Assembly (NCBI RefSeq): GCF_041081105.1
Contig: NZ_CP163528.1
Span: 682,001 to 746,000 of the forward strand
Direction: 5' to 3'
Length of the DNA stretch: 64,000 bases
Source: Promicromonospora sp. Populi
Lineage (GTDB): Bacteria; Actinomycetota; Actinomycetes; Actinomycetales; Cellulomonadaceae
Positions 1 to 64,000 of this stretch are shown in pieces (position 1 is the first letter of the stretch; every line of letters begins with the position of its first letter). A program made the position numbers and the translations under genes. The notes beneath the pieces are model-generated. The model was not told where the DNA came from. It saw only the letters and a list, made by a program, of their open reading frames with translations, and ran no database searches.

Positions 1-138
1 GTGATCCTGGTGATGGAGCACGGCGACATCGTGGAGCAGGGCTCGCACGAGGGCCTGCTCGCGGCGAACGGCGCGTACGCCCGCCTGTACGCGAGCCAGT
101 TCGCGGCCCCGGTGGCGGAGGAGCCGGCTGCGACATAG
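1..138 (+). CDS. ABC transporter ATP-binding protein, C-terminal end (5' truncated by window)
   Basis: The frame is open from base 1 and stops with TAG. The 45 visible residues read ILVMEHGDIVEQGSHEGLL followed by GAYARLYASQF. This is the segment after the H-loop in exporter-type ABC ATPases (ABCB/MsbA-like), where D-x-I-V-E-x-G-x-H-x-x-L-L closes the nucleotide-binding domain. The short tail AAPVAEEPAAT ends the protein. The membrane domain and Walker motifs lie upstream of the window, so the substrate cannot be inferred. A long perfect hairpin follows the stop codon. Confidence 0.85.
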   Translation: MILVMEHGDIVEQGSHEGLLAANGAYARLYASQFAAPVAEEPAAT

Positions 139-165
139 CTGCCGGCGTGCGCCTCAGGGCGACCG

Positions 166-232
166 TACGAATGCGGGGTGTGTTGCGCTGCGTAGACAAG
201 ATCTACGCAGCGCAACACACCCCGCATTCGTA
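166..232. terminator. Perfect 31-bp inverted repeat, probable bidirectional terminator
   Basis: Arms 166-196 and 202-232 are exact reverse complements with a 5-nt loop (CAAGA). The hairpin lies between the convergent ABC transporter tail and the SDR gene. T-rich sequence follows on the plus side (235-250). Confidence 0.8.
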
Positions 233-283
233 GGTTCTTCCTGTGTTTTCCCTGCCTGGCGTGCTCCGGTCCGAGCCTGCCGA

Positions 284-1057
284 CTAGCTCGCGGCGGCCG
301 CCGCCGCGTGCCGGTCGGTCGCGTTCAGGATGCCGACCACCTGGTCGTAGTCGCCCCGCACCTCGGCGTAGCGGAAGAACTTGACCCGTTCGACCTGGAT
401 CTCGTGCGCGTCGGGCTCCGACTCCAGCAGCGCCATCACCTCGTCGGCGTACTCGTCGAGCGGCAGCGCGTGCGCGCTCTCGGCCTGCCCGGGCATCAGG
501 TCGGTCTGCACCCCCGGCGGTACCAGCTCGACCACGGACACGCTCGTCCCGGCGAGCTGCAGCCGGATGCTCTCCGACAGCATGTGGATCGCGGCCTTGG
601 TCGCGTTGTACGACGCCGTGACACCCAGCGGCACGTGCGCCAGCCCCGACGACACGGTGAGGATGGTCGCGTCCGGGCGGCTCTGCAGGTGCTCCGTGAA
701 CGCGGCGATCAGCCGGATCGGGCCGAGCAGGTTGGTCGTGACGACCGCCTCGGCGTCGGCCAGGAAACCCGGGGTGTTCCAGTTCTCGGCGCGCATGATC
801 CCCGCCATCGGGACCAGCACGTTCACCTCGGGGAAGCGGTTGATCACCTCGGCGGAGGCCTTGACTATCGAGTCGGGATCGCTGGTGTCGATCACTACGG
901 TGCCGAAGCCGTGCTCGGCGGCCAGTGCGTCCAGTGTGGCGGCGCTGCGGCCGCCCACGACCACGGTGTTGCCCTTCGCCTGGAGGCGGGTCGCGAGGGC
1001 GAGACCGATGCCGCGCGTCCCGCCCGGGATGAAGATGGTGTTACCGGAGATGTTCAT
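284..1057 (-). CDS. SDR family oxidoreductase (DltE-like)
   Basis: A 257-aa classical short-chain dehydrogenase. The nucleotide-binding motif GGTRGIG is at residues 12-18, the active-site serines at 136-137 and the catalytic YNATK (Tyr150, Lys154) follows. The NAG motif is replaced by MAG. It is expected to be a cytosolic NAD(P)-dependent enzyme of unknown substrate. The ATG at 1057 is chosen because it opens directly into the Rossmann fold. An upstream in-frame extension to 1255 would overlap the divergent regulator and looks non-coding. Only about 100 bp separate it from that regulator, so it is a likely regulatory target. Confidence 0.85.
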   Translation of the reverse strand: MNISGNTIFIPGGTRGIGLALATRLQAKGNTVVVGGRSAATLDALAAEHGFGTVVIDTSDPDSIVKASAEVINRFPEVNVLVPMAGIMRAENWNTPGFLADAEAVVTTNLLGPIRLIAAFTEHLQSRPDATILTVSSGLAHVPLGVTASYNATKAAIHMLSESIRLQLAGTSVSVVELVPPGVQTDLMPGQAESAHALPLDEYADEVMALLESEPDAHEIQVERVKFFRYAEVRGDYDQVVGILNATDRHAAAAAAS

Positions 1058-1158
1058 GCCTTCACCGTGCGCCGCCCGGGCCGACGGCGGGAGAGACCCC
1101 GCGAACCGGGGACCGGCGATCCCTGGCTCCCGTCCGCGGCCCGGCGCACGATGGAGAC

Positions 1159-1992
1159 ATGAACCGTGCAGCCCTCGCCGACTTTCTCCGCCGACGCCGG
1201 GAGGCCCTGCGCCCGTCCGACGTCGGGCTGGTGCCGGGACCGCGCCGTCGGGCACCGGGACTGCGCCGCGAGGAGGTGGCCGCCCTGACCGGGATGTCCG
1301 TGGACTACTACGCCCGGCTGGAGCAGCAGCGCGGGCCGCAGCCGTCGGAGCAGATGCTCGCCGCGCTCACGCGGACGCTGCGCCTGACCGTCGAGGAACG
1401 CGACTACGTGTTCCGGCTCGCCGGGCACGGCGCGCCCCGGCGTATGCCGCTCGAGTCCCACGTGGCGCCGCCCCTGCTGCGTGTGCTGGACCGGCTTGAG
1501 GACACCCCGGCCGTGATCCTGACGGGTGCGGGCGAGACGCTCGTGCAGAACCGCCTCGCCGAGGCGATCTTCGGCGCACCGCCGGCCGCCGGTCTGGCCC
1601 GCAGCTCCGTGTACCGGTGGTTCACGGACCCGGGCGCCAGGAACGTGTACCCGCCCGACGACCACGAGCGCCAGGGCCGGAGCCAGGTCGCGACCCTGCG
1701 GGCCGCGCACGCCGCGGCCGGGCCCGGCTCGTCCGCCGACGAGGTGCTGCACGCCCTGCTGCGGGAGAGCCCCGAGTTCGTCCGGGTCTGGGAGCTGCAC
1801 GAGGTGTCGCGCCGATATGAGGACCACAAGACGCTGGTGCACCCGGAGCTCGGCCGGATCGACGTGGACTGCCAGGCGCTGTTCACCGAGGACCAGTCGC
1901 AGGCGCTCCTGGTGCTCACCCCGGCGCCGAACAGCGAGGCGGAGGAGAAGATCCGCCTGCTGGCGGTCCTGGGCCACGAGACCTTCGCGTAG
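1159..1992 (+). CDS. Helix-turn-helix regulator with MmyB-like ligand-binding domain
   Basis: 277 aa. The N-terminus is an XRE-type helix-turn-helix domain (about residues 1-85) with the family hallmarks RRRREALRP, PGLRREEVA and VDYYARLEQQRG. Residues ~105-270 match the PAS-like MmyB ligand-binding domain, with conserved elements such as the ILTGAGETLVQN and YRWFTDPGAR stretches. Proteins of this type in actinomycetes commonly regulate an adjacent oxidoreductase; here the divergent SDR gene fits that pattern. The ligand is unknown. ATG start 1159 is preceded by GGAGAC. Confidence 0.85.
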   Translation: MNRAALADFLRRRREALRPSDVGLVPGPRRRAPGLRREEVAALTGMSVDYYARLEQQRGPQPSEQMLAALTRTLRLTVEERDYVFRLAGHGAPRRMPLESHVAPPLLRVLDRLEDTPAVILTGAGETLVQNRLAEAIFGAPPAAGLARSSVYRWFTDPGARNVYPPDDHERQGRSQVATLRAAHAAAGPGSSADEVLHALLRESPEFVRVWELHEVSRRYEDHKTLVHPELGRIDVDCQALFTEDQSQALLVLTPAPNSEAEEKIRLLAVLGHETFA

Positions 1993-2014
1993 GCGTAGGT
2001 GGGAGGATTCTTCC

Positions 2015-2419
2015 GTGCTTGACGACGATCGCTGCCCCTGCCTCTCCGGTGACACCTACGGCGCCTGCTGCGGGCGGTTTCACTCCGGCGCCGCGACGGC
2101 CCCGACCGCCGAGGCGCTGATGCGCTCGCGGTACTCCGCGTTCACGGTCGGCGACGACGCCTACCTGCTGGCGACCTGGGCGGCGCAGACCCGGCCGGCC
2201 ACCGCCGGGATCGGCGACGAGCAGTGGCGTCGCCTCGACATCCACCGCACCGAGCGCGGCGGCCCGTTCGACTCCACCGGCGTCGTCGAGTTCACCGCCC
2301 ACTACCGCCGCCCGGCCACGGGTGTGCGGGGCAGCCTGCACGAGACCAGCCGCTTCGTCCGCGAGGACGGCCGCTGGTACTACGTAGACGGCGACTCCCG
2401 CCTGGGCGGCGCCGAGTAG
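2015..2419 (+). CDS. YchJ family protein (UPF0225)
   Basis: 134 aa. It begins with a SEC-C-like zinc-binding cluster, CPC at residues 7-9 and CC at 18-19. Next come MRSRYSAF and the FTAHYR and FVREDGRWYYVDG motifs typical of the YchJ family, whose C-terminal part has an NTF2-like fold. The molecular function of the family is not established. The GTG at 2015 is selected because GGGAGGA lies about 7 nt upstream; in-frame sequence further upstream is inside the preceding regulator gene. It follows that regulator by 22 nt and may be co-transcribed with it. Confidence 0.88.
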   Translation: MLDDDRCPCLSGDTYGACCGRFHSGAATAPTAEALMRSRYSAFTVGDDAYLLATWAAQTRPATAGIGDEQWRRLDIHRTERGGPFDSTGVVEFTAHYRRPATGVRGSLHETSRFVREDGRWYYVDGDSRLGGAE

Positions 2420-2437
2420 GGCTGACCCCCGAAAGGT

Positions 2438-3049
2438 TCAGATCCAGCCTTCCTCCCAGGCGCGGTGGGCCGCGGCGTGGCGGGTGGTGACGCCGAGCTT
2501 CGCCATCGCGGACGACAGGTAGTTGCGCACCGTCCCCGGCGCGAGGTGCACGGCGCCCGCGATGTCGGAGACCTGGGCACCCGTGCGCGCCGCCCGCAGC
2601 ACCTCCAGCTCCCGGTCCGTCAGCGGGCAGTCGTTCTCGGTGAGCGCGGAGGCGGCGATCTCCGGATCCACGTACCGGTGCCCGACGGCGACGTCGCGCA
2701 CGATCTGCGCGAGGCGCGCCGCGGGCGTCGACTTGGGCACGAACCCGCTCACGCCTGCGGCGAGAGCCCGGCGCAGGACGGCGGGCCGGGCATGGCGGGT
2801 CACGATGATGACCCGGGGCGGCGTGCCGGCGGCGGCGGCCAGGATCTGCGCGGCCGCGTGCAGCCCGTCGGTGGGTGGCATCTCGAGGTCGAGCACGGCG
2901 ACGTCGGGCCGGTGCTGCGCGGCGAGCCGCACGGCGTCGGTGGTGGTGGCGGCCTGGGCCACGACCTCCAGGTCGTCCTCCAGGCCGAGCAGGGCGGCAA
3001 GGGCGCCGCGCAGCAGCTCCTCGTCGTCGGCCAGCAGCAGGCGGATCAT
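2438..3049 (-). CDS. Two-component response regulator, NarL/LuxR family
   Basis: 203 aa. The receiver domain (~1-120) carries the acidic pocket DDE at 8-10, the phospho-acceptor Asp54 in VLDLEMP and the conserved Lys in FVPKS. The C-terminal LuxR helix-turn-helix (~140-200) begins PLTDRELEVL and ends in the recognition region GTVRNYLSSAMAKLG. It overlaps the histidine kinase by 4 nt (ATGA, 3046-3049), so the two form one translational unit. The likely target is the divergent membrane-protein gene beginning at 4436. Confidence 0.92.
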   Translation of the reverse strand: MIRLLLADDEELLRGALAALLGLEDDLEVVAQAATTTDAVRLAAQHRPDVAVLDLEMPPTDGLHAAAQILAAAAGTPPRVIIVTRHARPAVLRRALAAGVSGFVPKSTPAARLAQIVRDVAVGHRYVDPEIAASALTENDCPLTDRELEVLRAARTGAQVSDIAGAVHLAPGTVRNYLSSAMAKLGVTTRHAAAHRAWEEGWI

Positions 3050-4251
3050 CCGGGCACCGTAGCGGTGACCGCGAACCGGTCGTCGTCGTTGGTCCAGGCC
3101 AGGCGCCCGCCGATCGCGTCGAGCCGCTCCGCGAGGGAAACGAGTCCGGTGCCGTCGCCGGTCCCGCCAGGTCCGTCGCCTGCCCCGGTCGACCCGGCAC
3201 CTCCGCGGGCCGCTTGCGCGCCGTCGTTGCTGATCATGAGGCGGGCGCCGGCGTCGTCGGGCAGCAGGACGATCGTGGCGCGGGTGGCGCGGCTGTGCCG
3301 CAGCACGTTGGTGGTGGCCTCGCGCACCACGAGGCCGAGCAGGCTGCGTGGTGCGTCGGGGAGGGACGCCGCGAGGCCGGCGTCGACGTCGGCCTCGACC
3401 GCCACACCCGCGGCGGCCAGGACCTTGGACGCGTTGGCGATCTCCGCGTCCAGCGTGGTGCGCCGGTAGCCCTGCACCAGGGCGCGGGTCTCGCGCAGGG
3501 CATCCCCGGCGAGCTGCTGCACCTCGCGCATCTGCTCGGCCGCGCGCGCCGGGTCCGCCTCCGCGAGGCGCGCCGCGAGCTCGCTCTTCAGGGCGATGAC
3601 CTGGAGGTGGTGCCCCTGGATGTCGTGCAGGTCGGCGGCGAACCGGAGGCGCTCGTCCGCCACGGCGAGCTGCCCGGCGACCCGCCGGGCGTCGTCGAGC
3701 CGGGCGGCGACCTGCCAGCCGTGGAGCATGCCGAGCATGGCCGGGCCGAACGCCACGACCATCAGCGCGGGCATCCACGCCGCATGCCCCACGTCGGGCT
3801 CGCCCGTGGCCAGGGCAGTGACCAGGCCGATCGTCGGCAGCACGACCAGCGCGGCGCCCAGGACCAGCCACGCCCGGCGGGTCGGCAGGAACATGACGAG
3901 CACCGCGATCGTGGCGGCTGGCGCGATCGACCAGAGCCCGAAGTTGCCGACGGAGAGCGGCACCGCGGCCGCGACCAGGCCCGCGCCGCAGGCGGTCACG
4001 AGCCAGAGCGTCGTCGGCCCCTGGTCCCGCATCCGCCGGCCCAGCAGGACGCTGCACGCCACGATCGTGGCCGCCGTCGACAGGCCGGTCAGCGCGCGCA
4101 GCCCGGCGTGGACGTCCGGGTCCAGCACCCAGTCGCCGACCGCGAAGCCCAGCACGCACGCCACCGTCCCCGCGAGACCCCACCAGACGTTGCGGCGGAA
4201 GCTCACGAGGCCGCTGCTGCCGTCGTCCGTGACGGCCCGTGCGGTGCTCAT
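3046..4251 (-). CDS. Sensor histidine kinase, HisKA_3 / DesK type
   Basis: 401 aa. Several transmembrane segments fill residues ~20-175. The dimerisation/phospho-acceptor motif DLHDIQGHHL (His209) follows, and the HATPase_c domain has VREATTNVLRHS (N box) and GDGTGLVSLAERL (G box). An unusual Gly-rich insert (GGAGSTGAGDGPGGTG) lies between them. Start 4251 is chosen at MSTARAV. An in-frame ATG at 4332 would add 27 residues containing a partial duplication of the same N-terminus (DVISAAR versus DVMSTAR). The signal is unknown. DesK-type kinases often sense membrane or cell-envelope state. Confidence 0.9.
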   Translation of the reverse strand: MSTARAVTDDGSSGLVSFRRNVWWGLAGTVACVLGFAVGDWVLDPDVHAGLRALTGLSTAATIVACSVLLGRRMRDQGPTTLWLVTACGAGLVAAAVPLSVGNFGLWSIAPAATIAVLVMFLPTRRAWLVLGAALVVLPTIGLVTALATGEPDVGHAAWMPALMVVAFGPAMLGMLHGWQVAARLDDARRVAGQLAVADERLRFAADLHDIQGHHLQVIALKSELAARLAEADPARAAEQMREVQQLAGDALRETRALVQGYRRTTLDAEIANASKVLAAAGVAVEADVDAGLAASLPDAPRSLLGLVVREATTNVLRHSRATRATIVLLPDDAGARLMISNDGAQAARGGAGSTGAGDGPGGTGDGTGLVSLAERLDAIGGRLAWTNDDDRFAVTATVPG

Positions 4252-4333
4252 GACGTCATCCTGCCAGCGCCGTCGCCGGTCCGGGGCGGTCCGTGCGGCG
4301 CTGATGACATCTGTCATACGAGGTAGTGACATG
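4250..4333. promoter_or_regulatory. Duplicated segment with TGACRT palindromes between divergent genes
   Basis: Two dyads are visible: ATGACGTCAT (4250-4259, including the kinase start codon) and ATGACA-TC-TGTCAT (4304-4317). A third half-site TGACAT is at 4328-4333. Flanking bases 4234-4259 and 4288-4310 are near copies of each other, about 54 bp apart. This looks like a partial duplication of the kinase start region that may also act as operator DNA. Confidence 0.4.
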
Positions 4334-4435
4334 TGCCCGCGCCCGGGTGCGGTCCGGCACTACTGGCCGCGGTCGCCGTCGGACAGCGTGGGAACCAGCG
4401 CGGCGAGGAACGCCGCACCGGACGGGGAGATCACG

Positions 4436-5326
4436 ATGACGGACACGACGGAGACGACGGAGACGACGGGTCGGGTCGCGGCGGGGCACGCGCACCTGGC
4501 GCAGGGGACCGCCCCCGTGACGCGGGCCCGGAAGGTCGGCAGGTTCCTCGCGCACCTGGCCGAGATGGTCGTGGTCATGGTGCTCGGGATGCTGCTGCTG
4601 GCACCCGCGTGGGACTGGGTGGGCGCGGCCCTCGGGATCGAGGCGCTGCTGGGCCGGCCCGACGTCGGCGCGGTGGTGATGGTCCTGGACATGGTGGTCG
4701 CGATGACCGTGTGGATGCGGGTGCGGCGGCACGGCTGGTCGGCGATCTGGGAGATGAACGCGGCGATGGCGGCGCCGTTCGCGGTGCTGCTGGTGCTGTT
4801 CTGGACCGGCCTGGCCGGCGCGGGTGACCTGATGCTCTGGGGGCACGTGCTGATGGTTCCGGCGATGGCGGGCGCGATGCTGCTGCGTCCGGCCGAGTAC
4901 ACGGAGCATGTCCACGGTTTCGACCTCGCGTGGCTCGGGCGCCGGTGGCCCGTGCTGCTCGCGCTGGTGCTGCTCGCCGGCTCGATCTTCGGCGGCGCGG
5001 GCGACCTGCCGGCCTGGCTGATCCTGGCGATGGCCCTGGTGTACCCGGTGGTAGGGGTGCTGCGGAACCAGATCCGCGGGCGGTCGATGGTGCTGCTGCA
5101 GGCGGCGGGGCTCGCGGTGTTCGCGGGGATCAGCCTGCTGGTGGGCGCCCTCGCCGGTCAGGACACCGGGGCCTACGTGCTCGCGGCCGGGCTCGTGGGG
5201 CACGGGGTCTGGGACGCGTTCCACCACCGGGCGAACGCGGTGGTGTGGCGCTGGTACGCCGAGGCCTGCCTGGTCTACGACGTGCTGCTGGCCGCGGCGG
5301 TGGTCGCGACCACTGTCGGGTCCTGA
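4436..5326 (+). CDS. Multi-pass integral membrane protein
   Basis: 296 aa. The N-terminus is Thr/Glu-rich (TDTTETTETTG) and cytosolic-looking. About eight hydrophobic segments follow, including MVVVMVLGMLLLAP and VLLALVLLAGSIFGG. Conserved-looking polar spots include HGVWDAFHHRANAVVWRWY near the C-terminus. I do not recognise the family. GGGGAG lies 7 nt before the ATG. It is transcribed away from the two-component genes across the palindrome-rich spacer, the arrangement expected for a target of that system (inference). Confidence 0.75.
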   Translation: MTDTTETTETTGRVAAGHAHLAQGTAPVTRARKVGRFLAHLAEMVVVMVLGMLLLAPAWDWVGAALGIEALLGRPDVGAVVMVLDMVVAMTVWMRVRRHGWSAIWEMNAAMAAPFAVLLVLFWTGLAGAGDLMLWGHVLMVPAMAGAMLLRPAEYTEHVHGFDLAWLGRRWPVLLALVLLAGSIFGGAGDLPAWLILAMALVYPVVGVLRNQIRGRSMVLLQAAGLAVFAGISLLVGALAGQDTGAYVLAAGLVGHGVWDAFHHRANAVVWRWYAEACLVYDVLLAAAVVATTVGS

Positions 5327-5375
5327 GGCCAGCCCGGAAGCCAGTCCTGAAGTCGGGTCCCTAGGCCGGGCCCGA

Positions 5376-5410
5376 GGCCACATCTCGTGGAATCTCCGCG
5401 GGATGTGGCC
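5376..5410 (+). terminator. Hairpin after membrane-protein gene
   Basis: Arms GGCCACATC (5376-5384) and GATGTGGCC (5402-5410) pair perfectly with a 17-nt loop. It lies about 50 nt after the stop codon at 5326 and before the next gene's promoter region. There is no clear U-tract. Confidence 0.4.
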
Positions 5411-5464
5411 GGGCTGCGCGTGGCGGCATGTGTACACCGCCCCTTCGCTCTACTTTGGGGCGCT

Positions 5465-8335
5465 ATGGACAGCGCGCCGCCCGGCACCCCGACCAGCCCG
5501 CAGCGACCTGACCCGCAGCCCAGCATTCTTGAGCTGCGGATCCACGGCGTCGCGACCGCGCTGCCGTACAGCGCGCTCGGCCTGCCCCCCGAAGAGGTGA
5601 CGCAGTCCGACGGCGACAGCCTGGGCAGCTTCTGGATCCCGAAGCCGGAGGCCGAGGCACGGGACAAGGCGCTCCCGCCGGGCGACGTGCACGCCATCCG
5701 CCCCGATGTGCGCCGCGAGGCCTACTCCTGGGGCGCGATGGCGCGGCTCGGCGGCCTCCCGTTCGGGGGCTTGCTCGGTGTTGTGGGAACCGTCGGCGTG
5801 CGGCTGCTGTGGGCGTCGATGGTCCCGTTCGGCCTGGCCAACGCCGCGTACTGGGCCCGGCGTATCCCGGCCCCCGAGCCGGGCGTCCACGAGGGTGCTG
5901 CCGGCGGCACGGCCAGTAGGAGCGCCGCCCGCCCGCCGTCGGGCAGCCTGGTTCCCGAGGCGACCGCCGCCCTGACCCGGGTGTTCGCCCTCGGGCTGAC
6001 GCTCCTGTTCGTGTCCGCCGTGGCGACGGTGGCGCTGTCCGTGATCGGTACCCGCTGCATCGGCCTGGCGACGGCCGGCCCCGACTCCGTGGTCCCCGTG
6101 TGCGCGCGCATCCCCAGCGTCCTGTACGGCCTGGCCAGGATGGATGTCGGCGACCGCCTCGCGCTGCTCTCCCTCGTCCCGGTCCTGCTGGTCGTGGTGC
6201 TGGTGGCGGTGGCGCGCAGCGGTCAGGTGCGGTTCGAGTCGAAGTTCTCGGTGATCCGCGCGGGTGGCACGGTGTCGCCGTCGGGCCCACCGCTGCACCG
6301 GGCGGGCTTCTGGTCGCAGCGCGAAGGGTCTGGCCTGCTCTGGGCGCACCTGGGCGCCGCCCTCGGTCTGACGGGGCTGTTCCTCACCTGGACCCGGTAC
6401 GCCGACGTGGGCCTGCCCATGCCGTTCCTGCCTGCGGCCGGCCTGGTGGTGATCCTGGGTGCGGGCGCGTTCGTCGCCCTGCGTACCGATGACGACGGCG
6501 TCCAGGTCGTCACCTCCCGCTGGAAGGGCCGCGCCGGACTGGTGGTGTTCGCGGCCGGGCTCCTCGTGTGGCTGCTGGCGTGCTTCGCCGGCCTTGCCGG
6601 GCCGCAGCCGGAGCGGATGCCCGCCCTGCCCGGCCTGGACCTCGTGCCCGCGCTGCTCGGTGTCGCCCTGAGTGGCATCGCCGCGACCGGCCTGGCCTGG
6701 CGCTCCACGCGCAGCGCCGGGGGTGTCGCCGCCTGGACGGCAGTGCCGGTGATCGCCACGATCTGCGTGGCAGTGGTGCTGGTGGCCGGGCCGAGTGCCC
6801 CGGTGCGTTACCTGCTGGTGGCGACGGCGGTGCTCGCGGTCCTGAGCCCGGTCGCGGTGGTGCTGGTGGCGGTCCTGCTGCGCCGTCGCCGCTACGAGGG
6901 CTGGAACGGCGCCGGGCCGGGCGTGTTCCTGCTGGTCTCCGCCGCGGCGGCGGCTGTGTACTCGAGCCTGCTCGTGCTCGGTGTGCAGTGGTTCCTGCGC
7001 TTCGGGGAGCAGACCGCGCCTAAGGCCCTCGGGCACGGCCTGGTCGCCATCGTCCGCGACGTGCCCGACGCCGAGCTCGTGCGCGTACCGCCCGTCTACA
7101 CCGAGTTCGGCACCGCGTCCGTGGTGATCGTCCTCGTCTCCCTCGTGCTCATCCTGGTCGCGGTAGTAGGGCCGTACGTCCTCGACACGATCCGCTCCCG
7201 GCCGCTGTGGATCCCCGGCGCGCCGCGCACCGTCGGGCCGCCGTACGGCCCGGCGCTACCCGCGTGGCGCGCGGTCGCGGACGCCCCCGACCCCGACGGC
7301 GGGCCCAACCCCGTGCTGGAGCGGGTGCTGCGGGCCCGGCAGGTCGCCGCGACGTCGCACCGGGTGGAGCTGGCCGCCGGCGCCCTGGCGGCCGCCGCCT
7401 ACGTCGCGGCCCTCGTGGCGCACATCCCGCTGATCGCCCAGCAGGCAGACGCCACTCTCGTCCAGGTGCCCTCGTGGCTGTCCGGGCTCGCGGTGCCCGC
7501 CCTCGGCACGCTCGCGGCGACCCTCGTGCTCAGCGCTCTTGCGGGTGGTGGCGCCGCGGGCGGCGTCGCGCGCCCGTGGGGCCTGCTGTGGGACCTCCTG
7601 TGCTTCATGCCGCGCAGCGCCCACCCGTTCGGCCCGCCGAGCTACGCCGAGCGCGCGGTGCCCGAGGTGCGCTCACGCGTGGACGCGTGGCTCACCGGCG
7701 CCGACATCGCCGACGACGCCGAGCGGGAACGTGTGGCCCCCACCCGCCGCGTGGTGCTGTCCGCGCACTCGATGGGCGGGGTGCTGGCCGCGGCGGTGGT
7801 GCTGATCCGTGCGGGCAACCCCGTGCCCGAGGCCGTGCTCGGCGCGCCCGGCGCCGCACCCGCCGTCGTGCCTGACACCGCCGACGGCCGCCTCGGCCTG
7901 CTCACCTACGGTTTGCAGCTGCGGCCGATCTTCGGCCGGTTCTTCCCGGACCTCCTGGGCCCGACGACGACCGGCACACCACCCAGCACCGGTCCGGCCT
8001 GGTCGGCGGACCCCTGGGTGGGCCAGGTGAGTCCCGGACCCGGGGCGGTTCCGGCGACGCCGTTGGCGCCGGAGCGCCCCGAGCCCGGCTCGGGGGAACA
8101 GGTCACGCTGATGTCACTGCTGACCTGCGGTGCGAAGCCCGCGTGGGTGAACCTGTGGCGGCGTACCGACTTCCTGGGCTTCCCGGTGGTGAGCTATGGG
8201 GAGAACGACGTGGACCGCGGGGCGGAGGAGATGGACCGTTCCGCCTATCTCTTCGCCGTGGCGGCGCATTCGGGGTATCCGGCGTCGTGGGCGTACCACG
8301 AGGCGCTGGACGAGGTGGTCGAGCGGCTGAGGTAG
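5465..8335 (+). CDS. Large polytopic membrane protein with C-terminal serine-hydrolase-like motif
   Basis: 956 aa. It opens with ILELRIHGVATALP, a motif reminiscent of proteins that place an alpha/beta-hydrolase nucleophile elbow further along. About 14 hydrophobic segments follow through residue ~720. After them comes VVLSAHSMGG with Ser769 in an A-H-S-M-G elbow (G/A-x-S-x-G), followed by VLAAAVVLIR. Later blocks (SLLTCGAKPAWVNLWRRTDFLGFPV, HSGYPAS) could supply the Asp and His of a triad. Function is unknown; a membrane-tethered lipase or esterase is the best guess. TACTTT lies 8 nt before the ATG with no Shine-Dalgarno, which suggests a leaderless mRNA. Confidence 0.75.
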   Translation: MDSAPPGTPTSPQRPDPQPSILELRIHGVATALPYSALGLPPEEVTQSDGDSLGSFWIPKPEAEARDKALPPGDVHAIRPDVRREAYSWGAMARLGGLPFGGLLGVVGTVGVRLLWASMVPFGLANAAYWARRIPAPEPGVHEGAAGGTASRSAARPPSGSLVPEATAALTRVFALGLTLLFVSAVATVALSVIGTRCIGLATAGPDSVVPVCARIPSVLYGLARMDVGDRLALLSLVPVLLVVVLVAVARSGQVRFESKFSVIRAGGTVSPSGPPLHRAGFWSQREGSGLLWAHLGAALGLTGLFLTWTRYADVGLPMPFLPAAGLVVILGAGAFVALRTDDDGVQVVTSRWKGRAGLVVFAAGLLVWLLACFAGLAGPQPERMPALPGLDLVPALLGVALSGIAATGLAWRSTRSAGGVAAWTAVPVIATICVAVVLVAGPSAPVRYLLVATAVLAVLSPVAVVLVAVLLRRRRYEGWNGAGPGVFLLVSAAAAAVYSSLLVLGVQWFLRFGEQTAPKALGHGLVAIVRDVPDAELVRVPPVYTEFGTASVVIVLVSLVLILVAVVGPYVLDTIRSRPLWIPGAPRTVGPPYGPALPAWRAVADAPDPDGGPNPVLERVLRARQVAATSHRVELAAGALAAAAYVAALVAHIPLIAQQADATLVQVPSWLSGLAVPALGTLAATLVLSALAGGGAAGGVARPWGLLWDLLCFMPRSAHPFGPPSYAERAVPEVRSRVDAWLTGADIADDAERERVAPTRRVVLSAHSMGGVLAAAVVLIRAGNPVPEAVLGAPGAAPAVVPDTADGRLGLLTYGLQLRPIFGRFFPDLLGPTTTGTPPSTGPAWSADPWVGQVSPGPGAVPATPLAPERPEPGSGEQVTLMSLLTCGAKPAWVNLWRRTDFLGFPVVSYGENDVDRGAEEMDRSAYLFAVAAHSGYPASWAYHEALDEVVERLR

Positions 8336-8375
8336 CGGCTGACGCCGGCTGGGCCGTCGGGTGCCCAGCCGGCGG

Positions 8376-9095
8376 TCACGCGGCGAGGGGAGCCGGGCTG
8401 ACGACGTCGCGCAGCCGGGCCAGTGCCGTCTCGAGAATCTGAACCACGCGCTCCTTGGTGACACCAAGGCGGCGGCTGATCTCGTCGAGGGTGCGGCTGG
8501 TGCCGTCCAGGAGGCCGAAGCGCATCTCCAGCACCCGGGCCTCGACCGCGTCGAGGTGCCGCAGGGCCTGCCGGACGGTGCGGCGCAGCAGGGTCTGCTC
8601 GGGGGTGGGCCCGTTCTGGCTCGCGCTCTCGGCCTGCTCCGCTGCGGCGACCGCGCGGACGATGGAGCGGCGTACCCAGCGGTGGGCGTAGGCGGCGAAC
8701 GTGCCGTGCGCGGCGTCGTACGAGTCCGCGGCGCGCACCAGGCCTACGTTGCCCTCCTGGACGAGGTCCATGAACGGCAGGCGGCCGGAATAGGAGCTTG
8801 CGATAGCCGGGACGAGGCGGAGGTGGGCGAGGACAAGACGCTCCTTCGCATATTGCCCGTCCTTGACCCGCGCTTCGAGCTGCACGCGGAGACTGGGGGA
8901 GACCGCTGTGGCGTTGAGGGTGCGTGCGGCGTCCGCTCCGGCGACTGCGCGCTCCAGGAGGGACTCGAGCTGGGCGTCGTCCAGCGACGGCGTGCGCTCG
9001 ATCATCGCAGCGTAGGACTGGGGCAACGCCGGGTGCGGGGTGGGTTCCTTGCTGCGTCGCGCGCGGGACGATCGGGGATTTCGGGTAGTTCTCAT
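8376..9095 (-). CDS. RNA polymerase sigma-70 family factor
   Basis: 239 aa. Region 2 spans ~95-160 (RLVLAHLRLVPAIA, the core-binding MDLVQEGNVGLVRAAD and the region 2.4-like FAAYAHRWVRRSI). Region 4 spans ~185-235 (VEARVLEMRFGLLDG, then a helix-turn-helix around LDEISRRLGVTKERV). Region 1.1 is absent and the basic N-terminus (RTTRNPRSSRARRSK) is short, so this is an alternative rather than the housekeeping factor. Start ATG 9095 is supported by GAGGAG 7 nt upstream; an ATG at 9110 lies in the same frame. No anti-sigma gene is adjacent. Confidence 0.87.
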   Translation of the reverse strand: MRTTRNPRSSRARRSKEPTPHPALPQSYAAMIERTPSLDDAQLESLLERAVAGADAARTLNATAVSPSLRVQLEARVKDGQYAKERLVLAHLRLVPAIASSYSGRLPFMDLVQEGNVGLVRAADSYDAAHGTFAAYAHRWVRRSIVRAVAAAEQAESASQNGPTPEQTLLRRTVRQALRHLDAVEARVLEMRFGLLDGTSRTLDEISRRLGVTKERVVQILETALARLRDVVSPAPLAA

Positions 9096-9274
9096 CGCAA
9101 CTCTCCTCATGAGCGGGACGAACTTTCCTTGCCCGGAGCATATGGAGTCTTGGCCCTCCAGGGAAGCGGGAGAGATTTCGCTGTGAGAGATAACGGGACG
9201 ATAACGGCGTACCAACCCGGCCCGGCCCGGCAACCCGAGTTCCAGGGCGCGCCCGGGACGGGGAGAATGACTCG

Positions 9275-10102
9275 GTGACCACCCTCGACGTCGTCCGAGT
9301 GGACGACCCCGCCGACGAGCGCCTCGCCGACTACAACAGCCTCACGGACGTCGTCCTGCGCTCCAAGCACGAGCCGGCCAAGGGCCTGTACATCGCCGAG
9401 AGCGCGACGGTGATCCGGCGGGCGCTCGCGGCGGGCCACCGGCCGCGGTCGTTCCTCATGGCCCCCAAGTGGCTCGACTCCATGGCCGACCTGATCACGG
9501 GGACCGGCGCGCCCGTCTACGTCGCCGAGGAGCCGCTGCTGAAGGAGATCACGGGCTTCCACCTGCACCGCGGCGCCCTGGCGGCGATGCACCGGCCGCC
9601 GCTGCCGGGTGTGCACGAGCTGCTCGCGGGGGCGCGTGGCGGCGCGGGTGCCCGTCGCGTGGCGGTGCTGGAGGACGTCGTCGACCACACGAACGTCGGT
9701 GCTGCCTTCCGCAGCGCCGCCGCGCTCGGCGTGGACGCGGTGTTCGTCTCGCCGCGCTGCTCGGACCCGCTCTACCGGCGCTCGGTGCGCGTGTCGATGG
9801 GCACGGTGTTCCAGGTGCCGTGGACGCGGATCGAGCCGTGGCCCGACGGCCTGCAGGCCCTGCGGGCGGAGGGCTTCACGGTCGCGGCCTTGGCCCTGTC
9901 CGACGACTCGATCACGCTCGACGACCTCGTGGCGAACCCGCCGGAGAAGCTCGCTCTCGTGCTCGGCACGGAGGGCGACGGCCTGAGCGGGCGCGCCATC
10001 GAGGCCGCCGACCTGGTGGTGCGCATCCCCATGGCCGGGGACGTCGATTCCCTCAACGTCGCGGCGGCCTCGGCGGTCGCCTTCTGGGCGACCCGCGTCT
10101 GA
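9275..10102 (+). CDS. TrmH/SpoU family RNA 2'-O-methyltransferase
   Basis: 275 aa with a GTG start. The N-terminal substrate-binding region (~20-105) contains GLYIAESATVIRRAL. The SPOUT catalytic domain has motif 1 DHTNVGAAFRSAAALG (Asn and Arg conserved), motif 2 LVLGTEGDGLS and motif 3 IPMAGDVDSLNVAAASAVA. These proteins form a trefoil knot and transfer methyl from SAM to rRNA or tRNA ribose. Which nucleotide this paralogue modifies cannot be told from sequence. It is divergent from the sigma-factor gene. Confidence 0.93.
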   Translation: MTTLDVVRVDDPADERLADYNSLTDVVLRSKHEPAKGLYIAESATVIRRALAAGHRPRSFLMAPKWLDSMADLITGTGAPVYVAEEPLLKEITGFHLHRGALAAMHRPPLPGVHELLAGARGGAGARRVAVLEDVVDHTNVGAAFRSAAALGVDAVFVSPRCSDPLYRRSVRVSMGTVFQVPWTRIEPWPDGLQALRAEGFTVAALALSDDSITLDDLVANPPEKLALVLGTEGDGLSGRAIEAADLVVRIPMAGDVDSLNVAAASAVAFWATRV

Positions 10103-10173
10103 GATGACAGGAGCGCGGCCGGCTGTGCCTGCCGAGCCAGCGCGGTGTCGACCACACGGCTAGGTTCGTCAGC

Positions 10174-10701
10174 GTGACGATCGCTCTTGAAGAGACTTCG
10201 GGCAAGGACATCGGTTCGGCGGAGCACACGCGCTCGATCCCGCAGAAGCGGTCGGCGGCGACGATGGTGTTCACCGATGCTGCGGGGCGGGTGTTGTTGT
10301 GCGAGCCGACGTACAAGCAGGTCTGGGAAGCCCCCGGCGGCGCCGTCGAGGGCAATGAGTCTCCCCGCGATGGCGCCGTGCGGGAGGTGCATGAGGAACT
10401 GGGCTTGGTGGTCGAGCCGGGTCGCCTGGTGGCGGTGGACTACGTCCCGCCGATCGAGGGTCGTACGGAGAGCCTGATCTTCGTGTACGACGGCGGGCAC
10501 ATGGCCGACGAGCAGGTCGCGGCGATCCATCTGGCCGACGAGGAGCTGCGGTCCTGGGCGTGGTGCACGGTCGATCAGGTGCACGAGCGGATGCGTCCCC
10601 TGGTCGCTCGCCGCATCGAGGCGGCGCTCGGCGCCATCCGCGATGGCGGCGTGGTGGAGCTGGAGAACGGCTACTCGGTCAGCACGAAGCTGACCGAGTA
10701 G
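10174..10701 (+). CDS. Nudix hydrolase
   Basis: 175 aa. A full Nudix box is present: Gly56, Glu62 and REVHEELGL at residues 70-78 fit G-x5-E-x7-R-E-U-x-E-E-x-G-U. The cytosolic enzyme would hydrolyse a nucleoside diphosphate linked to some moiety, metal-dependently; the substrate is unknown. The GTG start is preceded by TAGGTT ending 7 nt upstream and by no Shine-Dalgarno, so leaderless expression is likely. It converges on the APH-like gene and has no visible tie to the lanthipeptide genes beyond proximity. Confidence 0.9.
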   Translation: MTIALEETSGKDIGSAEHTRSIPQKRSAATMVFTDAAGRVLLCEPTYKQVWEAPGGAVEGNESPRDGAVREVHEELGLVVEPGRLVAVDYVPPIEGRTESLIFVYDGGHMADEQVAAIHLADEELRSWAWCTVDQVHERMRPLVARRIEAALGAIRDGGVVELENGYSVSTKLTE

Positions 10702-10794
10702 CCGTCTTGGTCAGGCGGCGTGCAGCCGTGCCCGTCTGGTAGCCGTGCGAAGGGTGCTCGGATCCGCCGGAGCGATAGTGGCAGGACGTCCCGG

Positions 10795-11733
10795 TCATCG
10801 CCTCGGCGAGCCCGTCCCAGCGCGACAGAGGCGCTCATGGGCCTCACTCTCGCAGAGTGAGGTGATGGGCTGCCCGACCGCGTGCTGGTACCTGGCGTCG
10901 TAGGCCCTGGTCCAGACGCCGGCCGCCCATGACCGTTCGAGCTCGTCGGCGCTGAGCTCCCGGCCGTGCGCGTGGCGATACGCATCGAGGAACCGGTCGG
11001 TCTCCTCCACAGTTGCCAGGTCGTCCACGTTGACGGTCGAGTACAGCGCGGCAGCGAAGCCGACGAGGACGGCTTCGCTGTCAGCGGTCATGCTGTCCCA
11101 GTCGTGGACGACCAGCAACGTGTCTCCGTTCCAGCGCAGGTTGCCGGCAAGCCAGTCGCAGTGGCCGATCACTGCTTCGGACTCGCCGGCTCGCAGCCGG
11201 TCGCGAGCGCGGCGCCCGGCCTCGTCGATCCACGCCGGACCGGCCACCCTGTTGAGGTTGAGGTCAGGGTTTTCCTCCGAACGTGGCCATAGTCCGTCCC
11301 CGGTGTGGTTCCACGCCGCCCACGACGGTGGCGGGTCGAGCGTGGACATCTCATCCGGCCGGGGGGCCAGCTCGATCAGCCGCGCGAACGCCTCAGCGAA
11401 GGCTCTGGCCGCGTCGCCGCTAGGGAGCGGTGTGCCACCGGGGACGTAGGTTTCCGCGGTCGCGATGTCCTGGCCGAAGGCGGCGGTGGCGAGCGGCTGA
11501 GGGCATGGATAGCCCGCCTGGAACAAGCGGTGCTGCACCTCGACGCAGGCCGCGATCCGCGGTGAGTCCGGACGCACCTTGAGCACGACCTCCCTGCCGT
11601 CAGCCAGCCGCAGCCCGATGACCGCGGACAGGTTTCCGGACCTGAAGATCTCGTCCACTGGCGGGCTGCCTAGATGTTCCCTGCACCACTGGGCGATGCG
11701 GGCAGGATCGACGGCGTCGGCGCGGGACGACAT
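10795..11733 (-). CDS. APH-fold phosphotransferase family protein
   Basis: 312 aa. Aminoglycoside/choline-kinase fold: an N-lobe with VVLKVRPDS (ATP-binding Lys), the catalytic loop IGHCDWLAGNLRW with the HxDxxxxN pattern, and the metal-binding VVHDWDSM. This family phosphorylates diverse small hydroxyl substrates, and antibiotic inactivation is only one role. It starts 30 nt after the methyltransferase stop on the same strand, so it may be the last gene of the lanthipeptide operon. Whether it modifies the peptide, confers self-protection or is unrelated is open. Confidence 0.82.
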   Translation of the reverse strand: MSSRADAVDPARIAQWCREHLGSPPVDEIFRSGNLSAVIGLRLADGREVVLKVRPDSPRIAACVEVQHRLFQAGYPCPQPLATAAFGQDIATAETYVPGGTPLPSGDAARAFAEAFARLIELAPRPDEMSTLDPPPSWAAWNHTGDGLWPRSEENPDLNLNRVAGPAWIDEAGRRARDRLRAGESEAVIGHCDWLAGNLRWNGDTLLVVHDWDSMTADSEAVLVGFAAALYSTVNVDDLATVEETDRFLDAYRHAHGRELSADELERSWAAGVWTRAYDARYQHAVGQPITSLCESEAHERLCRAGTGSPRR

Positions 11734-11763
11734 CTGGGCATCCTGCCATGCGTCGGGGCGCTC

Positions 11764-12966
11764 TTACCGAGTCGTCATGTCGGGCAGATTGAGCACCATC
11801 TGGGTGTTCTCCTTGACGATGGCGTGCCCGGCGCCGTCGCGTGCAGGGCCCCTGGTGATCGTCAGGGTCGGGAGCTGGTCGCGACGGGTGCCCCAGGTAT
11901 CGATGTGGTCGACCAGCCTGCTCGCGAGAGCGGTCGCGTGGTTGCCGTATCCGACGGCGCCGAGGCGTGCGTGCCCGGGCGCGACGTCGGTGCGGTCGAA
12001 CACCATGTACGCCAGGGAGTCACCGTCGACCAGCGCGGGCGTGCGCACGGGTATGGCGGGTCGTTGGACGCCGGCATCCATGGCGTGCTGGGTGATCTCG
12101 ATGCGGCAGACCCGATCATCCAGTGCGGTGGTGTGGAGCCACATGCCGTCGAAGGGTTCGGTGGTGGCGACCTGTGTGTCGGACCACACCACGACGGGAG
12201 CAATGTCGAAGGCGCCGTCGAGCGTGGCGGGCGCGACCGGCTGGTCCTGGTCGTGGTGGAGGCGGATCTGGTCGTCGAGCAGGCTGGTGGTGCGTTCGCC
12301 GTGCTGTCCGATGATGGGGACGAATCCGCACAGCTCGAGGCTGTCGGAGGCGAGGGTGTCGCCGTGGCGGTTCAGGGCGGCCGACTGGGTCTGTCCGCGC
12401 CAGCGCAGCGGCAGGACGACGCGGCCGCCGTCCTTGAGCTGGTCCCACCAGGCGGGCGGGATGTCCCATAGGCCGACGGCGGCGATGATGCGGTCGTAGG
12501 GGCCGTGCTCGGGGGCGCCGAGCAGGCCGTCGCGTTCGATGACGGTGACGTCGTTGTATCCGGTGCGGTTGAGAGCCTTGCGGGCATACAGCGCCACACC
12601 GGGGTCGATGTCGACGGTGGTGACGTGCCCTGCCGGGCCGACGAGCTCGGATAGGAGCGCGGCGTTGTATCCGGTGCCGGCGCCGATCTCCAGGATGTTG
12701 TCCCCGGGCTGGGCGTCGAGCTGGGTGAGCATCATCGCGACGACGGACGGCACCGACGCCAGGGACAGCGGCAGGGGGCCGTCAGGGTCGTCCTTGATGG
12801 AGATCGCGCGGTTGGAGTACGCGGTCTCCAGGTCGATGCCTGGCACGTGCTCGTGGCGGTGCACAGTGCGCAGGGCGGCCTCGATGCGGGCCGGGAGCGG
12901 GCGGGTCCGGGTGATGGAGTCGATGAGCTCGTTGCGTAGGTCGTCGGCTGCCGGTGCGGTGTTCAC
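11764..12966 (-). CDS. PIMT-like O-methyltransferase of FxLD lanthipeptide systems
   Basis: 400 aa. The first half resembles protein-L-isoaspartate O-methyltransferase: YSNRAISIKDD, SLASVPSVVAMML, then the SAM-binding motif I LEIGAGTGYN (92-101), VDIDP, and GLWDIPPAWWDQLKDGGRVVLPL. About 180 further C-terminal residues are absent from housekeeping PIMTs and typical of the lanthipeptide-associated group. Related enzymes methylate an Asp side chain of a ring-constrained RiPP, which then forms an aspartimide or isoaspartate. The GTG start overlaps the lanC stop by 4 nt, with AAGGAG 9 nt upstream. The precursor's Asp38-Gly39 is the obvious candidate site (inference). Confidence 0.88.
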   Translation of the reverse strand: MNTAPAADDLRNELIDSITRTRPLPARIEAALRTVHRHEHVPGIDLETAYSNRAISIKDDPDGPLPLSLASVPSVVAMMLTQLDAQPGDNILEIGAGTGYNAALLSELVGPAGHVTTVDIDPGVALYARKALNRTGYNDVTVIERDGLLGAPEHGPYDRIIAAVGLWDIPPAWWDQLKDGGRVVLPLRWRGQTQSAALNRHGDTLASDSLELCGFVPIIGQHGERTTSLLDDQIRLHHDQDQPVAPATLDGAFDIAPVVVWSDTQVATTEPFDGMWLHTTALDDRVCRIEITQHAMDAGVQRPAIPVRTPALVDGDSLAYMVFDRTDVAPGHARLGAVGYGNHATALASRLVDHIDTWGTRRDQLPTLTITRGPARDGAGHAIVKENTQMVLNLPDMTTR

Positions 12967-14138
12967 GGGGTGAGGCTCCTTGGTGTGTCGAGCAGGAGAC
13001 AGGTCTGCCATCCTGCGGGGTCGGAGATGGTCGTGGCGGGCGTCGTTTCCGTGGCAAGGATGACGCCGTCGTGCCCGGTCAGCAGACCACGAGCGTAGGT
13101 CGCGGGCTCGTCGTGGACCGTCCGGTCGAACTGTTCCTCGACGTCCGACAGGAGGGCAGGCAGGTCGCTGTCCGGCAGTGCGTCGGCTGCGGCGTGCCGG
13201 GCGACGAGGATGACGCCGGCCCACCCGTGGCAGACAGTGGCGTCGGTGATCTGGTCGGGCTGGGCGTGGTCGCTCAGGCAGCCGGCCAGGATCATCTCCG
13301 CGTGCCGTTGCAGGTCCTGTTCGTCGGTGGCGCGGGCGGCGAGCTGGAGGGCTCGGGCGATACCAGGTGTGCCGTAGCACCAGGACGGGCGGGTGCGTCG
13401 TGCCGCCGGTGGTGGTCCAGCGGTCCACTGGTCCGGGGTGACGTGTGCTGGCCACGCGTGTCCGGCGCCGTCGGGTATGGGTCGTGCCCACCCGGTGAGT
13501 AGCGCGCCCGTGTGCCGCAGGGCTTCGAGCTGCCCGGGTACGACGTGTCCGGCGTGGGCAGCCAGTGCGAGCAACGCGACCGGGCCGGCGACGCCGTGCG
13601 CGAGCCCGAAGTTGCCGTGCCCACCCAGCATGGCGAGGTCGGGGACGCCGCGCGGGCTGTCGGTGGTCCACCAGCCCGGAACTTCCGCGTCGCCGGTGGA
13701 CGTGGGCTCGGTCAGGAGACGGGTGAGGTAGGCGAGCCCGCGGTGCAGCAGATCAGGGCTGCTGCCTGTGTGCAGCAGCAGGGCCGTCAGGCCGGTGAGC
13801 CCGCTGATGAGGTCGTACTCCCGCATCCGTGGTGGGACACCATCGTCGAGGCGCCGCTCGGCGGCCGTCAGTCGCTGCTCGACGATGCGGGTCACAGCCT
13901 GGTCGAGGCGGTCGGCCTGGGCTCGGTAGGCGGGCCGGTCCGCGGTGTGCAGGACGTAGGCGGCGGCGGGCGCTCCGCGGTAGAGGCCGACCTGGTCAGG
14001 GTGCGAGGCGATCGGCTTGCGAGCCATCGCCCGCAGTGTGGCGTCGGCACGGTCCCACCGCCCTGTCCGCCGTGCAACGACGACCTCGCGCAAGAGGGTT
14101 CCGGCCAGCCCGTCACCGAGGGCGTGCAGCCCGGTCAC
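12963..14138 (-). CDS. lanC: LanC-like lanthionine cyclase
   Basis: 391 aa. The protein has the alpha-toroid LanC repeat pattern with GLAHGVAG (His181) and the zinc ligands Cys254 in SWCYGTPG and Cys303-His304 in VCHGWAG. LanC enzymes activate Cys thiols on zinc and add them to dehydroalanine or dehydrobutyrine to close lanthionine rings. The GTG start at 14138 overlaps the lanB stop (14135-14137). The same frame stays open to 14855, but that part lies antiphase within lanB and does not look like LanC. It acts on the precursor encoded upstream in the operon. Confidence 0.92.
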   Translation of the reverse strand: MTGLHALGDGLAGTLLREVVVARRTGRWDRADATLRAMARKPIASHPDQVGLYRGAPAAAYVLHTADRPAYRAQADRLDQAVTRIVEQRLTAAERRLDDGVPPRMREYDLISGLTGLTALLLHTGSSPDLLHRGLAYLTRLLTEPTSTGDAEVPGWWTTDSPRGVPDLAMLGGHGNFGLAHGVAGPVALLALAAHAGHVVPGQLEALRHTGALLTGWARPIPDGAGHAWPAHVTPDQWTAGPPPAARRTRPSWCYGTPGIARALQLAARATDEQDLQRHAEMILAGCLSDHAQPDQITDATVCHGWAGVILVARHAAADALPDSDLPALLSDVEEQFDRTVHDEPATYARGLLTGHDGVILATETTPATTISDPAGWQTCLLLDTPRSLTP

Positions 14139-17083
14139 TGCTCGGTCGTCCGGGCCAGGAGAGACCGGGCGGCCTGAGCGGCGGCGTGTAGGACGACGGT
14201 CTCGGAGTCTCGGTCGGGCCCGATGAACCGGTTGTGGTGCATGTGCAGCAGGGACTTCAGGATCCTGGGCGTGCGGGCATCGTCGACGTACAAGCGGTAC
14301 GCGCGGAGGGCAGCGGTGCGCGCGTCCTCGGGCAGGGTGGCCGTGGCGGCGCGGGCGGTCTGACGGGTCACGTCGTGCTCGCCAGGACCACCGGCTGACG
14401 TCCCAGCCAGGGCCTGCAGTCCTTCGGTATCGCCGAGGAATCCCTGGGCGATGTTGATCATCCCGAGCGCGCAGGTCACGCGCCGGTCCCGGTGCGGCGG
14501 GTGGGTCAGGGCGTGGCGGACGGCGTCGCTGTCGGCCGCGAACACGGCCTCGGCGACGTCCACGACCGGCCCGGTCCCGTACCGGCCGGTCTCGGGTCGA
14601 TACGCGTCGTAGACGAGCCGGGAGGCGAGCCCGGCACCACGCAGTTGCGCGAACCACGAGTCGATCGCGCGCCCGATCGTGGCCCGGTCTCCGGTGCCGG
14701 CCACCCGGATGCGTAGGTGGTCGTCCTCCTGGGCGTTGCGGTAGCGGACGAACCACATGGGCCGCCCGTCCAGGGCGGCGATGAGCGCGGGCAGGCGGTG
14801 CGCGATGACGTGGTTCAGCACGGCCGGGGTGGTGAAGACCTTCGCCTGCACCCACCGGCCGGTATGCGGGGTGGACGCGTCGGTGTTGCGCAGCACGGGA
14901 GCGTCCGTCAGGTCCGGATGCGGTTCGGGTGGTCGGGTCGTCACGAGCGGCAGGACCAGGCTATGGGCGTGCCCGATCCATGCGGTCGCCTCGTCCGAGG
15001 CAGCCTCAGTGAGGGTGACCTGTCGTTTGCGGCCGAGCTCAGCGTGCAGGAGGCGCACGTGTGCGGGTTCGGTCAGGTCCAGGCGCAGGGTCCGGTCCGC
15101 GTCGGACAGGTCCACCACCTGCGGGCACCGCCAGGTCCGCGCCCACGCGAGCAGTGCGTCGTGCCACGCCGGACCAAACCCGCCGGGAAGGTCGCTGGTC
15201 GTCAGGGTCCACCGGGCCGTAGACAGGATGGTGCGCCCGTAGCGGACCCGCGGCAGGTACGGCAGGCAGGAGGCGACGGGGCCCCAGTCGAACTCGGTCC
15301 ACCAGGTGGAAGCGGACCGCCCGACCATCGCGATGAACCGGGCGATCGGCGGCGCCTGCTTCTCCAGCGCCAGGGCGTTCAGCACGACAGGTTCGACGAC
15401 GCGGCGGCGCGACAGGGACACCAGCAGCAACCGCGATCCCGTGGACATCACGGCGAGGTCGTCCAGGTCGATGACCTCCGGACCGGGGCCGCGGTGCTCA
15501 CCGACGCTGATCACGTGCGGCAGGTACTGCGGGATGCGGGCGACGTTCTGCGCGTGCGGATACACCGGCGTGAACGACAGTTGCGCCGACAATGCGCCCT
15601 CGGTCAGGGTCGGCAGATCCCGGTAGGACGCGGCGAGGTCGCCGTCTTCCAGTAGCTGCGTGAACCGGCCGGTCAGGACACCGGCCGACCATGAGGGCCG
15701 AACAGTGAGCGTGAAGTCGCCGGCGTCGACGGCAGAAGTGTCAGGTGCGTGCACACGCACGGAGATCGCCGCGTGCGGCGCGGGCACCTGGTCGGGCAGG
15801 GGCGTGCAGGCAAGGCGTTCGACGTCGTCGTCGGTGAGCAGCACCTCGGTGTCGCCGATCGTCGCGGCCTGCGCCAGCCTGGCGAGGTGCTCGTCTCGAT
15901 CGAGGATCTTCATGGCGGGCTCCGGCCACGGCGAGGCCGGGAAGCCGTGCGGCAACCCGACCCCGGCGGCCAGGTCGACCGCATCCCGCAGGGGAACGAG
16001 GACCCCGGCGCCGTACCTGTCCCAGAACGTCGCCTGGTACGCCGCCCACGTCGGACGCCCCTGGGCGTGCCGGGATAGGCGCATCAGCGCGTGCGCGGCT
16101 CGTTCGGCCTCGCGCACGACCTTCTCGGACACCCTGATGGTCGCGTCGACTCGGGTGTTGATGCTCAGGCGGACCTTCCCGGAGTCGGCGACCTGGGTCA
16201 TCTTCTTGTCCAGGATGCTGCGCAGGTGCCGAGCGTCGTCTGGGCTCGCGGTGTTGTGCTCGTCGATGAGCCGCAGCACCTCGCCCAGGTCAGCGACGAT
16301 CCCGGCCGTCTCCACGTCCAGGTCGCCGACTACCGGACCGAGGGTACGCAGGAGATGGGAGAGCGGGTCCGTGACGGTCATAGCCGGGTGCAGGGACGTG
16401 ACCAGCACGCCTGCGGCCAGCGCGTCGGCGAACAGGCGCGCCATGCGGTCCGGTGTGCCGCCCGCCCGGGTCAGCGCGTCTACGACGTCCGGGTAAGCGG
16501 CGGGGGTCTTGGTCAGGTCGAGCAGACGGTCCAGCGGCCCGGTGACGGGCACGACCCCTGTCTGCCCGCCGGGGCGCGGCACGATCAGGACGTCACCGTG
16601 CCGGGTGGCGGTGTCGACAGCCTGGAGGATCAGGTGTGGCAGGACGTCCGGGCGGGACTCGAGCATTGACCGGACGGTCGCGGTCCAGGTCGTGTCGGCG
16701 GATGCGTAGGGGCGGTGGTCCGTACCCACCTCGACGCGGGTGGGGCCGAGGGTCGCAGTGGCGACCCCGGCGAACAGGCCGAACGGGATGGCGCGCCCCG
16801 TGGCCCGCAGCGCGTACCGAACCACGGAGTCGGTGACCCGCCGCACCGTCCTCGGCTCGGCCTGCCCGGTCAGGACCGCGTCGATGGTGGCAGCCAGCCT
16901 GGGCGCGGCGGCACGCACCTGATCGGCGAACGTATCCATCGTCCACGCCTGCCGGAGCCAGGTCAGGGCGGAGGCCTGGTTGTAGGGGTCGGGCCACCAG
17001 TGCCCGAGCGCGCCGTGCGGTGTGGTGGCCAGGCGTAGCACGACCGGTCCGCTGTGTCGCATGAGCCTGTTGGGTCGGGACAT
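14135..17083 (-). CDS. lanB: LanB lanthipeptide dehydratase, full-length class I
   Basis: 982 aa. The N-terminal glutamylation domain begins ~15 with VVLRLATTP and has the family signature GRAIPFGLFAGV at 96-107. The C-terminal elimination domain (~700-980, thiopeptide-type/SpaB_C) includes RPMWFVRYRNAQEDDHLRIR and LVYDAYRPETGRYG. Both domains sit in one polypeptide, as in NisB-type enzymes. LanB uses glutamyl-tRNA to glutamylate Ser/Thr of the precursor and then eliminates glutamate to give Dha/Dhb. The ATG at 17083 follows GAGGAAGG. A GC-rich hairpin separates it from the precursor gene. Confidence 0.93.
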   Translation of the reverse strand: MSRPNRLMRHSGPVVLRLATTPHGALGHWWPDPYNQASALTWLRQAWTMDTFADQVRAAAPRLAATIDAVLTGQAEPRTVRRVTDSVVRYALRATGRAIPFGLFAGVATATLGPTRVEVGTDHRPYASADTTWTATVRSMLESRPDVLPHLILQAVDTATRHGDVLIVPRPGGQTGVVPVTGPLDRLLDLTKTPAAYPDVVDALTRAGGTPDRMARLFADALAAGVLVTSLHPAMTVTDPLSHLLRTLGPVVGDLDVETAGIVADLGEVLRLIDEHNTASPDDARHLRSILDKKMTQVADSGKVRLSINTRVDATIRVSEKVVREAERAAHALMRLSRHAQGRPTWAAYQATFWDRYGAGVLVPLRDAVDLAAGVGLPHGFPASPWPEPAMKILDRDEHLARLAQAATIGDTEVLLTDDDVERLACTPLPDQVPAPHAAISVRVHAPDTSAVDAGDFTLTVRPSWSAGVLTGRFTQLLEDGDLAASYRDLPTLTEGALSAQLSFTPVYPHAQNVARIPQYLPHVISVGEHRGPGPEVIDLDDLAVMSTGSRLLLVSLSRRRVVEPVVLNALALEKQAPPIARFIAMVGRSASTWWTEFDWGPVASCLPYLPRVRYGRTILSTARWTLTTSDLPGGFGPAWHDALLAWARTWRCPQVVDLSDADRTLRLDLTEPAHVRLLHAELGRKRQVTLTEAASDEATAWIGHAHSLVLPLVTTRPPEPHPDLTDAPVLRNTDASTPHTGRWVQAKVFTTPAVLNHVIAHRLPALIAALDGRPMWFVRYRNAQEDDHLRIRVAGTGDRATIGRAIDSWFAQLRGAGLASRLVYDAYRPETGRYGTGPVVDVAEAVFAADSDAVRHALTHPPHRDRRVTCALGMINIAQGFLGDTEGLQALAGTSAGGPGEHDVTRQTARAATATLPEDARTAALRAYRLYVDDARTPRILKSLLHMHHNRFIGPDRDSETVVLHAAAQAARSLLARTTEQ

Positions 17084-17120
17084 CTGCCGGGGCCTTCCTC
17101 GTTGCGTGCGGTCTGGTGGT

Positions 17121-17155
17121 GCTGCGCGGGCAGACCCTGGGCCGGCCCGCGCAGC
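17121..17155 (-). terminator. Hairpin between lanthipeptide precursor and lanB (read-through attenuator)
   Basis: GCTGCGCGGGC (17121-17131) pairs perfectly with GCCCGCGCAGC (17145-17155). It starts 20 nt after the precursor stop and ends 38 nt before lanB. Partial termination here would give more precursor than enzyme transcript, a common arrangement in RiPP operons. No U-tract is present. Confidence 0.5.
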
Positions 17156-17174
17156 GATCAGTGGCGTGCCTGGG

Positions 17175-17330
17175 TCAGTCGCTCGTGCAGGACGACGCGC
17201 AGGTCGGATCGCAGCCGTCGCTCGTGTCGCAGGCGGTCGGTACGACGACGGGCGCGTCGACGATCTCGAACGACACGGACCAGTCGTCGAGCTCGGGGAT
17301 GGGTGCGGTGGTGATCGTGGTAGTGGACAA
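17175..17330 (-). CDS. lanA: FxLD-type lanthipeptide precursor peptide
   Basis: 51 aa, TTG start with GGAAGGAGA ending 7 nt upstream. The leader is Thr-rich at the front, then acidic, with VSFEIVDAPVVV (19-30). The core is CDTSDGCDPTCASSCTSD (34-51), with Cys at 34, 40, 44 and 48 and many Ser/Thr (32, 36, 37, 43, 46, 47, 49, 50). The T-x-D-G-C-x-x-T-C-x-S-x-C pattern matches the FxLD lanthipeptide core. The eponymous leader motif is degenerate, since WSVS (17-20) stands where FxLD is expected. It lies directly upstream of lanB, lanC and the methyltransferase. Confidence 0.88.
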   Translation of the reverse strand: MSTTTITTAPIPELDDWSVSFEIVDAPVVVPTACDTSDGCDPTCASSCTSD

Positions 17331-17378
17331 GGTGGTTCTCCTTCCGGTTAGCGCCCAGGGCCGTCCCAGGCGCCCTGT

Positions 17379-17396
17379 ACCGCCCTGGCGGGCGGT
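17379..17396 (-). terminator. Small hairpin between HAD gene and precursor
   Basis: ACCGCCC (17379-17385) pairs with GGGCGGT (17390-17396) around a 4-nt loop, between the HAD stop (17411) and the precursor start (17330). It could attenuate HAD transcription or protect the 5' end of the precursor mRNA; the sequence cannot distinguish these. Confidence 0.3.
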
Positions 17397-17410
17397 GCAG
17401 GTCTGTGGGG

Positions 17411-18223
17411 TCACCGGGTGTTCACGGCGACGGGCGTTGCGATCAGGGCGCGCAGCACGGGCACCAAGCCCTGTTCGTCGATGGAGCCGGTGACGTGGTC
17501 CGCAGCAGCGGTGACGACGTCGGAGGCGTGGCCCATGGCGACGGCGTATGCGGCCCACTCGAAGACGGGCAGATCGTTCAGCCCGTCGCCGACCCCGACG
17601 GTGAACCGGCGGTCGACGCCCAGGTCCTGCCGGACGAGCTCGAGCGCAGACGCCTTGGACACGCTGCCGGGGGTGACGTCGAGCCAGTCACCGGCGGCGG
17701 GAGTCGCGGTCACGCCGAGGCGGCGCAGGTCGCCGACCAGGTCCAAGATCGCGGGGGCACGCAGGATCATGCGTGGAGTGCGGGAGCGGGCGAGCTGGTC
17801 GGCCGTCGTGATGCGCTGGGCGCCGTTGACCTCGTCCGGTCCGAACAGGCGCGTCACCCAATAACCCCAACCGATCTCCTCGACGCCGATCTGCGCGCCG
17901 AGGAGACTCTTGCGGACCGTCGTGATCGCCGGGCCGACGGCGAACGTGTGCGACTTCGTGACCTCGTATCCGCCTGGCAGGGCCGGGTCGAGACGGGCGG
18001 TGACCGCACCGTTGGAACAGACGATGGTGCCGATGGACAGGCCGAGCGCTTGGGCGATCGGCACCGTGCCGACGAGTGACCGACCGGTGGAAAGCACGAC
18101 GTGGTGCCCCGCGGCGATGACGTCGCGTACCGCTGCGGCGGTCTCGCCGCACACCTCGTGGCTGCCGTTGGGCACGATCGTGCCGTCGATGTCCAGCGCC
18201 ACAAGGCGGGTCTCAGTGCTCAT
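17411..18223 (-). CDS. HAD-superfamily hydrolase, Cof type
   Basis: 270 aa. Motif I DIDGT is at residues 10-14 (nucleophile Asp10, acid Asp12), motif II is STGRS, and motifs III-IV include SVSKASAL and VGDGLNDLPVFEWA. A C2B-type cap lies between them. The usual role is phosphatase on a sugar phosphate or nucleotide. ATG 18223 follows GGGAGA. It is the first gene of the leftward lanthipeptide operon, 80 nt before the precursor, and is divergent from the cluster regulator. Membership in the biosynthetic pathway is inferred from position only. Confidence 0.87.
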   Translation of the reverse strand: MSTETRLVALDIDGTIVPNGSHEVCGETAAAVRDVIAAGHHVVLSTGRSLVGTVPIAQALGLSIGTIVCSNGAVTARLDPALPGGYEVTKSHTFAVGPAITTVRKSLLGAQIGVEEIGWGYWVTRLFGPDEVNGAQRITTADQLARSRTPRMILRAPAILDLVGDLRRLGVTATPAAGDWLDVTPGSVSKASALELVRQDLGVDRRFTVGVGDGLNDLPVFEWAAYAVAMGHASDVVTAAADHVTGSIDEQGLVPVLRALIATPVAVNTR

Positions 18224-18428
18224 GCCGTCTCCCTGGGTCGGAGCTTGCTGACGTCGTTCAGACTGCTGGCTGGCGCCGCCGCCCGACCCCGGGGTTCGTG
18301 CATCCTTTGCTTGCAGCAGATGCAATTTCCTGTCGCCGACGGGGCGGAACCGGGGCGTTTCGCGCACGGTTGCGGACCCGCGCCGCTACCGTTGGCACGG
18401 GCGCAGACCACGCCGGGAGGGGGCCACG

Positions 18429-19856
18429 GTGGCACGCAGCGCGAAGGCCGAACGTGAACGGCTCCGCGAGACGTGGTTCGCGGCCGGCACATCGATGGCC
18501 GAGGTCGCCGGGCTCATGGGCCAGCACTTCGGGGTGCGTCCCCGGACGGCCTGGCGGTACGCGGCTGGATGGGACCAATGGAAGCTGGTACAGCAGTACC
18601 GAACGGTCAACCCGGACGCGCGGATCGACGAGAGCCGCATCTCACGCTGGGAATCGTGGCCGTTCGGCGGCTCCCGCCCGAGCCTGGAGGCCCTGGCCGG
18701 GCTCGCCCTCACTCTCGGGCACGGCTGCACCCTGGCCGACCTGGTCGACGACGCCGACCGGCAGCACCTGTCCGCCGCAGAGACAGCGGTGATCACCGCC
18801 ACCAGCGCACCAGGTAGTGAAGGGATGATGGTTCTCGAGAGCCGGTCGACGACGACCGGCTCGGCACAGAAGGGAGAGGACGAGGTGCACCGCCGGGAGA
18901 TGCTGCGACTGCTGACCGTGGTCGGTGCCGCGGTCCTCCTACCCGCTGGACCTCAGCCCGTTGCTGCCGGTGCACCGATCGGTGAGTTCTCCCGGTTCAA
19001 CACCCACCTGTGGCAGGTATATGCGCTCGCGCCCGCCAAGGCCGACGTGCTGCCCCTGGTCCGCCGCCAGCTCGCGGTGCTGTCCGACGGGCTGAACCGT
19101 TCCCCCGGTCCAGCCGACCGGCAGCAGTTGTGCGCCCTGGCCGGGGACCTGTTCCAGCTCGCCGGCGAGATCTACTTCGACGCAGACGCCTACACCGACG
19201 CCGCGCACTGCTACCACCTAGCAGCCCAGGCCAGCCGCGAAGCAGGCGCCCACGACCAGTGGGCCTGCGCCCTGACCCGGCACGCCTACCTGTCGGTCTA
19301 CGAGAAGAAGTTCACCGACGCCCTGCCCGTCCTGGAGCTAGCGGCCGCTATCGCCACCCGCGGAGACAGCGAGCTGTCCACGCGTCACTGGGTCTCCGCA
19401 GTCCAGGGCGAGGTCCACGCCGGCCTCGGTGACCTGGACGCCTGCCGCCGCGCCCTTGACCACGCCCAGGAAGTCGCCGGACTCACCGGCACGATCCACA
19501 ACGGCGGCTGGCTGCGGTTCGACGGCTCCCGGCTCCCTGAGGAACGTGGTACCTGCTACGTGACTCTGGGCAGCCCAGACCTGGCCGAGGCTGCACTGAC
19601 CGAAGCGCTCCAGCACGCTACCTCCACTCGGCGCCGCAGCAGCGTCCTGGCCGACCTCGCCATCGTCGGTGCACAACGCCGCGACCTCGACCAGGTCCTG
19701 GTCCACGCCGACGCTGCCCTGGCCAACTCCCAGGGCAGCGGCTCGGCGATGATCGCTCGAAAGCTCCTGACTCTGCGCCCCCACCTCGCACCGCTCATGT
19801 CGGATCCTCGCGCCCGCGAGCTCGGCGACCGACTTACCGCTCTGACCGCAGCATGA
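18429..19856 (+). CDS. Helix-turn-helix regulator with TPR-like sensor region, lanthipeptide-cluster associated
   Basis: 475 aa with a GTG start. Residues ~1-110 form a divergent helix-turn-helix domain (MAEVAGLMGQHFGVRPRTAW, ISRWES, SLEALAGLALTL). After a linker, EVHRREMLRLLTVVGAAVLLP (~150-170) precedes helical repeats with TPR-like spacing (DAYTDAAHCYHLAAQASREAG, FTDALPVLELAAAIA, PDLAEAALTEALQHA). This architecture is common in Streptomyces regulators beside RiPP and other natural-product genes. It is divergent from the HAD-precursor-lanB operon across a 205-bp spacer and probably controls it. Confidence 0.82.
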   Translation: MARSAKAERERLRETWFAAGTSMAEVAGLMGQHFGVRPRTAWRYAAGWDQWKLVQQYRTVNPDARIDESRISRWESWPFGGSRPSLEALAGLALTLGHGCTLADLVDDADRQHLSAAETAVITATSAPGSEGMMVLESRSTTTGSAQKGEDEVHRREMLRLLTVVGAAVLLPAGPQPVAAGAPIGEFSRFNTHLWQVYALAPAKADVLPLVRRQLAVLSDGLNRSPGPADRQQLCALAGDLFQLAGEIYFDADAYTDAAHCYHLAAQASREAGAHDQWACALTRHAYLSVYEKKFTDALPVLELAAAIATRGDSELSTRHWVSAVQGEVHAGLGDLDACRRALDHAQEVAGLTGTIHNGGWLRFDGSRLPEERGTCYVTLGSPDLAEAALTEALQHATSTRRRSSVLADLAIVGAQRRDLDQVLVHADAALANSQGSGSAMIARKLLTLRPHLAPLMSDPRARELGDRLTALTAA

Positions 19857-20233
19857 CCACGAAGGGAACCCTCTTGGACCACGAGAACGGCCGCATCTTC
19901 CGCGAAGCCTGGATTGCTGGCGTCACCAAGCACTACCCCGGCGAACCCAAGTTCGGCTACATCACGCCCTGGGACGACACCCCGGAGTGGGAACGATCCG
20001 CCGCATCGGCCGTCCACGACCAGGTCCGAGCCTTCATCGACACCACCGACGGCGCTGCCGGGCGCCTCACTCGCGAGCAGAAGGGCCGGTTCGTCGCCCT
20101 GTGCTGGATCGGCCAGATCTACAACCACTTCCCCGACCCCAAGCCCTCCTACGTCGCCGACTGGAACGACATGCCCGCCTGGCAGCAGGAAACCGACGCG
20201 GACATCTTCGAGACGATCGAACGCACGCCGTAG
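19853..20233 (+). CDS. Small protein with two RyR-like repeats
   Basis: 126 aa, ATG overlapping the regulator stop by 4 nt. Two copies of one motif are visible: KHYPGEPKFGYITPWDDTPEW at ~27-47, where the repeat core is H-[YF]-P-x2-PK-x2-Y-[IV]-x2-W-[DN]-D-x-P-x-W, and NHFPDPKPSYVADWNDMPAW (~92-111). Each copy is followed by an acidic helix. This resembles ryanodine-receptor (RyR) domain halves, a fold found in some bacterial ligand-binding proteins. Translational coupling suggests it works with the regulator, for example as a co-sensor. Function is unknown. Confidence 0.75.
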   Translation: MTTKGTLLDHENGRIFREAWIAGVTKHYPGEPKFGYITPWDDTPEWERSAASAVHDQVRAFIDTTDGAAGRLTREQKGRFVALCWIGQIYNHFPDPKPSYVADWNDMPAWQQETDADIFETIERTP

Positions 20234-20250
20234 GACCGCCAGCGGCCGGC

Positions 20251-21069
20251 TCAGCGCAGCGGGGACCGGCGGGCGCTGACGCGCTCGCGCTGGAGCTCGT
20301 CCTGCCGGCCCTGCCAGCCCTTGAACTTCTCCTGCGCCTCCATCTCGGCCGCGCTGGGCGCCAGACCGACCACCAGGAGCAGCAGGATCGTGCTGAGGGT
20401 GACACCGATGATCAGCGGGCCCAGGAGCGCTCCCACGGACACCCCGACGTCCGGCGTGGCGACGGCTCCGCGTACCACCTCCGCCTGCATGGCCGACATG
20501 CCCGTGTAGTGCATGCCGGACACCGCGATGCCCATGATGATCGCGGCGCCCGCGCCGGCGGCGATGTTGTGCACCCTCGCGGAGAGCCAGAGCCCGGCGG
20601 TCGCGGCGACGACCCCGACGGCCACCGACAGGACGACGGTGGCGGGCGCGTACGTGATCTCGACGCCCACGTGTACGGCGCGCATGCCGAGGTAGTGCAT
20701 GGCCGAGATGCCGAGGCCGGTGACGATGCCACCCGCGAGCAGCGCGAAGGGGCCGACCCCGGCGGCGCGGACGATGAAGAGGCCGAGGCCCACGACGGCG
20801 ATGGCGAGCACGCCGCTGGCGATCGTCAGGCCGACGTCGAACCGGGTCTCGGCGCCACGGACGTGGAAGCCGAGCATGGCGACGAAGTGCATGACCCAGA
20901 TGCCGGTGCCGCCGATGGAGATCGCGCCGAGAGCCAGCCAACCGGTGCTGGCGCTGCCGCGGGCGACGCGGGCACGGGCGGTACAGGTCAGGCCGACGGC
21001 GCACCCGGCGCACGAGAGCAGGAACGAGAGCACGGGCGTGACCCAGCCCAGCGCAAAGTGGTCGATCAT
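20251..21069 (-). CDS. MHYT domain integral membrane sensor
   Basis: 272 aa. About seven transmembrane helices contain the MHYT-family motifs: WVMHFVAM (~60), SAMHYLGMRAV (~125) and SGMHYTGMSAM (~185). The conserved Met/His residues are proposed to bind copper and sense oxygen, CO or NO. Other MHYT proteins carry GGDEF/EAL output domains; this one ends in a short charged cytosolic tail (EAQEKFKGWQGRQDELQRER). It is therefore a stand-alone sensor or has an unlinked partner. The partner is not apparent here. Confidence 0.9.
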   Translation of the reverse strand: MIDHFALGWVTPVLSFLLSCAGCAVGLTCTARARVARGSASTGWLALGAISIGGTGIWVMHFVAMLGFHVRGAETRFDVGLTIASGVLAIAVVGLGLFIVRAAGVGPFALLAGGIVTGLGISAMHYLGMRAVHVGVEITYAPATVVLSVAVGVVAATAGLWLSARVHNIAAGAGAAIIMGIAVSGMHYTGMSAMQAEVVRGAVATPDVGVSVGALLGPLIIGVTLSTILLLLVVGLAPSAAEMEAQEKFKGWQGRQDELQRERVSARRSPLR

Positions 21070-21311
21070 GGCGAGGCTTCTCCAGCGAGTGCGGGGGGAG
21101 TTCGGGGGGACGAGAACCTTTGGCCATTAAAGCGGGCAAATACGGCAACATGCACGGTTTGCACAGGGCGAATTATGCAAAACCAAGGGTGAACTTTTGA
21201 CACTCTGGATAACCCTTTTTACGTCCGGTTCCCTCTCCGAGAGGTCCGGCACGGGCGGCGTGGCCGGGGTCACATCCACCGTCCGAGAGGCGCGACTCAG
21301 GGCCGACAAAG

Positions 21312-21327
21312 TTAGGTTAGGCTCACC
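21312..21327 (+). promoter_or_regulatory. IdeR/DtxR iron box upstream of siderophore-interacting protein
   Basis: TTAGGTTAGGCTCACC matches the actinobacterial iron-repressor consensus (TTAGGTTAGGCTAACCTAA) over its first half. It overlaps a TAGGCT -10-like hexamer (21318-21323) located 7 nt before the GTG start. Iron-loaded IdeR bound here would block RNA polymerase. Confidence 0.82.
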
Positions 21328-21330
21328 GAC

Positions 21331-22308
21331 GTGACCACCAAGACCGAGGGGCTCGACGTCAAGCCCTCGCGAATTTTCGATGTCGAGGTAGCGCGCGTTA
21401 CGCGCCTGTGCCCGTCCTTCGTCCGCTTCACCTTCAAGGGTCCGGACCTGGACAAGTTCGCGGACAACGGCCGCGACCAGCGCATCAAGCTCTTCCTCCC
21501 GTCCCCCCGCGGCGGCTGGGACGCCCTGCAACGTGACGACCCCGACTGGTACGCCTCGTGGCGTGCGCTCCCGGACGAGCACCGCAACCCGATGCGCACC
21601 TACACGGTCCGCACCGTGCGCCAGAACCTGCGCGAGGTCGACGTCGACGTCGTCATGCACGGTGACACCGGGCCGGCCTCACGCTGGGCGCTGACCGCCG
21701 CCGCGGGCGACCCGATGGTGATCATGGGCCCCAATGCCGAGTACGACGGCATACACGGCGGCGTCGAGTTCGCCCCGCCGGCGTCCAGCCACGCGCTGCT
21801 GCTGGCCGGCGACGAGACCGCGGTGCCGGCCATCGCCGCGATCTGCGAGTCCCTGCCCGACGACGCCGTGGGCGAGGTCTTCCTCGAGGTACCTCACCCG
21901 GAGGACGGCTGGAACCTCGGCGCCCCCGAGGGTGTGCGGGTGCACTGGCTGGCGCGTGACGGGCGCGAGCACGGCGACGCGCTGGTCCCGGCCGTGCAGG
22001 CCGCGGCGGACCGGCTGCTCGCGATGGGTGTGCGGCCGTCCACGGACAGTGCGCCCGCCCTCACCGCGGCCGGCGTGGACCTGTCGGGCGAGGCGCACGA
22101 CGTCGACGTCGATGCCGAGATCCTCTGGGAGGTGCCGGTCGACGAGGCGGGCAACCCCCTGGCGCAGGACACCGTGCTGTACGCGTGGCTCGCGGGCGAG
22201 GCCGGCGTCATCAAGACGCTGCGCCGCTACCTCGTGAACGAGTGCCAGGTCGACCGCAAGTCCGTGGCGTTCATGGGCTACTGGCGCAAGGGCCGCGCAG
22301 AGAACTGA
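21331..22308 (+). CDS. Siderophore-interacting protein (FAD-dependent ferric-siderophore reductase)
   Basis: 325 aa. The FAD-binding barrel carries MRTYTVR (R-x-Y-T-x-R) and the segment after it; the NAD(P)H-binding half starts around residue 150 with [13 protein letters not shown] and ends [22 protein letters not shown], typical of the SIP/ViuB family. It reduces Fe(III)-siderophore in the cytosol to release iron. The GTG start has no Shine-Dalgarno and lies 7 nt after the -10-like TAGGCT that overlaps an iron box, so it is probably a leaderless, iron-repressed gene. No siderophore biosynthesis or uptake gene is in the window. Confidence 0.94.
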
Positions 22309-22310
22309 GC

Positions 22311-22375
22311 TGGTTGTGGGCGTGATCGTTGCGCCAAGAACGGGCAGAGAGCGGCAACGATCGCGCCCACAACCA
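22311..22375. terminator. 22-bp near-perfect hairpin between convergent genes
   Basis: Arms 22311-22332 and 22354-22375 pair with a single G-T mismatch. The hairpin begins 2 nt after the siderophore-interacting-protein stop and ends 5 nt before the convergent PEBP stop. Its position suits a bidirectional terminator. Confidence 0.7.
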
Positions 22376-22380
22376 TCAGC

Positions 22381-22917
22381 TCATCGGCTGTAGGTCGCCG
22401 TCAGCGTGGCGCGGCCCAGCAGGTGGAAGTACACGTTGAACGCCACCTGCGCGTTGGTGTTGTCCGGGCCCAGGCCCAGCTCGCCGGGCGCGACGTCCAG
22501 GGCGTGCACCGCGAAGATGTACCGGTGCGGGTGGTCACCGGGCGGCGGGCCGGCACCCTCGAACCCCGGGGTGTGGCCGTCGCTGTGGGTGTGGAACGCG
22601 CCCGCGGGCAGGCCCGCGCCGTCGGGTGCGCCCGCGCCGGTGTCGAGCGACGTCACGTCGGGCGGCAGGTCCACGACGGTCCAGTGGTGGTAGCCCATCG
22701 GCGTCGGCGCGTCGGGGTCGTAGCAGGTCACCACGAACGACCTGGTGCCCTCGGGGAATCCGCTCCACGCCAGGGCGGGGGAGATGTCCTGGTCGTGCGC
22801 GGCGTGCGCGTCCGGCATGCGCTCACCGTCGGTCAGGTCGGTGCTGGTCAGCGTGAAGGTAGCGGGCGCCGGGAGCAGCGTGTACGGGTCGGGCGGGTAT
22901 GGCCGAGTGAAGTCCAT
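22381..22917 (-). CDS. PEBP / YbhB-YbcL family protein (Raf-kinase-inhibitor-like)
   Basis: 178 aa. Family marks are DQDISPALAWSGFPEGTRSFVVTCYDPDAP split over residues ~43-72, YHHWTVVDLP, and HRYIFAVHALDV followed by the C-terminal HLLGRATLTATY. These proteins form a phosphatidylethanolamine-binding fold with an anion pocket near the conserved Asp-Pro-Asp and His. The bacterial role is unknown. Start 22917 (MDFTRPYP) is preferred; an in-frame ATG three codons upstream is also possible and neither has a strong ribosome binding site. Confidence 0.9.
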   Translation of the reverse strand: MDFTRPYPPDPYTLLPAPATFTLTSTDLTDGERMPDAHAAHDQDISPALAWSGFPEGTRSFVVTCYDPDAPTPMGYHHWTVVDLPPDVTSLDTGAGAPDGAGLPAGAFHTHSDGHTPGFEGAGPPPGDHPHRYIFAVHALDVAPGELGLGPDNTNAQVAFNVYFHLLGRATLTATYSR

Positions 22918-22966
22918 GGTCCACACTCTGCCGAACCGCGGCCCCTGGCACCAGCGTGTGGTCGGG

Positions 22967-23596
22967 TCAGCCCACTCGGAGGAGGTGGCGGAACGCCGTC
23001 TGGGCCCGCGCCGGGCTCGGCTCGTCGCCCGTGATGAGGTCCGCGTACGTCAGCGACTCCGACACGCGCACCAGCAGGTAGGCGAGCTCCTCCGGCGTGA
23101 TGGTGCCGCCGAACGGTGCGTCGCCCAGGTCGCGGACCACCAGCCACTCGACGGTGGCGACGAAACGCTGCTGGATGGGGCTGTCGGCGGTGGTGAGCAG
23201 GCGCAGGGAGCGGGCCGGCTCGCGGCGCAGGAACGTACGGAAGTAGTCGGCCACGATGAGGTCGTGCGCGACCGCGGTCAGCAGGTCTGCGAGCCGTTCG
23301 GCGCCGGTGAGGTGCTCGGTCGCGTGCTCGGCCTGCACCAGGGTCGGCACGGCGAGCGACCACAGCACCTCGGACAGCAGCGCGTCCCGGTTGCCGACCC
23401 AGCGGAACACCGACGTGCGGTCCACGCCGAGGCGCACGGCCAGGGGGCCCATGTCGATGCGGTAGCCCTCGATGAAGGCCTCGCGCGCGAGGTCGAGCAC
23501 CCGCTGGGCCTCGGGGCGCGTGGCGAGCCGAGCGGAGAGGCGGCTCGGCGCGGCTTCCAGCCCGACGGTCGCGATGCTCGACGCCGGTGTCGTCAT
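22967..23596 (-). CDS. TetR-family regulator, QsdR-like
   Basis: 209 aa. The N-terminal DNA-binding helices (~30-75) include LDLAREAFIEGYRIDMGPLAVRLGVDRTSVFRWVGNRDALL. The ligand domain resembles QsdR-type regulators, with SLRLLTTADSPIQQRFVATVEWLV and a C-terminal SESLTYADLITGDEPS. It is divergent from the catabolic operon at 23745 across 148 bp containing a triple ATGCA repeat, and is the most likely repressor of that operon and of itself. ATG 23596 is the start that opens the recognisable fold. Confidence 0.87.
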   Translation of the reverse strand: MTTPASSIATVGLEAAPSRLSARLATRPEAQRVLDLAREAFIEGYRIDMGPLAVRLGVDRTSVFRWVGNRDALLSEVLWSLAVPTLVQAEHATEHLTGAERLADLLTAVAHDLIVADYFRTFLRREPARSLRLLTTADSPIQQRFVATVEWLVVRDLGDAPFGGTITPEELAYLLVRVSESLTYADLITGDEPSPARAQTAFRHLLRVG

Positions 23597-23625
23597 GCGG
23601 CCATCCAACCGTCACAGGGCGCCCG

Positions 23626-23650
23626 ATGCAACAATATGCAGAACGATGCA
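23626..23650. promoter_or_regulatory. Three ATGCA repeats spaced exactly 10 bp
   Basis: ATGCA occurs at 23626-23630, 23636-23640 and 23646-23650, one helical turn apart on one DNA face, in an AT-richer patch between the divergent QsdR-like gene and the catabolic operon. A cooperative regulator site is a reasonable reading. Confidence 0.45.
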
Positions 23651-23744
23651 TAAAGGGACATCGTGCTCGGCATGACCCTACCCCGGTGGTGCCCGGCGTG
23701 CTACGGTGCAGTTCGCAAACCGACCGGCCGGTATGGAGGATTAC

Positions 23745-25175
23745 GTGACCGACGACGTCGTCGCCGACAAGTCCGAAGCAGTCCGTGAAGCAAGGCCCGA
23801 GCGCAGGTTCGAGGGCAGAGTCGCCATCGTCACGGGTGCGAGCAGGGGCATCGGCCTCGCGATCGCCCACCGGATAGTGGCCGAGGGCGGGCGGGTGGTG
23901 ATCACCGGACGCTCCGCGGACTCCCTGCGGGAGGCGGTCGCCGAGCTCGGCGAGGACCACGCCCTGGGCATCGCGGGCAAGGCGGACGACGCCGAGCACC
24001 GCGCCGCCGCCGTCGCGCGGACTTTTCAGCACTTCGGGCGCCTGGACCACCTGGTGAACAACGCCGGGATCAACCCCGCCTGGGGCCCGCTCGCCCAGCT
24101 CGACACGAGTGTGGCCCGCAAGATCCTCGAGGTGAACGTGATCGCCGCGCTGGAGTGGACGCGGGAGGCGGTAGCGGCGTCGGCCGGGACCGAGACCGGG
24201 ACGCAGGGCCTGCGGTCGATCCTGAACATGGCGTCGATCGCGGGGACGGCGTCGGGCCCGAACATCGCGTTCTACGGGGTCTCCAAGGCCGCCCTGATCA
24301 ACCTGACTGTGCAGCTCGCCGACGAGCTCGCCCCGGCCATCCGCGTCAACGCGCTCGCGCCGGCGGTCATCAAGACCCGCCTGGCGCGGGCCCTCTACGA
24401 GGGCCGCGAGGAGGCGGTCGCCGCCGCCTACCCGATGCGGCGGCTCGGGGTCCCGGACGACGTCGCCGGGCCCGCGGCCTTCCTCCTGTCCGACGACGCC
24501 GCCTGGATCACCGGCCAGACGCTCCTGGTCGACGGCGGGGCGAGCGTGCGGACCGCCCTGTGCGCCAGCCCGTCCAGGACCAGGTGCTGCGCGCGGCCCT
24601 CGACCTCTTCGCGACGCAGGGCTACGCGAACACGAGCGTCCAGCAGATCGTCGAGGCCGCGGGCGTCACCAAGGGCGCGATGTACCACTACTTCGCCTCC
24701 AAGGACGACCTGCTGTTCGCGATCTACGAGCGCATGCTGTCGCTGCAGAAGGCGCGGCTCGACGAGATCGTCGCTGCGGGCGACAAGCGGGGCGACGACG
24801 TCGAGGACGTGCTGCGCGCCGTCTGCGAGGACGTGGTGCACAGCTCCATCGAGCTCATGGCCGAGGGCACCGTGTTCACCCGCAGCCAGCACATGCTCAC
24901 GCCGGAGCGCCAGCTCGAGGTCAAGCGGCGTCGCCGCGAGTATCACGACGACTTCGAGGCGCTGCTCCGCCGCGGGATCGCGGAGGGGAGGTTCCGCGAC
25001 GACGTGCCCACCGCGGTGCTCATCGCGAACTTCTTCTCCGACGTCCACTACCTGCCGCAGTGGTACTCGCCCACGGGGCCCGAGACGGCGGCCGAGGTGG
25101 CGCAGCAGCTCACGGAGCTGTTCCTGCGCGGGATCCGGGCGGGTTCGGGCGGTCCGGGTTCGGGCGGCTCGGTAG
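23745..25175 (+). CDS. SDR oxidoreductase, first gene of catabolic operon; native stop apparently lost
   Basis: Residues 1-~272 (to about base 24562) are a complete SDR: TGASRGIG near the N-terminus, NNAG, active-site Ser in NMASIAG, YGVSK and the C-terminal DDAAWITGQTLLVDGGASVR. SDRs normally stop within a few codons of DGG. This frame instead runs on to 25175 antiphase across the downstream TetR gene, giving arginine/serine-rich nonsense. A TGA expected in a GTGA overlap with TetR reads TGC at 24561-24563. Either a stop-loss substitution or an unusual long overlap is present. GTG 23745 has TGGAGGA 4 nt upstream. Confidence 0.7.
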   Translation: MTDDVVADKSEAVREARPERRFEGRVAIVTGASRGIGLAIAHRIVAEGGRVVITGRSADSLREAVAELGEDHALGIAGKADDAEHRAAAVARTFQHFGRLDHLVNNAGINPAWGPLAQLDTSVARKILEVNVIAALEWTREAVAASAGTETGTQGLRSILNMASIAGTASGPNIAFYGVSKAALINLTVQLADELAPAIRVNALAPAVIKTRLARALYEGREEAVAAAYPMRRLGVPDDVAGPAAFLLSDDAAWITGQTLLVDGGASVRTALCASPSRTRCCARPSTSSRRRATRTRASSRSSRPRASPRARCTTTSPPRTTCCSRSTSACCRCRRRGSTRSSLRATSGATTSRTCCAPSARTWCTAPSSSWPRAPCSPAASTCSRRSASSRSSGVAASITTTSRRCSAAGSRRGGSATTCPPRCSSRTSSPTSTTCRSGTRPRGPRRRPRWRSSSRSCSCAGSGRVRAVRVRAAR

Positions 25176-25210
25176 CAGGCGGCTCGACGTCGGGAAGGGG
25201 AGACAAGTGA
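24560..25210 (+). CDS. TetR/AcrR-family regulator within catabolic operon
   Basis: 216 aa from GTG 24560. The DNA-binding domain covers ~10-55: VLRAALDLFATQGYANTSV then VTKGAMYHYFASKDDLLF. The C-terminal half resembles FadR/KstR2-like acyl-CoA-responsive regulators, with RREYHDDFEALLRRGIAEG and HYLPQWYSP. The tail is low-complexity Gly/Ser. It sits between an SDR and a quinone reductase-like gene and overlaps the latter by 4 nt, so it would be expressed with the operon and probably feeds back on it through an acyl-CoA ligand (inference). Confidence 0.85.
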   Translation: MRQPVQDQVLRAALDLFATQGYANTSVQQIVEAAGVTKGAMYHYFASKDDLLFAIYERMLSLQKARLDEIVAAGDKRGDDVEDVLRAVCEDVVHSSIELMAEGTVFTRSQHMLTPERQLEVKRRRREYHDDFEALLRRGIAEGRFRDDVPTAVLIANFFSDVHYLPQWYSPTGPETAAEVAQQLTELFLRGIRAGSGGPGSGGSVAGGSTSGRGDK

Positions 25211-26262
25211 GCCTTCCCACGGTGATGAAGGCGTGGCGCGTGGTCGCCCAGGGGGAGCCCGAGCAGGTGATGGAGCTGCACGACGTGCCGGTGCCCGAGC
25301 CCGGGCCCGGCGAGGTGCTGGTCCGCGTACGGGCCGTCGCGGTGAACTTCCCGGACGTCCTGCTGGCCCGCGGCCAGTACCAGGAGCGGCCCGAGCTGCC
25401 GTTCGTGCCGGGGGTCGAGCTGTGCGGCGACGTCGTGGCGCTGGGTCCGGGCGTGACCGACGGCGAGCGGGTGCGGGTCGGCGACCGCGTCGTCGGCTCG
25501 AAGATCGGGGTGCTGGCGCAGTACGCGACGGTGCAGGTCCAGGCCGTGCACGCGGCGCCGTCGGCCCTTGACGACGCGCAGGCCGCGGCCCTGACCATCG
25601 CCTACCAGACCGCGTGGTTCGCGCTGCACCGGCGGGGCGGCCTGCAGGCCGGCCAGACGCTGCTGGTGCACGCCGCCGCGGGCGGCGTGGGCACGGCGGC
25701 GTGCCAGCTCGGCAAGGCGGCCGGCGCGCGGGTGGTCGGGGTGGTGGGCAGCGCGGCGAAGGTGGCCGCGGCTCGCGCTGCGGGCGCCGACGAGGTATTC
25801 CTGCGCGACGACGACTGGGTGGCCGAGCTGCGCAGGCCCGGCGTCGACGTGGTGTTCGACCCGGTGGGCGGGGACTCGTTCGAGCGCTCGACGCGCTGCA
25901 TCGGGTTCGAGGGGCGGATCGTGGTGGTCGGGTTCGCGAGCGGGCAGCTGCCGGCCGTCCGCGCCGACCTGGCCATGGTGAAGAACTACGCGGTGCTGGG
26001 GCTGCACTGGGGGCTGTACCAGAAGCTCCGGCCCGACCTCGTGGACGCCGCGCACGCCGAGCTGGACAAGCTCGCCGCCTCCGGTGTGCTGCGGCCGGTC
26101 CTGGACAGCGTGGTCGGGTTCGACGAGGCGCCCGCCGCGGTGGCGCGGCTCGCCGGGGGCGCGACGACGGGACGGATCGTGGTCCGGGTGGCGGACGACG
26201 CAGTGGTTGAGGACGACGCAGTGGTCGAGACAGACGGAACCGACGGAGAGGTAGCGGGATGA
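25207..26262 (+). CDS. Zinc-free medium-chain dehydrogenase, NADPH:quinone oxidoreductase type
   Basis: 351 aa with a GTG start in a GTGA overlap. The GroES-like half (~1-125) has VAVNFPDVLLARGQYQ and FVPGVELCGDV. The Rossmann half has LLVHAAAGGVGTAACQLGKAAGA, and FDPVGGDSFERSTR marks the QOR/crotonyl-CoA-reductase-like branch. Structural zinc cysteines are absent. It probably reduces an enoyl or quinone substrate with NADPH within the operon's acyl-CoA pathway; the substrate is not determined. The C-terminus ends in an acidic repeat (DDAVVEDDAVVETDG). Confidence 0.87.
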   Translation: MSLPTVMKAWRVVAQGEPEQVMELHDVPVPEPGPGEVLVRVRAVAVNFPDVLLARGQYQERPELPFVPGVELCGDVVALGPGVTDGERVRVGDRVVGSKIGVLAQYATVQVQAVHAAPSALDDAQAAALTIAYQTAWFALHRRGGLQAGQTLLVHAAAGGVGTAACQLGKAAGARVVGVVGSAAKVAAARAAGADEVFLRDDDWVAELRRPGVDVVFDPVGGDSFERSTRCIGFEGRIVVVGFASGQLPAVRADLAMVKNYAVLGLHWGLYQKLRPDLVDAAHAELDKLAASGVLRPVLDSVVGFDEAPAAVARLAGGATTGRIVVRVADDAVVEDDAVVETDGTDGEVAG

Positions 26263-27038
26263 CGCTGGACGAAGGAACGAGCACGGGACCCACCGCGGCG
26301 CAGCTGCACGACCTCACCGGGCGCGTGGCGGTAGTGACCGGCGCGGCCCGCGGCATCGGCGCGGCGTACGTGCGGATCCTGCACGACGCCGGGGCGCAGG
26401 TCGTGATCACCGACGTCCTGGACGACGAGGGTCGCGCGCTGGCCGAGGAGCTGGGGGAGCGGGCCCGGTTCGCGCACCTGGACGTGACCGACGAGGACGC
26501 GTGGGCGCGGGTGGTCGGCCAGGTGATCGAGGAGCTCGGTGGCGTGGACGTGCTGGTCAACAACGCGGGCATCGCGAACGCCGCCCCGATCGAGCACTTC
26601 ACGCTCGCCAAGTGGAACGCCGTCATGACGGTCAACGTGACCGGCGTGTTCCTGGGCTGCCGGGCCGTGGTGCCCACGATGAAGGCCGCCGGGCGCGGCT
26701 CGATCATCAACATCTCGTCGGTGGAAGGGCTGCGCGGGGGCCGGAGCCTGCACGGGTACACCGCCTCCAAGTTCGCGGTGCGCGGGCTGACCAAGTCGCT
26801 CGCCGTCGAGCTGGGCCAGGACGGCATCCGCGTGAACTCGGTACACCCCGGCATGATCCTCACCGAGATGACCACGCGGATCGACCCGGACTCCCTGATC
26901 ATCCCGCTCGGCCGGCCGGGGGTGCCCGACGACCTCGCCGGGACCATCCTGTTCCTCGCCAGCGAGGCGTCGGCATGGATCACCGGCCAGGAGATCGTCG
27001 TCGACGGCGGGATGACGAGCGGGATCGCGCACCGATGA
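26259..27038 (+). CDS. SDR oxidoreductase (3-alpha/20-beta-hydroxysteroid dehydrogenase-like)
   Basis: 259 aa, ATG in a 4-nt overlap. TGAARGIG, NNAG, Ser in NISSVEGLRGG, YTASK and a closing WITGQEIVVDGG show a complete NAD(P)-dependent classical SDR. The sequence is close to hydroxysteroid and hydroxyacyl dehydrogenase SDRs used in lipid and steroid catabolism. In this operon it would oxidise a secondary hydroxyl (or run in reverse) next to the acyl-CoA dehydrogenases. Confidence 0.9.
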   Translation: MTLDEGTSTGPTAAQLHDLTGRVAVVTGAARGIGAAYVRILHDAGAQVVITDVLDDEGRALAEELGERARFAHLDVTDEDAWARVVGQVIEELGGVDVLVNNAGIANAAPIEHFTLAKWNAVMTVNVTGVFLGCRAVVPTMKAAGRGSIINISSVEGLRGGRSLHGYTASKFAVRGLTKSLAVELGQDGIRVNSVHPGMILTEMTTRIDPDSLIIPLGRPGVPDDLAGTILFLASEASAWITGQEIVVDGGMTSGIAHR

Positions 27039-28165
27039 GCGCACAGCCGACCGGGCCGCGCGAGCTGCCCGGCCTCGACGTCGCGGGCCTGGCCACGTGG
27101 CTGGCCCGGGAGCACCCGGAGCTGGCCGGGTCCGGCGTCGGCCCGGACCTGACCGCGAGCCTCATCACCGGCGGGCACAGCAACCTCACCTACCGGGTGG
27201 ACGGCGCCGCGAAGCCGCTGGTGCTGCGGCGCCCGCCGCTGGGGCACGTGCTGTCCACCGCCCACGACATGCGCCGCGAGCACCGCGTCATCACTGCCCT
27301 GGCGGGAACGATCCCGGTGCCACCGACGGTAGCGGTGGTGGACGACTCCGAGGCCGCCGAGGTCACGGGCACCGTCTTCTTCGTCATGGAGCACGTGGCG
27401 GGCACGGTCCTGGCCCGGCCCGAGCACAACGCGGCCTGGACCAGCGACGGCCTGGGCCGGCTCGCGATCGAGCTGGTCGAGGTCCTCGCCGACCTGCACA
27501 CCACCGACCCCGCCGCGGTAGGGCTGGCCGACTTCGGCCGACCCGCCGGCTACCTGGCCCGCCAGGTCAAGACCTGGCGGCGCCAGTACGACGCCTCCCG
27601 GTCGCGGCCCCAGCCGCTCCTGGACACGCTCCAGGACCGGCTGGCGGTTGCGGTGCCCGACGACGGGGCGCGCACCGGGATCGTGCACGGCGACTACCGC
27701 CTCGACAACGTGCTGGTGGCCGGATCGCCCGACGCGCCGCACATCACGGCGGTACTGGACTGGGAGATGGCCACGCTCGGCGACCCGCTCATGGACCTGG
27801 GCATGCTCGGCATGTACTGGCACATCCGCGACCTGACCGAGGCCGCGGGCGTCGACGACGTCGCCGGGGCGATAGCGCCCGGCGCCGGCTACCCGGACTT
27901 CGCCGAGGTCACCGACGCCTACGCCGCCCGCGCGGGGATCGCCGTGCCGGACCTCTCCTGGTACCGGGCGTTCGCCTGCTACAAGCTCGCAGTCATCCTG
28001 GAGGGCATCCACTACCGGTTCACCGGCGGCCAGACCGTCGGCGCCGGGTTCGATCACATCGGGGCCATGGTGGCGCCCCTGGCAGACGAGGGGCTGGCCC
28101 GGCTCGCCGGGGCGTCGTCGGGCTCCGCACCGCACGGCCCTGGAACAACCGGAGGGGGAGCCTGA
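27035..28165 (+). CDS. APH-family phosphotransferase, ACAD10/11-N-terminal / LvaA-like
   Basis: 376 aa. Kinase features: PLVLRRPPLG near the N-lobe lysine, FFVMEHVAGTVL, catalytic IVHGDYRLDNVLV (H-G-D-x5-N) and the metal-binding VLDWEMATLGDPLMDLG. This subgroup pairs with acyl-CoA dehydrogenases: in mammals the two are fused as ACAD10/ACAD11, and in Pseudomonas LvaA phosphorylates 4-hydroxyacyl-CoA. It overlaps the flanking genes and directly precedes an ACAD11-like gene, so 4-hydroxyacyl-CoA kinase activity is a good inference rather than drug resistance. Confidence 0.87.
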   Translation: MSAQPTGPRELPGLDVAGLATWLAREHPELAGSGVGPDLTASLITGGHSNLTYRVDGAAKPLVLRRPPLGHVLSTAHDMRREHRVITALAGTIPVPPTVAVVDDSEAAEVTGTVFFVMEHVAGTVLARPEHNAAWTSDGLGRLAIELVEVLADLHTTDPAAVGLADFGRPAGYLARQVKTWRRQYDASRSRPQPLLDTLQDRLAVAVPDDGARTGIVHGDYRLDNVLVAGSPDAPHITAVLDWEMATLGDPLMDLGMLGMYWHIRDLTEAAGVDDVAGAIAPGAGYPDFAEVTDAYAARAGIAVPDLSWYRAFACYKLAVILEGIHYRFTGGQTVGAGFDHIGAMVAPLADEGLARLAGASSGSAPHGPGTTGGGA

Positions 28166-29481
28166 TGGACTTCGCACCCGATACGACCACCCAGCGTGTC
28201 ACCGAGCAGGTCCAGGACTTCCTGGTCAGCGAGGTGCTGCCCGCCGAGCCCGTGCTGGCCGCACAGCTCGCCGCGACCCCCGGCGTCTGGTCCTTCCGGC
28301 CGGTGGTGCACGAGCTGCAGGCCAAGGCCCGCGCACAGGGCCTGTGGAACCTGTTCCTGCCGCCGGGCGGCCCGGTGGGCGCTCGCGGCGGCGGGCTGAG
28401 CAACCTGCAGTACGCGCCGGTGGCCGAGCTGACCGGGTACAGCCCCAAGCTCGCGCCCGTCGCGCTGAACTGCGCGGCCCCCGACACCGGCAACATGGAG
28501 CTGCTCGCGCACTTCGCCACCCCGGAGCAGGCCGAGCGCTGGCTCGACCCGCTGCTGGACGGCGCGCAGCGGTCGGCGTTCTGCATGACCGAGCCTGCCG
28601 TCGCGTCGTCGGACGCCACGAACATCGCGACGAGGATCGTGCGCGACGGCGACGAGTACGTGATCACGGGCCGCAAGTGGTTCGCCACCGGCGCGATGAA
28701 CCCGGACTGCGGGCTGCTGATCGTGATGGGCAAGACCGACCCCACCGCGCCCCGGCACCGCCAGCAGTCCATGGTGCTCGTGCCCCGCGACACCCCGGGC
28801 GTGCGGGTCCTGCGCGGCCTGACCGTCCTGGGTTACGACGACCGCGACCACGGCGGCCACGCCGAGATCGTGTTCGACGACGTCCGGGTGCCTGTCACCA
28901 ACCTGCTGGGCGGCGAGGGCGAGGGCTTCGCCATGGCCCAGGCCCGTCTCGGGCCCGGGCGCATCCACCACTGCATGCGCGCGCTCGGCATGGCCGAGCG
29001 CGCCATGGACCTGGTGCGGGAGCGCGCCGGCGAGCGGGTCGCGTTCGGCAGGCCGCTCGCCGACCAGGGTGTGGTGCGCGAGTGGCTCGCCACCTCACGC
29101 ATCGAGATCGAGTCGCTGCGCCTGCTTGTGCTCAAGACGGCCTGGCTCATGGACACCGTGGGCAACAAGGCGGCGATGACCGAGATCCAGGCCATCAAGA
29201 TCGCGGTACCCCGCGCCGTCGGGCAGATCCTGGACCGCGCCGTGCAGGTGTTCGGTGCCGCCGGGGTCTCCGGCGATCACCCCCTGGCCGAGCTGCTCGC
29301 GGGGATCCGCACGCTGCGCCTGGCCGACGGCCCCGACGAGGTGCACCTGGCCTCGCTCGGCAAGGCCGAGCTCCGCAGCCGGGCGCCGTTCCTGCCGCGC
29401 CCTGCTGACCCGCGCCCTGCCGACCAGCCCGCTCTCGTACCCGCCTCGAATCTTGTACCAGCCTCGAAGGAGGACCGATGA
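28165..29481 (+). CDS. Acyl-CoA dehydrogenase, ACAD11-like
   Basis: 438 aa. FAD-dependent ACAD fold with FCMTEPAVASSDATNI (the flavin-contacting Thr-Glu-Pro loop), GRKWFATGAMNP, the mid-domain LGPGRIHHCMRALGMAERAMD and QVFGAAGVSGDHPLAE near the C-terminus. The N-terminal block GLWNLFLPPGG and CAAPDTGNMELL is characteristic of the ACAD11-type branch. In that branch the enzyme removes a gamma-phosphate from phosphorylated 4-hydroxyacyl-CoA and forms the enoyl-CoA, matching the kinase gene directly upstream. RBS GGAGGGGGAG overlaps the end of the previous gene. Confidence 0.88.
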   Translation: MDFAPDTTTQRVTEQVQDFLVSEVLPAEPVLAAQLAATPGVWSFRPVVHELQAKARAQGLWNLFLPPGGPVGARGGGLSNLQYAPVAELTGYSPKLAPVALNCAAPDTGNMELLAHFATPEQAERWLDPLLDGAQRSAFCMTEPAVASSDATNIATRIVRDGDEYVITGRKWFATGAMNPDCGLLIVMGKTDPTAPRHRQQSMVLVPRDTPGVRVLRGLTVLGYDDRDHGGHAEIVFDDVRVPVTNLLGGEGEGFAMAQARLGPGRIHHCMRALGMAERAMDLVRERAGERVAFGRPLADQGVVREWLATSRIEIESLRLLVLKTAWLMDTVGNKAAMTEIQAIKIAVPRAVGQILDRAVQVFGAAGVSGDHPLAELLAGIRTLRLADGPDEVHLASLGKAELRSRAPFLPRPADPRPADQPALVPASNLVPASKEDR

Positions 29482-30674
29482 CGCTCTCCGAGCCGCCGGC
29501 CACGGACCTGCTGGACGCCGACTTCTACTCGTTCCAGGACCTGCTCACCCCGGCCGAGCAGAAGAAGGCCCTGGCCGTGCGCGAGTTCATGGAGCGCGAG
29601 GTGCGCCCCATCGCTGACGACTACTGGGAGCGCGCCGAGTGCCCGGTGCACCTGTTCAAGCCCTTCGCGCAGCTCGGCACCATCGGGTCGGGCTGGGCCG
29701 AGACGCAGGGTGAGGAGACCTCGGCCGTGTTCCGCGGCTGGATCGGCATGGAGACGGCGCGCGTCGACTCGTCCTTCTGCACCTTCATCGGGGTCTCCGG
29801 CGGCCTGGCGATGACCTCGATCGGGCTGGGCGGCACGGCCGAGCAGCGCGCGCAGTGGCTGCCGCCCATGGCGGCCGGCGACGTGATCGGCGCGTTCGGG
29901 CTCACCGAGCCACTGGCCGGCTCCGACACCGCCAAGGGCCTGCGCACCACCGCCACCCGCACGGGCGACACGTGGGTGCTGAACGGCGCCAAGCGCTGGA
30001 TCGGTAACGCCACCTTCGCCGACGTCGTCGTCATCTGGGCCAAGGACACGGCCGACGACCAGGTCAAGGGCTTCCTGGTGCGCAAGGGCACACCCGGCTT
30101 CACCGCCACCAAGATCGAGCGCAAGCAGTCCCTGCGCATCGTGCAGAACGCCGATATCGTGCTCGACGGCGTGGAGGTGGCCGAGGCCGACCGCCTGCAG
30201 CACATCAACAGCTTCCGCGACCTGGCCGCGGTGCTGCGGATCACGCGCGACGGCGTGTCGTGGCAGGCGCTCGGCACCATGATCGGCGCGTACGAGGCCG
30301 CCGTGGCCTACACCAAGCAGCGCGAGCAGTTCGGCAACCCGATCGCCAGCTACCAGCTCATCCAGGACAAGCTCGCCACGGCGTACGCCAACGTGACCGC
30401 GAGCTTCGCCATGTGCGTGCGCGTGGCCCAGCTCCAGGACCAGGGCATCCAGAAGGACGCCCACGCCGCGATGGCCAAGGCGTTCGTCACGACCCGCATG
30501 CGCGAGACCGTCGCACTGTGCCGGGAGGCCTGCGGCGGCAACGGCATCACGCTCGACTACGGCGTGGCCCGCTTCTTCGCCGACGCCGAGGCCGTATACA
30601 CGTTCGAGGGCACCAAGGACATGAACCAGCTCATCGTGGGTCGCGCGATCACCGGTCACGCGGCGTTCGTCTGA
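29478..30674 (+). CDS. Acyl-CoA dehydrogenase, glutaryl-CoA dehydrogenase-like
   Basis: 398 aa, ATG in a 4-nt overlap. FGLTEPLAGSD, LNGAKRWIGNATFADVVVIWAK, and REQFGNPIASYQLIQDKLA are characteristic; the C-terminal ITLDYGVARFFADAEAVYTFEGTKDMNQL contains the YTFEGT segment of the GCDH branch with the catalytic Glu. It would oxidise a second acyl-CoA in the pathway, for example an alpha,beta-dehydrogenation following the ACAD11 step. Electrons would pass to ETF, which is encoded elsewhere. Confidence 0.9.
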   Translation: MTLSEPPATDLLDADFYSFQDLLTPAEQKKALAVREFMEREVRPIADDYWERAECPVHLFKPFAQLGTIGSGWAETQGEETSAVFRGWIGMETARVDSSFCTFIGVSGGLAMTSIGLGGTAEQRAQWLPPMAAGDVIGAFGLTEPLAGSDTAKGLRTTATRTGDTWVLNGAKRWIGNATFADVVVIWAKDTADDQVKGFLVRKGTPGFTATKIERKQSLRIVQNADIVLDGVEVAEADRLQHINSFRDLAAVLRITRDGVSWQALGTMIGAYEAAVAYTKQREQFGNPIASYQLIQDKLATAYANVTASFAMCVRVAQLQDQGIQKDAHAAMAKAFVTTRMRETVALCREACGGNGITLDYGVARFFADAEAVYTFEGTKDMNQLIVGRAITGHAAFV

Positions 30675-30736
30675 CCCGTTCGTCTGATCTGCTTGTCCTG
30701 CCCGAAAGTCTCGTTCGCAACGAAGGGAACACCTCA

Positions 30737-31486
30737 ATGACCCGCACCGCCATCGTCACCGGCGCGGCCCGCGGCATCGGCGCCGCCACGGCTCACCGCC
30801 TCGCGCAGGACGGCTACGCCGTCGCCGTCCTGGACCTCCTGGAGGACCAGGCCAAGGCCACTGTGGAGGCCATCGTGGCCGACGGCGGCCGCGCGCTCGC
30901 CGTAGGCGTCGACGTCGCCGACGAGGAGTCGGTCGCCGCCGCCGTCGCCCGGGTCACCGCCGAGCTGGGCGCGCCCACCGTGCTGGTCAACAACGCCGGC
31001 ATCCTGCGCGACAACCTGCTGTTCAAGATGTCGGTGGGCGACTGGGACGCCGTGCTGAGCGTGCACCTGCGGGGCGCGTTCCTCATGACCCGGGCCGTGC
31101 AGGCGTCCATGGTGGAGGCCAAGTTCGGCCGCATCGTGAACCTCTCCTCGACCTCTGCTCTCGGCAACCGGGGTCAGGCCAACTACTCGGCCGCCAAGGC
31201 GGGCATGCAGGGCTTCACCAAGACCCTGGCGATCGAGCTCGGCAAGTTTGGTGTCACCGCGAACGCCGTGGCCCCCGGGGTGATCGAGACCGACATGATC
31301 CGGGAGACCGCCGAGCGCATCGGGATGCCGCTGGCCGACTACCTCGGCGTGGCCGCCAAGGACGTCCCCGTGGGCCGGGTGGGTCAGCCCGAGGACATCG
31401 CCAACGCCGTGTCGTTCTTCTGCTCGGAGCAGTCCGGGTTCGTGTCGGGGCAGGTGCTGTACGTGGCGGGCGGCCCCAAGGCCTGA
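30737..31486 (+). CDS. SDR, FabG / 3-hydroxyacyl-CoA dehydrogenase-like
   Basis: 249 aa. TGAARGIG at ~8-15, NNAG, Ser in NLSSTSALGNRGQ, YSAAK and PGVIETDM, plus the FabG-like end EQSGFVSGQVLYVAGGPKA. The spacing and length fit beta-ketoacyl-ACP/CoA reductases; in a catabolic operon it would act as a 3-hydroxyacyl-CoA dehydrogenase. It is 62 nt after the second acyl-CoA dehydrogenase, with GAAGGGAA upstream, and is the last gene before a long hairpin. Confidence 0.9.
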   Translation: MTRTAIVTGAARGIGAATAHRLAQDGYAVAVLDLLEDQAKATVEAIVADGGRALAVGVDVADEESVAAAVARVTAELGAPTVLVNNAGILRDNLLFKMSVGDWDAVLSVHLRGAFLMTRAVQASMVEAKFGRIVNLSSTSALGNRGQANYSAAKAGMQGFTKTLAIELGKFGVTANAVAPGVIETDMIRETAERIGMPLADYLGVAAKDVPVGRVGQPEDIANAVSFFCSEQSGFVSGQVLYVAGGPKA

Positions 31487-31512
31487 CCCCCGGTCTAGCC
31501 GCCGCCCTCGCG

Positions 31513-31590
31513 AAGGTCCGCTTCGAGAATGACCTGAGGCACCGAATCCAGCCCGGATCGGTGCCTCAGGTCGTTCCCGAAGCGGACCTT
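31513..31590. terminator. Long imperfect hairpin (~36-bp stem) after catabolic operon
   Basis: Arm 31513-31549 pairs with 31555-31590 with two mismatches and one bulged base around a short loop. It separates the FabG-like gene from the SOS-controlled promoter of the imuA'-imuB-dnaE2 operon. Confidence 0.7.
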
Positions 31591-31631
31591 GGCCGCCCCG
31601 GCGAGGCACCGCAGTGTTGCAGGCGAATGGT

Positions 31632-31685
31632 TTGACAGGCGGGCCCCGCCAGAGGTGTACTGGGTCTATCGAACATATGTTCGAT
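31632..31685 (+). promoter_or_regulatory. LexA-controlled promoter of imuA'-imuB-dnaE2
   Basis: A consensus -35 TTGACA (31632-31637) and a -10-like TGTACT (31656-31661) precede a perfect SOS box TCGAACATATGTTCGA (31669-31684). The box fits the actinobacterial LexA consensus TCGAAC-N4-GTTCGA and sits at the predicted transcription start, so bound LexA would block initiation. Confidence 0.9.
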
Positions 31686-31736
31686 GAGGTGCTCGACCAT
31701 CCGGTCTCCACCGGCAGACACCATCGCTGGAGGGCC

Positions 31737-32699
31737 ATGACCGTTGTAACAGTCTCCCCGGAGACCAGCACCGCCGGCACTGGCACAGCCGACGCCGATG
31801 CAGCCGACGCCGCGGACACCCGGCACGCACGGGCGCTCGCCGCCCTGCGGTCCGCCGAGACGCGCACCGGAGTGCGCAAGCAGGCCACGGCCGCACGGGC
31901 GGTCCAGACGGTCATCGTGTCGCCGCCCGGTCCCCGGGCGCTGCGGGGCGGGCTCACCGTCGGGCAGTCGGGCGAGGGCTCGCGTGTCCTGCCCGTCCAC
32001 CCGCACCTCGCGTCCCTCCTGCCCGACGGCGGCCTGCGCACCGGGACCACCGTCGCCGTCCGGGGCTCGACGTCGCTGCTGCTCACCCTGCTCGCCGAGG
32101 CGTCCCGCGACGGGGCATGGACCGTGCTGGTCGGGTATCCCGCGGCCGGGATGGCCGCGGCCGCCGACGCCGGGTGCGACCTGGCGCGCACCCTGGTGGT
32201 GCCGCTGCCGGCCGGGTCGGGCGTGGACGCGCCCGCCGTGCTCGCCGCGCTGATCGACGGTATGGACGTGGTGGTGGTCGGCCCTGAGGTGGCGCTCCTG
32301 GACCACGACCGGCGCCGGCTGACGGCGCGCGCCCGCGAGCGGGCAACCGTGCTGATCTCCGCCCTGCCCGCCCTGTCTGCCAGCACTCAGCGGGGAGCTG
32401 GGGACGGTGGCTGGGTCGGTGCGCACGTGGTGCTCGAGGCCGTCGGCGGGGGCTGGGCGGGGATCGATCACGGGACGGGCTGGCTGCGGCGTCGGACCCT
32501 GCGGGTGCGGCGCACCGGGCGGGGAGACGCTGCGCGGCCCCTGCACCTGGACGTGGAGGTGCCGGTGTGCCGGGCGGCCGTCGACGGCGCGGTGCTCGTC
32601 GGGGCAGAGGGCTCCGCAGTCAGTGCGGCGGCGCCGGACGGCGACACCAGCCTCCGGCGAGGCGCCGAGGGTCGTCCGCGGCTGGGGCTCGTCGGATGA
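31737..32699 (+). CDS. imuA': ImuA'-type accessory protein of the mutasome
   Basis: 320 aa. A RecA-like ATPase relic: LPDGGLRTGTTVAVRGSTSLLLTLLAEA corresponds to the Walker A region, though the canonical GxxxxGKT is not intact. WTVLVGYPAAGMAAAADAG and MDVVVVGPEVALL follow. In mycobacteria ImuA' helps ImuB and DnaE2 carry out damage-induced mutagenesis. ATG 31737 is preceded closely by GGAGGG. It overlaps imuB by 4 nt and lies under the SOS box. Confidence 0.85.
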   Translation: MTVVTVSPETSTAGTGTADADAADAADTRHARALAALRSAETRTGVRKQATAARAVQTVIVSPPGPRALRGGLTVGQSGEGSRVLPVHPHLASLLPDGGLRTGTTVAVRGSTSLLLTLLAEASRDGAWTVLVGYPAAGMAAAADAGCDLARTLVVPLPAGSGVDAPAVLAALIDGMDVVVVGPEVALLDHDRRRLTARARERATVLISALPALSASTQRGAGDGGWVGAHVVLEAVGGGWAGIDHGTGWLRRRTLRVRRTGRGDAARPLHLDVEVPVCRAAVDGAVLVGAEGSAVSAAAPDGDTSLRRGAEGRPRLGLVG

Positions 32700-34369
32700 C
32701 CGGCCGCTCAGCCCGTCCCGGCAGCGCCGTCCCCGCCATCCTTGCCACCGGCGACCCGGTCACCCGCACCGCCTGCCTCTGGGTGCCCGACTGGCCGGTC
32801 GTCGCGGCCCTGGTCGTCGCCGGCCTGGGCCCCGAGGTGCCCGCGGCGGTCACGGGCGGCCCCGGCGGGCGGATCGTGGCGGTGTCCGCGCCCGCGCGCA
32901 GCGCCGGGGTGCGCCGCGGCATGCGCCGTCGCGAGGCGCAGGGGCGCTGCCCCGACCTGCAGCTCTGGACCGCCGACGACGCCCGCGACGCCCGCGAGTT
33001 CGAGCCCGTCGCCGTGGCCGCCGAGACCGTGGTCTCCGGGCTGGAGGTCGCGCGGCCCGGTCTGCTCCTGCTGCCGTCGGGCGGAGCGGCTCGGTACCAC
33101 GGCTCCGAGCACGACCTGGCCCGCGAGCTGACCGAGCAGGTCGCTGTCCGCACCGGCCACGAGTGCCAGGTCGGGGTCGCCGACGGCTACCTGGCCGCGG
33201 TCCTGGCGGCTCGCGAGGACGCCGTCGTACCGCCGGGTGCCTCGCCGGACTACCTCGCGCCCCGCCCCGCGGCCGTGCTTGTGCACGCGCGCCCGGGGGA
33301 CCGGGCCCTGACCGAGCTGGCCGACCTGTGGCGCCGCCTCGGCATCCGCACGCTGGCCGACCTGTCGGCCCTGCCCGACGCCGCCGTAGCCGCCCGCTTC
33401 GGCGACCTCGGCATCTGGGCGCAGCGCCTCGCCCGGGGGCAGGACGTGCGGCCGCCCGCCCGACGTCGGCTCGCCGAGGACCTGACCGTCACCGAGGAGC
33501 TGGACCCGCCGGCGCACCGGGTCGACGTCGCGACCTTCGCCGCCCGCCGCCTGGCCGAGCGCCTGCACGACGACCTGGACCGGCGCGGCCTGGCGTGCGG
33601 GCGGCTGCGGATCACGGCGCGCGCCGTCGACCCGGTCACGGGCGAGGCCCGCACCCTGGAACGGCTGTGGCGCACCGACGACACGCTCGGCGGGCTGTCG
33701 GCCGCCCGGATCACCGACCGGGTGCGCTGGCAGCTCGAGGGCTGGCTGACGGCGTCGTCCCTCGGGAAAGGCGTCGCCCCCGCCCCGATCGCTGGCCTGA
33801 CCCTCGCCGCCGAGGAGATGGCCCCCGCCGGGGCCCTGCAGCCGCGCCTCTGGGGACCCGGCGCGGGCGAGGACCTGCGTGCCCGCCGCGCCGTCGAGCG
33901 GGTGCAGGCCCTGCTCGGCGGCGACGCCGTCCTCACCGTGCGGCTCCAGGGCGGGCGCGATCCCCGCGACCGCGTCCAGCTCGTCCCCTACGGCGAGCAG
34001 GTCCCGCCCGAGCGCGACCCCGACCGGCCCTGGCCCGGCGCCCTACCGCCTCCGGCCCCCTCGGTGGTGCTGCCCGAGCCCGCCCCCGCGCACGTGCTCG
34101 ACGACGACGGGCGCCCCGTCGTCGTCGACGTGCGCCTGGCGGTCAGCGGCGACCCGGCCCGGGTGGTAGTGCCCGACGGCGGCCCGTGGGCCGGGCTCGA
34201 CGCTGCCGTCGTCGACTGGGCCGGTCCCTGGCCGGTCGCCGAGCGGTGGTGGACGCCCCGGGGCAAGCGCCGTGTGTTCCTCCAGGTGATGACCGATCTC
34301 CCGGGTTACATGGGGTTGCTGCTGTCGTCGTCGGCCGGGCAGTGGACGCTGGAGGCCCTCTATGACTAG
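32696..34369 (+). CDS. imuB: ImuB, Y-family DNA polymerase-like protein
   Basis: 557 aa. It begins RTACLWVPDWPV where catalytic Y-polymerases have DCDAFFA, so the metal-binding Asp is absent, as is typical of ImuB. The fold continues with SAGVRRGMRRREAQ, LELADLWRRLGI-type helix-hairpin-helix (TELADLWRRLGIRTLADL) and a C-terminal extension, PVAERWWTPRGKRRVFLQV. ImuB is a non-catalytic adaptor linking DnaE2 to the beta clamp and ImuA'. It forms one unit with ImuA' (4-nt overlap) and precedes dnaE2 by 117 nt. Confidence 0.9.
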   Translation: MTGRSARPGSAVPAILATGDPVTRTACLWVPDWPVVAALVVAGLGPEVPAAVTGGPGGRIVAVSAPARSAGVRRGMRRREAQGRCPDLQLWTADDARDAREFEPVAVAAETVVSGLEVARPGLLLLPSGGAARYHGSEHDLARELTEQVAVRTGHECQVGVADGYLAAVLAAREDAVVPPGASPDYLAPRPAAVLVHARPGDRALTELADLWRRLGIRTLADLSALPDAAVAARFGDLGIWAQRLARGQDVRPPARRRLAEDLTVTEELDPPAHRVDVATFAARRLAERLHDDLDRRGLACGRLRITARAVDPVTGEARTLERLWRTDDTLGGLSAARITDRVRWQLEGWLTASSLGKGVAPAPIAGLTLAAEEMAPAGALQPRLWGPGAGEDLRARRAVERVQALLGGDAVLTVRLQGGRDPRDRVQLVPYGEQVPPERDPDRPWPGALPPPAPSVVLPEPAPAHVLDDDGRPVVVDVRLAVSGDPARVVVPDGGPWAGLDAAVVDWAGPWPVAERWWTPRGKRRVFLQVMTDLPGYMGLLLSSSAGQWTLEALYD

Positions 34370-34382
34370 GCCGTCCCGCGCA

Positions 34383-34483
34383 GGTCGGCAGTTTGCGCCA
34401 CAAGCTCGGCACTTTGCACTGAGGTCGGCTCAGCGCTGGACCGACCTCGATGCAGACTGCCGACCCGGTGGGAGAGTGCCGAC
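34383..34483 (+). promoter_or_regulatory. Multi-stem structured spacer covering the dnaE2 ribosome binding site
   Basis: GGTCGGCAGT (34383-34392) pairs with ACTGCCGACC (34456-34465). GAGGTCGG (34421-34428) pairs with CCGACCTC (34441-34448). TCGGCACT (34406-34413) pairs with AGTGCCGA (34475-34482), competing with the first fold. The dnaE2 Shine-Dalgarno GGTGGGAGAG (34468-34477) lies among them, so alternative folds could tune dnaE2 translation. Confidence 0.5.
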
Positions 34484-34486
34484 CTC

Positions 34487-37400
34487 ATGACTGGCTACGC
34501 CGAGCTGCATGCCCACTCCGCGTTCAGCTTTCTCGACGGCGCCTCCCACCCCGAGGAGCTCGCCGCAGAGGGCAAGCGGCTCGGGCTGAAGGCGCTCGCG
34601 ATCACCGACCACGACGGGCTGTACGGGGTGGTGCGGTTCTCGGAGGCCGCGAAGAAGGTCGAGCTGCCCACCGTGTTCGGGGCGGAGCTGCACCTGCCGG
34701 TGGCCTCGACCGGCGGGAGCAGGTCGCCCGGCGTGCGCGGGTCAACCGGCCGGCGCGGCTCGGCCGGCGCGAAGGGCGCACCCGTGCTGGACCCGCCCAC
34801 CGGTACCCCCGACCCGCGCGCCACGCACCTGCTTGTGCTCGCGCGTGGCGAGCACGGCTACCGCAACCTGTCGAGCGCGATCGGCACCGCGCACCTGGAA
34901 GCAGGAGTCAAGGGCGCGGCGAAGTACACGCTGGAGTCCCTGGGCGAGGCGAGCGCAGGCGAGTGGCTGGTCCTCACCGGCTGCCGCAAGGGCGCGGTCC
35001 GCCAGGCCCTGATGGCCGGGGGGAACCGTACCGACCGGCTCGGCGCCGCCCGGCGCGAGATCGAGCGGCTGGTCGATGCGTTCGGGCGGGACAACGTCGC
35101 CGTCGAGATCACCGCTACCGGCGACCCGCGCGACGCCGACCTGCACGCCGCGCTCGCCCTCCTCGCGCAGGAGGCGCACCTGCCGCTGGTCGCCACCACC
35201 GCCGCGCACTACGCGCGCCCGCGGGACGCCGACCTGGCCGGGGCGCTGGCCGCCGTCCGGGCCCGCTCATCCCTGGACGACCTGGACGGCTGGCTGCCCG
35301 GCGCCCCCACTGCCCACCTGCGCAGCGGTGACGAGATGGCACGCCTGCACCACCTGCACCCGCAGGCCGTGCCGACGGCGGCCGCGCTGGGGGCGGAGTG
35401 CGCCTTCGACCTGAAGCTCATCGCACCGAACCTGCCGCCCTACGACGTGCCACCCGGATACAACGAGGCGACCTGGCTGCGCGAGCTCGCCCATCGGGGC
35501 GCGACCAAGCACTACGGCCCGCGCGAGAGCAACAAGAAGGCGTGGGCGCAGATCGACCACGAGCTGCGGGTCATCACCGACCTGAACTTCCCCGGGTACT
35601 TCCTCGTGGTCTACGACCTGGTGGAGTTCTGCCGACGAGAAGGGATCCTCGCGCAGGGCCGGGGCAGTGCCGCGAACTCGGCAGTCTGCTTCGCCCTGGG
35701 CATCACCGCGGTGGACGCCGTGAAGCACAAGCTGCTGTTCGAACGGTTCCTCGCACCGGAGCGCGACGGTCCGCCGGACATCGACATCGACATCGAGTCG
35801 GTGCGCCGCGAGGAGGTGATCCAGTACGTCTACGACAAGTTCGGGCGCACGCACGCGGCGCAGGTCGCGAACGTCATCTCCTACCGGCCGCGGTCAGCGG
35901 TGCGCGACGCCGCCCGCGCGCTCGGCTACGACATCGGGCAGCAGGACGCGTGGTCCAAGTCGATCGAGCGCTGGGGGTCGCTGAAACCCACGCCGTCGGG
36001 CACACCGCTGAACAAGACCGCGGCCAAGGATGCCCGGACCACCGCGCTGTGGGGCCCGCGGGAACCGCGGCCGCACATCGGGCACACCGGCCCTGGGCGC
36101 ACCCACGACGGTGGCCCCGGGATCTTCGTCGACGTGCTCGCCGAGGAGACGCGCACCCCCGGGGAGCCGCGGCCGGCCCGCGCCGACGACTCCCACGACG
36201 TGGTGCCGTTCCGCACACCGCCGTCGGCCGCGGAAGAGGGGGAGATCCCCGACGACGTGCTCGACCTCGCCGACCGGATGCTCCGCCTGCCCCGGCACCT
36301 GGGCATCCACTCGGGCGGCATGGTGATGTGCGACCGCCCGGTGATCGAGGTGGTCCCCGTGGAGTGGGCCCGCATGGAGGGCCGCACGGTGCTGCAGTGG
36401 GACAAGGAGGACTGCGCGGACGCGGGACTGGTCAAGTTCGACCTGCTCGGCCTGGGCATGCTGACCGCCATCCGGTACGCGTTCGAGTCCATCGAGGAGC
36501 ACACCGGGAAGCGTTACGAGCTGCACGACCTGTCCGGCAACGACGACAAACTCGTGTACGACCTGCTGTGCGCCGCCGACACGGTAGGTGTGTTCCAGGT
36601 GGAGTCGCGCGCCCAGATGTCGACACTGCCGCGCCTGCAGCCGCGAGACTTCTACAGCATCGTCGTGGAGGTAGCGCTCATCCGGCCCGGCCCCATCCAG
36701 GGTGGGTCGGTGCACCCCTATATCGAGCGGGCTCGTGGGCGTCAGGAGGTGGACTACCCGCACGAGCTGCTGGAGCCCGTGCTGAAGCGGACCCTGGGCG
36801 TGCCGCTGTTCCAGGAGCAGCTCATGCAGATGGCGATCGAGGTCGCCGGGTTCTCGCCCAAGGAGTCCGACCAGCTGCGGCGCGCCATGGGCTCCAAGCG
36901 GTCGGTCGAACGCATGGAGGAGATGCGCGAACGGTTCTACGCGGGGATGACGGCCAACAAGGTCGAGCCCGACAAGCAGGACGAGATCTTCGAGAAGCTC
37001 AAGGCGTTCGCCGACTTCGGCTTCCCCGAGTCGCACGCCTACTCCTTCGCCCACCTCGTGTACGTGAGCTCATGGCTCAAGGTGCACCACCCCGCCGCGT
37101 TCTATGCGGGGCTGCTCGCGGCCCAGCCCATGGGGTTCTACTCGCCCCAGTCGCTGGTCGCCGACGCGCGCCGGCACGGCGTGCGCGTGCTGCGGCCCTC
37201 GGTTGCGGCCTCACGAGTGCTGGCAAGCGTGGAGCGGTTGCCTTCGGTGGATATGCCCGACGGCGGTGCGTCCGACGGCGACGACGTCGCCGACAGCGAC
37301 CCGGGTACCGAGACTGCCCCTTCCGTGGCCCGGCTCGTCCGAGCAGACCCGGCGCTCGCGGTCCGCATGGGCCTGGAGTCCGTGCGCGGCATCGGCAAGG

Positions 37401-38062
37401 ACAAGGCCGAGGAGATCGTCGCCGCGCGGGGCGCCGTCGGACCGGCGGGGTTCGCGTCGCTGCGGGACCTGGTCCAGCGGGTCGAGCTGTCGACGGCGCA
37501 GCTCGAGGCGCTCGCGACGGGCGGTGCGCTGGAGTCGCTCGGCGTCGAACGCCGGGAAGGGCTGTGGGCGGCGGGGGCGCTGGGCCAGGAGGGGCCGACG
37601 ACGCTGCCCGGCGTCAGCGTCGGCGTCGAGGCCCCGATGCTGCCGGGGATGAGCGAGATCGAGCTGTCGCAGGCCGACGCGTGGGCGACCGGCGTCACGC
37701 CCGACTCGTACCCGACGCAGCACGTGCGGCCCGGGCTGGCGGCGGCGGGCGTGCTCACCGTGGCGCAGGCGATCGCGACGCAGGCGGGGCGCCGGATCGC
37801 CGTCGGCGGGGTGGTGACCCACCGGCAGCGGCCGGGGACGGCCGGAGGAGTGACCTTCCTGTCCCTGGAGGACGAGACGGGACTGCTCAACGTGATCTGC
37901 ACAGTCGGGCTGTGGCAGCGGTTCCGGAAGGTGGCGCGGTCAGCGCCGGCCATGGTGGTGCGGGGGCGGATCGAGTCGGCCGACAACGCCGTGAACCTCC
38001 TGGCGGAGCATCTTGCGCCGCTGACGCTGGGGGTGCCGGGGCGCTCGCGGGACTTCCAGTGA
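34487..38062 (+). CDS. dnaE2: Error-prone DNA polymerase III alpha subunit DnaE2
   Basis: 1191 aa. An N-terminal PHP domain (YAELHAHSAFSFLDG, ITDHDGLYG) is followed by the C-family polymerase core. The catalytic acidic triad region is PPDIDIDIES (~430), and the later palm/fingers motifs include GLGMLTAIRYAFE and KRTLGVPLFQEQLMQMA. It ends with an OB-fold segment, GGVVTHRQRPGTAGGVTFLSLEDETG. Length and the Q-less beta-clamp end fit DnaE2 rather than replicative DnaE1. It is SOS-induced with ImuA' and ImuB and performs translesion synthesis. Confidence 0.95.
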   Translation: MTGYAELHAHSAFSFLDGASHPEELAAEGKRLGLKALAITDHDGLYGVVRFSEAAKKVELPTVFGAELHLPVASTGGSRSPGVRGSTGRRGSAGAKGAPVLDPPTGTPDPRATHLLVLARGEHGYRNLSSAIGTAHLEAGVKGAAKYTLESLGEASAGEWLVLTGCRKGAVRQALMAGGNRTDRLGAARREIERLVDAFGRDNVAVEITATGDPRDADLHAALALLAQEAHLPLVATTAAHYARPRDADLAGALAAVRARSSLDDLDGWLPGAPTAHLRSGDEMARLHHLHPQAVPTAAALGAECAFDLKLIAPNLPPYDVPPGYNEATWLRELAHRGATKHYGPRESNKKAWAQIDHELRVITDLNFPGYFLVVYDLVEFCRREGILAQGRGSAANSAVCFALGITAVDAVKHKLLFERFLAPERDGPPDIDIDIESVRREEVIQYVYDKFGRTHAAQVANVISYRPRSAVRDAARALGYDIGQQDAWSKSIERWGSLKPTPSGTPLNKTAAKDARTTALWGPREPRPHIGHTGPGRTHDGGPGIFVDVLAEETRTPGEPRPARADDSHDVVPFRTPPSAAEEGEIPDDVLDLADRMLRLPRHLGIHSGGMVMCDRPVIEVVPVEWARMEGRTVLQWDKEDCADAGLVKFDLLGLGMLTAIRYAFESIEEHTGKRYELHDLSGNDDKLVYDLLCAADTVGVFQVESRAQMSTLPRLQPRDFYSIVVEVALIRPGPIQGGSVHPYIERARGRQEVDYPHELLEPVLKRTLGVPLFQEQLMQMAIEVAGFSPKESDQLRRAMGSKRSVERMEEMRERFYAGMTANKVEPDKQDEIFEKLKAFADFGFPESHAYSFAHLVYVSSWLKVHHPAAFYAGLLAAQPMGFYSPQSLVADARRHGVRVLRPSVAASRVLASVERLPSVDMPDGGASDGDDVADSDPGTETAPSVARLVRADPALAVRMGLESVRGIGKDKAEEIVAARGAVGPAGFASLRDLVQRVELSTAQLEALATGGALESLGVERREGLWAAGALGQEGPTTLPGVSVGVEAPMLPGMSEIELSQADAWATGVTPDSYPTQHVRPGLAAAGVLTVAQAIATQAGRRIAVGGVVTHRQRPGTAGGVTFLSLEDETGLLNVICTVGLWQRFRKVARSAPAMVVRGRIESADNAVNLLAEHLAPLTLGVPGRSRDFQ

Positions 38063-38071
38063 GCTGTCGGG

Positions 38072-40318
38072 TCAGGCCATGTACAGCAGGCCCGTGCTCG
38101 TCGCCCACAGCACTACCGAACCCACGCCGACGAGCACCGTCGCGACCACGTAGAACCAGACCTTCATTGCCTGCCCGAGGACGCGCAGGAGAACCGCCAG
38201 CCCGAGAGCGGCGATCGCGAGCGCCGGCGCGACGAGGTACGGCTGACCTCCCGGGGGGTAGTCCTGGGCGATCAGCACGTACGCGGCCCACAGGAGCACC
38301 AGCCGGGGAATCCATCGCACGAGTGCGCTGAGCAGCCGCAGCGGCCACGGCTTCCTGCGCGGCACGACCGGAGCGGGTGGCCTCGGCTGCACGCCGGGTT
38401 GCCTGCCCGGCTGTACGCTCGGCTGCCTAGCCGCTTGCCTACCTGGCTGTTGGCCCGCCTGCCTGCCCGGCTGTGCGCCCGGCTGCCTGCTCGGCGGCCT
38501 GGCCGCGGGCTGCTGCTTCGGGGCGGAGGACGGCAGCACCGGCATCGGGCGGGTGGCGTGCACGGGCGGCTTCGTCCGGGGCTGCTGCGGGGCGGGGCCG
38601 AGGTGCTTGACCGGGCTCTTGCGCGGCTCGAACGACTGCGGCGGCGGGACCAAGTTCCGGACGACCTGGGTCGCCGCGGCTGCCGGGCGCACGGAGTCAG
38701 GGCTCCGGCCAGAGCTGCTGCTGGAGCCCCCGCTGGAGCGCTCGCTCACCGGGGCAGCCTCAGGGCTGCGGAAGGCGCGCCAGCCGCGGAGCGTGTCCGC
38801 GTGGCCGTCAGCGGGAGACGTGACCTGCCAGCGCATCGCCTGCCAGATCCAGTCCTTGATCTCGGCCGGGGTGGCGCCACCGGCGACGTGCACGCCGATC
38901 TCCGAGACGTGGTCGGCCACCACCTGCTCCGCGGCGCCGTCGAAACCGTCAGCGTGCACCTCGGCCAGGACGTTCATGAGCGCGCGGTCGTACACGAGCG
39001 CGTGCCAGGGTTCCGGGGTGCGGGCGGGCGTGGCCTCGTCCGACCGGTCGAGGCCCGGCTGGAACATCCGGGTGTGGCCCCGGCCGGCCAGCAGGTCCGT
39101 CACCGGGAGCGCGGCCACCTCGGCGGCCGTCACGCCGTCGCTGAGTACCTGGGAGGTGAGCAGCAGCGTCGGGTCGGGAGTTGTGCTCGCGAGCCGGGAG
39201 CGCAGCACCCCCGCGATGTTCTCCAGCGGCGGGCGGTGGTTCGGCTGGTACCGGGTCATGGCGAGGATCAGCGACTGCACGTGCCGGTCGATGCTCGGCG
39301 GCACGGGCAGGGGATCCTCGTCCGGGACGACGTCAGAGGGCTCCTCGTCCACGAGATCGGTGGCCACCAGGTCCCGGCCCAGGAAGTTCAGGTCCAGCGG
39401 CAGCGTGCCCGTGCTCGCGTACACGAGCAGCAGCCCCAGGCTGTACACGTCCGAGCGCGGGTGCACCCGGCGCCCGAACAGCTCCGGCGCCATGTACGAG
39501 AAGGTTCCGGCGGGCTGCGTGGATGTCGCGGCGTCGAAGACCTTGGCGATGCCCAGGTCGATGAGCACCACGCGGTCGCCGTCGACCATGATGTTCGCCG
39601 GCTTGAGGTCGCGGTGCAGGCAGCGCTCCTCCTGCAGCACGAGCAGCGCGTCGACGAGCTGCGCGGCCAGGCCCAGCGCCGCACGGCCGGACAGCGGCCC
39701 GTCCTCGCGCACCCGGTCCCGCAGCGTGGTGCCGGGCACGAGCTCCATCGCGAACCAGGGCTGGGTCGCGTCCAGGCCGGCCTCCACGAAGCGCGGGAAG
39801 CCCCGCCCGCCCACGCGTTCCAGGAGCTGCGCCTCTTGTGCGAAGCGTTCGCGGGCGTCGTCGTGCAGTCCGGTCAGGACCTTGAGGGCGACTTCCGTGC
39901 CGTCGTCGGCCTGCGCCCGGTACACGTGCGCGAAACCGCCGTGGCCGAGCGCCTCGTCCAGGGTGAACCGGCCCAGCCGTTCCCCGCTCGCGGGGATGCG
40001 CCGGACCGGGCGCACGGGGAGCGCCGCGGCGAGTGGGGCAGCGGGCGGGGCGACGGGCGGGGCGACGGGCGGGGCGGGCGGCGCGGGCACTGGTTCGGGC
40101 TCTGGTTCTGGGGTCGTCTCGGGCGCTGGTTCCGGGGCTGGTTCGGGCTCTGGAACCAGCCCGGAGGAGGCCCCGGGGGAGGCGATGGGCTCCGGGACCG
40201 CCGGTGGGGAGGCCGCGGCTGCGGGCTCGGCTGCAGGCTCGGGATCAGGCAACGGGACCGGACCGGGGCCGACGGCCGCTGGCGCGACCTCGCCGACGCC
40301 TGGCGCTGGTGACGTCAT
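38072..40318 (-). CDS. Membrane-anchored Ser/Thr protein kinase (DLG-type)
   Basis: 748 aa. The N-terminus is Pro/Glu/Ala-rich (~1-105). The kinase domain (~118-375) has GHGGFAHVYRA, ALKVL (Lys), HRDLKPANIMV, IDLGIAK with DLG in place of DFG, and SYMAPELF. Beyond it lies a conserved module (EVHADGFDGAAE, EIKDWIWQAMRW), then a Gln/Pro-rich linker with QPGRQ repeats and about four C-terminal transmembrane helices. It is paralogous to the kinase at 49439-51733. TAGGTT lies 7 nt before the ATG without a Shine-Dalgarno, suggesting leaderless expression. Substrates are unknown. Confidence 0.9.
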   Translation of the reverse strand: MTSPAPGVGEVAPAAVGPGPVPLPDPEPAAEPAAAASPPAVPEPIASPGASSGLVPEPEPAPEPAPETTPEPEPEPVPAPPAPPVAPPVAPPAAPLAAALPVRPVRRIPASGERLGRFTLDEALGHGGFAHVYRAQADDGTEVALKVLTGLHDDARERFAQEAQLLERVGGRGFPRFVEAGLDATQPWFAMELVPGTTLRDRVREDGPLSGRAALGLAAQLVDALLVLQEERCLHRDLKPANIMVDGDRVVLIDLGIAKVFDAATSTQPAGTFSYMAPELFGRRVHPRSDVYSLGLLLVYASTGTLPLDLNFLGRDLVATDLVDEEPSDVVPDEDPLPVPPSIDRHVQSLILAMTRYQPNHRPPLENIAGVLRSRLASTTPDPTLLLTSQVLSDGVTAAEVAALPVTDLLAGRGHTRMFQPGLDRSDEATPARTPEPWHALVYDRALMNVLAEVHADGFDGAAEQVVADHVSEIGVHVAGGATPAEIKDWIWQAMRWQVTSPADGHADTLRGWRAFRSPEAAPVSERSSGGSSSSSGRSPDSVRPAAAATQVVRNLVPPPQSFEPRKSPVKHLGPAPQQPRTKPPVHATRPMPVLPSSAPKQQPAARPPSRQPGAQPGRQAGQQPGRQAARQPSVQPGRQPGVQPRPPAPVVPRRKPWPLRLLSALVRWIPRLVLLWAAYVLIAQDYPPGGQPYLVAPALAIAALGLAVLLRVLGQAMKVWFYVVATVLVGVGSVVLWATSTGLLYMA

Positions 40319-40459
40319 AACGGGCAACCTACCAGCGCGGGTGTGCCCGTCCGAGGAAAATCCCAGGTCCAGTCCGCAGGGTTGCCCGATCGTGCGCGAT
40401 GTGTGCGGGCGTTGCGTGCCTCGTGGTGGAAGGATGACCCGCGGTGGAAGGATGAACAG

Positions 40460-40663
40460 ATGCGACGGAACCTAGACGCTGTGATCGCCGATGTAGATGC
40501 CCTGGCCGATCAGCTCGAGTCCTACGAGCCCAACTCGGAGGAGTTCGACGTGCCGCTGCCGCCCCGGATGGCGGACAAGTTCGCCGCGTTCAAGCGCGAG
40601 GCGGCCGAGCGCAGCCAGGCCAAGCCGGCTGTTCGACGGGCCCCGGGAATCAAGACCCCGTAA
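40460..40663 (+). CDS. Small conserved-looking acidic/basic protein
   Basis: 67 aa, unrecognised. The first half is an acidic amphipathic helix (NLDAVIADVDALADQLESYEP), then FDVPLPPRMADKFAAFKREAAERSQAK and a basic tail. No membrane segment or Cys is present. ATG 40460 is chosen because GGAAGGA lies 7 nt upstream; the block GGTGGAAGGATGA occurs twice in tandem just before it (from ~40427), giving two candidate ribosome sites. The 3' end overlaps the convergent lipoprotein gene by 14 bp. Confidence 0.6.
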   Translation: MRRNLDAVIADVDALADQLESYEPNSEEFDVPLPPRMADKFAAFKREAAERSQAKPAVRRAPGIKTP

Positions 40664-41180
40664 GCGCGCTCGCGTCACACTCGTCGGTCTCGACCGGACC
40701 TGAGATCCCGACGAGCGGCGGGTAAGCGGTGACCTCGACCTCCCAGCCGGCCGGGTCGGTGGCCGTCACGTACACGTCGCCGCCGTTCTCGGGATAGACC
40801 ACCTCGGACAGCGGGTCGAAGCCGTGCTCGTCCAGGACCGGGTCGAGCGCGGCCGCCAGGTCGGCGAGGCCGTCGCTGGACTCGTACAGGTCGCCCTCGC
40901 CCAGGCTCTCGGCGAGGAAGAGGTGGCACCGGCCGTCGGGCTGCTCGGTGACGGCCGGGAAGTCGCTCTTGGCGGTCCACTCCACCTCCGGGACGGACTG
41001 CTGAAGCGCCCCGACGACGTCGTCGTACGCGGCCGTGTAGCCCGTCACCGCCGAGTCGAGCGCGGGCGGAGGTTGGGCCGGCTCGTCGTCCGAACCCGTC
41101 GAGCAGGAGGTCAGCACACCGACGGCGAGCAGCGCCGCGCAGATCCGCCGCACCCGGGTTGCCTGGGACATGGACCGCAT
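40650..41180 (-). CDS. Secreted lipoprotein of unknown function
   Basis: 176 aa. A lipoprotein signal peptide runs from RVRR through ICAALLAVGVLTSC, with the lipobox LTSC (Cys26). A Ser/Asp/Pro-rich linker follows, then a small domain with CHLFLAESLGEGDLYES, LDPVLDEHGFDPLSEV and VYVTATDPAGWEVEVTAYPPLVGISGPV. That pattern resembles other LppX-like actinobacterial lipoproteins of unknown role. Start 41180 has AGGGAGA 3 nt upstream; 41171 is an alternative. It is divergent from the WXG100-calpain gene across 210 bp. Confidence 0.85.
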   Translation of the reverse strand: MRSMSQATRVRRICAALLAVGVLTSCSTGSDDEPAQPPPALDSAVTGYTAAYDDVVGALQQSVPEVEWTAKSDFPAVTEQPDGRCHLFLAESLGEGDLYESSDGLADLAAALDPVLDEHGFDPLSEVVYPENGGDVYVTATDPAGWEVEVTAYPPLVGISGPVETDECDASALTGS

Positions 41181-41390
41181 CTGTCTCCCTGGTCGTCTTG
41201 ACCGGCTGCTTGACCGGCCGCGGGGCCGGGGCGCGGCCCGGCTCTCAGGTCCGGGACGCTACCAGGGCAGGCACTACGGTGCCCTGATTCATGCGGTGCG
41301 CACCACGGGGACTTCTCCCCGTAGTGAGTGTCGGACACCTCGGCTATCGTTCCGCTCACCTGGGCACGGGCACACGAGGGGGAGCGTGGC

Positions 41391-42479
41391 GTGAGCGACA
41401 ACATGTACGGCGCGGACGTCGAGGCGCTGCGGTTGCTCGGACGGGCCTTCGACGAGGCCGCGGCCCAGCTCGGTGCGGCGCGCAGCCTCATCGCGTCCGG
41501 CGTCGACGCCTCCGACTGGTGGGGGCCGAACGGCGAGATGTTCCGCGGCGAGTGGGCCGATCGGCACGCCCCGGGCCTGAGCGCCGTGGAGACGGAGCTC
41601 GCTCGCGTTGGCGACGTCGTGCGCCGCAATGCGGACGATCAGGAGCGGACCAGCGAGAGCCTGGACGGCGCAGGCGGCGGCTTCGGCCTGCCGGGCGGTG
41701 GCCCCGGGGGCGGTGCTGGCGGAGGCGACTACTCCGGCGAGGACCGGCCGGGCAACCCCGATCTGGGGGACCATGGCCCCTACAAGCCGGCCACCAACAT
41801 CCCCATGGACGACAACGCGATCGATCCCGACCAGCTCAACCAGCAGGGGCTCGGTGACTGCTGGCTGCTCGCCGCGATGGGCTCCATCGCCCAGAACGAC
41901 CCCGAGTTCTTCCGCGAGCACATGGTCGAGAACCCGGACGGTACCTGGACCGTCACCATGTACAAGGACGGCGAGCCGGTCGAGATCACCGTCGAGCCCG
42001 AGGTTGCCAGCGGCGGTGTGATGGACCCGAAGGGCAACCCGAGCTGGGCGTCGATCTACGAGAAGGCGGCTGCCGAGTACTGGGGCGGGGAGTACGAGGA
42101 CCTGGACGGCGGGTACTCGGACGAGGCGTTCGAGGCGATCACGGGCAAGGAGTCGAACAGCTCCGACGAGGGCAGTCTTGAGGACGTCCGGGAGGCGCTC
42201 AAGAACGGCCCGGTCGCAGGGGGCACCGAGGACGACGGCTCGTTCCTCTGGTGGGACGGCGAGATGGACGACAATCGGGTCGTGCCCAACCACGCCTACG
42301 TCGTCGACGAGGTGCGGGAGAACGCGAACGGTGAGCTGGAGGTCCACGTCATCAACCCGTGGGGTCCGGGCGACCACAACCAGAGCGACGGCTCCAACAA
42401 GGTGGGCGACATGTGGCTCACCCAGCAGCAGTGGGAGGAGAACTTCGACACCCTGTACACCACATCGTCCACCAAGTGA
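41391..42479 (+). CDS. WXG100-like domain fused to calpain-family (C2) cysteine protease
   Basis: 362 aa, GTG start with GAGGGGGAG upstream. Residues 1-92 form an ESX/WXG100-like helical hairpin with the turn DWWGPNGEMF (42-51) and the helix end NADDQERTSES. A Gly-rich linker (94-112) leads to a calpain catalytic domain: QGLGDCWLLAAMGSIA gives nucleophile Cys157, NHAYVVDEV gives His301 and VINPWG gives Asn322. The complete triad implies an active protease. The N-terminal domain suggests type VII secretion or delivery as a polymorphic-toxin-like effector. Calcium sites cannot be judged. Confidence 0.9.
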   Translation: MSDNMYGADVEALRLLGRAFDEAAAQLGAARSLIASGVDASDWWGPNGEMFRGEWADRHAPGLSAVETELARVGDVVRRNADDQERTSESLDGAGGGFGLPGGGPGGGAGGGDYSGEDRPGNPDLGDHGPYKPATNIPMDDNAIDPDQLNQQGLGDCWLLAAMGSIAQNDPEFFREHMVENPDGTWTVTMYKDGEPVEITVEPEVASGGVMDPKGNPSWASIYEKAAAEYWGGEYEDLDGGYSDEAFEAITGKESNSSDEGSLEDVREALKNGPVAGGTEDDGSFLWWDGEMDDNRVVPNHAYVVDEVRENANGELEVHVINPWGPGDHNQSDGSNKVGDMWLTQQQWEENFDTLYTTSSTK

Positions 42480-42489
42480 GGAGCGCGAC

Positions 42490-42756
42490 ATGAACCGCAC
42501 GACCACGGCCTCGCAGGGGTCACAGCCGCACTTCGCCGACGTCAAGGTGGGCATCATGCGGGTGGGTGTCCGCGGTGCGGAGGCAAAGGTGCAGCTGATG
42601 GTCCGCTCGCCGCGCCAGGACGAGGTAGTCGTGGTGCCTCGCGGCGGCTCGCTCGACCTGACCGGCGCCGGGACGCTCCACGTCGATGCGATAGAGGGCA
42701 GCCCGGACACGGTCCAGGGCGAGGTGACGTTCACCTTCACCCCGGCGGAGGACTGA
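42490..42756 (+). CDS. Small protein coupled to WXG100-calpain gene, candidate inhibitor
   Basis: 88 aa, unrecognised. After a polar N-terminus it is rich in alternating hydrophobics (VGIMRVGVRGAEAKVQLMV, EVVVVPRGGSLDL, GEVTFTFTP), predicting a small all-beta fold with no signal peptide or membrane segment. The ATG is 10 nt after the protease stop, with GAGGAG overlapping it, so the two are co-translated. A cytosolic inhibitor or immunity protein, or a chaperone for the protease, is the natural hypothesis. No sequence motif proves it. Confidence 0.7.
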   Translation: MNRTTTASQGSQPHFADVKVGIMRVGVRGAEAKVQLMVRSPRQDEVVVVPRGGSLDLTGAGTLHVDAIEGSPDTVQGEVTFTFTPAED

Positions 42757-42760
42757 CCGG

Positions 42761-43225
42761 TCAGGACAGGTCGATCGTCACCGGCTCGAACGGCGTGCCC
42801 GCCGAGTAGCTGCCGCCCCAGAGCTTCGCGCCGTCGTCGGTCAGCTCGACCTGGCGCCAGGTCAGGCGCAGGCCGTCGGCGGACCGCTCGGGGGAGCCGG
42901 TGAGGCGGAAGGCGACCGTGCGCACGTCCGACTCGCGGTCCCGGATGGACATGGTCCAGTCGGAGCCGCCGTCGGCCGGGGAGTCGACCTCGATGTCGGC
43001 GACCTCGCCGACGAACGAGCCGTAGTGCCCGATGAACACGACCGATCCCGTGAAGGCGAACCGGGACGAGTCCGCGGACGGTTCCGGGCTGCGCTCCGGG
43101 TCGAGCGGGAAGTGGAACGCCGCGCCGGTGCCGCCGACGGCGTCGTCCTGCACGATGCGGCCGCCCGGCGCCCCCATCACGTACATCAGCAGGCTTGCCT
43201 TGATCTCCCAGTCCAGATGAGCCAC
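42761..43225 (-). CDS. HtaA-domain-like protein
   Basis: 154 aa from GTG 43225. The pattern LDWEIKASLLMYVMG followed by FAFTGSVVFIGHYGSFVGEVADIEV and TVAFRLTG resembles the HtaA domain, which in corynebacteria binds haem through a conserved Tyr and His. Here candidate residues are Tyr in LLMYVMG and His in FIGHYG. Unlike Corynebacterium HtaA there is no signal peptide or membrane anchor. No strong ribosome site precedes the GTG, so the exact start is uncertain. It converges on the small gene ending at 42756. Confidence 0.65.
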   Translation of the reverse strand: MAHLDWEIKASLLMYVMGAPGGRIVQDDAVGGTGAAFHFPLDPERSPEPSADSSRFAFTGSVVFIGHYGSFVGEVADIEVDSPADGGSDWTMSIRDRESDVRTVAFRLTGSPERSADGLRLTWRQVELTDDGAKLWGGSYSAGTPFEPVTIDLS

Positions 43226-43351
43226 CCGAGAACCGTACTCGTCCTCCTGCCCCCGGGGGGCTCGCTCGGTCGCCGCGCGTTCACGGGGGCGTCGCCGGGC
43301 GGACGGCGGCGGGCCTTGCCCCGGCAACCGGACGCGTCCAGGCTCGGGCGC

Positions 43352-44464
43352 ATGAGGACCACCCCACGCGCCAACGATGCCCGTACCGCAGCCCTCGCGA
43401 TGGCCCTCGCAGGGGTGCTCGCCCTGGGCGTCGCGCCGGCGTCCGCCCTGCAGAACCCGGGCACGGCCAGCGCTGCCGACCAGGCCGGCCGCCACCGCAC
43501 CTTCGACCTCCAGGCGCACCGCGGCGGGGTCGCCCTGACGGTCGAGAACACGCTCCCGGCCTTCGACAACGCCCTCGCGCTCGGGGTCAGCACGCTGGAG
43601 CTTGACGTGCAGATCACGCAGGACGGGTACGCCGTCGTGACCCATGACCGCGACCCGAGCCCGGCCAAGTGTGTAGACACGGTTCCCGCGTTCCCGGGCG
43701 ACCCAGAGTTCCCGTACGTCCCCGGGACCCGGTACATCAAGGACCTCACGCTCGCGCAGGTCCGCACCCTCGACTGCGGCTCGCTGCGCCAGCCGCAGTT
43801 CCCGGAACAGGAGCTGCACCCGGGGGAGCGTATGCCGCTGCTGTCTGAGGTGCTGAGCCTGGTCAACCGCCACCGCGCGCACCAGGTCACGCTCAACATC
43901 GAGACCAAGGTCGAGGCCGGCGCGCCGGAGCAGACGGCGCCGCGCGAGCAGTTCGTGCAGGTCGTCGCCCGCGAGGTCCGCAAGGCCCGCCTGGTCGACC
44001 AGGTCACGATCCAGAGCTTCGACTGGGGCGCGCTGATGCGCATGAGCGAGGTCGAGCCGCGGCTCCCGCTGGTGGCGCTGACCAACGGCCAGCAGTTCCT
44101 GCAGGTCGGTGTGGAGGGTGCGTCGCCGTGGCTCGGCGGCCTGGACATCGACGACTTCCCGGGTTCGATCCAGCAGAAGTTCGTCGCGGCCAGCGCCTCC
44201 TTCGGGGCCGACGCCGTCTCGCCCGTGCACGGCGACCCGCAGGGCGGCGGCGTGAACGACCCCGGCTACGTACCCTTCACGACGCCGGAGCTCGTCCGCG
44301 CGGCGCATCGTGCGGGCCTGACCGTGATCCCGTGGACCGTCGACGACCGCGCCACGATCGAGTCCCTGATGGACATCGGCGTCGACGGCATCATCACCGA
44401 CCGCCCCGACCTCCTGCGCGAGGTCATGGCGGACCGCCACCTGAAGCTCCCGAAGCGCTACTGA
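43352..44464 (+). CDS. Secreted glycerophosphodiester phosphodiesterase
   Basis: 370 aa. A signal peptide (ARTAALAMALAGVLALGVAPASA) predicts export. The TIM-barrel GDPD domain has LQAHRGG (catalytic His/Arg), ENTLPAFDNAL, LELDVQITQDGYAVVTHD (metal ligands), NIETKVEAG and the C-terminal VIPWTVDD and GVDGIITDRPDLL. A ~30-residue insert with Cys residues (KCVDTV, LDCGSL) could form a disulfide outside the cell. It hydrolyses glycerophosphodiesters to glycerol-3-phosphate and alcohol. Confidence 0.93.
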   Translation: MRTTPRANDARTAALAMALAGVLALGVAPASALQNPGTASAADQAGRHRTFDLQAHRGGVALTVENTLPAFDNALALGVSTLELDVQITQDGYAVVTHDRDPSPAKCVDTVPAFPGDPEFPYVPGTRYIKDLTLAQVRTLDCGSLRQPQFPEQELHPGERMPLLSEVLSLVNRHRAHQVTLNIETKVEAGAPEQTAPREQFVQVVAREVRKARLVDQVTIQSFDWGALMRMSEVEPRLPLVALTNGQQFLQVGVEGASPWLGGLDIDDFPGSIQQKFVAASASFGADAVSPVHGDPQGGGVNDPGYVPFTTPELVRAAHRAGLTVIPWTVDDRATIESLMDIGVDGIITDRPDLLREVMADRHLKLPKRY

Positions 44465-44488
44465 CGTACTGCCGATCACAGCTCTGGG

Positions 44489-44899
44489 TCAGCCTGTGCT
44501 CTGGGCGGGGCGGTCGGGGTGGGCGGTTCCGGCGGCAGGGGGTGTTCGACGGCGGTCGCGGCGGCCGCGGGCCAGCTCTGTGGCCAGGGCGTCGAGCGGC
44601 TGGGCGAACGTGTCCTCGAAGCGGGCGAGCCAAGCCTGGGCGGCGGCCGTGCCGGCGTCGTCCACGGCGTAGAGCCGGCGCGTGCCCTCGGCGCGCACCT
44701 GGACCAGGCCGGCCTCGCGCAGCACCCTGAGGTGCTGCGAGACCGCTGGCTGGGTGATCCGCACGCGTGCCTGCAGGGCGGTGACCAGTGCCCCGGCGGG
44801 CTGCTCGCCGGGGATCAGCAGCTCCAGCAGCCGACGCCGGACCGGGTCGCCCAGCGCCTCGAACACCCCGTCCGGGGCCGAGTCGGCCGCCGCAGGCAC
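44489..44899 (-). CDS. ArsR-family winged-helix regulator
   Basis: 136 aa. VFEALGDPVRRRLLELL opens the winged helix; the recognition region is ITQPAVSQHLRVLREAGLVQVRAEGTRRLYAVD. No Cys metal site is visible, so this belongs to the non-metal group often paired with SRPBCC/AHSA1 genes. GTG 44899 directly abuts the SRPBCC stop (44900-44902). The C-terminal tail is basic and low complexity. It probably autorepresses through the inverted repeat at 45570-45585. Confidence 0.9.
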   Translation of the reverse strand: MPAAADSAPDGVFEALGDPVRRRLLELLIPGEQPAGALVTALQARVRITQPAVSQHLRVLREAGLVQVRAEGTRRLYAVDDAGTAAAQAWLARFEDTFAQPLDALATELARGRRDRRRTPPAAGTAHPDRPAQSTG

Positions 44900-45556
44900 T
44901 CAGGCCTCCGGCTCGGCGGTGGGGGGCACGGTGTAGAAGGCCAGGGTGCGTTCTCCCGCGGCGCGGGACTGGTCGGCGTCCTCCCCGGAGGCGGTCGCGG
45001 CGTCGGCCCAGCCGGTGCTCGCGAGGCGCACGAACTCGACGCCGACGGGGGAGAGGGTCCACTCCTCGAACTCCTTCGCGTCGTTGTCGGAGCCGGTGGC
45101 CAGGTGCAGGCCCAGGCCCACCAGGGCGAGGTCCCAGCCGACGCCGACGGCGCCCGGCCCGTACTGCGTCCAGAAGTCGGGGTCCACGGGGGCCTCGTGC
45201 ACCAGCTCGAGCGTGGTGCCGTCGTCGGCGGGGCTGAGGGAGACCGTCACCCAGGAGACCTGGCCGCCGAACTCCCAGGTGATGTCGAAGCTCTTGGGGG
45301 CGTCGCACCGCTCGACCTGACCGCCGGCCTGGCCGACGAACTGGTAGCGGCCGCCCACCGAGAGCTCGCCGTCGATCGGGAGGAACCAGCGGGGCAGCCG
45401 CTCGGCGGAGGTGAGCGCGTCCCACAGGTCGTCGCGGTCGGACGCATACGTGCGGCGGGCGACGGCGATCTTGGTGGGGACGCCGTCCCGGCTGCCGTCG
45501 CGGACCTCGCGGGTCATGAGTCCGGCGGTGGCGACGGGGTCGATGGTGGTCGTCAT
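44900..45556 (-). CDS. SRPBCC/AHSA1-family protein
   Basis: 218 aa. The domain starts RRTYASDRDDLWDALTSAERLPRWFLP, then FVGQAGGQVERCDAPKSFDITWEFGG, and TTLELVHEAP, all typical of AHSA1-type START-like folds that bind hydrophobic ligands or proteins. A C-terminal extension of ~60 residues follows (GVEFVRLASTGWADAATASGED). It is the first gene of a two-gene operon with the ArsR regulator. ATG 45556 follows AAGGAGA. The substrate is unknown. Confidence 0.9.
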   Translation of the reverse strand: MTTTIDPVATAGLMTREVRDGSRDGVPTKIAVARRTYASDRDDLWDALTSAERLPRWFLPIDGELSVGGRYQFVGQAGGQVERCDAPKSFDITWEFGGQVSWVTVSLSPADDGTTLELVHEAPVDPDFWTQYGPGAVGVGWDLALVGLGLHLATGSDNDAKEFEEWTLSPVGVEFVRLASTGWADAATASGEDADQSRAAGERTLAFYTVPPTAEPEA

Positions 45557-45569
45557 GATGTCTCCTTCT

Positions 45570-45585
45570 ATAAGCGAACACTTAT
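45570..45585. promoter_or_regulatory. Probable ArsR operator
   Basis: ATAAG (45570-45574) and CTTAT (45581-45585) form an inverted repeat with a 6-bp spacer, ATAAGCGAACACTTAT. It ends shortly before the ribosome site of the SRPBCC-arsR operon. The sequence and half-sites are typical of ArsR-family operators. Confidence 0.7.
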
Positions 45586-45709
45586 GTATCTCACGAGGCT
45601 CCCACAGGGGCAAGTGCCGGCGCAAGCGCGGGGTGGCTGTTGGTGCAAATAAAAAGTGTGCCAAGCACCGCCAGGCGCGAGTGTCGGTGACGCGGAGTAG
45701 GTTCCGAAC

Positions 45710-45757
45710 ATGGCCCAGGACGACGCGGTCATGCACCGCGAGGTCACGCCGTCCTGA
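45710..45757 (+). CDS. Orphan 15-codon reading frame with leaderless-type promoter; possible gene remnant
   Basis: ATG 45710 opens MAQDDAVMHREVTPS and stops with TGA. TAGGTT lies 6 nt upstream, the arrangement seen before several other genes here. The product is too short to be a known gene and ends just before the convergent NTF2-like stop. It may be the surviving start of a deleted gene or a real micropeptide. Confidence 0.25.
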   Translation: MAQDDAVMHREVTPS

Positions 45758-45760
45758 GCG

Positions 45761-46156
45761 TCACTCCTCTACCGGCACGACCACGCACAGCTCGAACGTG
45801 TCCCGGCCCCGGCGGAGCAGGTAGCGCACCCGCTCCGCCGTCGCCTCCGAGGCGTTCTCGTCCTTGTAGCTCCAGCGCACGTCGACCCACAGCAGCGCGT
45901 CGCCCACCTGCTCGACCGCGCGCAGCTCCGGCACGGCCGCGACCAGCCCCTGTTCCCGGTACGCGGTGAGCATGCTGCCGAGAGCGTCGCGCGCGGCCTC
46001 GGCGTCGGGCACCACGAGGGACCGCTCCGCCTGGACCACCACCGACGGGTAGCCGAGGCTGTCCGTCACGGCCTCCAGGTCACCCGACCCGAGCGCGACA
46101 CCGTAGTCGACAAGAAACGCGACCAGATCGTCCTGGTCGTAGGGAGTGCTGGTCAT
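45761..46156 (-). CDS. NTF2-like / SnoaL-type protein
   Basis: 131 aa. The alpha+beta cone fold is suggested by DLVAFLVDYGVALGSGDLEAVTDSLGYPSVVV at the front (helices then a strand), followed by AVEQVGDALLWVDVRWSYKD and a terminal strand VRYLLRRGRDTFELCVVVP. Most such proteins are small-molecule-binding or enzymes with the pocket inside the cone. The function here is unknown. ATG 46156 is preferred to a GTG two codons upstream; neither has a strong ribosome site. Confidence 0.75.
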   Translation of the reverse strand: MTSTPYDQDDLVAFLVDYGVALGSGDLEAVTDSLGYPSVVVQAERSLVVPDAEAARDALGSMLTAYREQGLVAAVPELRAVEQVGDALLWVDVRWSYKDENASEATAERVRYLLRRGRDTFELCVVVPVEE

Positions 46157-46183
46157 CCCCACACGTTAGGCGGATACGCCGTC

Positions 46184-46239
46184 GAGTGCGGGCTGTTTGC
46201 GGGGTCAGTTCGGCCGGACCCAGCAAATAGCCCGCACTC
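46184..46239. terminator. 23-bp imperfect hairpin at end of trans-sulfuration gene
   Basis: Arms 46184-46206 and 46217-46239 pair with two mismatches. The distal arm overlaps the stop codon region of the PLP-enzyme gene (leftward), and the loop sits upstream of the NTF2-like gene. Confidence 0.6.
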
Positions 46240-47419
46240 AACGAAGGGCTTGGGTGAGGGCCCCGTCCAGGTCTGCCCAGAGGTCTTCTACGTCCTCCAG
46301 GCCTACCGAGAGGCGGACCAGGTCAGGGGAGATCCCCGCCTCCTTGCGCGAGACCTCGTCCATGATCCGGTGGGTCAGGGACGCGGGGTGCTGGATCAGG
46401 CTGTCCACGCTGCCCAGGCTCACGGCCGGGGTGATCAGCCGCACAGAGGAGATCAGGGCAACCGGGTCGGCGGAGGTCTCGAACGCGACCATCGCCCCGC
46501 CCAGGCGCGGGTAGTGCACCCGGTCCACCCGGGGATGGTCCGCCAGCCGCCGCGCCAGCTCGGCCGCGGTGGCCGACGCCGCGCGCACCCGCACCGGGAG
46601 CGTCGCCAGGCCGCGCAGCAGCTCGTAGCCCGCCATCGGGTGCAGCACCGCACCGGTGACGAACCGGACCTGCCGCAGCGACCGGGCGAGCTCCTCCGAG
46701 CAGGCGATGACGCCGCCCATCACATCGCCGTGGCCGCCCAGGAACTTCGTGGCGCTGTGCAGCACCAGTCCCGCCCCGAGCGTCAGCGGACGCTGCAGCA
46801 CGGGCGTCGCGAACGTGTTGTCCACCAGCAGCGGCACCGGGCCGCAGGCCTCGGCGAGCGCGCGCAGGTCCGTCTCGCCCAGCGTGGGGTTCGCGGGGCT
46901 CTCCACGATCACCAGCCCGGTCTTGTCCGTGATGGCTGACGTCGCCTCCTCGGGCGACACCCACGTCACCGAGGTGCCGAGCAGGCCGGAGTCGAGCAGG
47001 TGATCAGTGGTGCCGTACAGCGGCCGCACGCCGACGACGTGCGGCTTTCCCGCCGCTACCTGCGCCAGCAGGCACGCCGACAGCGCGGCCATACCGCTGG
47101 CGAACGCGACCGCAGCCTCGGCCCCCTCGAGCTCGGCCAGGGCGTCCTCGAACCGGCGCACCGTCGGGTTGGCGACGCGGCCGTACACGGGCGGGCCGCC
47201 GTCGTCGTGCCCGGCGGCGAACTCGTCGAGGCGCGCGGCCTCGCCGAGCACGTCGTGCGACGGATAGGTCGTGGAGAGGTCGATCGGCGGGGTGTGCAGC
47301 CCGAGCGCGGCCAGGTCGTCCCGGCCGGCGTGGACGGCGCGCGTGGTCCAGGCGTGACTGGAGTGACTGGTCGAGGACGGGCTGGGCGAGGAGTGCGGCG
47401 TCAAGGCATCCGTTGTCAT
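46238..47419 (-). CDS. Trans-sulfuration PLP enzyme (cystathionine gamma-lyase/synthase or methionine gamma-lyase family)
   Basis: 393 aa. Cys/Met-metabolism PLP fold: TYPSHDVLG, VYGRVANPTVRRFEDALAELEG, AVAFASGMAALSA, ESPANPTLGETDL, and the PLP lysine in HSATKFLGGHGDVMGG. The C-terminal SLGSVDSLIQHPASLTH and SPDLVRLSVGLED are canonical. Which reaction is catalysed (gamma-elimination of cystathionine or methionine, or gamma-replacement) cannot be read from the motifs. It is divergent from an Lrp-type regulator 59 bp away, which probably controls it in response to an amino acid. Confidence 0.9.
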   Translation of the reverse strand: MTTDALTPHSSPSPSSTSHSSHAWTTRAVHAGRDDLAALGLHTPPIDLSTTYPSHDVLGEAARLDEFAAGHDDGGPPVYGRVANPTVRRFEDALAELEGAEAAVAFASGMAALSACLLAQVAAGKPHVVGVRPLYGTTDHLLDSGLLGTSVTWVSPEEATSAITDKTGLVIVESPANPTLGETDLRALAEACGPVPLLVDNTFATPVLQRPLTLGAGLVLHSATKFLGGHGDVMGGVIACSEELARSLRQVRFVTGAVLHPMAGYELLRGLATLPVRVRAASATAAELARRLADHPRVDRVHYPRLGGAMVAFETSADPVALISSVRLITPAVSLGSVDSLIQHPASLTHRIMDEVSRKEAGISPDLVRLSVGLEDVEDLWADLDGALTQALR

Positions 47420-47478
47420 GGGGGACTATTGGCACCCGGCACGGTCGGTGCAGTCCGGACGTGCTAGAAATTCGGACC

Positions 47479-47949
47479 ATGGCCCAGAACGTGATCCTCG
47501 ATTCGGTCGACCGTGCGCTCATTGACGAGCTGCAGAAGGACGGCCGCCTCTCCAACAAGACGCTCGCGCAGCGGGTCGGCGTCGCGCCGTCGACCTGCCT
47601 GGCCCGTACCCAGCGGCTGCAGAACGCCGGGGTGATCCGCGGGTATCACGCCGAGATCGACCCCGGCGCGGTCGGACGCGGGCTGCAGGCCATGCTGATG
47701 GTGCGGCTCACCACCCACTCCCGCCCGCTGCTGGGGCCGTTCGTCGAGTGGGTGCGCAAGCTCCCGCAGACCCGGGCCGTGCACCACGTGTCGGGCCCGG
47801 ACGACTTCCTGATCCACGTGGCCTGCATCAACACCGACGAGCTGCAGCGCCTGGTGCTCGACCTCACCGCCCGCGGCGAGGTGGGCCGGGTCCAGACGGA
47901 CCTGGTCTTCTCCTCCTGGACCTGCGGTCCGGTAACCCCGGCGGCCTGA
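47479..47949 (+). CDS. Lrp/AsnC-family transcriptional regulator
   Basis: 156 aa. The N-terminal helix-turn-helix (DSVDRALIDELQKDGRLSNKTLAQRVGVAPSTCLARTQRLQNAGVI spans ~8-53) is followed by a RAM/AsnC ligand domain (~70-150) with AVHHVSGPDDFLIHVAC. Such proteins form octamers that respond to amino acids. ATG 47479 has TAGAAA ending 8 nt upstream and no Shine-Dalgarno, so the mRNA is probably leaderless. Divergence from the PLP enzyme indicates the target gene. Confidence 0.92.
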   Translation: MAQNVILDSVDRALIDELQKDGRLSNKTLAQRVGVAPSTCLARTQRLQNAGVIRGYHAEIDPGAVGRGLQAMLMVRLTTHSRPLLGPFVEWVRKLPQTRAVHHVSGPDDFLIHVACINTDELQRLVLDLTARGEVGRVQTDLVFSSWTCGPVTPAA

Positions 47950-47964
47950 CGGGACAGAGGGAGA

Positions 47965-48034
47965 TCCTCTTCGAGTCCTAGGTTGCTTCGCTCTCGACCG
48001 TTTGAGAGCGAAGCAACCTAGGACTCGAAGAGGA
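47965..48034. terminator. Perfect 31-bp hairpin between convergent genes
   Basis: Arms 47965-47995 and 48004-48034 are exact reverse complements around an 8-nt loop. It lies 15 nt after the Lrp stop and 30 nt before the convergent RIO kinase stop. Confidence 0.8.
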
Positions 48035-48064
48035 GCAGCCGACGACGCCGGAGGATGGCCGCCG

Positions 48065-49165
48065 TCAGAAGGCCTGGGCCAGCAGGTCCGCGAAGAGGGC
48101 GTCCGGGTCGACGTCCAGCCCGCGGGCCGTGAACCAGGCGCACACCGTGCGGCAGTCACGCAGCAGCACCTCGCTCGAGAACGGGTTGGCCGCCAGGTCC
48201 ACGACCTGCGGCAGGTCGATGATGACCAGCCGCTCGCCGTCGGCCAGGATGTTGTACGGCGACAGGTCGCCGTGCGCCAGACCGAGCCGGGCGAGCACCG
48301 ACATGCCGTGCGTGAGCTGCTCCCAGTACGACTCCAGCAGGTCGTCCGACGGTCGCTCCCGCGTGAGCCGCGGCGCGGCGACGGCCTGGGTCCGACCCTC
48401 CTCGTCGACCTCCTCGGTGCCCACGAACTCCATGAGCACCTCGGTGCCGTCGATCTGCACCGGGTAGGGCACCGGGGCGCCCGCCGACCAGGCGTCACGT
48501 AGCGCGACGAACTCGGCGTCGGCCCACTGGGTGGCCGACACGGCGCGGCCCCAGGCGGACTTGCGGTCCTCCATGGCGCGCTGGTCGCGGGTGCGGCGCA
48601 CCCGGCGGCCCTCGTTGTACTCGGTGCCGCGGTGGAACTGCCCGTGCTCAAGGCTGCGGTACCGCTTGGCGACCAGGAGGCAGCGCTCGGCCTGGCCGGG
48701 TTCGGTCTGATCAGGTTCGTCCTGGTCGGGTGCTGGACCGGCGCCCTGGGGGACGGCGCGCTCGATCAGGAAGGCGTCCGCCTCCTTGCCGGTCTTGAGG
48801 ATGCCGAGCTCGGTGTCGAACGCGGCGTCCCGGGTGACCAGCCAGTCGGGCAGCGGCTCAGGCCCGCGCTGGCCCTTGGCGACCGACCGCCAGGTGGACC
48901 AGCGCTGCGCGGGCCCGGGCTGGGTGAGGTCGGGCTGGGTGAGGTCGGGCAGGGTGGGGTCGGCCTGCGGATGGCCGTGCTCGGTATGGCCGACGCCGAC
49001 GCCGACGCCGATGCCGCCGTGCCGGTCGGTGCCCTCAAGGTCGTCGCGGCCGATCCGGGCGCGTTCGACGGCTCTGCGGTCGGCCGCGCTCGATCGGGAC
49101 TGCTTGCCGTCCCGGTTCGCGGCGCGGATCAGGACGGACTTCGGTGCTTCGGGATAACGGGGCAA
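48065..49165 (-). CDS. RIO1-family serine protein kinase
   Basis: 366 aa. The RIO domain covers ~100-350: LGILKTGKEADAFLIER, CLLVAKRYR (Lys), EYNEGRRVRRTRDQRAMEDRK, catalytic LGLAHGDLSPYNILADGERLVIIDLPQVVDL (H-G-D-L-S-x-x-N and IDLPQ, split over ~295-330). The N-terminus is basic, then has PDLTQ/DPTLPDLTQPDLTQPG repeats. Bacterial RIO kinases are poorly characterised. TTG 49165 is chosen because AGGAG lies 7 nt upstream; no ATG/GTG start fits. That site is enclosed in a 7-bp hairpin (49170-49191). Confidence 0.87.
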   Translation of the reverse strand: MPRYPEAPKSVLIRAANRDGKQSRSSAADRRAVERARIGRDDLEGTDRHGGIGVGVGVGHTEHGHPQADPTLPDLTQPDLTQPGPAQRWSTWRSVAKGQRGPEPLPDWLVTRDAAFDTELGILKTGKEADAFLIERAVPQGAGPAPDQDEPDQTEPGQAERCLLVAKRYRSLEHGQFHRGTEYNEGRRVRRTRDQRAMEDRKSAWGRAVSATQWADAEFVALRDAWSAGAPVPYPVQIDGTEVLMEFVGTEEVDEEGRTQAVAAPRLTRERPSDDLLESYWEQLTHGMSVLARLGLAHGDLSPYNILADGERLVIIDLPQVVDLAANPFSSEVLLRDCRTVCAWFTARGLDVDPDALFADLLAQAF

Positions 49166-49197
49166 GACGGTGCTCCTAGGTGCGGGAGCACTGCCGG

Positions 49198-49269
49198 TCA
49201 GTCCCGGGTGCTCCTGGTGACAGTGGCGTCTGCTGCCACGAAGGCAGCCGCGCGAACGACGTCGTCCAT
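49198..49269 (-). CDS. Possible 23-aa leader peptide upstream of RIO kinase
   Basis: ATG 49269 follows a near-perfect Shine-Dalgarno (GGAAGGAGG, spacing 6) and encodes MDDVVRAAAFVAADATVTRS plus three residues. It stops 32 nt before the RIO kinase TTG start, whose ribosome site lies in the hairpin GTGCTCC/GGAGCAC (49170-49191). Ribosomes reading this peptide could open that hairpin. No regulatory codon run is obvious. Confidence 0.4.
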   Translation of the reverse strand: MDDVVRAAAFVAADATVTRSTRD

Positions 49270-49438
49270 GACCGCCTCCTTCCTGTCCGCACTCCTCGAG
49301 CGCATCCTGCGGGAGCTGATTCTCCCTGAGCTGGCCGGCCATCGAGCGCCGCCTGCTGGGCTGCCTCGCTGACCGTCCGCCGAGCATCCCACGCCCCTAC
49401 GACGCTCGCTAGCCTTTTTCTCCGCTGGAGTCAGCCGG

Positions 49439-51733
49439 TCAGTTCCAGGGGAGGGCGTCTTCGATCGACTCCCAGACCGAGTCCCGGATGTCCTCGGTGG
49501 TGTCCTGGACACCCTGCTCCAGGTCCTCCTGGAGCTGTTCCTGCTGCTGCTCGATGGACTCGCGCGTGTTCTCGGCGACCTGCTGCACGTAGCCGACCAC
49601 GCCCTGCACGGCGATCACGATCACCCACAGCACCAGCACCACCCAGAACGGCCAGGTGCGCCCGCCGCCGCTCTTGCGCACCGCCCGCACCAGGTTTACG
49701 ACGGCGGAGGTCAGGATGCCGAGCAGCGGGATCGACAGCTCCGCCAGGCGGGGCGCCCAGACCGGGTCGAGGCCCAGCAAGGAGACCCCGATGTCGCCGA
49801 GCGCGGCGAACAGCGGCAGCTCGGCCGCGCTCGGCATCACGGCGAACCCCGGGATCAGCCGCACCAGCTGGTAGAGCGCGATGGCGAGCAGCACGCGGGG
49901 GATCCAGCCGGCGATGACCGCCAGCGCCCCGGGTCCCCGGTCTCGGTCCCGGTCGCGCTCCCGGGCCTCCCGCTCGTCGCGCCGCGACGGGGGCTTCGCC
50001 GCCGGAACCGGATCGGCCGGCGGTTGAGGCTGGGGGAAGGCGGGGACGTTCGGCTGCGTAGCACCCGGGGGAGCCGGCCACTGCTCGGAGGGCTGCGCCG
50101 GCGCCGGGCGCGTACCCGGCACCGGACCCGGGCGGAAAGCCGGCGCGACCTGCGTGATCTGCGTGCCCTGCTGGCTGCCGGCAGTCGCCGGATACTGGGC
50201 AGTTCCGCCAGTCTGGCGGGGTGCGGGGGAGGACGGCGTCCCGGGGAGCGGCAGGCCGTGGCGCCGCCGGTAGGCCACCCAGCCTTCGAACGTGTCCTGG
50301 TAGCCCTCGGGCGTGAAGGCGGGGGCCCAGCGCATGGCGGCCCACAGGTAGTCCTTGATCTCGACGGGCGCCCGCCCGCCGGCCCGCTGCGGCCCGACGG
50401 CGGCCAGGTACGTGGAGATGACCGCCTCCGCGGCGCCGTCGAACCCGTCGCCGTGCACCTGGTGCAGGCGGCCCATCAGCTGCTGGTCGTAGACCAGGTT
50501 GGTGATGGGCTCGCCCGGCTGGACCGGGTTGCTCGCGAGCACGCTGGTGGGTGCGACGACGGCCGGGGCGGCCCCGCTGCCGGTCAGCACGTCCGTGACC
50601 AGACCGCGCTCGGTGGAGGTGGCTCCCGCGGCGGCGAGCAGGGTGGGGTCGATGCCCGCGCTGCTCGTGGTGAGCTGAGCCACCGTGCGCGACAGGTTGT
50701 GCAGCGGTGGGCGGTTCTCGGGCTGGTGCCGGGTCATGGCCAGGACGAGCGGCAGCAGCTGCGGGTCGACCGGCCCGACGTCGGCAGCGGTCAGGTCACG
50801 GCCCGCGAAGTTCAGGTCGTTGGGCAGCTCACCCGTGGCGAGGAAGATCAGCAGGAGGCCCAGGCTGTAGACGTCGGAGCGGGCGTGCGGCTTGCGCACG
50901 AACAGCTCGGGCGCCATGTAGGAGATGGTGCCGGCGGCGTGCGTCGAGGTGCTGGTGCCGTGCCCCTTGGCGATGCCGAGGTCGATGAGCACGTACCGGT
51001 CGGGCGCGGCGATGATGTTGGCCGGCTTCACGTCCCGGTGCAGGAAGTGCTCCTCCTGGAGCACGGCGAGGGCGTCGAGCACGTCGTCGGCCACGCGCAG
51101 GACGTCGCGCAGCGGCATCGGCCCGTCCATGGCCACCCGCTGGGCCAGGGTCGGCCCCGGCACGAGCTCCATGGCGAACCACGGCGTGGGCGCCTGCAGG
51201 TCGGCCAGGACGAGCTGCGGGAACCCGCGCCCGGCCAGCCGGTGCAGCAGGCCCGCCTCGCCGACGAACCGGTCCAGCGCGCTGGGCTCGGAGTTGGTCA
51301 GCACCTTGAGCGCGACGTCGCCGCCCTGGCCCCTGGCCCGGTAGACGTGCGCGAACCCGCCGTGGCCGAGCGAGTCGACCAGCTGGAACGGCCCGAGGAC
51401 CTCGCCCGTCGCGGGGATACGCGTCCCGGCCGTGCCCCGGGCGCCCGATTGCCCGGCACCCCCCGGATATTCACGGCTCGGGTACCCGCTGCCCGGGCGA
51501 CCTGTCCCCGACGCCTGGACGATCCGCGTCGCCGCGGTGGACGGCGGCACGACGCCGGTGGGCGTCGGCGGCGCCACGTGCTGCGTGGTGCCCGGGGGCA
51601 GCACCTGCTCCGTGGGCGCTGCCGGCGGCACCAGCTGCGTGGTGGGCGCCGGCGGTACGGGCGCGGTCCGGTCGCCACCCTGGGCCGACCGGCCAGCAGG
51701 GCGTGCGGCCGTGTAGCGGGTCTCGTCGGACAA
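49439..51733 (-). CDS. Membrane-anchored Ser/Thr protein kinase, second paralogue
   Basis: 764 aa, TTG start with GAGGAG 7 nt upstream. The N-terminus is Pro/Thr-rich (to ~100). The kinase domain (~112-370) has GHGGFAHVYRA, ALKVL, HRDVKPANI, IDLGIAKGHG (DLG) and ISYMAPELF. The post-kinase module (QVHGDGFDGAAE, EIKDYLWAAMRW) matches that of the 38072-40318 kinase. The C-terminus has about four transmembrane segments ([20 protein letters not shown]...) and an acidic coiled-coil tail. It follows a kinase-less paralogue in the same operon. Substrate unknown. Confidence 0.9.
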   Translation of the reverse strand: MSDETRYTAARPAGRSAQGGDRTAPVPPAPTTQLVPPAAPTEQVLPPGTTQHVAPPTPTGVVPPSTAATRIVQASGTGRPGSGYPSREYPGGAGQSGARGTAGTRIPATGEVLGPFQLVDSLGHGGFAHVYRARGQGGDVALKVLTNSEPSALDRFVGEAGLLHRLAGRGFPQLVLADLQAPTPWFAMELVPGPTLAQRVAMDGPMPLRDVLRVADDVLDALAVLQEEHFLHRDVKPANIIAAPDRYVLIDLGIAKGHGTSTSTHAAGTISYMAPELFVRKPHARSDVYSLGLLLIFLATGELPNDLNFAGRDLTAADVGPVDPQLLPLVLAMTRHQPENRPPLHNLSRTVAQLTTSSAGIDPTLLAAAGATSTERGLVTDVLTGSGAAPAVVAPTSVLASNPVQPGEPITNLVYDQQLMGRLHQVHGDGFDGAAEAVISTYLAAVGPQRAGGRAPVEIKDYLWAAMRWAPAFTPEGYQDTFEGWVAYRRRHGLPLPGTPSSPAPRQTGGTAQYPATAGSQQGTQITQVAPAFRPGPVPGTRPAPAQPSEQWPAPPGATQPNVPAFPQPQPPADPVPAAKPPSRRDEREARERDRDRDRGPGALAVIAGWIPRVLLAIALYQLVRLIPGFAVMPSAAELPLFAALGDIGVSLLGLDPVWAPRLAELSIPLLGILTSAVVNLVRAVRKSGGGRTWPFWVVLVLWVIVIAVQGVVGYVQQVAENTRESIEQQQEQLQEDLEQGVQDTTEDIRDSVWESIEDALPWN

Positions 51734-51835
51734 GCAAGGACTCCTCAGCAGGGCACCGGAGCTACCGGTCGGTCCGGAGAAAATCTATCAGCGTCCACCA
51801 GGGCCGCTCAGGAATGTCCCCGACCCGTGACCTGC

Positions 51836-53083
51836 TCAGCCGTTGCCGCCTGGCGCGGCGCTCTCGAGCTGCTCGGTGACGCTCTCCTCGAGGTTCTCGG
51901 TGGCGTTCTGCTGTGCGTCCTCGGCGCCCTGCTCGATCTCCTGCTCGATCGAGTTCAGGGCGTCCTCCCTGGCGTCCTCGATCTCCTGGTCCACGGTGTC
52001 CTGCACGTCCTGCTGCACGTTCTGCGTGGCCTCCTGCGCGTAGCCGATGATGCCGCCGACGGCGAACACCACGATCCACGCGACGACCGCCAGGGCGTAG
52101 GGCCAGATCGCCAGCGAGGTGTTCAGCGACTTGATCGTGTTGAACAGGCCGGCGAGCGCTATGCCGAGCACGGGGATCGTCATGTTCGCGGCCTGGTCGG
52201 ACCACTCGGGGTTGAGGTTGAGCATGGCCAGCACACCGTCGCCGATCCCGCGGAACAGCGGGAACTGGGAGACGTCGGGCATGACGTCGAACCCGGGGAT
52301 CAGCCGCACGAGCTGATAGACGCTCAGCGCGAGCAGGATCCGCGGGATCCACGCCAGGACGGCGCCCGCCGCCGAGCCGCCCCCGTTCGAGTCGTCGCGG
52401 TCCCGGTCGTGGCGCGACGACGGCGTCGTCGGCTGGGACCCCTGCGCGGGGTAGCCCCGGTCAAAGGGGCTGGGCTGACCCTGCTGCTGGCCGGCCTGGC
52501 CGTAACCCTGTTCGCCGTAGCCGGGCTGCCCGTAGCCCGGCTGTCCGTAACCTGGCTGAGCCGGCTGCCCGTAACCCTGCTGCCCGGGCTGGCCATAACC
52601 CGGCTGTCCGTAGCCCGGCTGAGCCGGCTGGCCGTACCCCTGCTGCCCATAGCCCGCCTGGACCGGTTGCCCGTAACCGGGCTGTCCGGGCTGGCCGTAA
52701 CCGGCTGGTTGCCCGTAGCCCGGCTGGCCCTGCCCGTAGCCGGGCTCGCCCGGGAAGGCGGCGGGGGCCTGCACCTGCGTCGGCTGCTCGGTCTCGAACG
52801 GGCGGAACGGCCGCGCGGGCGGCGGTGTCGCGGCCCGGTAGTCGCGCTGCGCCTGGGCCGCACCCGACGGCGGCATCACCTGGGTCGACTCGTCGACGCC
52901 GGAGCCTGCCTGGTTGCCCTGAGCCCACTGGTCGGCGGCCTGGCCCGCCCGGATCGCATCCATCCGCTGCGTCGCGGCATACGATGACTGGGCACCGGGC
53001 TGAGCGCCCGGGCGAGTGGGCCGTCGCTGGATCTGCGTAGGGTCGGCCGCCGGGGGAATACGGCGGGTGGGCTCGTCGGACAC
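51836..53083 (-). CDS. GYGQP-repeat membrane protein, kinase-less paralogue of the neighbouring kinase
   Basis: 415 aa, GTG start with GAGGAG 8 nt upstream; it begins SDEP like the downstream kinase (SDET). Residues ~110-235 are an extended GYGQP/GYGQ repeat rich in Gly, Tyr, Gln and Pro. Transmembrane segments follow ([23 protein letters not shown]...) almost identical to the kinase's C-terminus, then an acidic Gln/Glu coiled coil. The protein lacks a kinase domain altogether. The repeats could form a low-complexity, phase-separating or phosphorylatable tail (inference). Confidence 0.82.
52480..52735 (-). repeat. Degenerate tandem repeats encoding GYGQP units
   Basis: About a dozen degenerate copies of a CCGTAGCCCGGCTG-like unit (plus strand) recur at irregular 15-33-nt spacing. 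They encode [12 protein letters not shown] in the leftward protein. This is coding-sequence repetition, not a separate element. Confidence 0.75.
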
Positions 53084-53251
53084 GCGGAAGACTCCTCGGT
53101 TGTGGACCCGGTTTCGACACCTGTTTGCGCGAGAACCTACCAGGTGGGGTGATTGCCCCGTTGGGGTGGCCAGGCGGCCGAACATGTCCGACCCTTGCAT
53201 CGGGGGCGAACCGACGCAACGCCGCTTACCCAGGAACTTCGGAGGAAACGC

Positions 53252-55045
53252 ATGAGCTCTGGCACCGTGCCCCGCTGGCCCCGGATCGACGCGATAGTCC
53301 GGGAAGACGGCTCAGGTGAGGTGACGATCGACGGGGAGTTCCACCCCATCACCACGGGCAGCCTGGAAGAGGCACGCGTGGAGGTGTTGCGCCGGGTGAC
53401 GGAGAACGCGGCGAAGGTCGGCCTGCCCGTCCGAGCCTCGGCGACCGGTCCCGAAGGGCTCTGGAACCTGATCGTGCACCCGGACGGCACGGTGGTCCCG
53501 GAGGAGGACGAGCTCGCACCGCCGTCGTCCTCGACACCGCAGGCCCCGCCGTCGTCTCCGACGCCGGTCGTGGCCCCCGGTCCGGAGCCCGTGCCGCCGA
53601 CGGCGACCGGGCCGGTGTTCGAGGCCGCGCCGCCCGCGGACTTCTCTCCGGGCGCCCCCGCGGGCGGGGACCAGCTCGGCTCCTCCGGGATCGATCCCGA
53701 GGACACCGTGCGTCGTGCCCCGCGGGACCTGGACGCACCCGACGTCGCGGCCCCGAGCACGGGCTCGGTCGACCGGGTGGCGGCTCCGGCCGACGTCGAC
53801 CCGGGACCCGGGGCGAGCGTGCCCTACGCGCCGGAGGGCCCAGGCCAGGGCGTGGACCAGGCCGGGCGTCCCGGTGTGGCCGACTGGGTGCGCGAGAACG
53901 CCGCGGACGGCGCGCCGGGCGGCGTGGCCGGGAGCGTGGCCGGCGGTATGCCCGCCCGCGCGGCGAACCCCATGGCCAACCCCATGGCCAACCCCATGGC
54001 CAACCCCGTGTCGGGACCCATCAGCGCGGTACCGACCGCGGGGAGCGGCGGATACGACAGCGTGTCCGCGCCGCCGTCGGACCCCGCATACGGGGGCGAG
54101 GGCGACGACGCCCCGCGCTCGCGCCGCGAGGCGCGGGCTTCCTTCCTCACGCACCAGCAGGACGAGGACCCCGCGACGCGCGGCTTCCGCGGGGCGCTGA
54201 CGCGGATGGGCATCCGGGTCGGGCCGAACGAGGCGGAGCGCGCCGAGCGCGCCGACGAGCGCGCGGTCAGCCAGCACTGGCCCGGGCCGAGGACCATCTC
54301 CGTGGTGAACGGCAAGGGCGGGGCGGGCAAGACGCCGTCGACCGTGCTGCTCGCGGCGGTCTTCGCGCAGTTCGGCGGCGCGGGCGTGGTGACCTGGGAC
54401 AACAACCAGACGCGCGGCACCCTGGGCTGGCGCACCGAGCAGGGGCCGCACGAGTCCACGTTGCTGGACCTGCTGCCGCAGACGGACCGGCTGCTCGGTC
54501 CGTCGGCGCAGGCCGCCGACCTCGCGCGGTACGTGCACCACCAGACGCGCGACCGGTTCGACGTGCTGCGGTCCAAGCCGATAGCGATGGCGAACGAGCA
54601 GCGGATCGAGCCGCAGGACGTGGACGCCATCCACTCCGTGCTCTCCAAGTACTACCGGATGATCCTCATCGACTCCGGCAACGACGAGTCCGACCCCATG
54701 TGGCAGCGGATGATCGACCTGACCGACCAGCTCGTGGTCGCCACCACCACGCGCGACGACCACGCGGAGGCCGGCGCCCTGCTGCTGGAGGCCCTTGCCA
54801 CTCGGGACGGCCGGTCGGCCTACCTGGCGCAGCAGGCCGTGGTGGTGGTGAGCCAGGCCGACCAGAAGGAGCCCGCGAGCGAGCTGGAGAAGGTCGCAGA
54901 CGGGTACCGGTCGCTGGCCCGCGAGGTGGTCACCATCCCGTTCGACCCGGCGATGGTGGACGGTCACCTGCGGTACGGCGCGCTGCGTCCGGACACGCGG
55001 CGGGCCTGGCTCGCGGGCGGCGCGGCGGTGGCCGGCGGGCTGTGA
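53252..55045 (+). CDS. ParA/MinD-like ATPase with long disordered N-terminus
   Basis: 597 aa. Residues ~1-90 form a small domain ([26 protein letters not shown]). A Pro/Ala/Gly-rich linker runs to ~340 and contains NPMA repeated three times. The deviant-Walker ATPase (~345-590) has [19 protein letters not shown] with KGGAGKT (P follows where T/S is usual), [13 protein letters not shown] and [12 protein letters not shown]. Such proteins are found near ESX/WXG100 or cell-envelope loci in actinomycetes. ATG 53252 follows GGAGGA. It is divergent from the kinase-like membrane-protein operon. Confidence 0.87.
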
Positions 55046-55065
55046 CCGGCCCGGCTCGCACCGGT

Positions 55066-55120
55066 CCGGCTCAGACCCGCCCGGCTCAGACCCGCCCGGC
55101 TCAGACCCGCCCGGCTCAGA
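55066..55120. repeat. 15-bp tandem repeat, three full copies and one partial
   Basis: CCGGCTCAGACCCGC is repeated at 55066, 55081 and 55096, with a partial copy from 55111 that covers the stop of the convergent YdjM-like gene. It fills the gap between the ParA-like and YdjM-like stops. Slippage-prone; no further function apparent. Confidence 0.8.
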
Positions 55121-55937
55121 ACGGGAGGGCCGCGACGATCTGGTACCAGATGGCCATGGTGTCGTAACCCATCTGGTCCAGCAGGGCCCACACGATGCCG
55201 GTCACCGCGTACAGCGACACGGGGATGAGGAAGATCCACTCGCGGACCGATCCGGCGTCGCCCAGGATCGGGAGCGAGAGGTTGCCGCCGGCGCGCCACA
55301 TCCAGTCGAGCTCGAGCCCGCGCTTGTTGCGCATCCAGTAGGGGGAGCGGAACTTCAGCGGCCAGAGCAGCGGCACGCCGTTGGTGGTGATCAGGTCGCC
55401 CACGATGTGCACGGTGCAGCCGAGCGCCACGCTGAACGGCATCCAGTACCACTCCTCGGGCGCGAAGATCGCGATGAGCACCGCCAGCGTGACGGACATG
55501 GTCCACGGCAGGAGCTTGGTGTCGCGCGTGATCTTGAGCGCCTTGAGCGCGAACGCGACCAGGAGCACGCACATGATGCCCGGGCCGATCAGGATCGCCC
55601 CGAACAGCGCGTCACCGGTATCGATGCTCAGGAGGCTCAGCGCCCAGGCGATGGCCGTGAACACGGCGATGCCGAGGATCGAGTGCGTGCCCTTGCGGTG
55701 CCCGCCCGAGACGGCCTCGATGCCCTTCACGACGACGTTCGAGACCGGCCTCAGCGAGTTCGCGATGGTGCCGGAGTGATGATCGGCGTCGGGCAGCAGG
55801 GCCGCGCCCGCGCAGACGAGGGCCCCGGTGAACACGCTCGCGTCCGACACGGGGTACCAGCCGAAGGCGATCGGCGTCGACGCGGTGACCGCTATCCAGG
55901 CCGCGGCTCCAGTCGCGGCGTGGTTGCCTCCCATCAT
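55116..55937 (-). CDS. YdjM/DUF457-type membrane-bound metal-dependent hydrolase
   Basis: 273 aa with about eight transmembrane helices. Motifs shared with YdjM-like proteins are MGGNHAATGA at the start, LLPDADHHSGT (metal-binding Asp/His), GGHRKGTHSILG and TVHIVGDLITTNGVPLLWPL. E. coli YdjM is LexA-regulated; no SOS box is visible here. The catalytic reaction of the family is unproven. ATG 55937 has GGAGCG 8 nt upstream, and the adjacent ATG at 55934 is also possible. Confidence 0.87.
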   Translation of the reverse strand: MMGGNHAATGAAAWIAVTASTPIAFGWYPVSDASVFTGALVCAGAALLPDADHHSGTIANSLRPVSNVVVKGIEAVSGGHRKGTHSILGIAVFTAIAWALSLLSIDTGDALFGAILIGPGIMCVLLVAFALKALKITRDTKLLPWTMSVTLAVLIAIFAPEEWYWMPFSVALGCTVHIVGDLITTNGVPLLWPLKFRSPYWMRNKRGLELDWMWRAGGNLSLPILGDAGSVREWIFLIPVSLYAVTGIVWALLDQMGYDTMAIWYQIVAALPF

Positions 55938-56075
55938 GGTGGTGTGCGCTCCAGTTCCCGGGGTGTCCCGATGAGATTTAACCTGTCTGACCAGGTATGT
56001 CACCGGGAAGTGAAGCAGAGAACACGGGGGAGCCAGGGGAGGGCACGCCGAGCAAGCAGTCAGCCGAGCAACCAG

Positions 56076-56573
56076 TCAGGCGCCCGTCACGAACGCGTAG
56101 TGGTGGAAGTGCTGGTCGCGCACAAAGCCCTCCGACTCGTACAGGCCCTGCGCCGCGACGTTGTCCCACGCCGTGGCCAGCGAGACCCGGATCGCGCCGG
56201 CCTCCTTGGCACGGCGGCACGTCTCCTGCACCAGCGCGCGGCCGGCGCCCGTCCCGCGGGCGGTGGGGGAGACGAACAGGTCGTTCAGCACCCACGACCG
56301 GCTCAGGCTCACGGACGACCAGGTGGGATAGCTCTGCGCAAAACCGACCAGCTCGTGGCCGTCGCCGGACGCCGCCTCGTCGCCGTCCGGCAGGAGCGCC
56401 GCGACCAGCAGCACGCTCTCGCCCGCATCGCGGCGGGCGGTCAGATAGGCGCGCGCCTCGGCGGCCGGCACCTCCTGGTCGTAGAACCTGAGGTACTGAC
56501 GGAACAGGTCGACCACGGCATCGACGTCGTCGTCGGTCACGGGGCGCACATCAACAGACACGCTTGCGATCAT
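56076..56573 (-). CDS. GNAT-family N-acetyltransferase
   Basis: 165 aa. It opens VDVRPVTDDDVDAVVDLFRQYL, with the acetyl-CoA-binding A motif LFVSPTARGTGAGRALV (R-x-x-G-x-G/A) and motif B TAWDNVAAQGLYESEGFVRD at the C-terminus. It acetylates an unknown amine or protein. ATG 56573 opens the fold; an in-frame upstream extension is Pro/Gly-rich and not GNAT-like, and no strong ribosome site supports either. Confidence 0.88.
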   Translation of the reverse strand: MIASVSVDVRPVTDDDVDAVVDLFRQYLRFYDQEVPAAEARAYLTARRDAGESVLLVAALLPDGDEAASGDGHELVGFAQSYPTWSSVSLSRSWVLNDLFVSPTARGTGAGRALVQETCRRAKEAGAIRVSLATAWDNVAAQGLYESEGFVRDQHFHHYAFVTGA

Positions 56574-56679
56574 GTCAGGCCGAAGGGGGTGGGCGCCATG
56601 ACCTCCCGCGATACCGGGGTGATCCACCGGGGTGATACAGGCCGGAACACGTCAGCCTCCGCAGCGGTTGGAACGAACG

Positions 56680-57741
56680 ATGAATACCCAGCCACGCTTG
56701 TCCGTCCTTGACCTTGTGCCCGTCCGTTCGGGCCAGACCAGCGCGCAGGCCCTCGCGGCCTCGCTCGACCTGGCAGCGCTCGCCGACCGCCTCGGCTTCG
56801 AGCGCTACTGGTTCGCGGAGCACCACAACATGGCGGCGGTGGCGGCGTCGTCGCCACCGGTCATGATCGCCGCGGCCGCCGCGCGGACCTCCCGCATCCG
56901 GGTGGGGTCGGGCGGTGTGATGCTCCCGAACCACGCGCCGCTCGTGGTGGCGGAGCAGTTCGCGGCGCTGGAGGCCATCGCCCCGGGCCGGATCGACCTC
57001 GGCATCGGCCGTGCCCCGGGCAGCGACCCGGTGGTCACCTCACTGCTACGGGCCACGGGTCCGACGGCGGACGTGGACCGGTTCCCGCAGCACGTCACCG
57101 ACATCATGGCTCTGATGGAGCCCGACGGCGCCCGCCTGCGGCTGGTCTCCGGCGACATCTACGACGTGCGGGCCACACCCGCCGCCGGGAGCGTCCCGAC
57201 CGTGTGGCTGCTCGGCTCCAGCGACTACTCGGCGCGCCTCGCCGCGGAGCTCGGCCTGCCGTACGTGTTCGCCAACCACTTCTCCGGCCAGGGCATGGAC
57301 CAGATCCTCGCCCTGTACCGGGACGGCTACCGACCCTCGGCGGAGCACCCCGAGCCGCGCACGTTCCTTACGGTCAACGCGGTAGCGGCGCCGACGTCGG
57401 ACGAGGCGAACGACCGCGCCCTGCCGCAGCTGCGGCAGATGGCCCGGCTGCGGTCCGGCCAGAAGCTCGGCCCGCTCGAGACGGTCGAGGAAGCGCTGCG
57501 CGCCGCGGCCGACGAGCCCGCTGACGGCCTGATGGCCCAGTCCATCGAGGCGATGCGGACACGCTGGGTGATCGGCGACGCCGAGCACGTGGCGGCCGAG
57601 GTGCGTGGGCTGGCCGAGCGGCACGGCGTCGAGGAGGTCATGCTCGTCCCCGTCGCCGGATCGCGCGACGACGAGCCGCTGGACGCGACGTTCGGCCGCG
57701 CCCAGACCCTGGAGCTGGTGGCGGGCGCCCTGACCGCCTGA
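56680..57741 (+). CDS. LLM-class flavin-dependent oxidoreductase
   Basis: 353 aa. Bacterial-luciferase-like TIM barrel: SVLDLVPVRSGQTSAQAL, FERYWFAEHHNMAAVAASSPPV, RIDLGIGRAPGSDPV and PTVWLLGSSDYSARLAAELGLPYVFANHF. The MsnO8-like subgroup carries exactly this RAPGSDP element. It uses FMN or F420 to oxidise an unknown substrate. Expression is toward the tandem SDR operon, but a promoter and operator lie between them. Confidence 0.9.
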   Translation: MNTQPRLSVLDLVPVRSGQTSAQALAASLDLAALADRLGFERYWFAEHHNMAAVAASSPPVMIAAAAARTSRIRVGSGGVMLPNHAPLVVAEQFAALEAIAPGRIDLGIGRAPGSDPVVTSLLRATGPTADVDRFPQHVTDIMALMEPDGARLRLVSGDIYDVRATPAAGSVPTVWLLGSSDYSARLAAELGLPYVFANHFSGQGMDQILALYRDGYRPSAEHPEPRTFLTVNAVAAPTSDEANDRALPQLRQMARLRSGQKLGPLETVEEALRAAADEPADGLMAQSIEAMRTRWVIGDAEHVAAEVRGLAERHGVEEVMLVPVAGSRDDEPLDATFGRAQTLELVAGALTA

Positions 57742-57744
57742 GGG

Positions 57745-57802
57745 TTGCCTGGTCGGGGGATCGGGTGCATAGTGGGAGTGGCCAACCAACAAGTTGGTTG
57801 GC
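57745..57802 (+). promoter_or_regulatory. Promoter and perfect TetR-type operator of tandem SDR operon
   Basis: TTGCCT (57745-57750) and CATAGT (57768-57773) are separated by 17 bp. Just downstream, GCCAACCAAC (57781-57790) and GTTGGTTGGC (57793-57802) form a perfect inverted repeat around AA. A regulator bound there would block the promoter; the TetR gene at the operon end is the natural candidate. Confidence 0.75.
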
Positions 57803-57840
57803 AGCCCGCAGAAGCATCCAGCAGCAATTCGAGGAGTCCC

Positions 57841-58749
57841 ATGTACACCGTCCCTGACCAGACCGGTCGTACCGTCGTCGTCACCGGTGCCAACAGCGGC
57901 ACGGGCCGCGAGGCCGCCAAGCGACTCACGGCCGCGGGTGCCCGCGTGATCCTTGCCGTCCGCAACCCCGAGAAGGGCGCCGACGCGCTCGCCGAGGTCC
58001 TCGCGACCCGGCCCGACGCGCAGGCGGAGGTGCGGATCCTCGACCTGGCAGACCTGGCGTCGGTGCGTGCGTTCGCCGACGACCTCCTGACCGACCTCGA
58101 CCACCTCGACACCCTCGTGAACAACGCCGGAGTGATGGTCCCGCCGCAGCGGCACCAGACCGCCGACGGCCACGAGCTGCAGTGGGGCACCAACTTCCTG
58201 GGCCCGTTCGCGCTGACCAACCTGCTCCTGCCGCTGCTCCTGGCCGCGCCCGCGCCGCGGGTCGCCACGATGAGCTCGGGGGCGGCCAACGGTGGGCGGA
58301 TCGACTTCGACGACCTCGACTGGGAGCGCCGCCCGTACCGCGCGTGGCCCGCCTACCAGCAGTCCAAGCTCGCCGACCTGCACCTCGCCCAGCACCTCGC
58401 GCAGCTGGCCCGGAGGCGCGACTGGGCGCTGGTCAGCACCGCGGCCCACCCTGGCTTCACCCGGACGAACCTCCAGGTCACAGGGCCGAACATGGGCCGG
58501 GAGCGGAGGGCCGGCTGGACCCCGCTCTCACTCATCCCGTCGATGGCGCCCCCGGAGGGCGCCGGCTCGATCCTGCTCGCCGCGGCCGACCCGGCCGTGG
58601 AGCCCGGCGCGTACTACGGGCCTCGGTTCGGTCTGGTCGGTAAGCCCGGCCCGGCCCGCCTCAACCGGCGTATGCGCGACGCCGCGGAGGCGGCCCGCCT
58701 CTGGTCGGTCGCCGAGGACATCACGTCGACCACCGTGCCGGCCCGCTGA
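57841..58749 (+). CDS. SDR oxidoreductase, protochlorophyllide-reductase/retinol-dehydrogenase-like (copy 1)
   Basis: 302 aa. TGANSGTG (the Rossmann turn with Thr where Ile is usual), LVNNAGVM, catalytic YQQSK and the group-specific HELQWGTNFLGPFALTNLLLPLL. It resembles long SDRs acting on retinol or other lipophilic alcohols. Copy 2 immediately downstream is highly similar throughout, so the pair arose by tandem duplication. GAGGAG lies 4 nt before the ATG. It is the first gene behind the perfect operator at 57781-57802. Confidence 0.9.
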   Translation: MYTVPDQTGRTVVVTGANSGTGREAAKRLTAAGARVILAVRNPEKGADALAEVLATRPDAQAEVRILDLADLASVRAFADDLLTDLDHLDTLVNNAGVMVPPQRHQTADGHELQWGTNFLGPFALTNLLLPLLLAAPAPRVATMSSGAANGGRIDFDDLDWERRPYRAWPAYQQSKLADLHLAQHLAQLARRRDWALVSTAAHPGFTRTNLQVTGPNMGRERRAGWTPLSLIPSMAPPEGAGSILLAAADPAVEPGAYYGPRFGLVGKPGPARLNRRMRDAAEAARLWSVAEDITSTTVPAR

Positions 58750-58776
58750 CCGGCGGACATGGTTAGGGTGAGGAGC

Positions 58777-59691
58777 ATGTCGGCACCACGTCCCGACCCG
58801 GACCAGACCGGGCGCACCGTCGTCGTCACGGGCGCGAACAGCGGTACGGGCCGCGAGGCCGCCAAGTGGTTCGCGAGCGCCGGCGCCCGGGTGGTCCTCG
58901 CGGTCCGCAACCCCGAGAAGGGCGCCGACGCGCTGGCCGAGATCTGCGCGGCGTCGCCGGGCGCGCAGGCCGAGGTGCGGCTGCTCGACCTCGCCGACCT
59001 CGGATCGGTCCGCAGGTTCGCCGACGAGCTGTCGCGGGACCTCGACCGCCTCGACACGCTCGTCAACAACGCGGGCATCTCGATCCCGCCGCAGCGGTAC
59101 GAGACGGCCGACGGCCACGAGCTGCAGTGGGGCACCAACTTCCTGGGGCCGTTCGCGCTGACCAACCTGTTGCTGCCGCTGCTCCTGTCGGCGCCGGCTC
59201 CGCGGGTCGCCACGATGGGCTCGTTCGCGGGGAACCAGGGGCGGATCGAGTTCGACGACCTCGACTGGGAGCGCCGCCCGTATCGGGCGCTGCCCGCCTA
59301 CGCGCAGTCGAAGCTGGCCGACCTGCACCTCGCGCGGCACCTGGCGCGGCTGGCCGAGGGGCGCGGCTGGCCGCTGGTCAGCACGGCGGCCCACCCTGGC
59401 CTGACGCGGACGAACCTCCAGGTCACCGGGCCCAGCATGGGTCGGCAGCAGCCGGTCCGCTGGTCGGGCGGCGTGCTGCCGATGGCGACTCCCGAGGCCG
59501 GTGTCGGCTCGCTGCTGGTCGCCGCGGCCGGCGACGGGGTCGAGTCGGGTGCCTACTACGGGCCGCGGTACGGGCTGGCCGGGCCGCCGCGGCGCGCGCT
59601 GCTGAACCGCCGCATGCGCGACGCCGGGGCCGCGGCCCGCCTGTGGGCGGTCGCCGAGGACGTCACGTCTACGGCGGTGCCGGCCCGGTGA
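58777..59691 (+). CDS. SDR oxidoreductase, tandem paralogue (copy 2)
   Basis: 304 aa. It retains TGANSGTG, NNAGIS, YAQSK and the same LQWGTNFLGPFALTNLLLPLL block as copy 1, and ends RLWAVAEDVTSTAVPAR versus RLWSVAEDITSTTVPAR in copy 1. Differences concentrate in the substrate loop after TGPSMGR (QQPVRWSGGVLPM versus ERRAGWTPLSLIPS), suggesting substrate divergence. ATG 58777 abuts GAGGAG very closely, so a start a few codons upstream (GTG 58768) is possible. Confidence 0.88.
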   Translation: MSAPRPDPDQTGRTVVVTGANSGTGREAAKWFASAGARVVLAVRNPEKGADALAEICAASPGAQAEVRLLDLADLGSVRRFADELSRDLDRLDTLVNNAGISIPPQRYETADGHELQWGTNFLGPFALTNLLLPLLLSAPAPRVATMGSFAGNQGRIEFDDLDWERRPYRALPAYAQSKLADLHLARHLARLAEGRGWPLVSTAAHPGLTRTNLQVTGPSMGRQQPVRWSGGVLPMATPEAGVGSLLVAAAGDGVESGAYYGPRYGLAGPPRRALLNRRMRDAGAAARLWAVAEDVTSTAVPAR

Positions 59692-60281
59692 GCGCCGACG
59701 TCGGGCGCGCCCCGACACCCGAGCGCATCCTGGAGGCCGCGGCCGAGGAGTTCGCGCAGTACGGGCTCGCCGGTGCCCGCGTGGACCGGATCGCCGAGGG
59801 CGCGGCGGCCAACAAGCAGCGCATCTATGCGTACTTCGGTGGCAAGGAGTCGCTGTTCGACCAGGTGGTGGGCGCGCGGATCCTCGACCTGCTGGACGCC
59901 GTGCCGTTCGACGCCGACGACCTGCCCGGCTACGCCGTCCGCCTGTTCGACTTCACGATCGGCCACCCCGAGCTGATCCGGCTCCTGCTCTGGCACACGC
60001 TGGAGCGGCCGGGGATGCTCGGTGCCCTGGAGCGGTCGGCGACCTCCAGCGCGGCCAAGGTGGTCGCGCTGCGTGACGCCCAGGCGCGGCACCCGGAGCG
60101 GCTCGACGCCACGGTGCCGCCGGACCGGCTGCTGGGGCAGGTCCTGGCCACGGTGCACGGATCGATCCTCATGGTCGGCGGCATGCTGGCCGTCCCGGAG
60201 GGCACGGCGCTGGTGGACGACGTCCGCGCCGACGTCCACCGCGCCGTCACGCGGGTCATCGCCCCGGCGTCAGACGGGTGA
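59688..60281 (+). CDS. TetR/AcrR-family regulator of the SDR operon
   Basis: 197 aa, GTG in a 4-nt overlap with copy 2. The DNA-binding domain is PTPERILEAAAEEFAQYG then VDRIAEGAAANKQRIYAYFGGKESLFDQV. The ligand domain includes FTIGHPELIRLLLWHTLERPG. Being the last gene behind the perfect inverted repeat at 57781-57802, it most likely autoregulates the operon. The inducer is unknown but would plausibly be an SDR substrate. Confidence 0.9.
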   Translation: MSADVGRAPTPERILEAAAEEFAQYGLAGARVDRIAEGAAANKQRIYAYFGGKESLFDQVVGARILDLLDAVPFDADDLPGYAVRLFDFTIGHPELIRLLLWHTLERPGMLGALERSATSSAAKVVALRDAQARHPERLDATVPPDRLLGQVLATVHGSILMVGGMLAVPEGTALVDDVRADVHRAVTRVIAPASDG

Positions 60282-60286
60282 ACGAC

Positions 60287-60333
60287 AAAGGTCAGGTGAC
60301 CGACAACCTTGAGTTGTCGATCACCTGACCTTT
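60287..60333. terminator. 21-bp hairpin between TetR and HNH genes
   Basis: Arms 60287-60307 and 60313-60333 pair with one G-T mismatch around CTTGA, and the plus strand ends TTTT. Convergent genes on both sides make it a bidirectional terminator. Confidence 0.85.
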
Positions 60334-60355
60334 TGCAGACCTCGCCGTGCCCGGG

Positions 60356-60826
60356 CTAGGCCGCGCGGGCCGCCCGGTGCCGGATGGCGCGCGCGTACTC
60401 CGCGCGGGGGACGTGTGGCGTCACGTGCAGCAGCATGCCGGCCTCGGCCGGCGTGCGGTCCGCCTTGTGCGAGTTGCACTGGTAGCAGGCGGCAACCAGG
60501 TTCATCCACGTCGAGGGTCCCCCGCGGGACCGGGGCAGGATGTGGTCCACCGTCTCGGCGGGACCGCCGCAGTACGCGCAGATGCCGTCGCGCCGCTTGA
60601 CACCCATCTTGGTGCACGCGGGCGCTCCGTCCGACTTGTAGAGCCACCGCATCGTCACGTACCGGACCAGGCGCAGCACACGCGGTAAGGGGAACGGCCC
60701 GAAGGAGCGGCCATCGACCGCCTCCTCGACGACCGCGACCTCGCGCACGAGCATGTGGATGGCATGCCGGACCGATACCCGGTGCAGCGGCTCGTAGCCG
60801 GCATTGAGGACAAGGACGTCGGCCAC
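60356..60826 (-). CDS. HNH endonuclease family protein
   Basis: 156 aa, GTG start with AAGGAG 8 nt upstream. The HNH domain (~82-140) has two zinc Cys pairs, CAYCG and CYQCNSH, flanking VDHILPRSRGGPSTWMNLVAAC, with the catalytic His in VDH. Residues 1-70 (VLVLNAGYEPLHRVSVRHAIHML) are typical of the stand-alone actinobacterial HNH group that is present in nearly all genomes of the phylum. It is not part of a mobile element here. Its cellular role is not established. Confidence 0.9.
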   Translation of the reverse strand: MADVLVLNAGYEPLHRVSVRHAIHMLVREVAVVEEAVDGRSFGPFPLPRVLRLVRYVTMRWLYKSDGAPACTKMGVKRRDGICAYCGGPAETVDHILPRSRGGPSTWMNLVAACYQCNSHKADRTPAEAGMLLHVTPHVPRAEYARAIRHRAARAA

Positions 60827-60906
60827 GGGCCTGCTCCTTCCGGTGAGCTTGTCGTTCTCGGTACTTCTCGCTGTTCCTACGTGCTGGTGCAGCCCCGAGA
60901 CGACAA

Positions 60907-60940
60907 GAGCCGCCCGGGAAAAGACATCCCGAGGCGGCTC
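60907..60940 (-). terminator. Terminator after 44-aa small gene
   Basis: GAGCCGCC (60907-60914) pairs with GGCGGCTC (60933-60940), and inner CGGGA pairs with TCCCG around a short A-rich loop. It lies just downstream (leftward) of the small gene stop. Confidence 0.65.
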
Positions 60941-60966
60941 ACGTTCACTGGTCCGGCAGAACCGGA

Positions 60967-61101
60967 TCAGCGGCGTATGGCGCCCCGTATGGCCTCACGG
61001 CCGTCCCAGAGGTGCTGCGCAGTGGTGGGGTAGGACGATTCGGTGGCAGCACTGATCTTGCTCAGGCGAACTGCCTGGAGCGCAACGCTGGTGCGGACCA
61101 T
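60967..61101 (-). CDS. 44-aa small protein, unrecognised
   Basis: ATG 61101 is preceded by GGGAAGGA at a somewhat long spacing (~11 nt). The product starts MVRTSVALQAVRLSKI, continues through a Ser/Thr stretch and ends DGREAIRGAIRR. It is weakly amphipathic and basic with no Cys or membrane segment. A stem-loop terminator follows its stop, supporting a real transcription unit. It lies between the HNH nuclease and arginine deiminase genes. No function can be assigned. Confidence 0.55.
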   Translation of the reverse strand: MVRTSVALQAVRLSKISAATESSYPTTAQHLWDGREAIRGAIRR

Positions 61102-61318
61102 CGTGGTTCTCGTCCTTCCCGTCTAGTCGGATAGGGCACGGATGTGCCTGGTTCAAGTGTTCGAGCAGGTGGTGCAGACACACAACCTGCCGCCACGGCG
61201 CAAAGTCCGTGTGTGAAGAAAGGTACAACGAGGACTTGGTACCGTCTATGGCTTTTCCAAAACTGCACCCCAAGGATGCCTCAAGTCCGTGGTGTGGCGC
61301 TGTCCTGCGGCGTGTCGC

Positions 61319-62596
61319 CTACCAGCTCACGGGCTCGCGGATGATGGGGCACGTCATGCAGTGCCCGCCGCCGCGGCCGCGGCCGAGCTCGCCGCCCGCG
61401 ATCTCGATGACCTCGACGCCCGCCTTGCGCAGCAGGTCGTTGGTGGTGGTGTTGCGGTCGTAGGTGAACACGACACCCGGTTCGACGGCGACGGAGTTGT
61501 TGCCGCTGTCCCACTGCTGACGTTCGGACTCGTAGACGTCGCCCCCGGTCTCGATGACCCGCAGCTCGCCCAGCCCGGAGACCTGCCCGACGACGTCGAG
61601 GAAGGACGAGGCGCCGGCGTCGGTCACGGACACACCGATCGGGCCGGAGTCCGGGCGCAGCACGAACGGGTGCACGCGGTCCACGATCCGCGGGTACACG
61701 GTGACGGTGTCGACGTCGACGAACGTCATGATCGTGTCCAGGTGCATGGCCGCGCGCAGCCGGGGCATGCCGGCGACGACTATCTGCTCCGCCGCACCCT
61801 CCTGGAACAGGGATGCGGCGACCTGCGTGATCGCCTGGCGTGAGGTGCGCTCGCTCATGCCCATCAGGACCGTGCCGTTGCCGATCGGCATGATGTCGCC
61901 GCCCTCGAAGGTGGCCTCGCCGTGGCCGCTCTCCGGGTCGCCCCACCACACGCGGCTGCCCACGAAGTCCGGGTGGAACGAGTAGATCGCCTTCATGAGC
62001 AGGGTCTCTTCCCGGCGCGCCTGCCAGTACAGCGGGTTCAGGGTGAGGCCGCCGTAGATCCAGCAGGTGGTGTCGCGCGTGAAGAGGGTGTTCGGCAGGG
62101 GTGGCATGAGGTACTCGCGGGCGTCCGGGCTCACGTCGGCCAGGGCGCGGAAGCCCGGCGGCAGCTCGGGCACGTCCGCGACGGCGAGGCCGCCGACGAG
62201 GTACCGGGCCAGCTCGTGCTCCGGCAGGGACTCGAGGTACTCACGCGTCGCATCGACCAGGCCGTTGCCCACGATCTCCGGGACGATCTTGCGGTCCAGC
62301 AGCCAGTCGCGTGCGCCCGGGACCCGGAGCGTCTCGGCGAGCAGCGCGTGCAGCTCGACGACGTCGACGTCGCGGCCCCGCAGCTCGGCCACGAAGTCGG
62401 CGTGATCCTGCTGGGCGCGCTCCACCCACAGGACGTCGTCGAACAGGAGATCTGCCGAGTTGGACGGGGTAAGCCGCTGGTGCGCCAGGCCGGGGGCGCA
62501 GACCAGCACCTTGCGCAGGCGGCCCACCTCGGAGTGGACGCCGTATGCCGACGAGGGTGCGCCGGCCGGGGGAGTTGCGCTGTCGATGGTGTTCAT
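61319..62596 (-). CDS. arcA: Arginine deiminase
   Basis: 425 aa, within the normal range. Guanidino-modifying fold: [37 protein letters not shown] (catalytic Asp region), [42 protein letters not shown] and the nucleophile Cys in [12 protein letters not shown] near the C-terminus. It converts arginine to citrulline and ammonia, the first step of the ADI pathway. The usual partners (ornithine carbamoyltransferase, carbamate kinase, antiporter) are not adjacent, so it may act alone in acid tolerance or nitrogen release. Confidence 0.95.
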
Positions 62597-62642
62597 CGGG
62601 CGCTAACGGTACTCACCCTGCAGCCGTCGCGCCGCGCAGGCA

Positions 62643-63362
62643 CTAGGACCACGCCTTCGACGGGGTGTGCTCGCCGACCGGGACCGGGGTCTTCAGCGTG
62701 TTGCCCGCCTGGGCCAGCGGGCAGGTCCAGGCCGGGTCGTAGGCGCAGGACGGGTTGTAGGCGAAGTTGAGGTCGAGCACCAGGTCGCCGACGCCGTCGT
62801 CGTACTCGCCGTCGTACATCCCGCCGGTGCCCGTGTGCCCGAGCCAGGATCCCTTGATCGTGTCCAGGAGGTAGCGGCCGCCCCCGTACGTGCCGCCCGG
62901 GGTGCCCGCGAGCGTGTCCTTGATCGGCACGAACAGGCCGCCGCCGTAGGAGGCGAGGCGCCAGACGTCGAGCGTGCCGACCTCGCCGAGGGCGTCCGAC
63001 TTGAGGGCGACCGTGCCGAGCAGCTCGAACGGTACGACGCCGTCGGTGGCGGTGGGGACGTCGAGGCGGCGCGGGGCGCCGTCGGGCCCCGGCTCGGCGG
63101 GCACGAGCGGCGCGGTCAGGCGCCAGGCCGGGTCGTACGGGGCGACGGACAGGCCGGTGAAGCCGGCCTGGTCCTCGGGCAGGATGGGCGAGGCCGGGTG
63201 GTTCGCGAACAGGTCGTCCCGGGCGGAGCGCCAGAAGTCGTGCGCGACGGCGGGATCCTGTGCCGCGCGGATGCGGACCTCGGCGTAGATAGCGAAGACC
63301 CGTCGCCGCCAGTCCGCGGTGCGCAGGGCGGTGGTGGCCGGGGACGTGGCGGCTTGCGTCAT
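62643..63362 (-). CDS. DUF1684 domain-containing protein
   Basis: 239 aa. DUF1684 features include DWRRRVFAIYAEVR at the N-terminus, DDLFANHPASPIL, WRLASYGGGLFVPIKD, GTYGGGRYLLDTIKGSWLG and the C-terminal VLDLNFAYNPSCAYDPAWTCPLA. The strongly conserved Y-G-G-G-R-Y and N-P-S-C-A-Y-x4-W-x-C-P suggest a shared binding or catalytic site, but the family has no established function. It is 17 nt downstream of the intradiol dioxygenase and probably co-transcribed with it. Confidence 0.9.
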   Translation of the reverse strand: MTQAATSPATTALRTADWRRRVFAIYAEVRIRAAQDPAVAHDFWRSARDDLFANHPASPILPEDQAGFTGLSVAPYDPAWRLTAPLVPAEPGPDGAPRRLDVPTATDGVVPFELLGTVALKSDALGEVGTLDVWRLASYGGGLFVPIKDTLAGTPGGTYGGGRYLLDTIKGSWLGHTGTGGMYDGEYDDGVGDLVLDLNFAYNPSCAYDPAWTCPLAQAGNTLKTPVPVGEHTPSKAWS

Positions 63363-63379
63363 GCTCCTGACACTACCCA

Positions 63380-64000
63380 CTACACGGGCACCCGCAGCGT
63401 CGCCGTGTAGCCCTCGCTCACGGAGCCGGACACCCGCGCCATCTGCAGCGCGTACCCGTCGGAGAACACGTTGTCGGAGTCCAGGGTGACGCCCTGCAGG
63501 TTGGTGACGCTCTGTTCGTAGCCCGTGGTCGCGTACACGGCTTCGCACACGTCCTGGGGGAGGGCCAGCTGGGAGGTGCGCATCCGGTTGGTGGCGCTGG
63601 TGGCGTCGTCGAGCGAGGGGTAGACCTCGAAGTGGATGTGCGGCCAGCGGCCCGCGTAGCAGGCGGGGAAGATCGACGTGAAGGTGACGGTGCCGTCGGC
63701 GTCGGCCTCCTGGACGCCGCGCAGGTAGTTCTGGTCCGCGAGGTCGTACATGGAGTACCTGCCCTCCCGGTCGCAGTGCCACGCGTAGACGGCGGCGCCC
63801 GCGACGGCGGTCCCGGCGTCGCCGTCGCCCGAGACGTCCACCACGGTCAGCGAGAAGGTGAGCGGGATGCCCTCGGCGGTGCCCGACGAGTCCCCGAAGC
63901 TGGTGGTGATGTCGCTGCGCACCACGCCCGTCGTCGTCAGGGCGTTGGGCCCGTTGGTCCCGTCGGCGGGGTAGGGGCCGCCGGTCTCCTCGGGGATCTC
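63380..64000 (-). CDS. Intradiol ring-cleavage dioxygenase (5' part beyond window)
   Basis: 207 codons are visible; the frame is open to the window edge. From the edge it reads EETGGPYPADGTNGPN, then VVRSDITTSFGDSSG. The iron-binding motif region has YAWHCDREGRYSMYD (Tyr and His ligands) and GRWPHIHFEVYPS (His-x-His). These match the non-haem Fe(III) intradiol dioxygenases such as protocatechuate 3,4-dioxygenase, in a secreted-looking subgroup. Aromatic substrate identity is unknown. The N-terminus, including any signal peptide, lies past base 64000. Confidence 0.9.
   Translation of the reverse strand, partial: EIPEETGGPYPADGTNGPNALTTTGVVRSDITTSFGDSSGTAEGIPLTFSLTVVDVSGDGDAGTAVAGAAVYAWHCDREGRYSMYDLADQNYLRGVQEADADGTVTFTSIFPACYAGRWPHIHFEVYPSLDDATSATNRMRTSQLALPQDVCEAVYATTGYEQSVTNLQGVTLDSDNVFSDGYALQMARVSGSVSEGYTATLRVPV

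Follow-up and report, generated by a model that had tools for sequence, protein, structure and literature searches.

An olv-type class I lanthipeptide cluster in Promicromonospora sp. Populi and the regulator, small partner and HAD phosphatase genes that accompany it

The 64,000-nt stretch of Promicromonospora sp. Populi DNA analyzed here (hereafter the window) very probably carries an olv-type "lanthimiditide" cluster on an island of about 10 kb, framed by a divergent regulator, a small partner protein and a HAD phosphatase. The cluster itself is class I and of an already known kind, and only the regulatory frame with its phosphatase may be new. In a second genome of the genus, this frame adjoins a lanthipeptide core that is strongly different. 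We tentatively propose for Promicromonosporaceae (as judged from Myceligenerans) that the NsdA-type TPR regulator, the small partner and the HAD-IIB phosphatase could be a plug-in control frame, retained while the peptide core is exchanged, and that the phosphatase could be an unreported functional part of aspartimide-type clusters. The proposal covers two strongly different FxLD cores with the same frame as well as lasso cores with related frames. If regulator and phosphatase switch on the adjoining core, they would offer a way to activate aspartimide-type peptide clusters that are silent. The HAD gene is not counted among the parts of such clusters in the literature that we found, and the peptide would be a further member of a widespread family for which that literature has yet to establish mature products, leader cleavage and biological role.

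Table 1. Genes and regions of the cluster and its island, in window coordinates.
Feature	Coordinates	Strand	Remarks
fxlA, lanthipeptide precursor, 51 aa, TTG start	17178..17330	-	stop codon 17175-17177
LanB, full-length class I lanthipeptide dehydratase, 982 aa	14135..17083	-	Lant_dehydr_N + Lant_dehydr_C
LanC, lanthionine cyclase, 391 aa, GTG start	12963..14138	-	LANC_like 103.6 bits
PIMT-like aspartate methyltransferase, 400 aa, GTG start	11764..12966	-	PCMT + C-terminal domain
HAD-IIB (Cof-type) phosphatase, 270 aa	17411..18223	-	PF08282 (Hydrolase_3) 119.8 bits
NsdA-family TPR-like regulator, 475 aa	18429..19856	+	NF053720 133.4 bits, cut-off 75
Small partner protein, 126 aa	19853..20233	+	no Pfam or NCBIfam match
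Regulator/HAD intergenic region, likely divergent promoter	18224..18428	.	91% mean column identity to L099
Variable island carrying the cluster, a NUDIX gene and an APH-fold gene	10103..20241	.	genus comparison

The original prediction described the precursor, LanB, LanC and the methyltransferase as one leftward unit whose enzymes overlap by 4 nt, and the coordinates agree: such overlaps join LanB to LanC and LanC to the methyltransferase, and also the regulator to its small partner. The original prediction overlooked the HAD-IIB gene, which lies on the minus strand between precursor and regulator. The leftward unit reads, in transcription order, HAD-IIB, precursor, LanB, LanC, methyltransferase, and the HAD gene is its first gene, 80 nt ahead of the precursor start. 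The regulator and small partner do lie divergently, on the plus strand, but the HAD gene separates the regulator from the precursor. That no exporter or protease is encoded nearby holds for the nine island genes, in which Pfam gave no transporter or protease domain (the precursor and small partner match no family); beyond the island, the Pfam scan covered part of the window, namely the MHYT gene and nine further ORFs, three of these without a match.

The precursor (MSTTTITTAPIPELDDWSVSFEIVDAPVVVPTACDTSDGCDPTCASSCTSD) begins with a TTG codon at 17330-17328, with AAGGAG seven bases upstream, and its last codon is at 17180-17178. Given this start, the residues numbered earlier are correct, and the core contains Cys34, Cys40, Cys44 and Cys48 together with Asp38-Gly39. 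The latter pair belongs to TSDGC (residues 36-40), a TxDGC site, which is given as the motif of methyltransferase-associated lanthipeptides in the available portions of PMC10787088 and PMC13001092. The FxLD assignment is borne out by NCBIfam, including the comparison with the family model that had been suggested as a check: the precursor scores 34.6 bits against TIGR04363 (cut-off 30; 33.3 bits in a whole-genome search), and the methyltransferase 367.7 bits against TIGR04364 (cut-off 320). The leader of the precursor holds no literal F-x-L-D box and has WSVS at Trp17-Ser20 instead; the nearest relatives have WRVA, WQLT, WEVE, WELD and WELT. Our precursor profile search returned 427 proteins, 120 of them listed and used. 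Among these 120 there are 84 with a W box, 12 with an F box, 23 unparsed and one without DGC, a W-box share that is biased by the profile query of nine W-box sequences and one F-box sequence. The 12 printed of the 23 unparsed matches all have F boxes (DPFxLx, DPFxVx or NPFxLx). Since 84 of the 120 listed matches have the W box and many of the 120 (a number not counted) are named FxLD family at source, the family is defined in practice by the profile rather than by the literal letters. The precursor is 60% identical to that of Myceligenerans pegani; a single-sequence search found two proteins, one of which is the window's own, and a structure search gave no convincing solved structure of a relative.

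For the island we compared the six genus members, among 12 others in the genus, that have the right-hand neighbour gene. Homology resumes at 20242-20251 in all six, and stops at 10098-10102 on the left in the five that match there. No island sequence was matched between the edges in these five relatives, from which the island is missing. The gap in its place measures 1.8-6.8 kb in three of the relatives, about 290 bp in a fourth and about 10 bp in the fifth, which has a second copy of the neighbour gene beside the gap; with such a spread of lengths, this place between two convergent genes is a variable site. TIGR04364 matches above the cut-off were found in 8 genomes among the 221 of the window's family, and a search of 396 genomes drawn from the order gave 5 with a relative of the methyltransferase (E up to 1e-50). 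The small partner has 1546 homologues (120 of them listed) yet is sparse: counting the window's own genome, it is present in 2 of 396 order genomes and 4 of 396 phylum genomes.

Exchange of the core is seen by comparison with another genome of the genus, where window positions 17445-20242 align to G195:C5 (locus L099) with 88% DNA identity. The proteins of the frame are close (regulator 92%, small partner 89% and HAD 77% identical), versus 34% for LanB, 37% for LanC and 49% over residues 15-221 for the methyltransferase; the L099 precursor was not found, and its lanthipeptide core is judged from these three enzymes. Within the aligned block, regulator, small gene and intergenic region share about 92% DNA identity with L099, versus about 79% for HAD, with a step near 18200. 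Since dS is 0.55 for HAD versus 0.21-0.23 for the regulator side of the same block, HAD and regulator may have separate histories and may not always move together. The intergenic region holds TTGCTTGCAGCAGATGCAA at 18307, and in L099 its arms TTGCAT/ATGCAA pair perfectly. As a shared operator this repeat was rejected, because outside the window and L099 the motif scan gave a single match, with four mismatches, that lies in L063 some 5 kb away from the regulator. The NsdA-type regulator, with its small partner, probably controls the shared promoter in this region.

The regulator and its small partner are not confined to the FxLD cluster: L063, L064 and L142 also have the pair, without FxLD genes beside it. 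The small partner was likewise rejected as a cluster-specific gene: scans and annotation gave neither LanB nor methyltransferase in L063, L064, L142 and L153-L155. Nor is it always paired with the regulator, since the regulator profile gave no match beside it in L153-L155. L142 contains regulator, small partner and HAD with no recognised peptide cluster, and L117 and L120 of the window's own genome contain a divergent NsdA-like regulator and HAD with no methyltransferase.

The HAD gene was then considered together with the methyltransferases of 13 genomes of the genus, which provided 16 strong methyltransferase places (at least 200 bits) and 130 HAD places. HAD lies within 7 kb of 11 of the 16, versus 0.52 expected under uniform spacing, where the 7 kb limit was chosen after the distances had been seen and several of the 16 places are syntenic copies. 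These counts come from genome-search matches and six-frame scans, since the gene caller missed or misplaced HAD in several loci. Housekeeping-type PCMT places, which are self-chosen controls (matches that score about 88-99 bits to the PCMT part, with 12 of the 13 genomes contributing one each), have HAD within 7 kb in 0 of 12 cases. Weaker methyltransferase matches (33-124 bits, including the 70-bit match of G187, which was placed here and not with the controls) have it in 3 of 17, and in four within 10 kb. We counted against our preferred explanation the five strong places without HAD within 7 kb, namely G195:C35 (12 kb), G195:C5:355198 (33 kb), G193:C10 (44 kb), and G195:C38 and G184:C101, where the contig has no HAD.

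LanB occurs in only six places of three genus genomes, and HAD is near the methyltransferase in five of them. L102-L104, also HAD-associated, are lasso peptide clusters with an asparagine-synthase-type cyclase, a transglutaminase-type protease and two GNAT enzymes (by Pfam for L103, and by homology to L103 proteins for L102 and L104), and for L101, L105 and L106 the recognised neighbours of methyltransferase and HAD amounted to one or two GNAT enzymes. An NsdA-type regulator is present in 8 of the 11 stretches with HAD and methyltransferase, L110 being a weak case, and in 5 of 20 other HAD stretches without methyltransferase, as judged by a profile partly built from these same loci. The latter five, beside unrelated genes, were also counted against the preferred explanation. 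Other HAD loci have mixed neighbours as well, i.e. CYTH with CN-hydrolase, GTP cyclohydrolase with glycosyltransferase, or P450 with a LanC-like protein. Elsewhere in the family, outside the genus, HAD was seen at six of nine methyltransferase loci (L113-L115, L143, L145 and L146; not L147-L149), a count that has no background estimate and covers 9 of the 11 places of at least 200 bits (G164:C75 and G020:C2 left out). L143 appears to be the Myceligenerans pegani locus L041 again. HAD as a general FxLD feature was rejected, as it was found in one of the 22 loci L041-L062 (L041), which come from named genomes and plasmids, mostly of other lineages, several with short flanks. The catalytic motifs DIDGT, STGR, KASAL and GDGLND are complete in the window's HAD; the patterns do not all match in L041, nor in parts of L113 and L115. 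A literature search on HAD hydrolases or NsdA with lanthipeptide or lasso clusters found no link between HAD and such clusters in the portions of the sources available.

Regulator, small partner and HAD could instead be passengers of the variable island, with fxlA-B-C-M as the only functional unit. We consider this rather doubtful. The separate occurrence of the regulator and small partner pair described above favours it, and so does the lack of any HAD found in Streptomyces FxLD loci; moreover, according to the available portions of PMC13001092 and PMC9486935, the B, C and S enzymes suffice to modify OlvA and CoiA1. The excess of HAD near strong methyltransferase matches argues against it, as does the arrangement of HAD and precursor on the same strand, in the same order and 80 nt apart. 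Divergent regulators are also against it, since NsdA-family members above the cut-off adjoin FxLD clusters divergently in L042-L044, while the divergent regulator of L056 scores 66.4 bits, below the cut-off of 75.

It is improbable that the HAD enzyme acts in maturation by dephosphorylating a peptide or cofactor intermediate. HAD is the first gene of the unit and has complete catalytic motifs in the window, and it lies beside lanthipeptide and lasso clusters that have only the methyltransferase in common. However, we know of no phosphorylated intermediate in class I lanthipeptide or aspartimide chemistry, and similar HAD genes stand by regulators without methyltransferase (L117 and L120). The available portions of the sources also do not mention a HAD enzyme for olv or coi, although coi does encode CoiH, a protein of unknown function. 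We would place the phosphatase in the regulatory frame rather than in ring chemistry, a role that fits better because HAD lies beside different cores and core-less regulators. As one example, in the plug-in frame it could remove a phosphorylated signal that the regulator senses.

The enzymes of the core are of the expected kinds. LanB matches Lant_dehydr_N with 552 bits and Lant_dehydr_C with 124 bits, so that the glutamylation and elimination domains are both present; it aligns with the lantibiotic dehydratase 5ehk and has the elimination motifs HLRIR at 789 and SLLHMHHNR at 944. LanC aligns with NisC and has HGNFGLAHG at 174, RPSWCYG at 250 and VCHGWAG at 302, the last two of which we take to hold the zinc ligands. 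The methyltransferase has the PCMT domain and C-terminal domain of TmPIMT (1DL5), a two-domain isoaspartate methyltransferase with which residues 10-396 of its AlphaFold2 model (mean pLDDT 89.5) align. The 400-aa protein gave no Lant_dehydr_C match in Pfam, i.e. no fused glutamyl lyase domain, and is not coi-type. LanB, LanC and methyltransferase have dN/dS of about 0.29-0.32 versus the Myceligenerans pegani cluster and are under purifying selection. A silent or decaying cluster with no product is very improbable: olv and coi products are not reported from the native producer in the available portion of PMC9486935 and LanB has RAIPFG versus RxTPFG in eight relatives, but all frames are open, the other motifs are intact, dN/dS is about 0.3 and Myceligenerans pegani also has RAIPFG. 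Both the RAIPFG variant and the leader box that is not FxLD were counted against our preferred explanation.

By analogy with OlvA, the cluster would work as follows. LanB would bind the leader and use glutamyl-tRNA, so that Ser and Thr of the core are glutamylated and then eliminated. LanC would add the cysteines, with Thr36-Cys40 as a likely methyllanthionine enclosing Ser37-Asp38-Gly39. OlvSA acts on OlvA after cyclisation and gives the Asp methyl ester, then the aspartimide, then isoaspartate (available portion of PMC13001092). The window's methyltransferase would likewise esterify Asp38 of the cyclised peptide, leading to the aspartimide and possibly, by hydrolysis, to isoaspartate. Leader removal and export would proceed via genes outside the cluster.

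Four known systems are close to the window. First, the olv cluster of Streptomyces olivaceus (OlvA, OlvB, OlvC and OlvSA) is also class I, and its PIMT-like methyltransferase is a stand-alone enzyme that modifies a conserved Asp; unlike olv, the window has HAD, and its precursor is in the W-box subgroup, the OlvA sequence itself being outside this comparison. Second, the coi cluster of Streptomyces coelicolor has in outline the same enzyme set, but its CoiSA carries a second glutamyl lyase domain as a fusion. The absent protease is not peculiar to the window locus, because olv and coi have no protease gene either, as stated in the available portion of PMC9486935. Third, Myceligenerans pegani (L041) has the closest named cluster, with the same gene order and LanB, LanC and methyltransferase 75%, 72% and 74% identical; HAD is upstream as in the window, but is 34% identical, and no regulator or small partner of the window kind was found in its 21 kb stretch. 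Fourth, the Streptomyces plasmid FxLD clusters L056-L061 share the fxlA-lanB-lanC-fxlM order and a divergent regulator, recognised in L057-L061 by our own profile, which was partly trained on them. Like the window island, they have no exporter or protease annotated in their stretches, for which the gene table is incomplete. Unlike the window, they contain DUF6415 and an ATP-binding protein (6 of 6) and DUF6302 (3 of 6), and no HAD was found in them. L062 has a peptidoglycan endopeptidase about 4 kb past its LanB.

The N-terminal cysteine of the precursor core is kept in all 84 W-box precursors (84/84) among the 120 profile matches listed, out of 427 found with a W-rich query. In the window precursor, the sole Ser/Thr upstream of Cys34 after the leader box is Thr32, two residues ahead of it, and the precursor of the FxLD cluster of Myceligenerans pegani has no Ser or Thr from the leader box to the corresponding cysteine. 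Judged from these sequences, the N-terminal core cysteine may stay free, or its ring may be closed in the reverse direction. One protein search match, P0011, carries the same core, ACDTSDGCDPTCASSCTS, across 18 residues, while its leader is unlike that of the window precursor.

Features of the precursors and of the lasso peptide loci
Feature	Position	Strand	Remark
Cys34 codon, window precursor	17229-17231		
M. pegani precursor	L041:5634-5792		
Short peptide	L102:4748-5209	+	beside lasso genes
Short peptide	L103, within 11573-13096	-	beside lasso genes
Short peptide	L104:11818-12009	-	beside lasso genes

The Thr of the RxTPFG motif is important in NisB. Residues 97-102 of the window LanB read RAIPFG, with Ile in place of this Thr, and the M. 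pegani LanB also has Ile there. Among 20 LanB relatives, the Thr was found in 8, and the motif pattern had no match in 11.

Similar short peptides are present in three genomes of the window's genus (L102, L103 and L104), adjoining the lasso genes, two GNATs and a methyltransferase; presumably they resemble triculamin-type lasso peptides. The L104 peptide ends in LTEGSKKKAGTEDKRYAYR, which has the appearance of a lysine-rich lasso core, with Thr at -2, Gly1 and Glu9.

Two small proteins recur among the loci compared. One of about 100-120 aa repeatedly adjoins the HAD phosphatase gene (L096:12320-12685, L110, L113, L114, L120, L122 and L142), and its L096 copy gave no Pfam match; likewise no Pfam match was obtained for the second (L114:15605-15931, 108 aa), seen again in other loci. 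At L112 in the strain's own genome (1718976-1720157), a HAD gene is separated by 151 bp from two fragments that match the FxLD methyltransferase model weakly; these fragments may be what is left of a second cluster.
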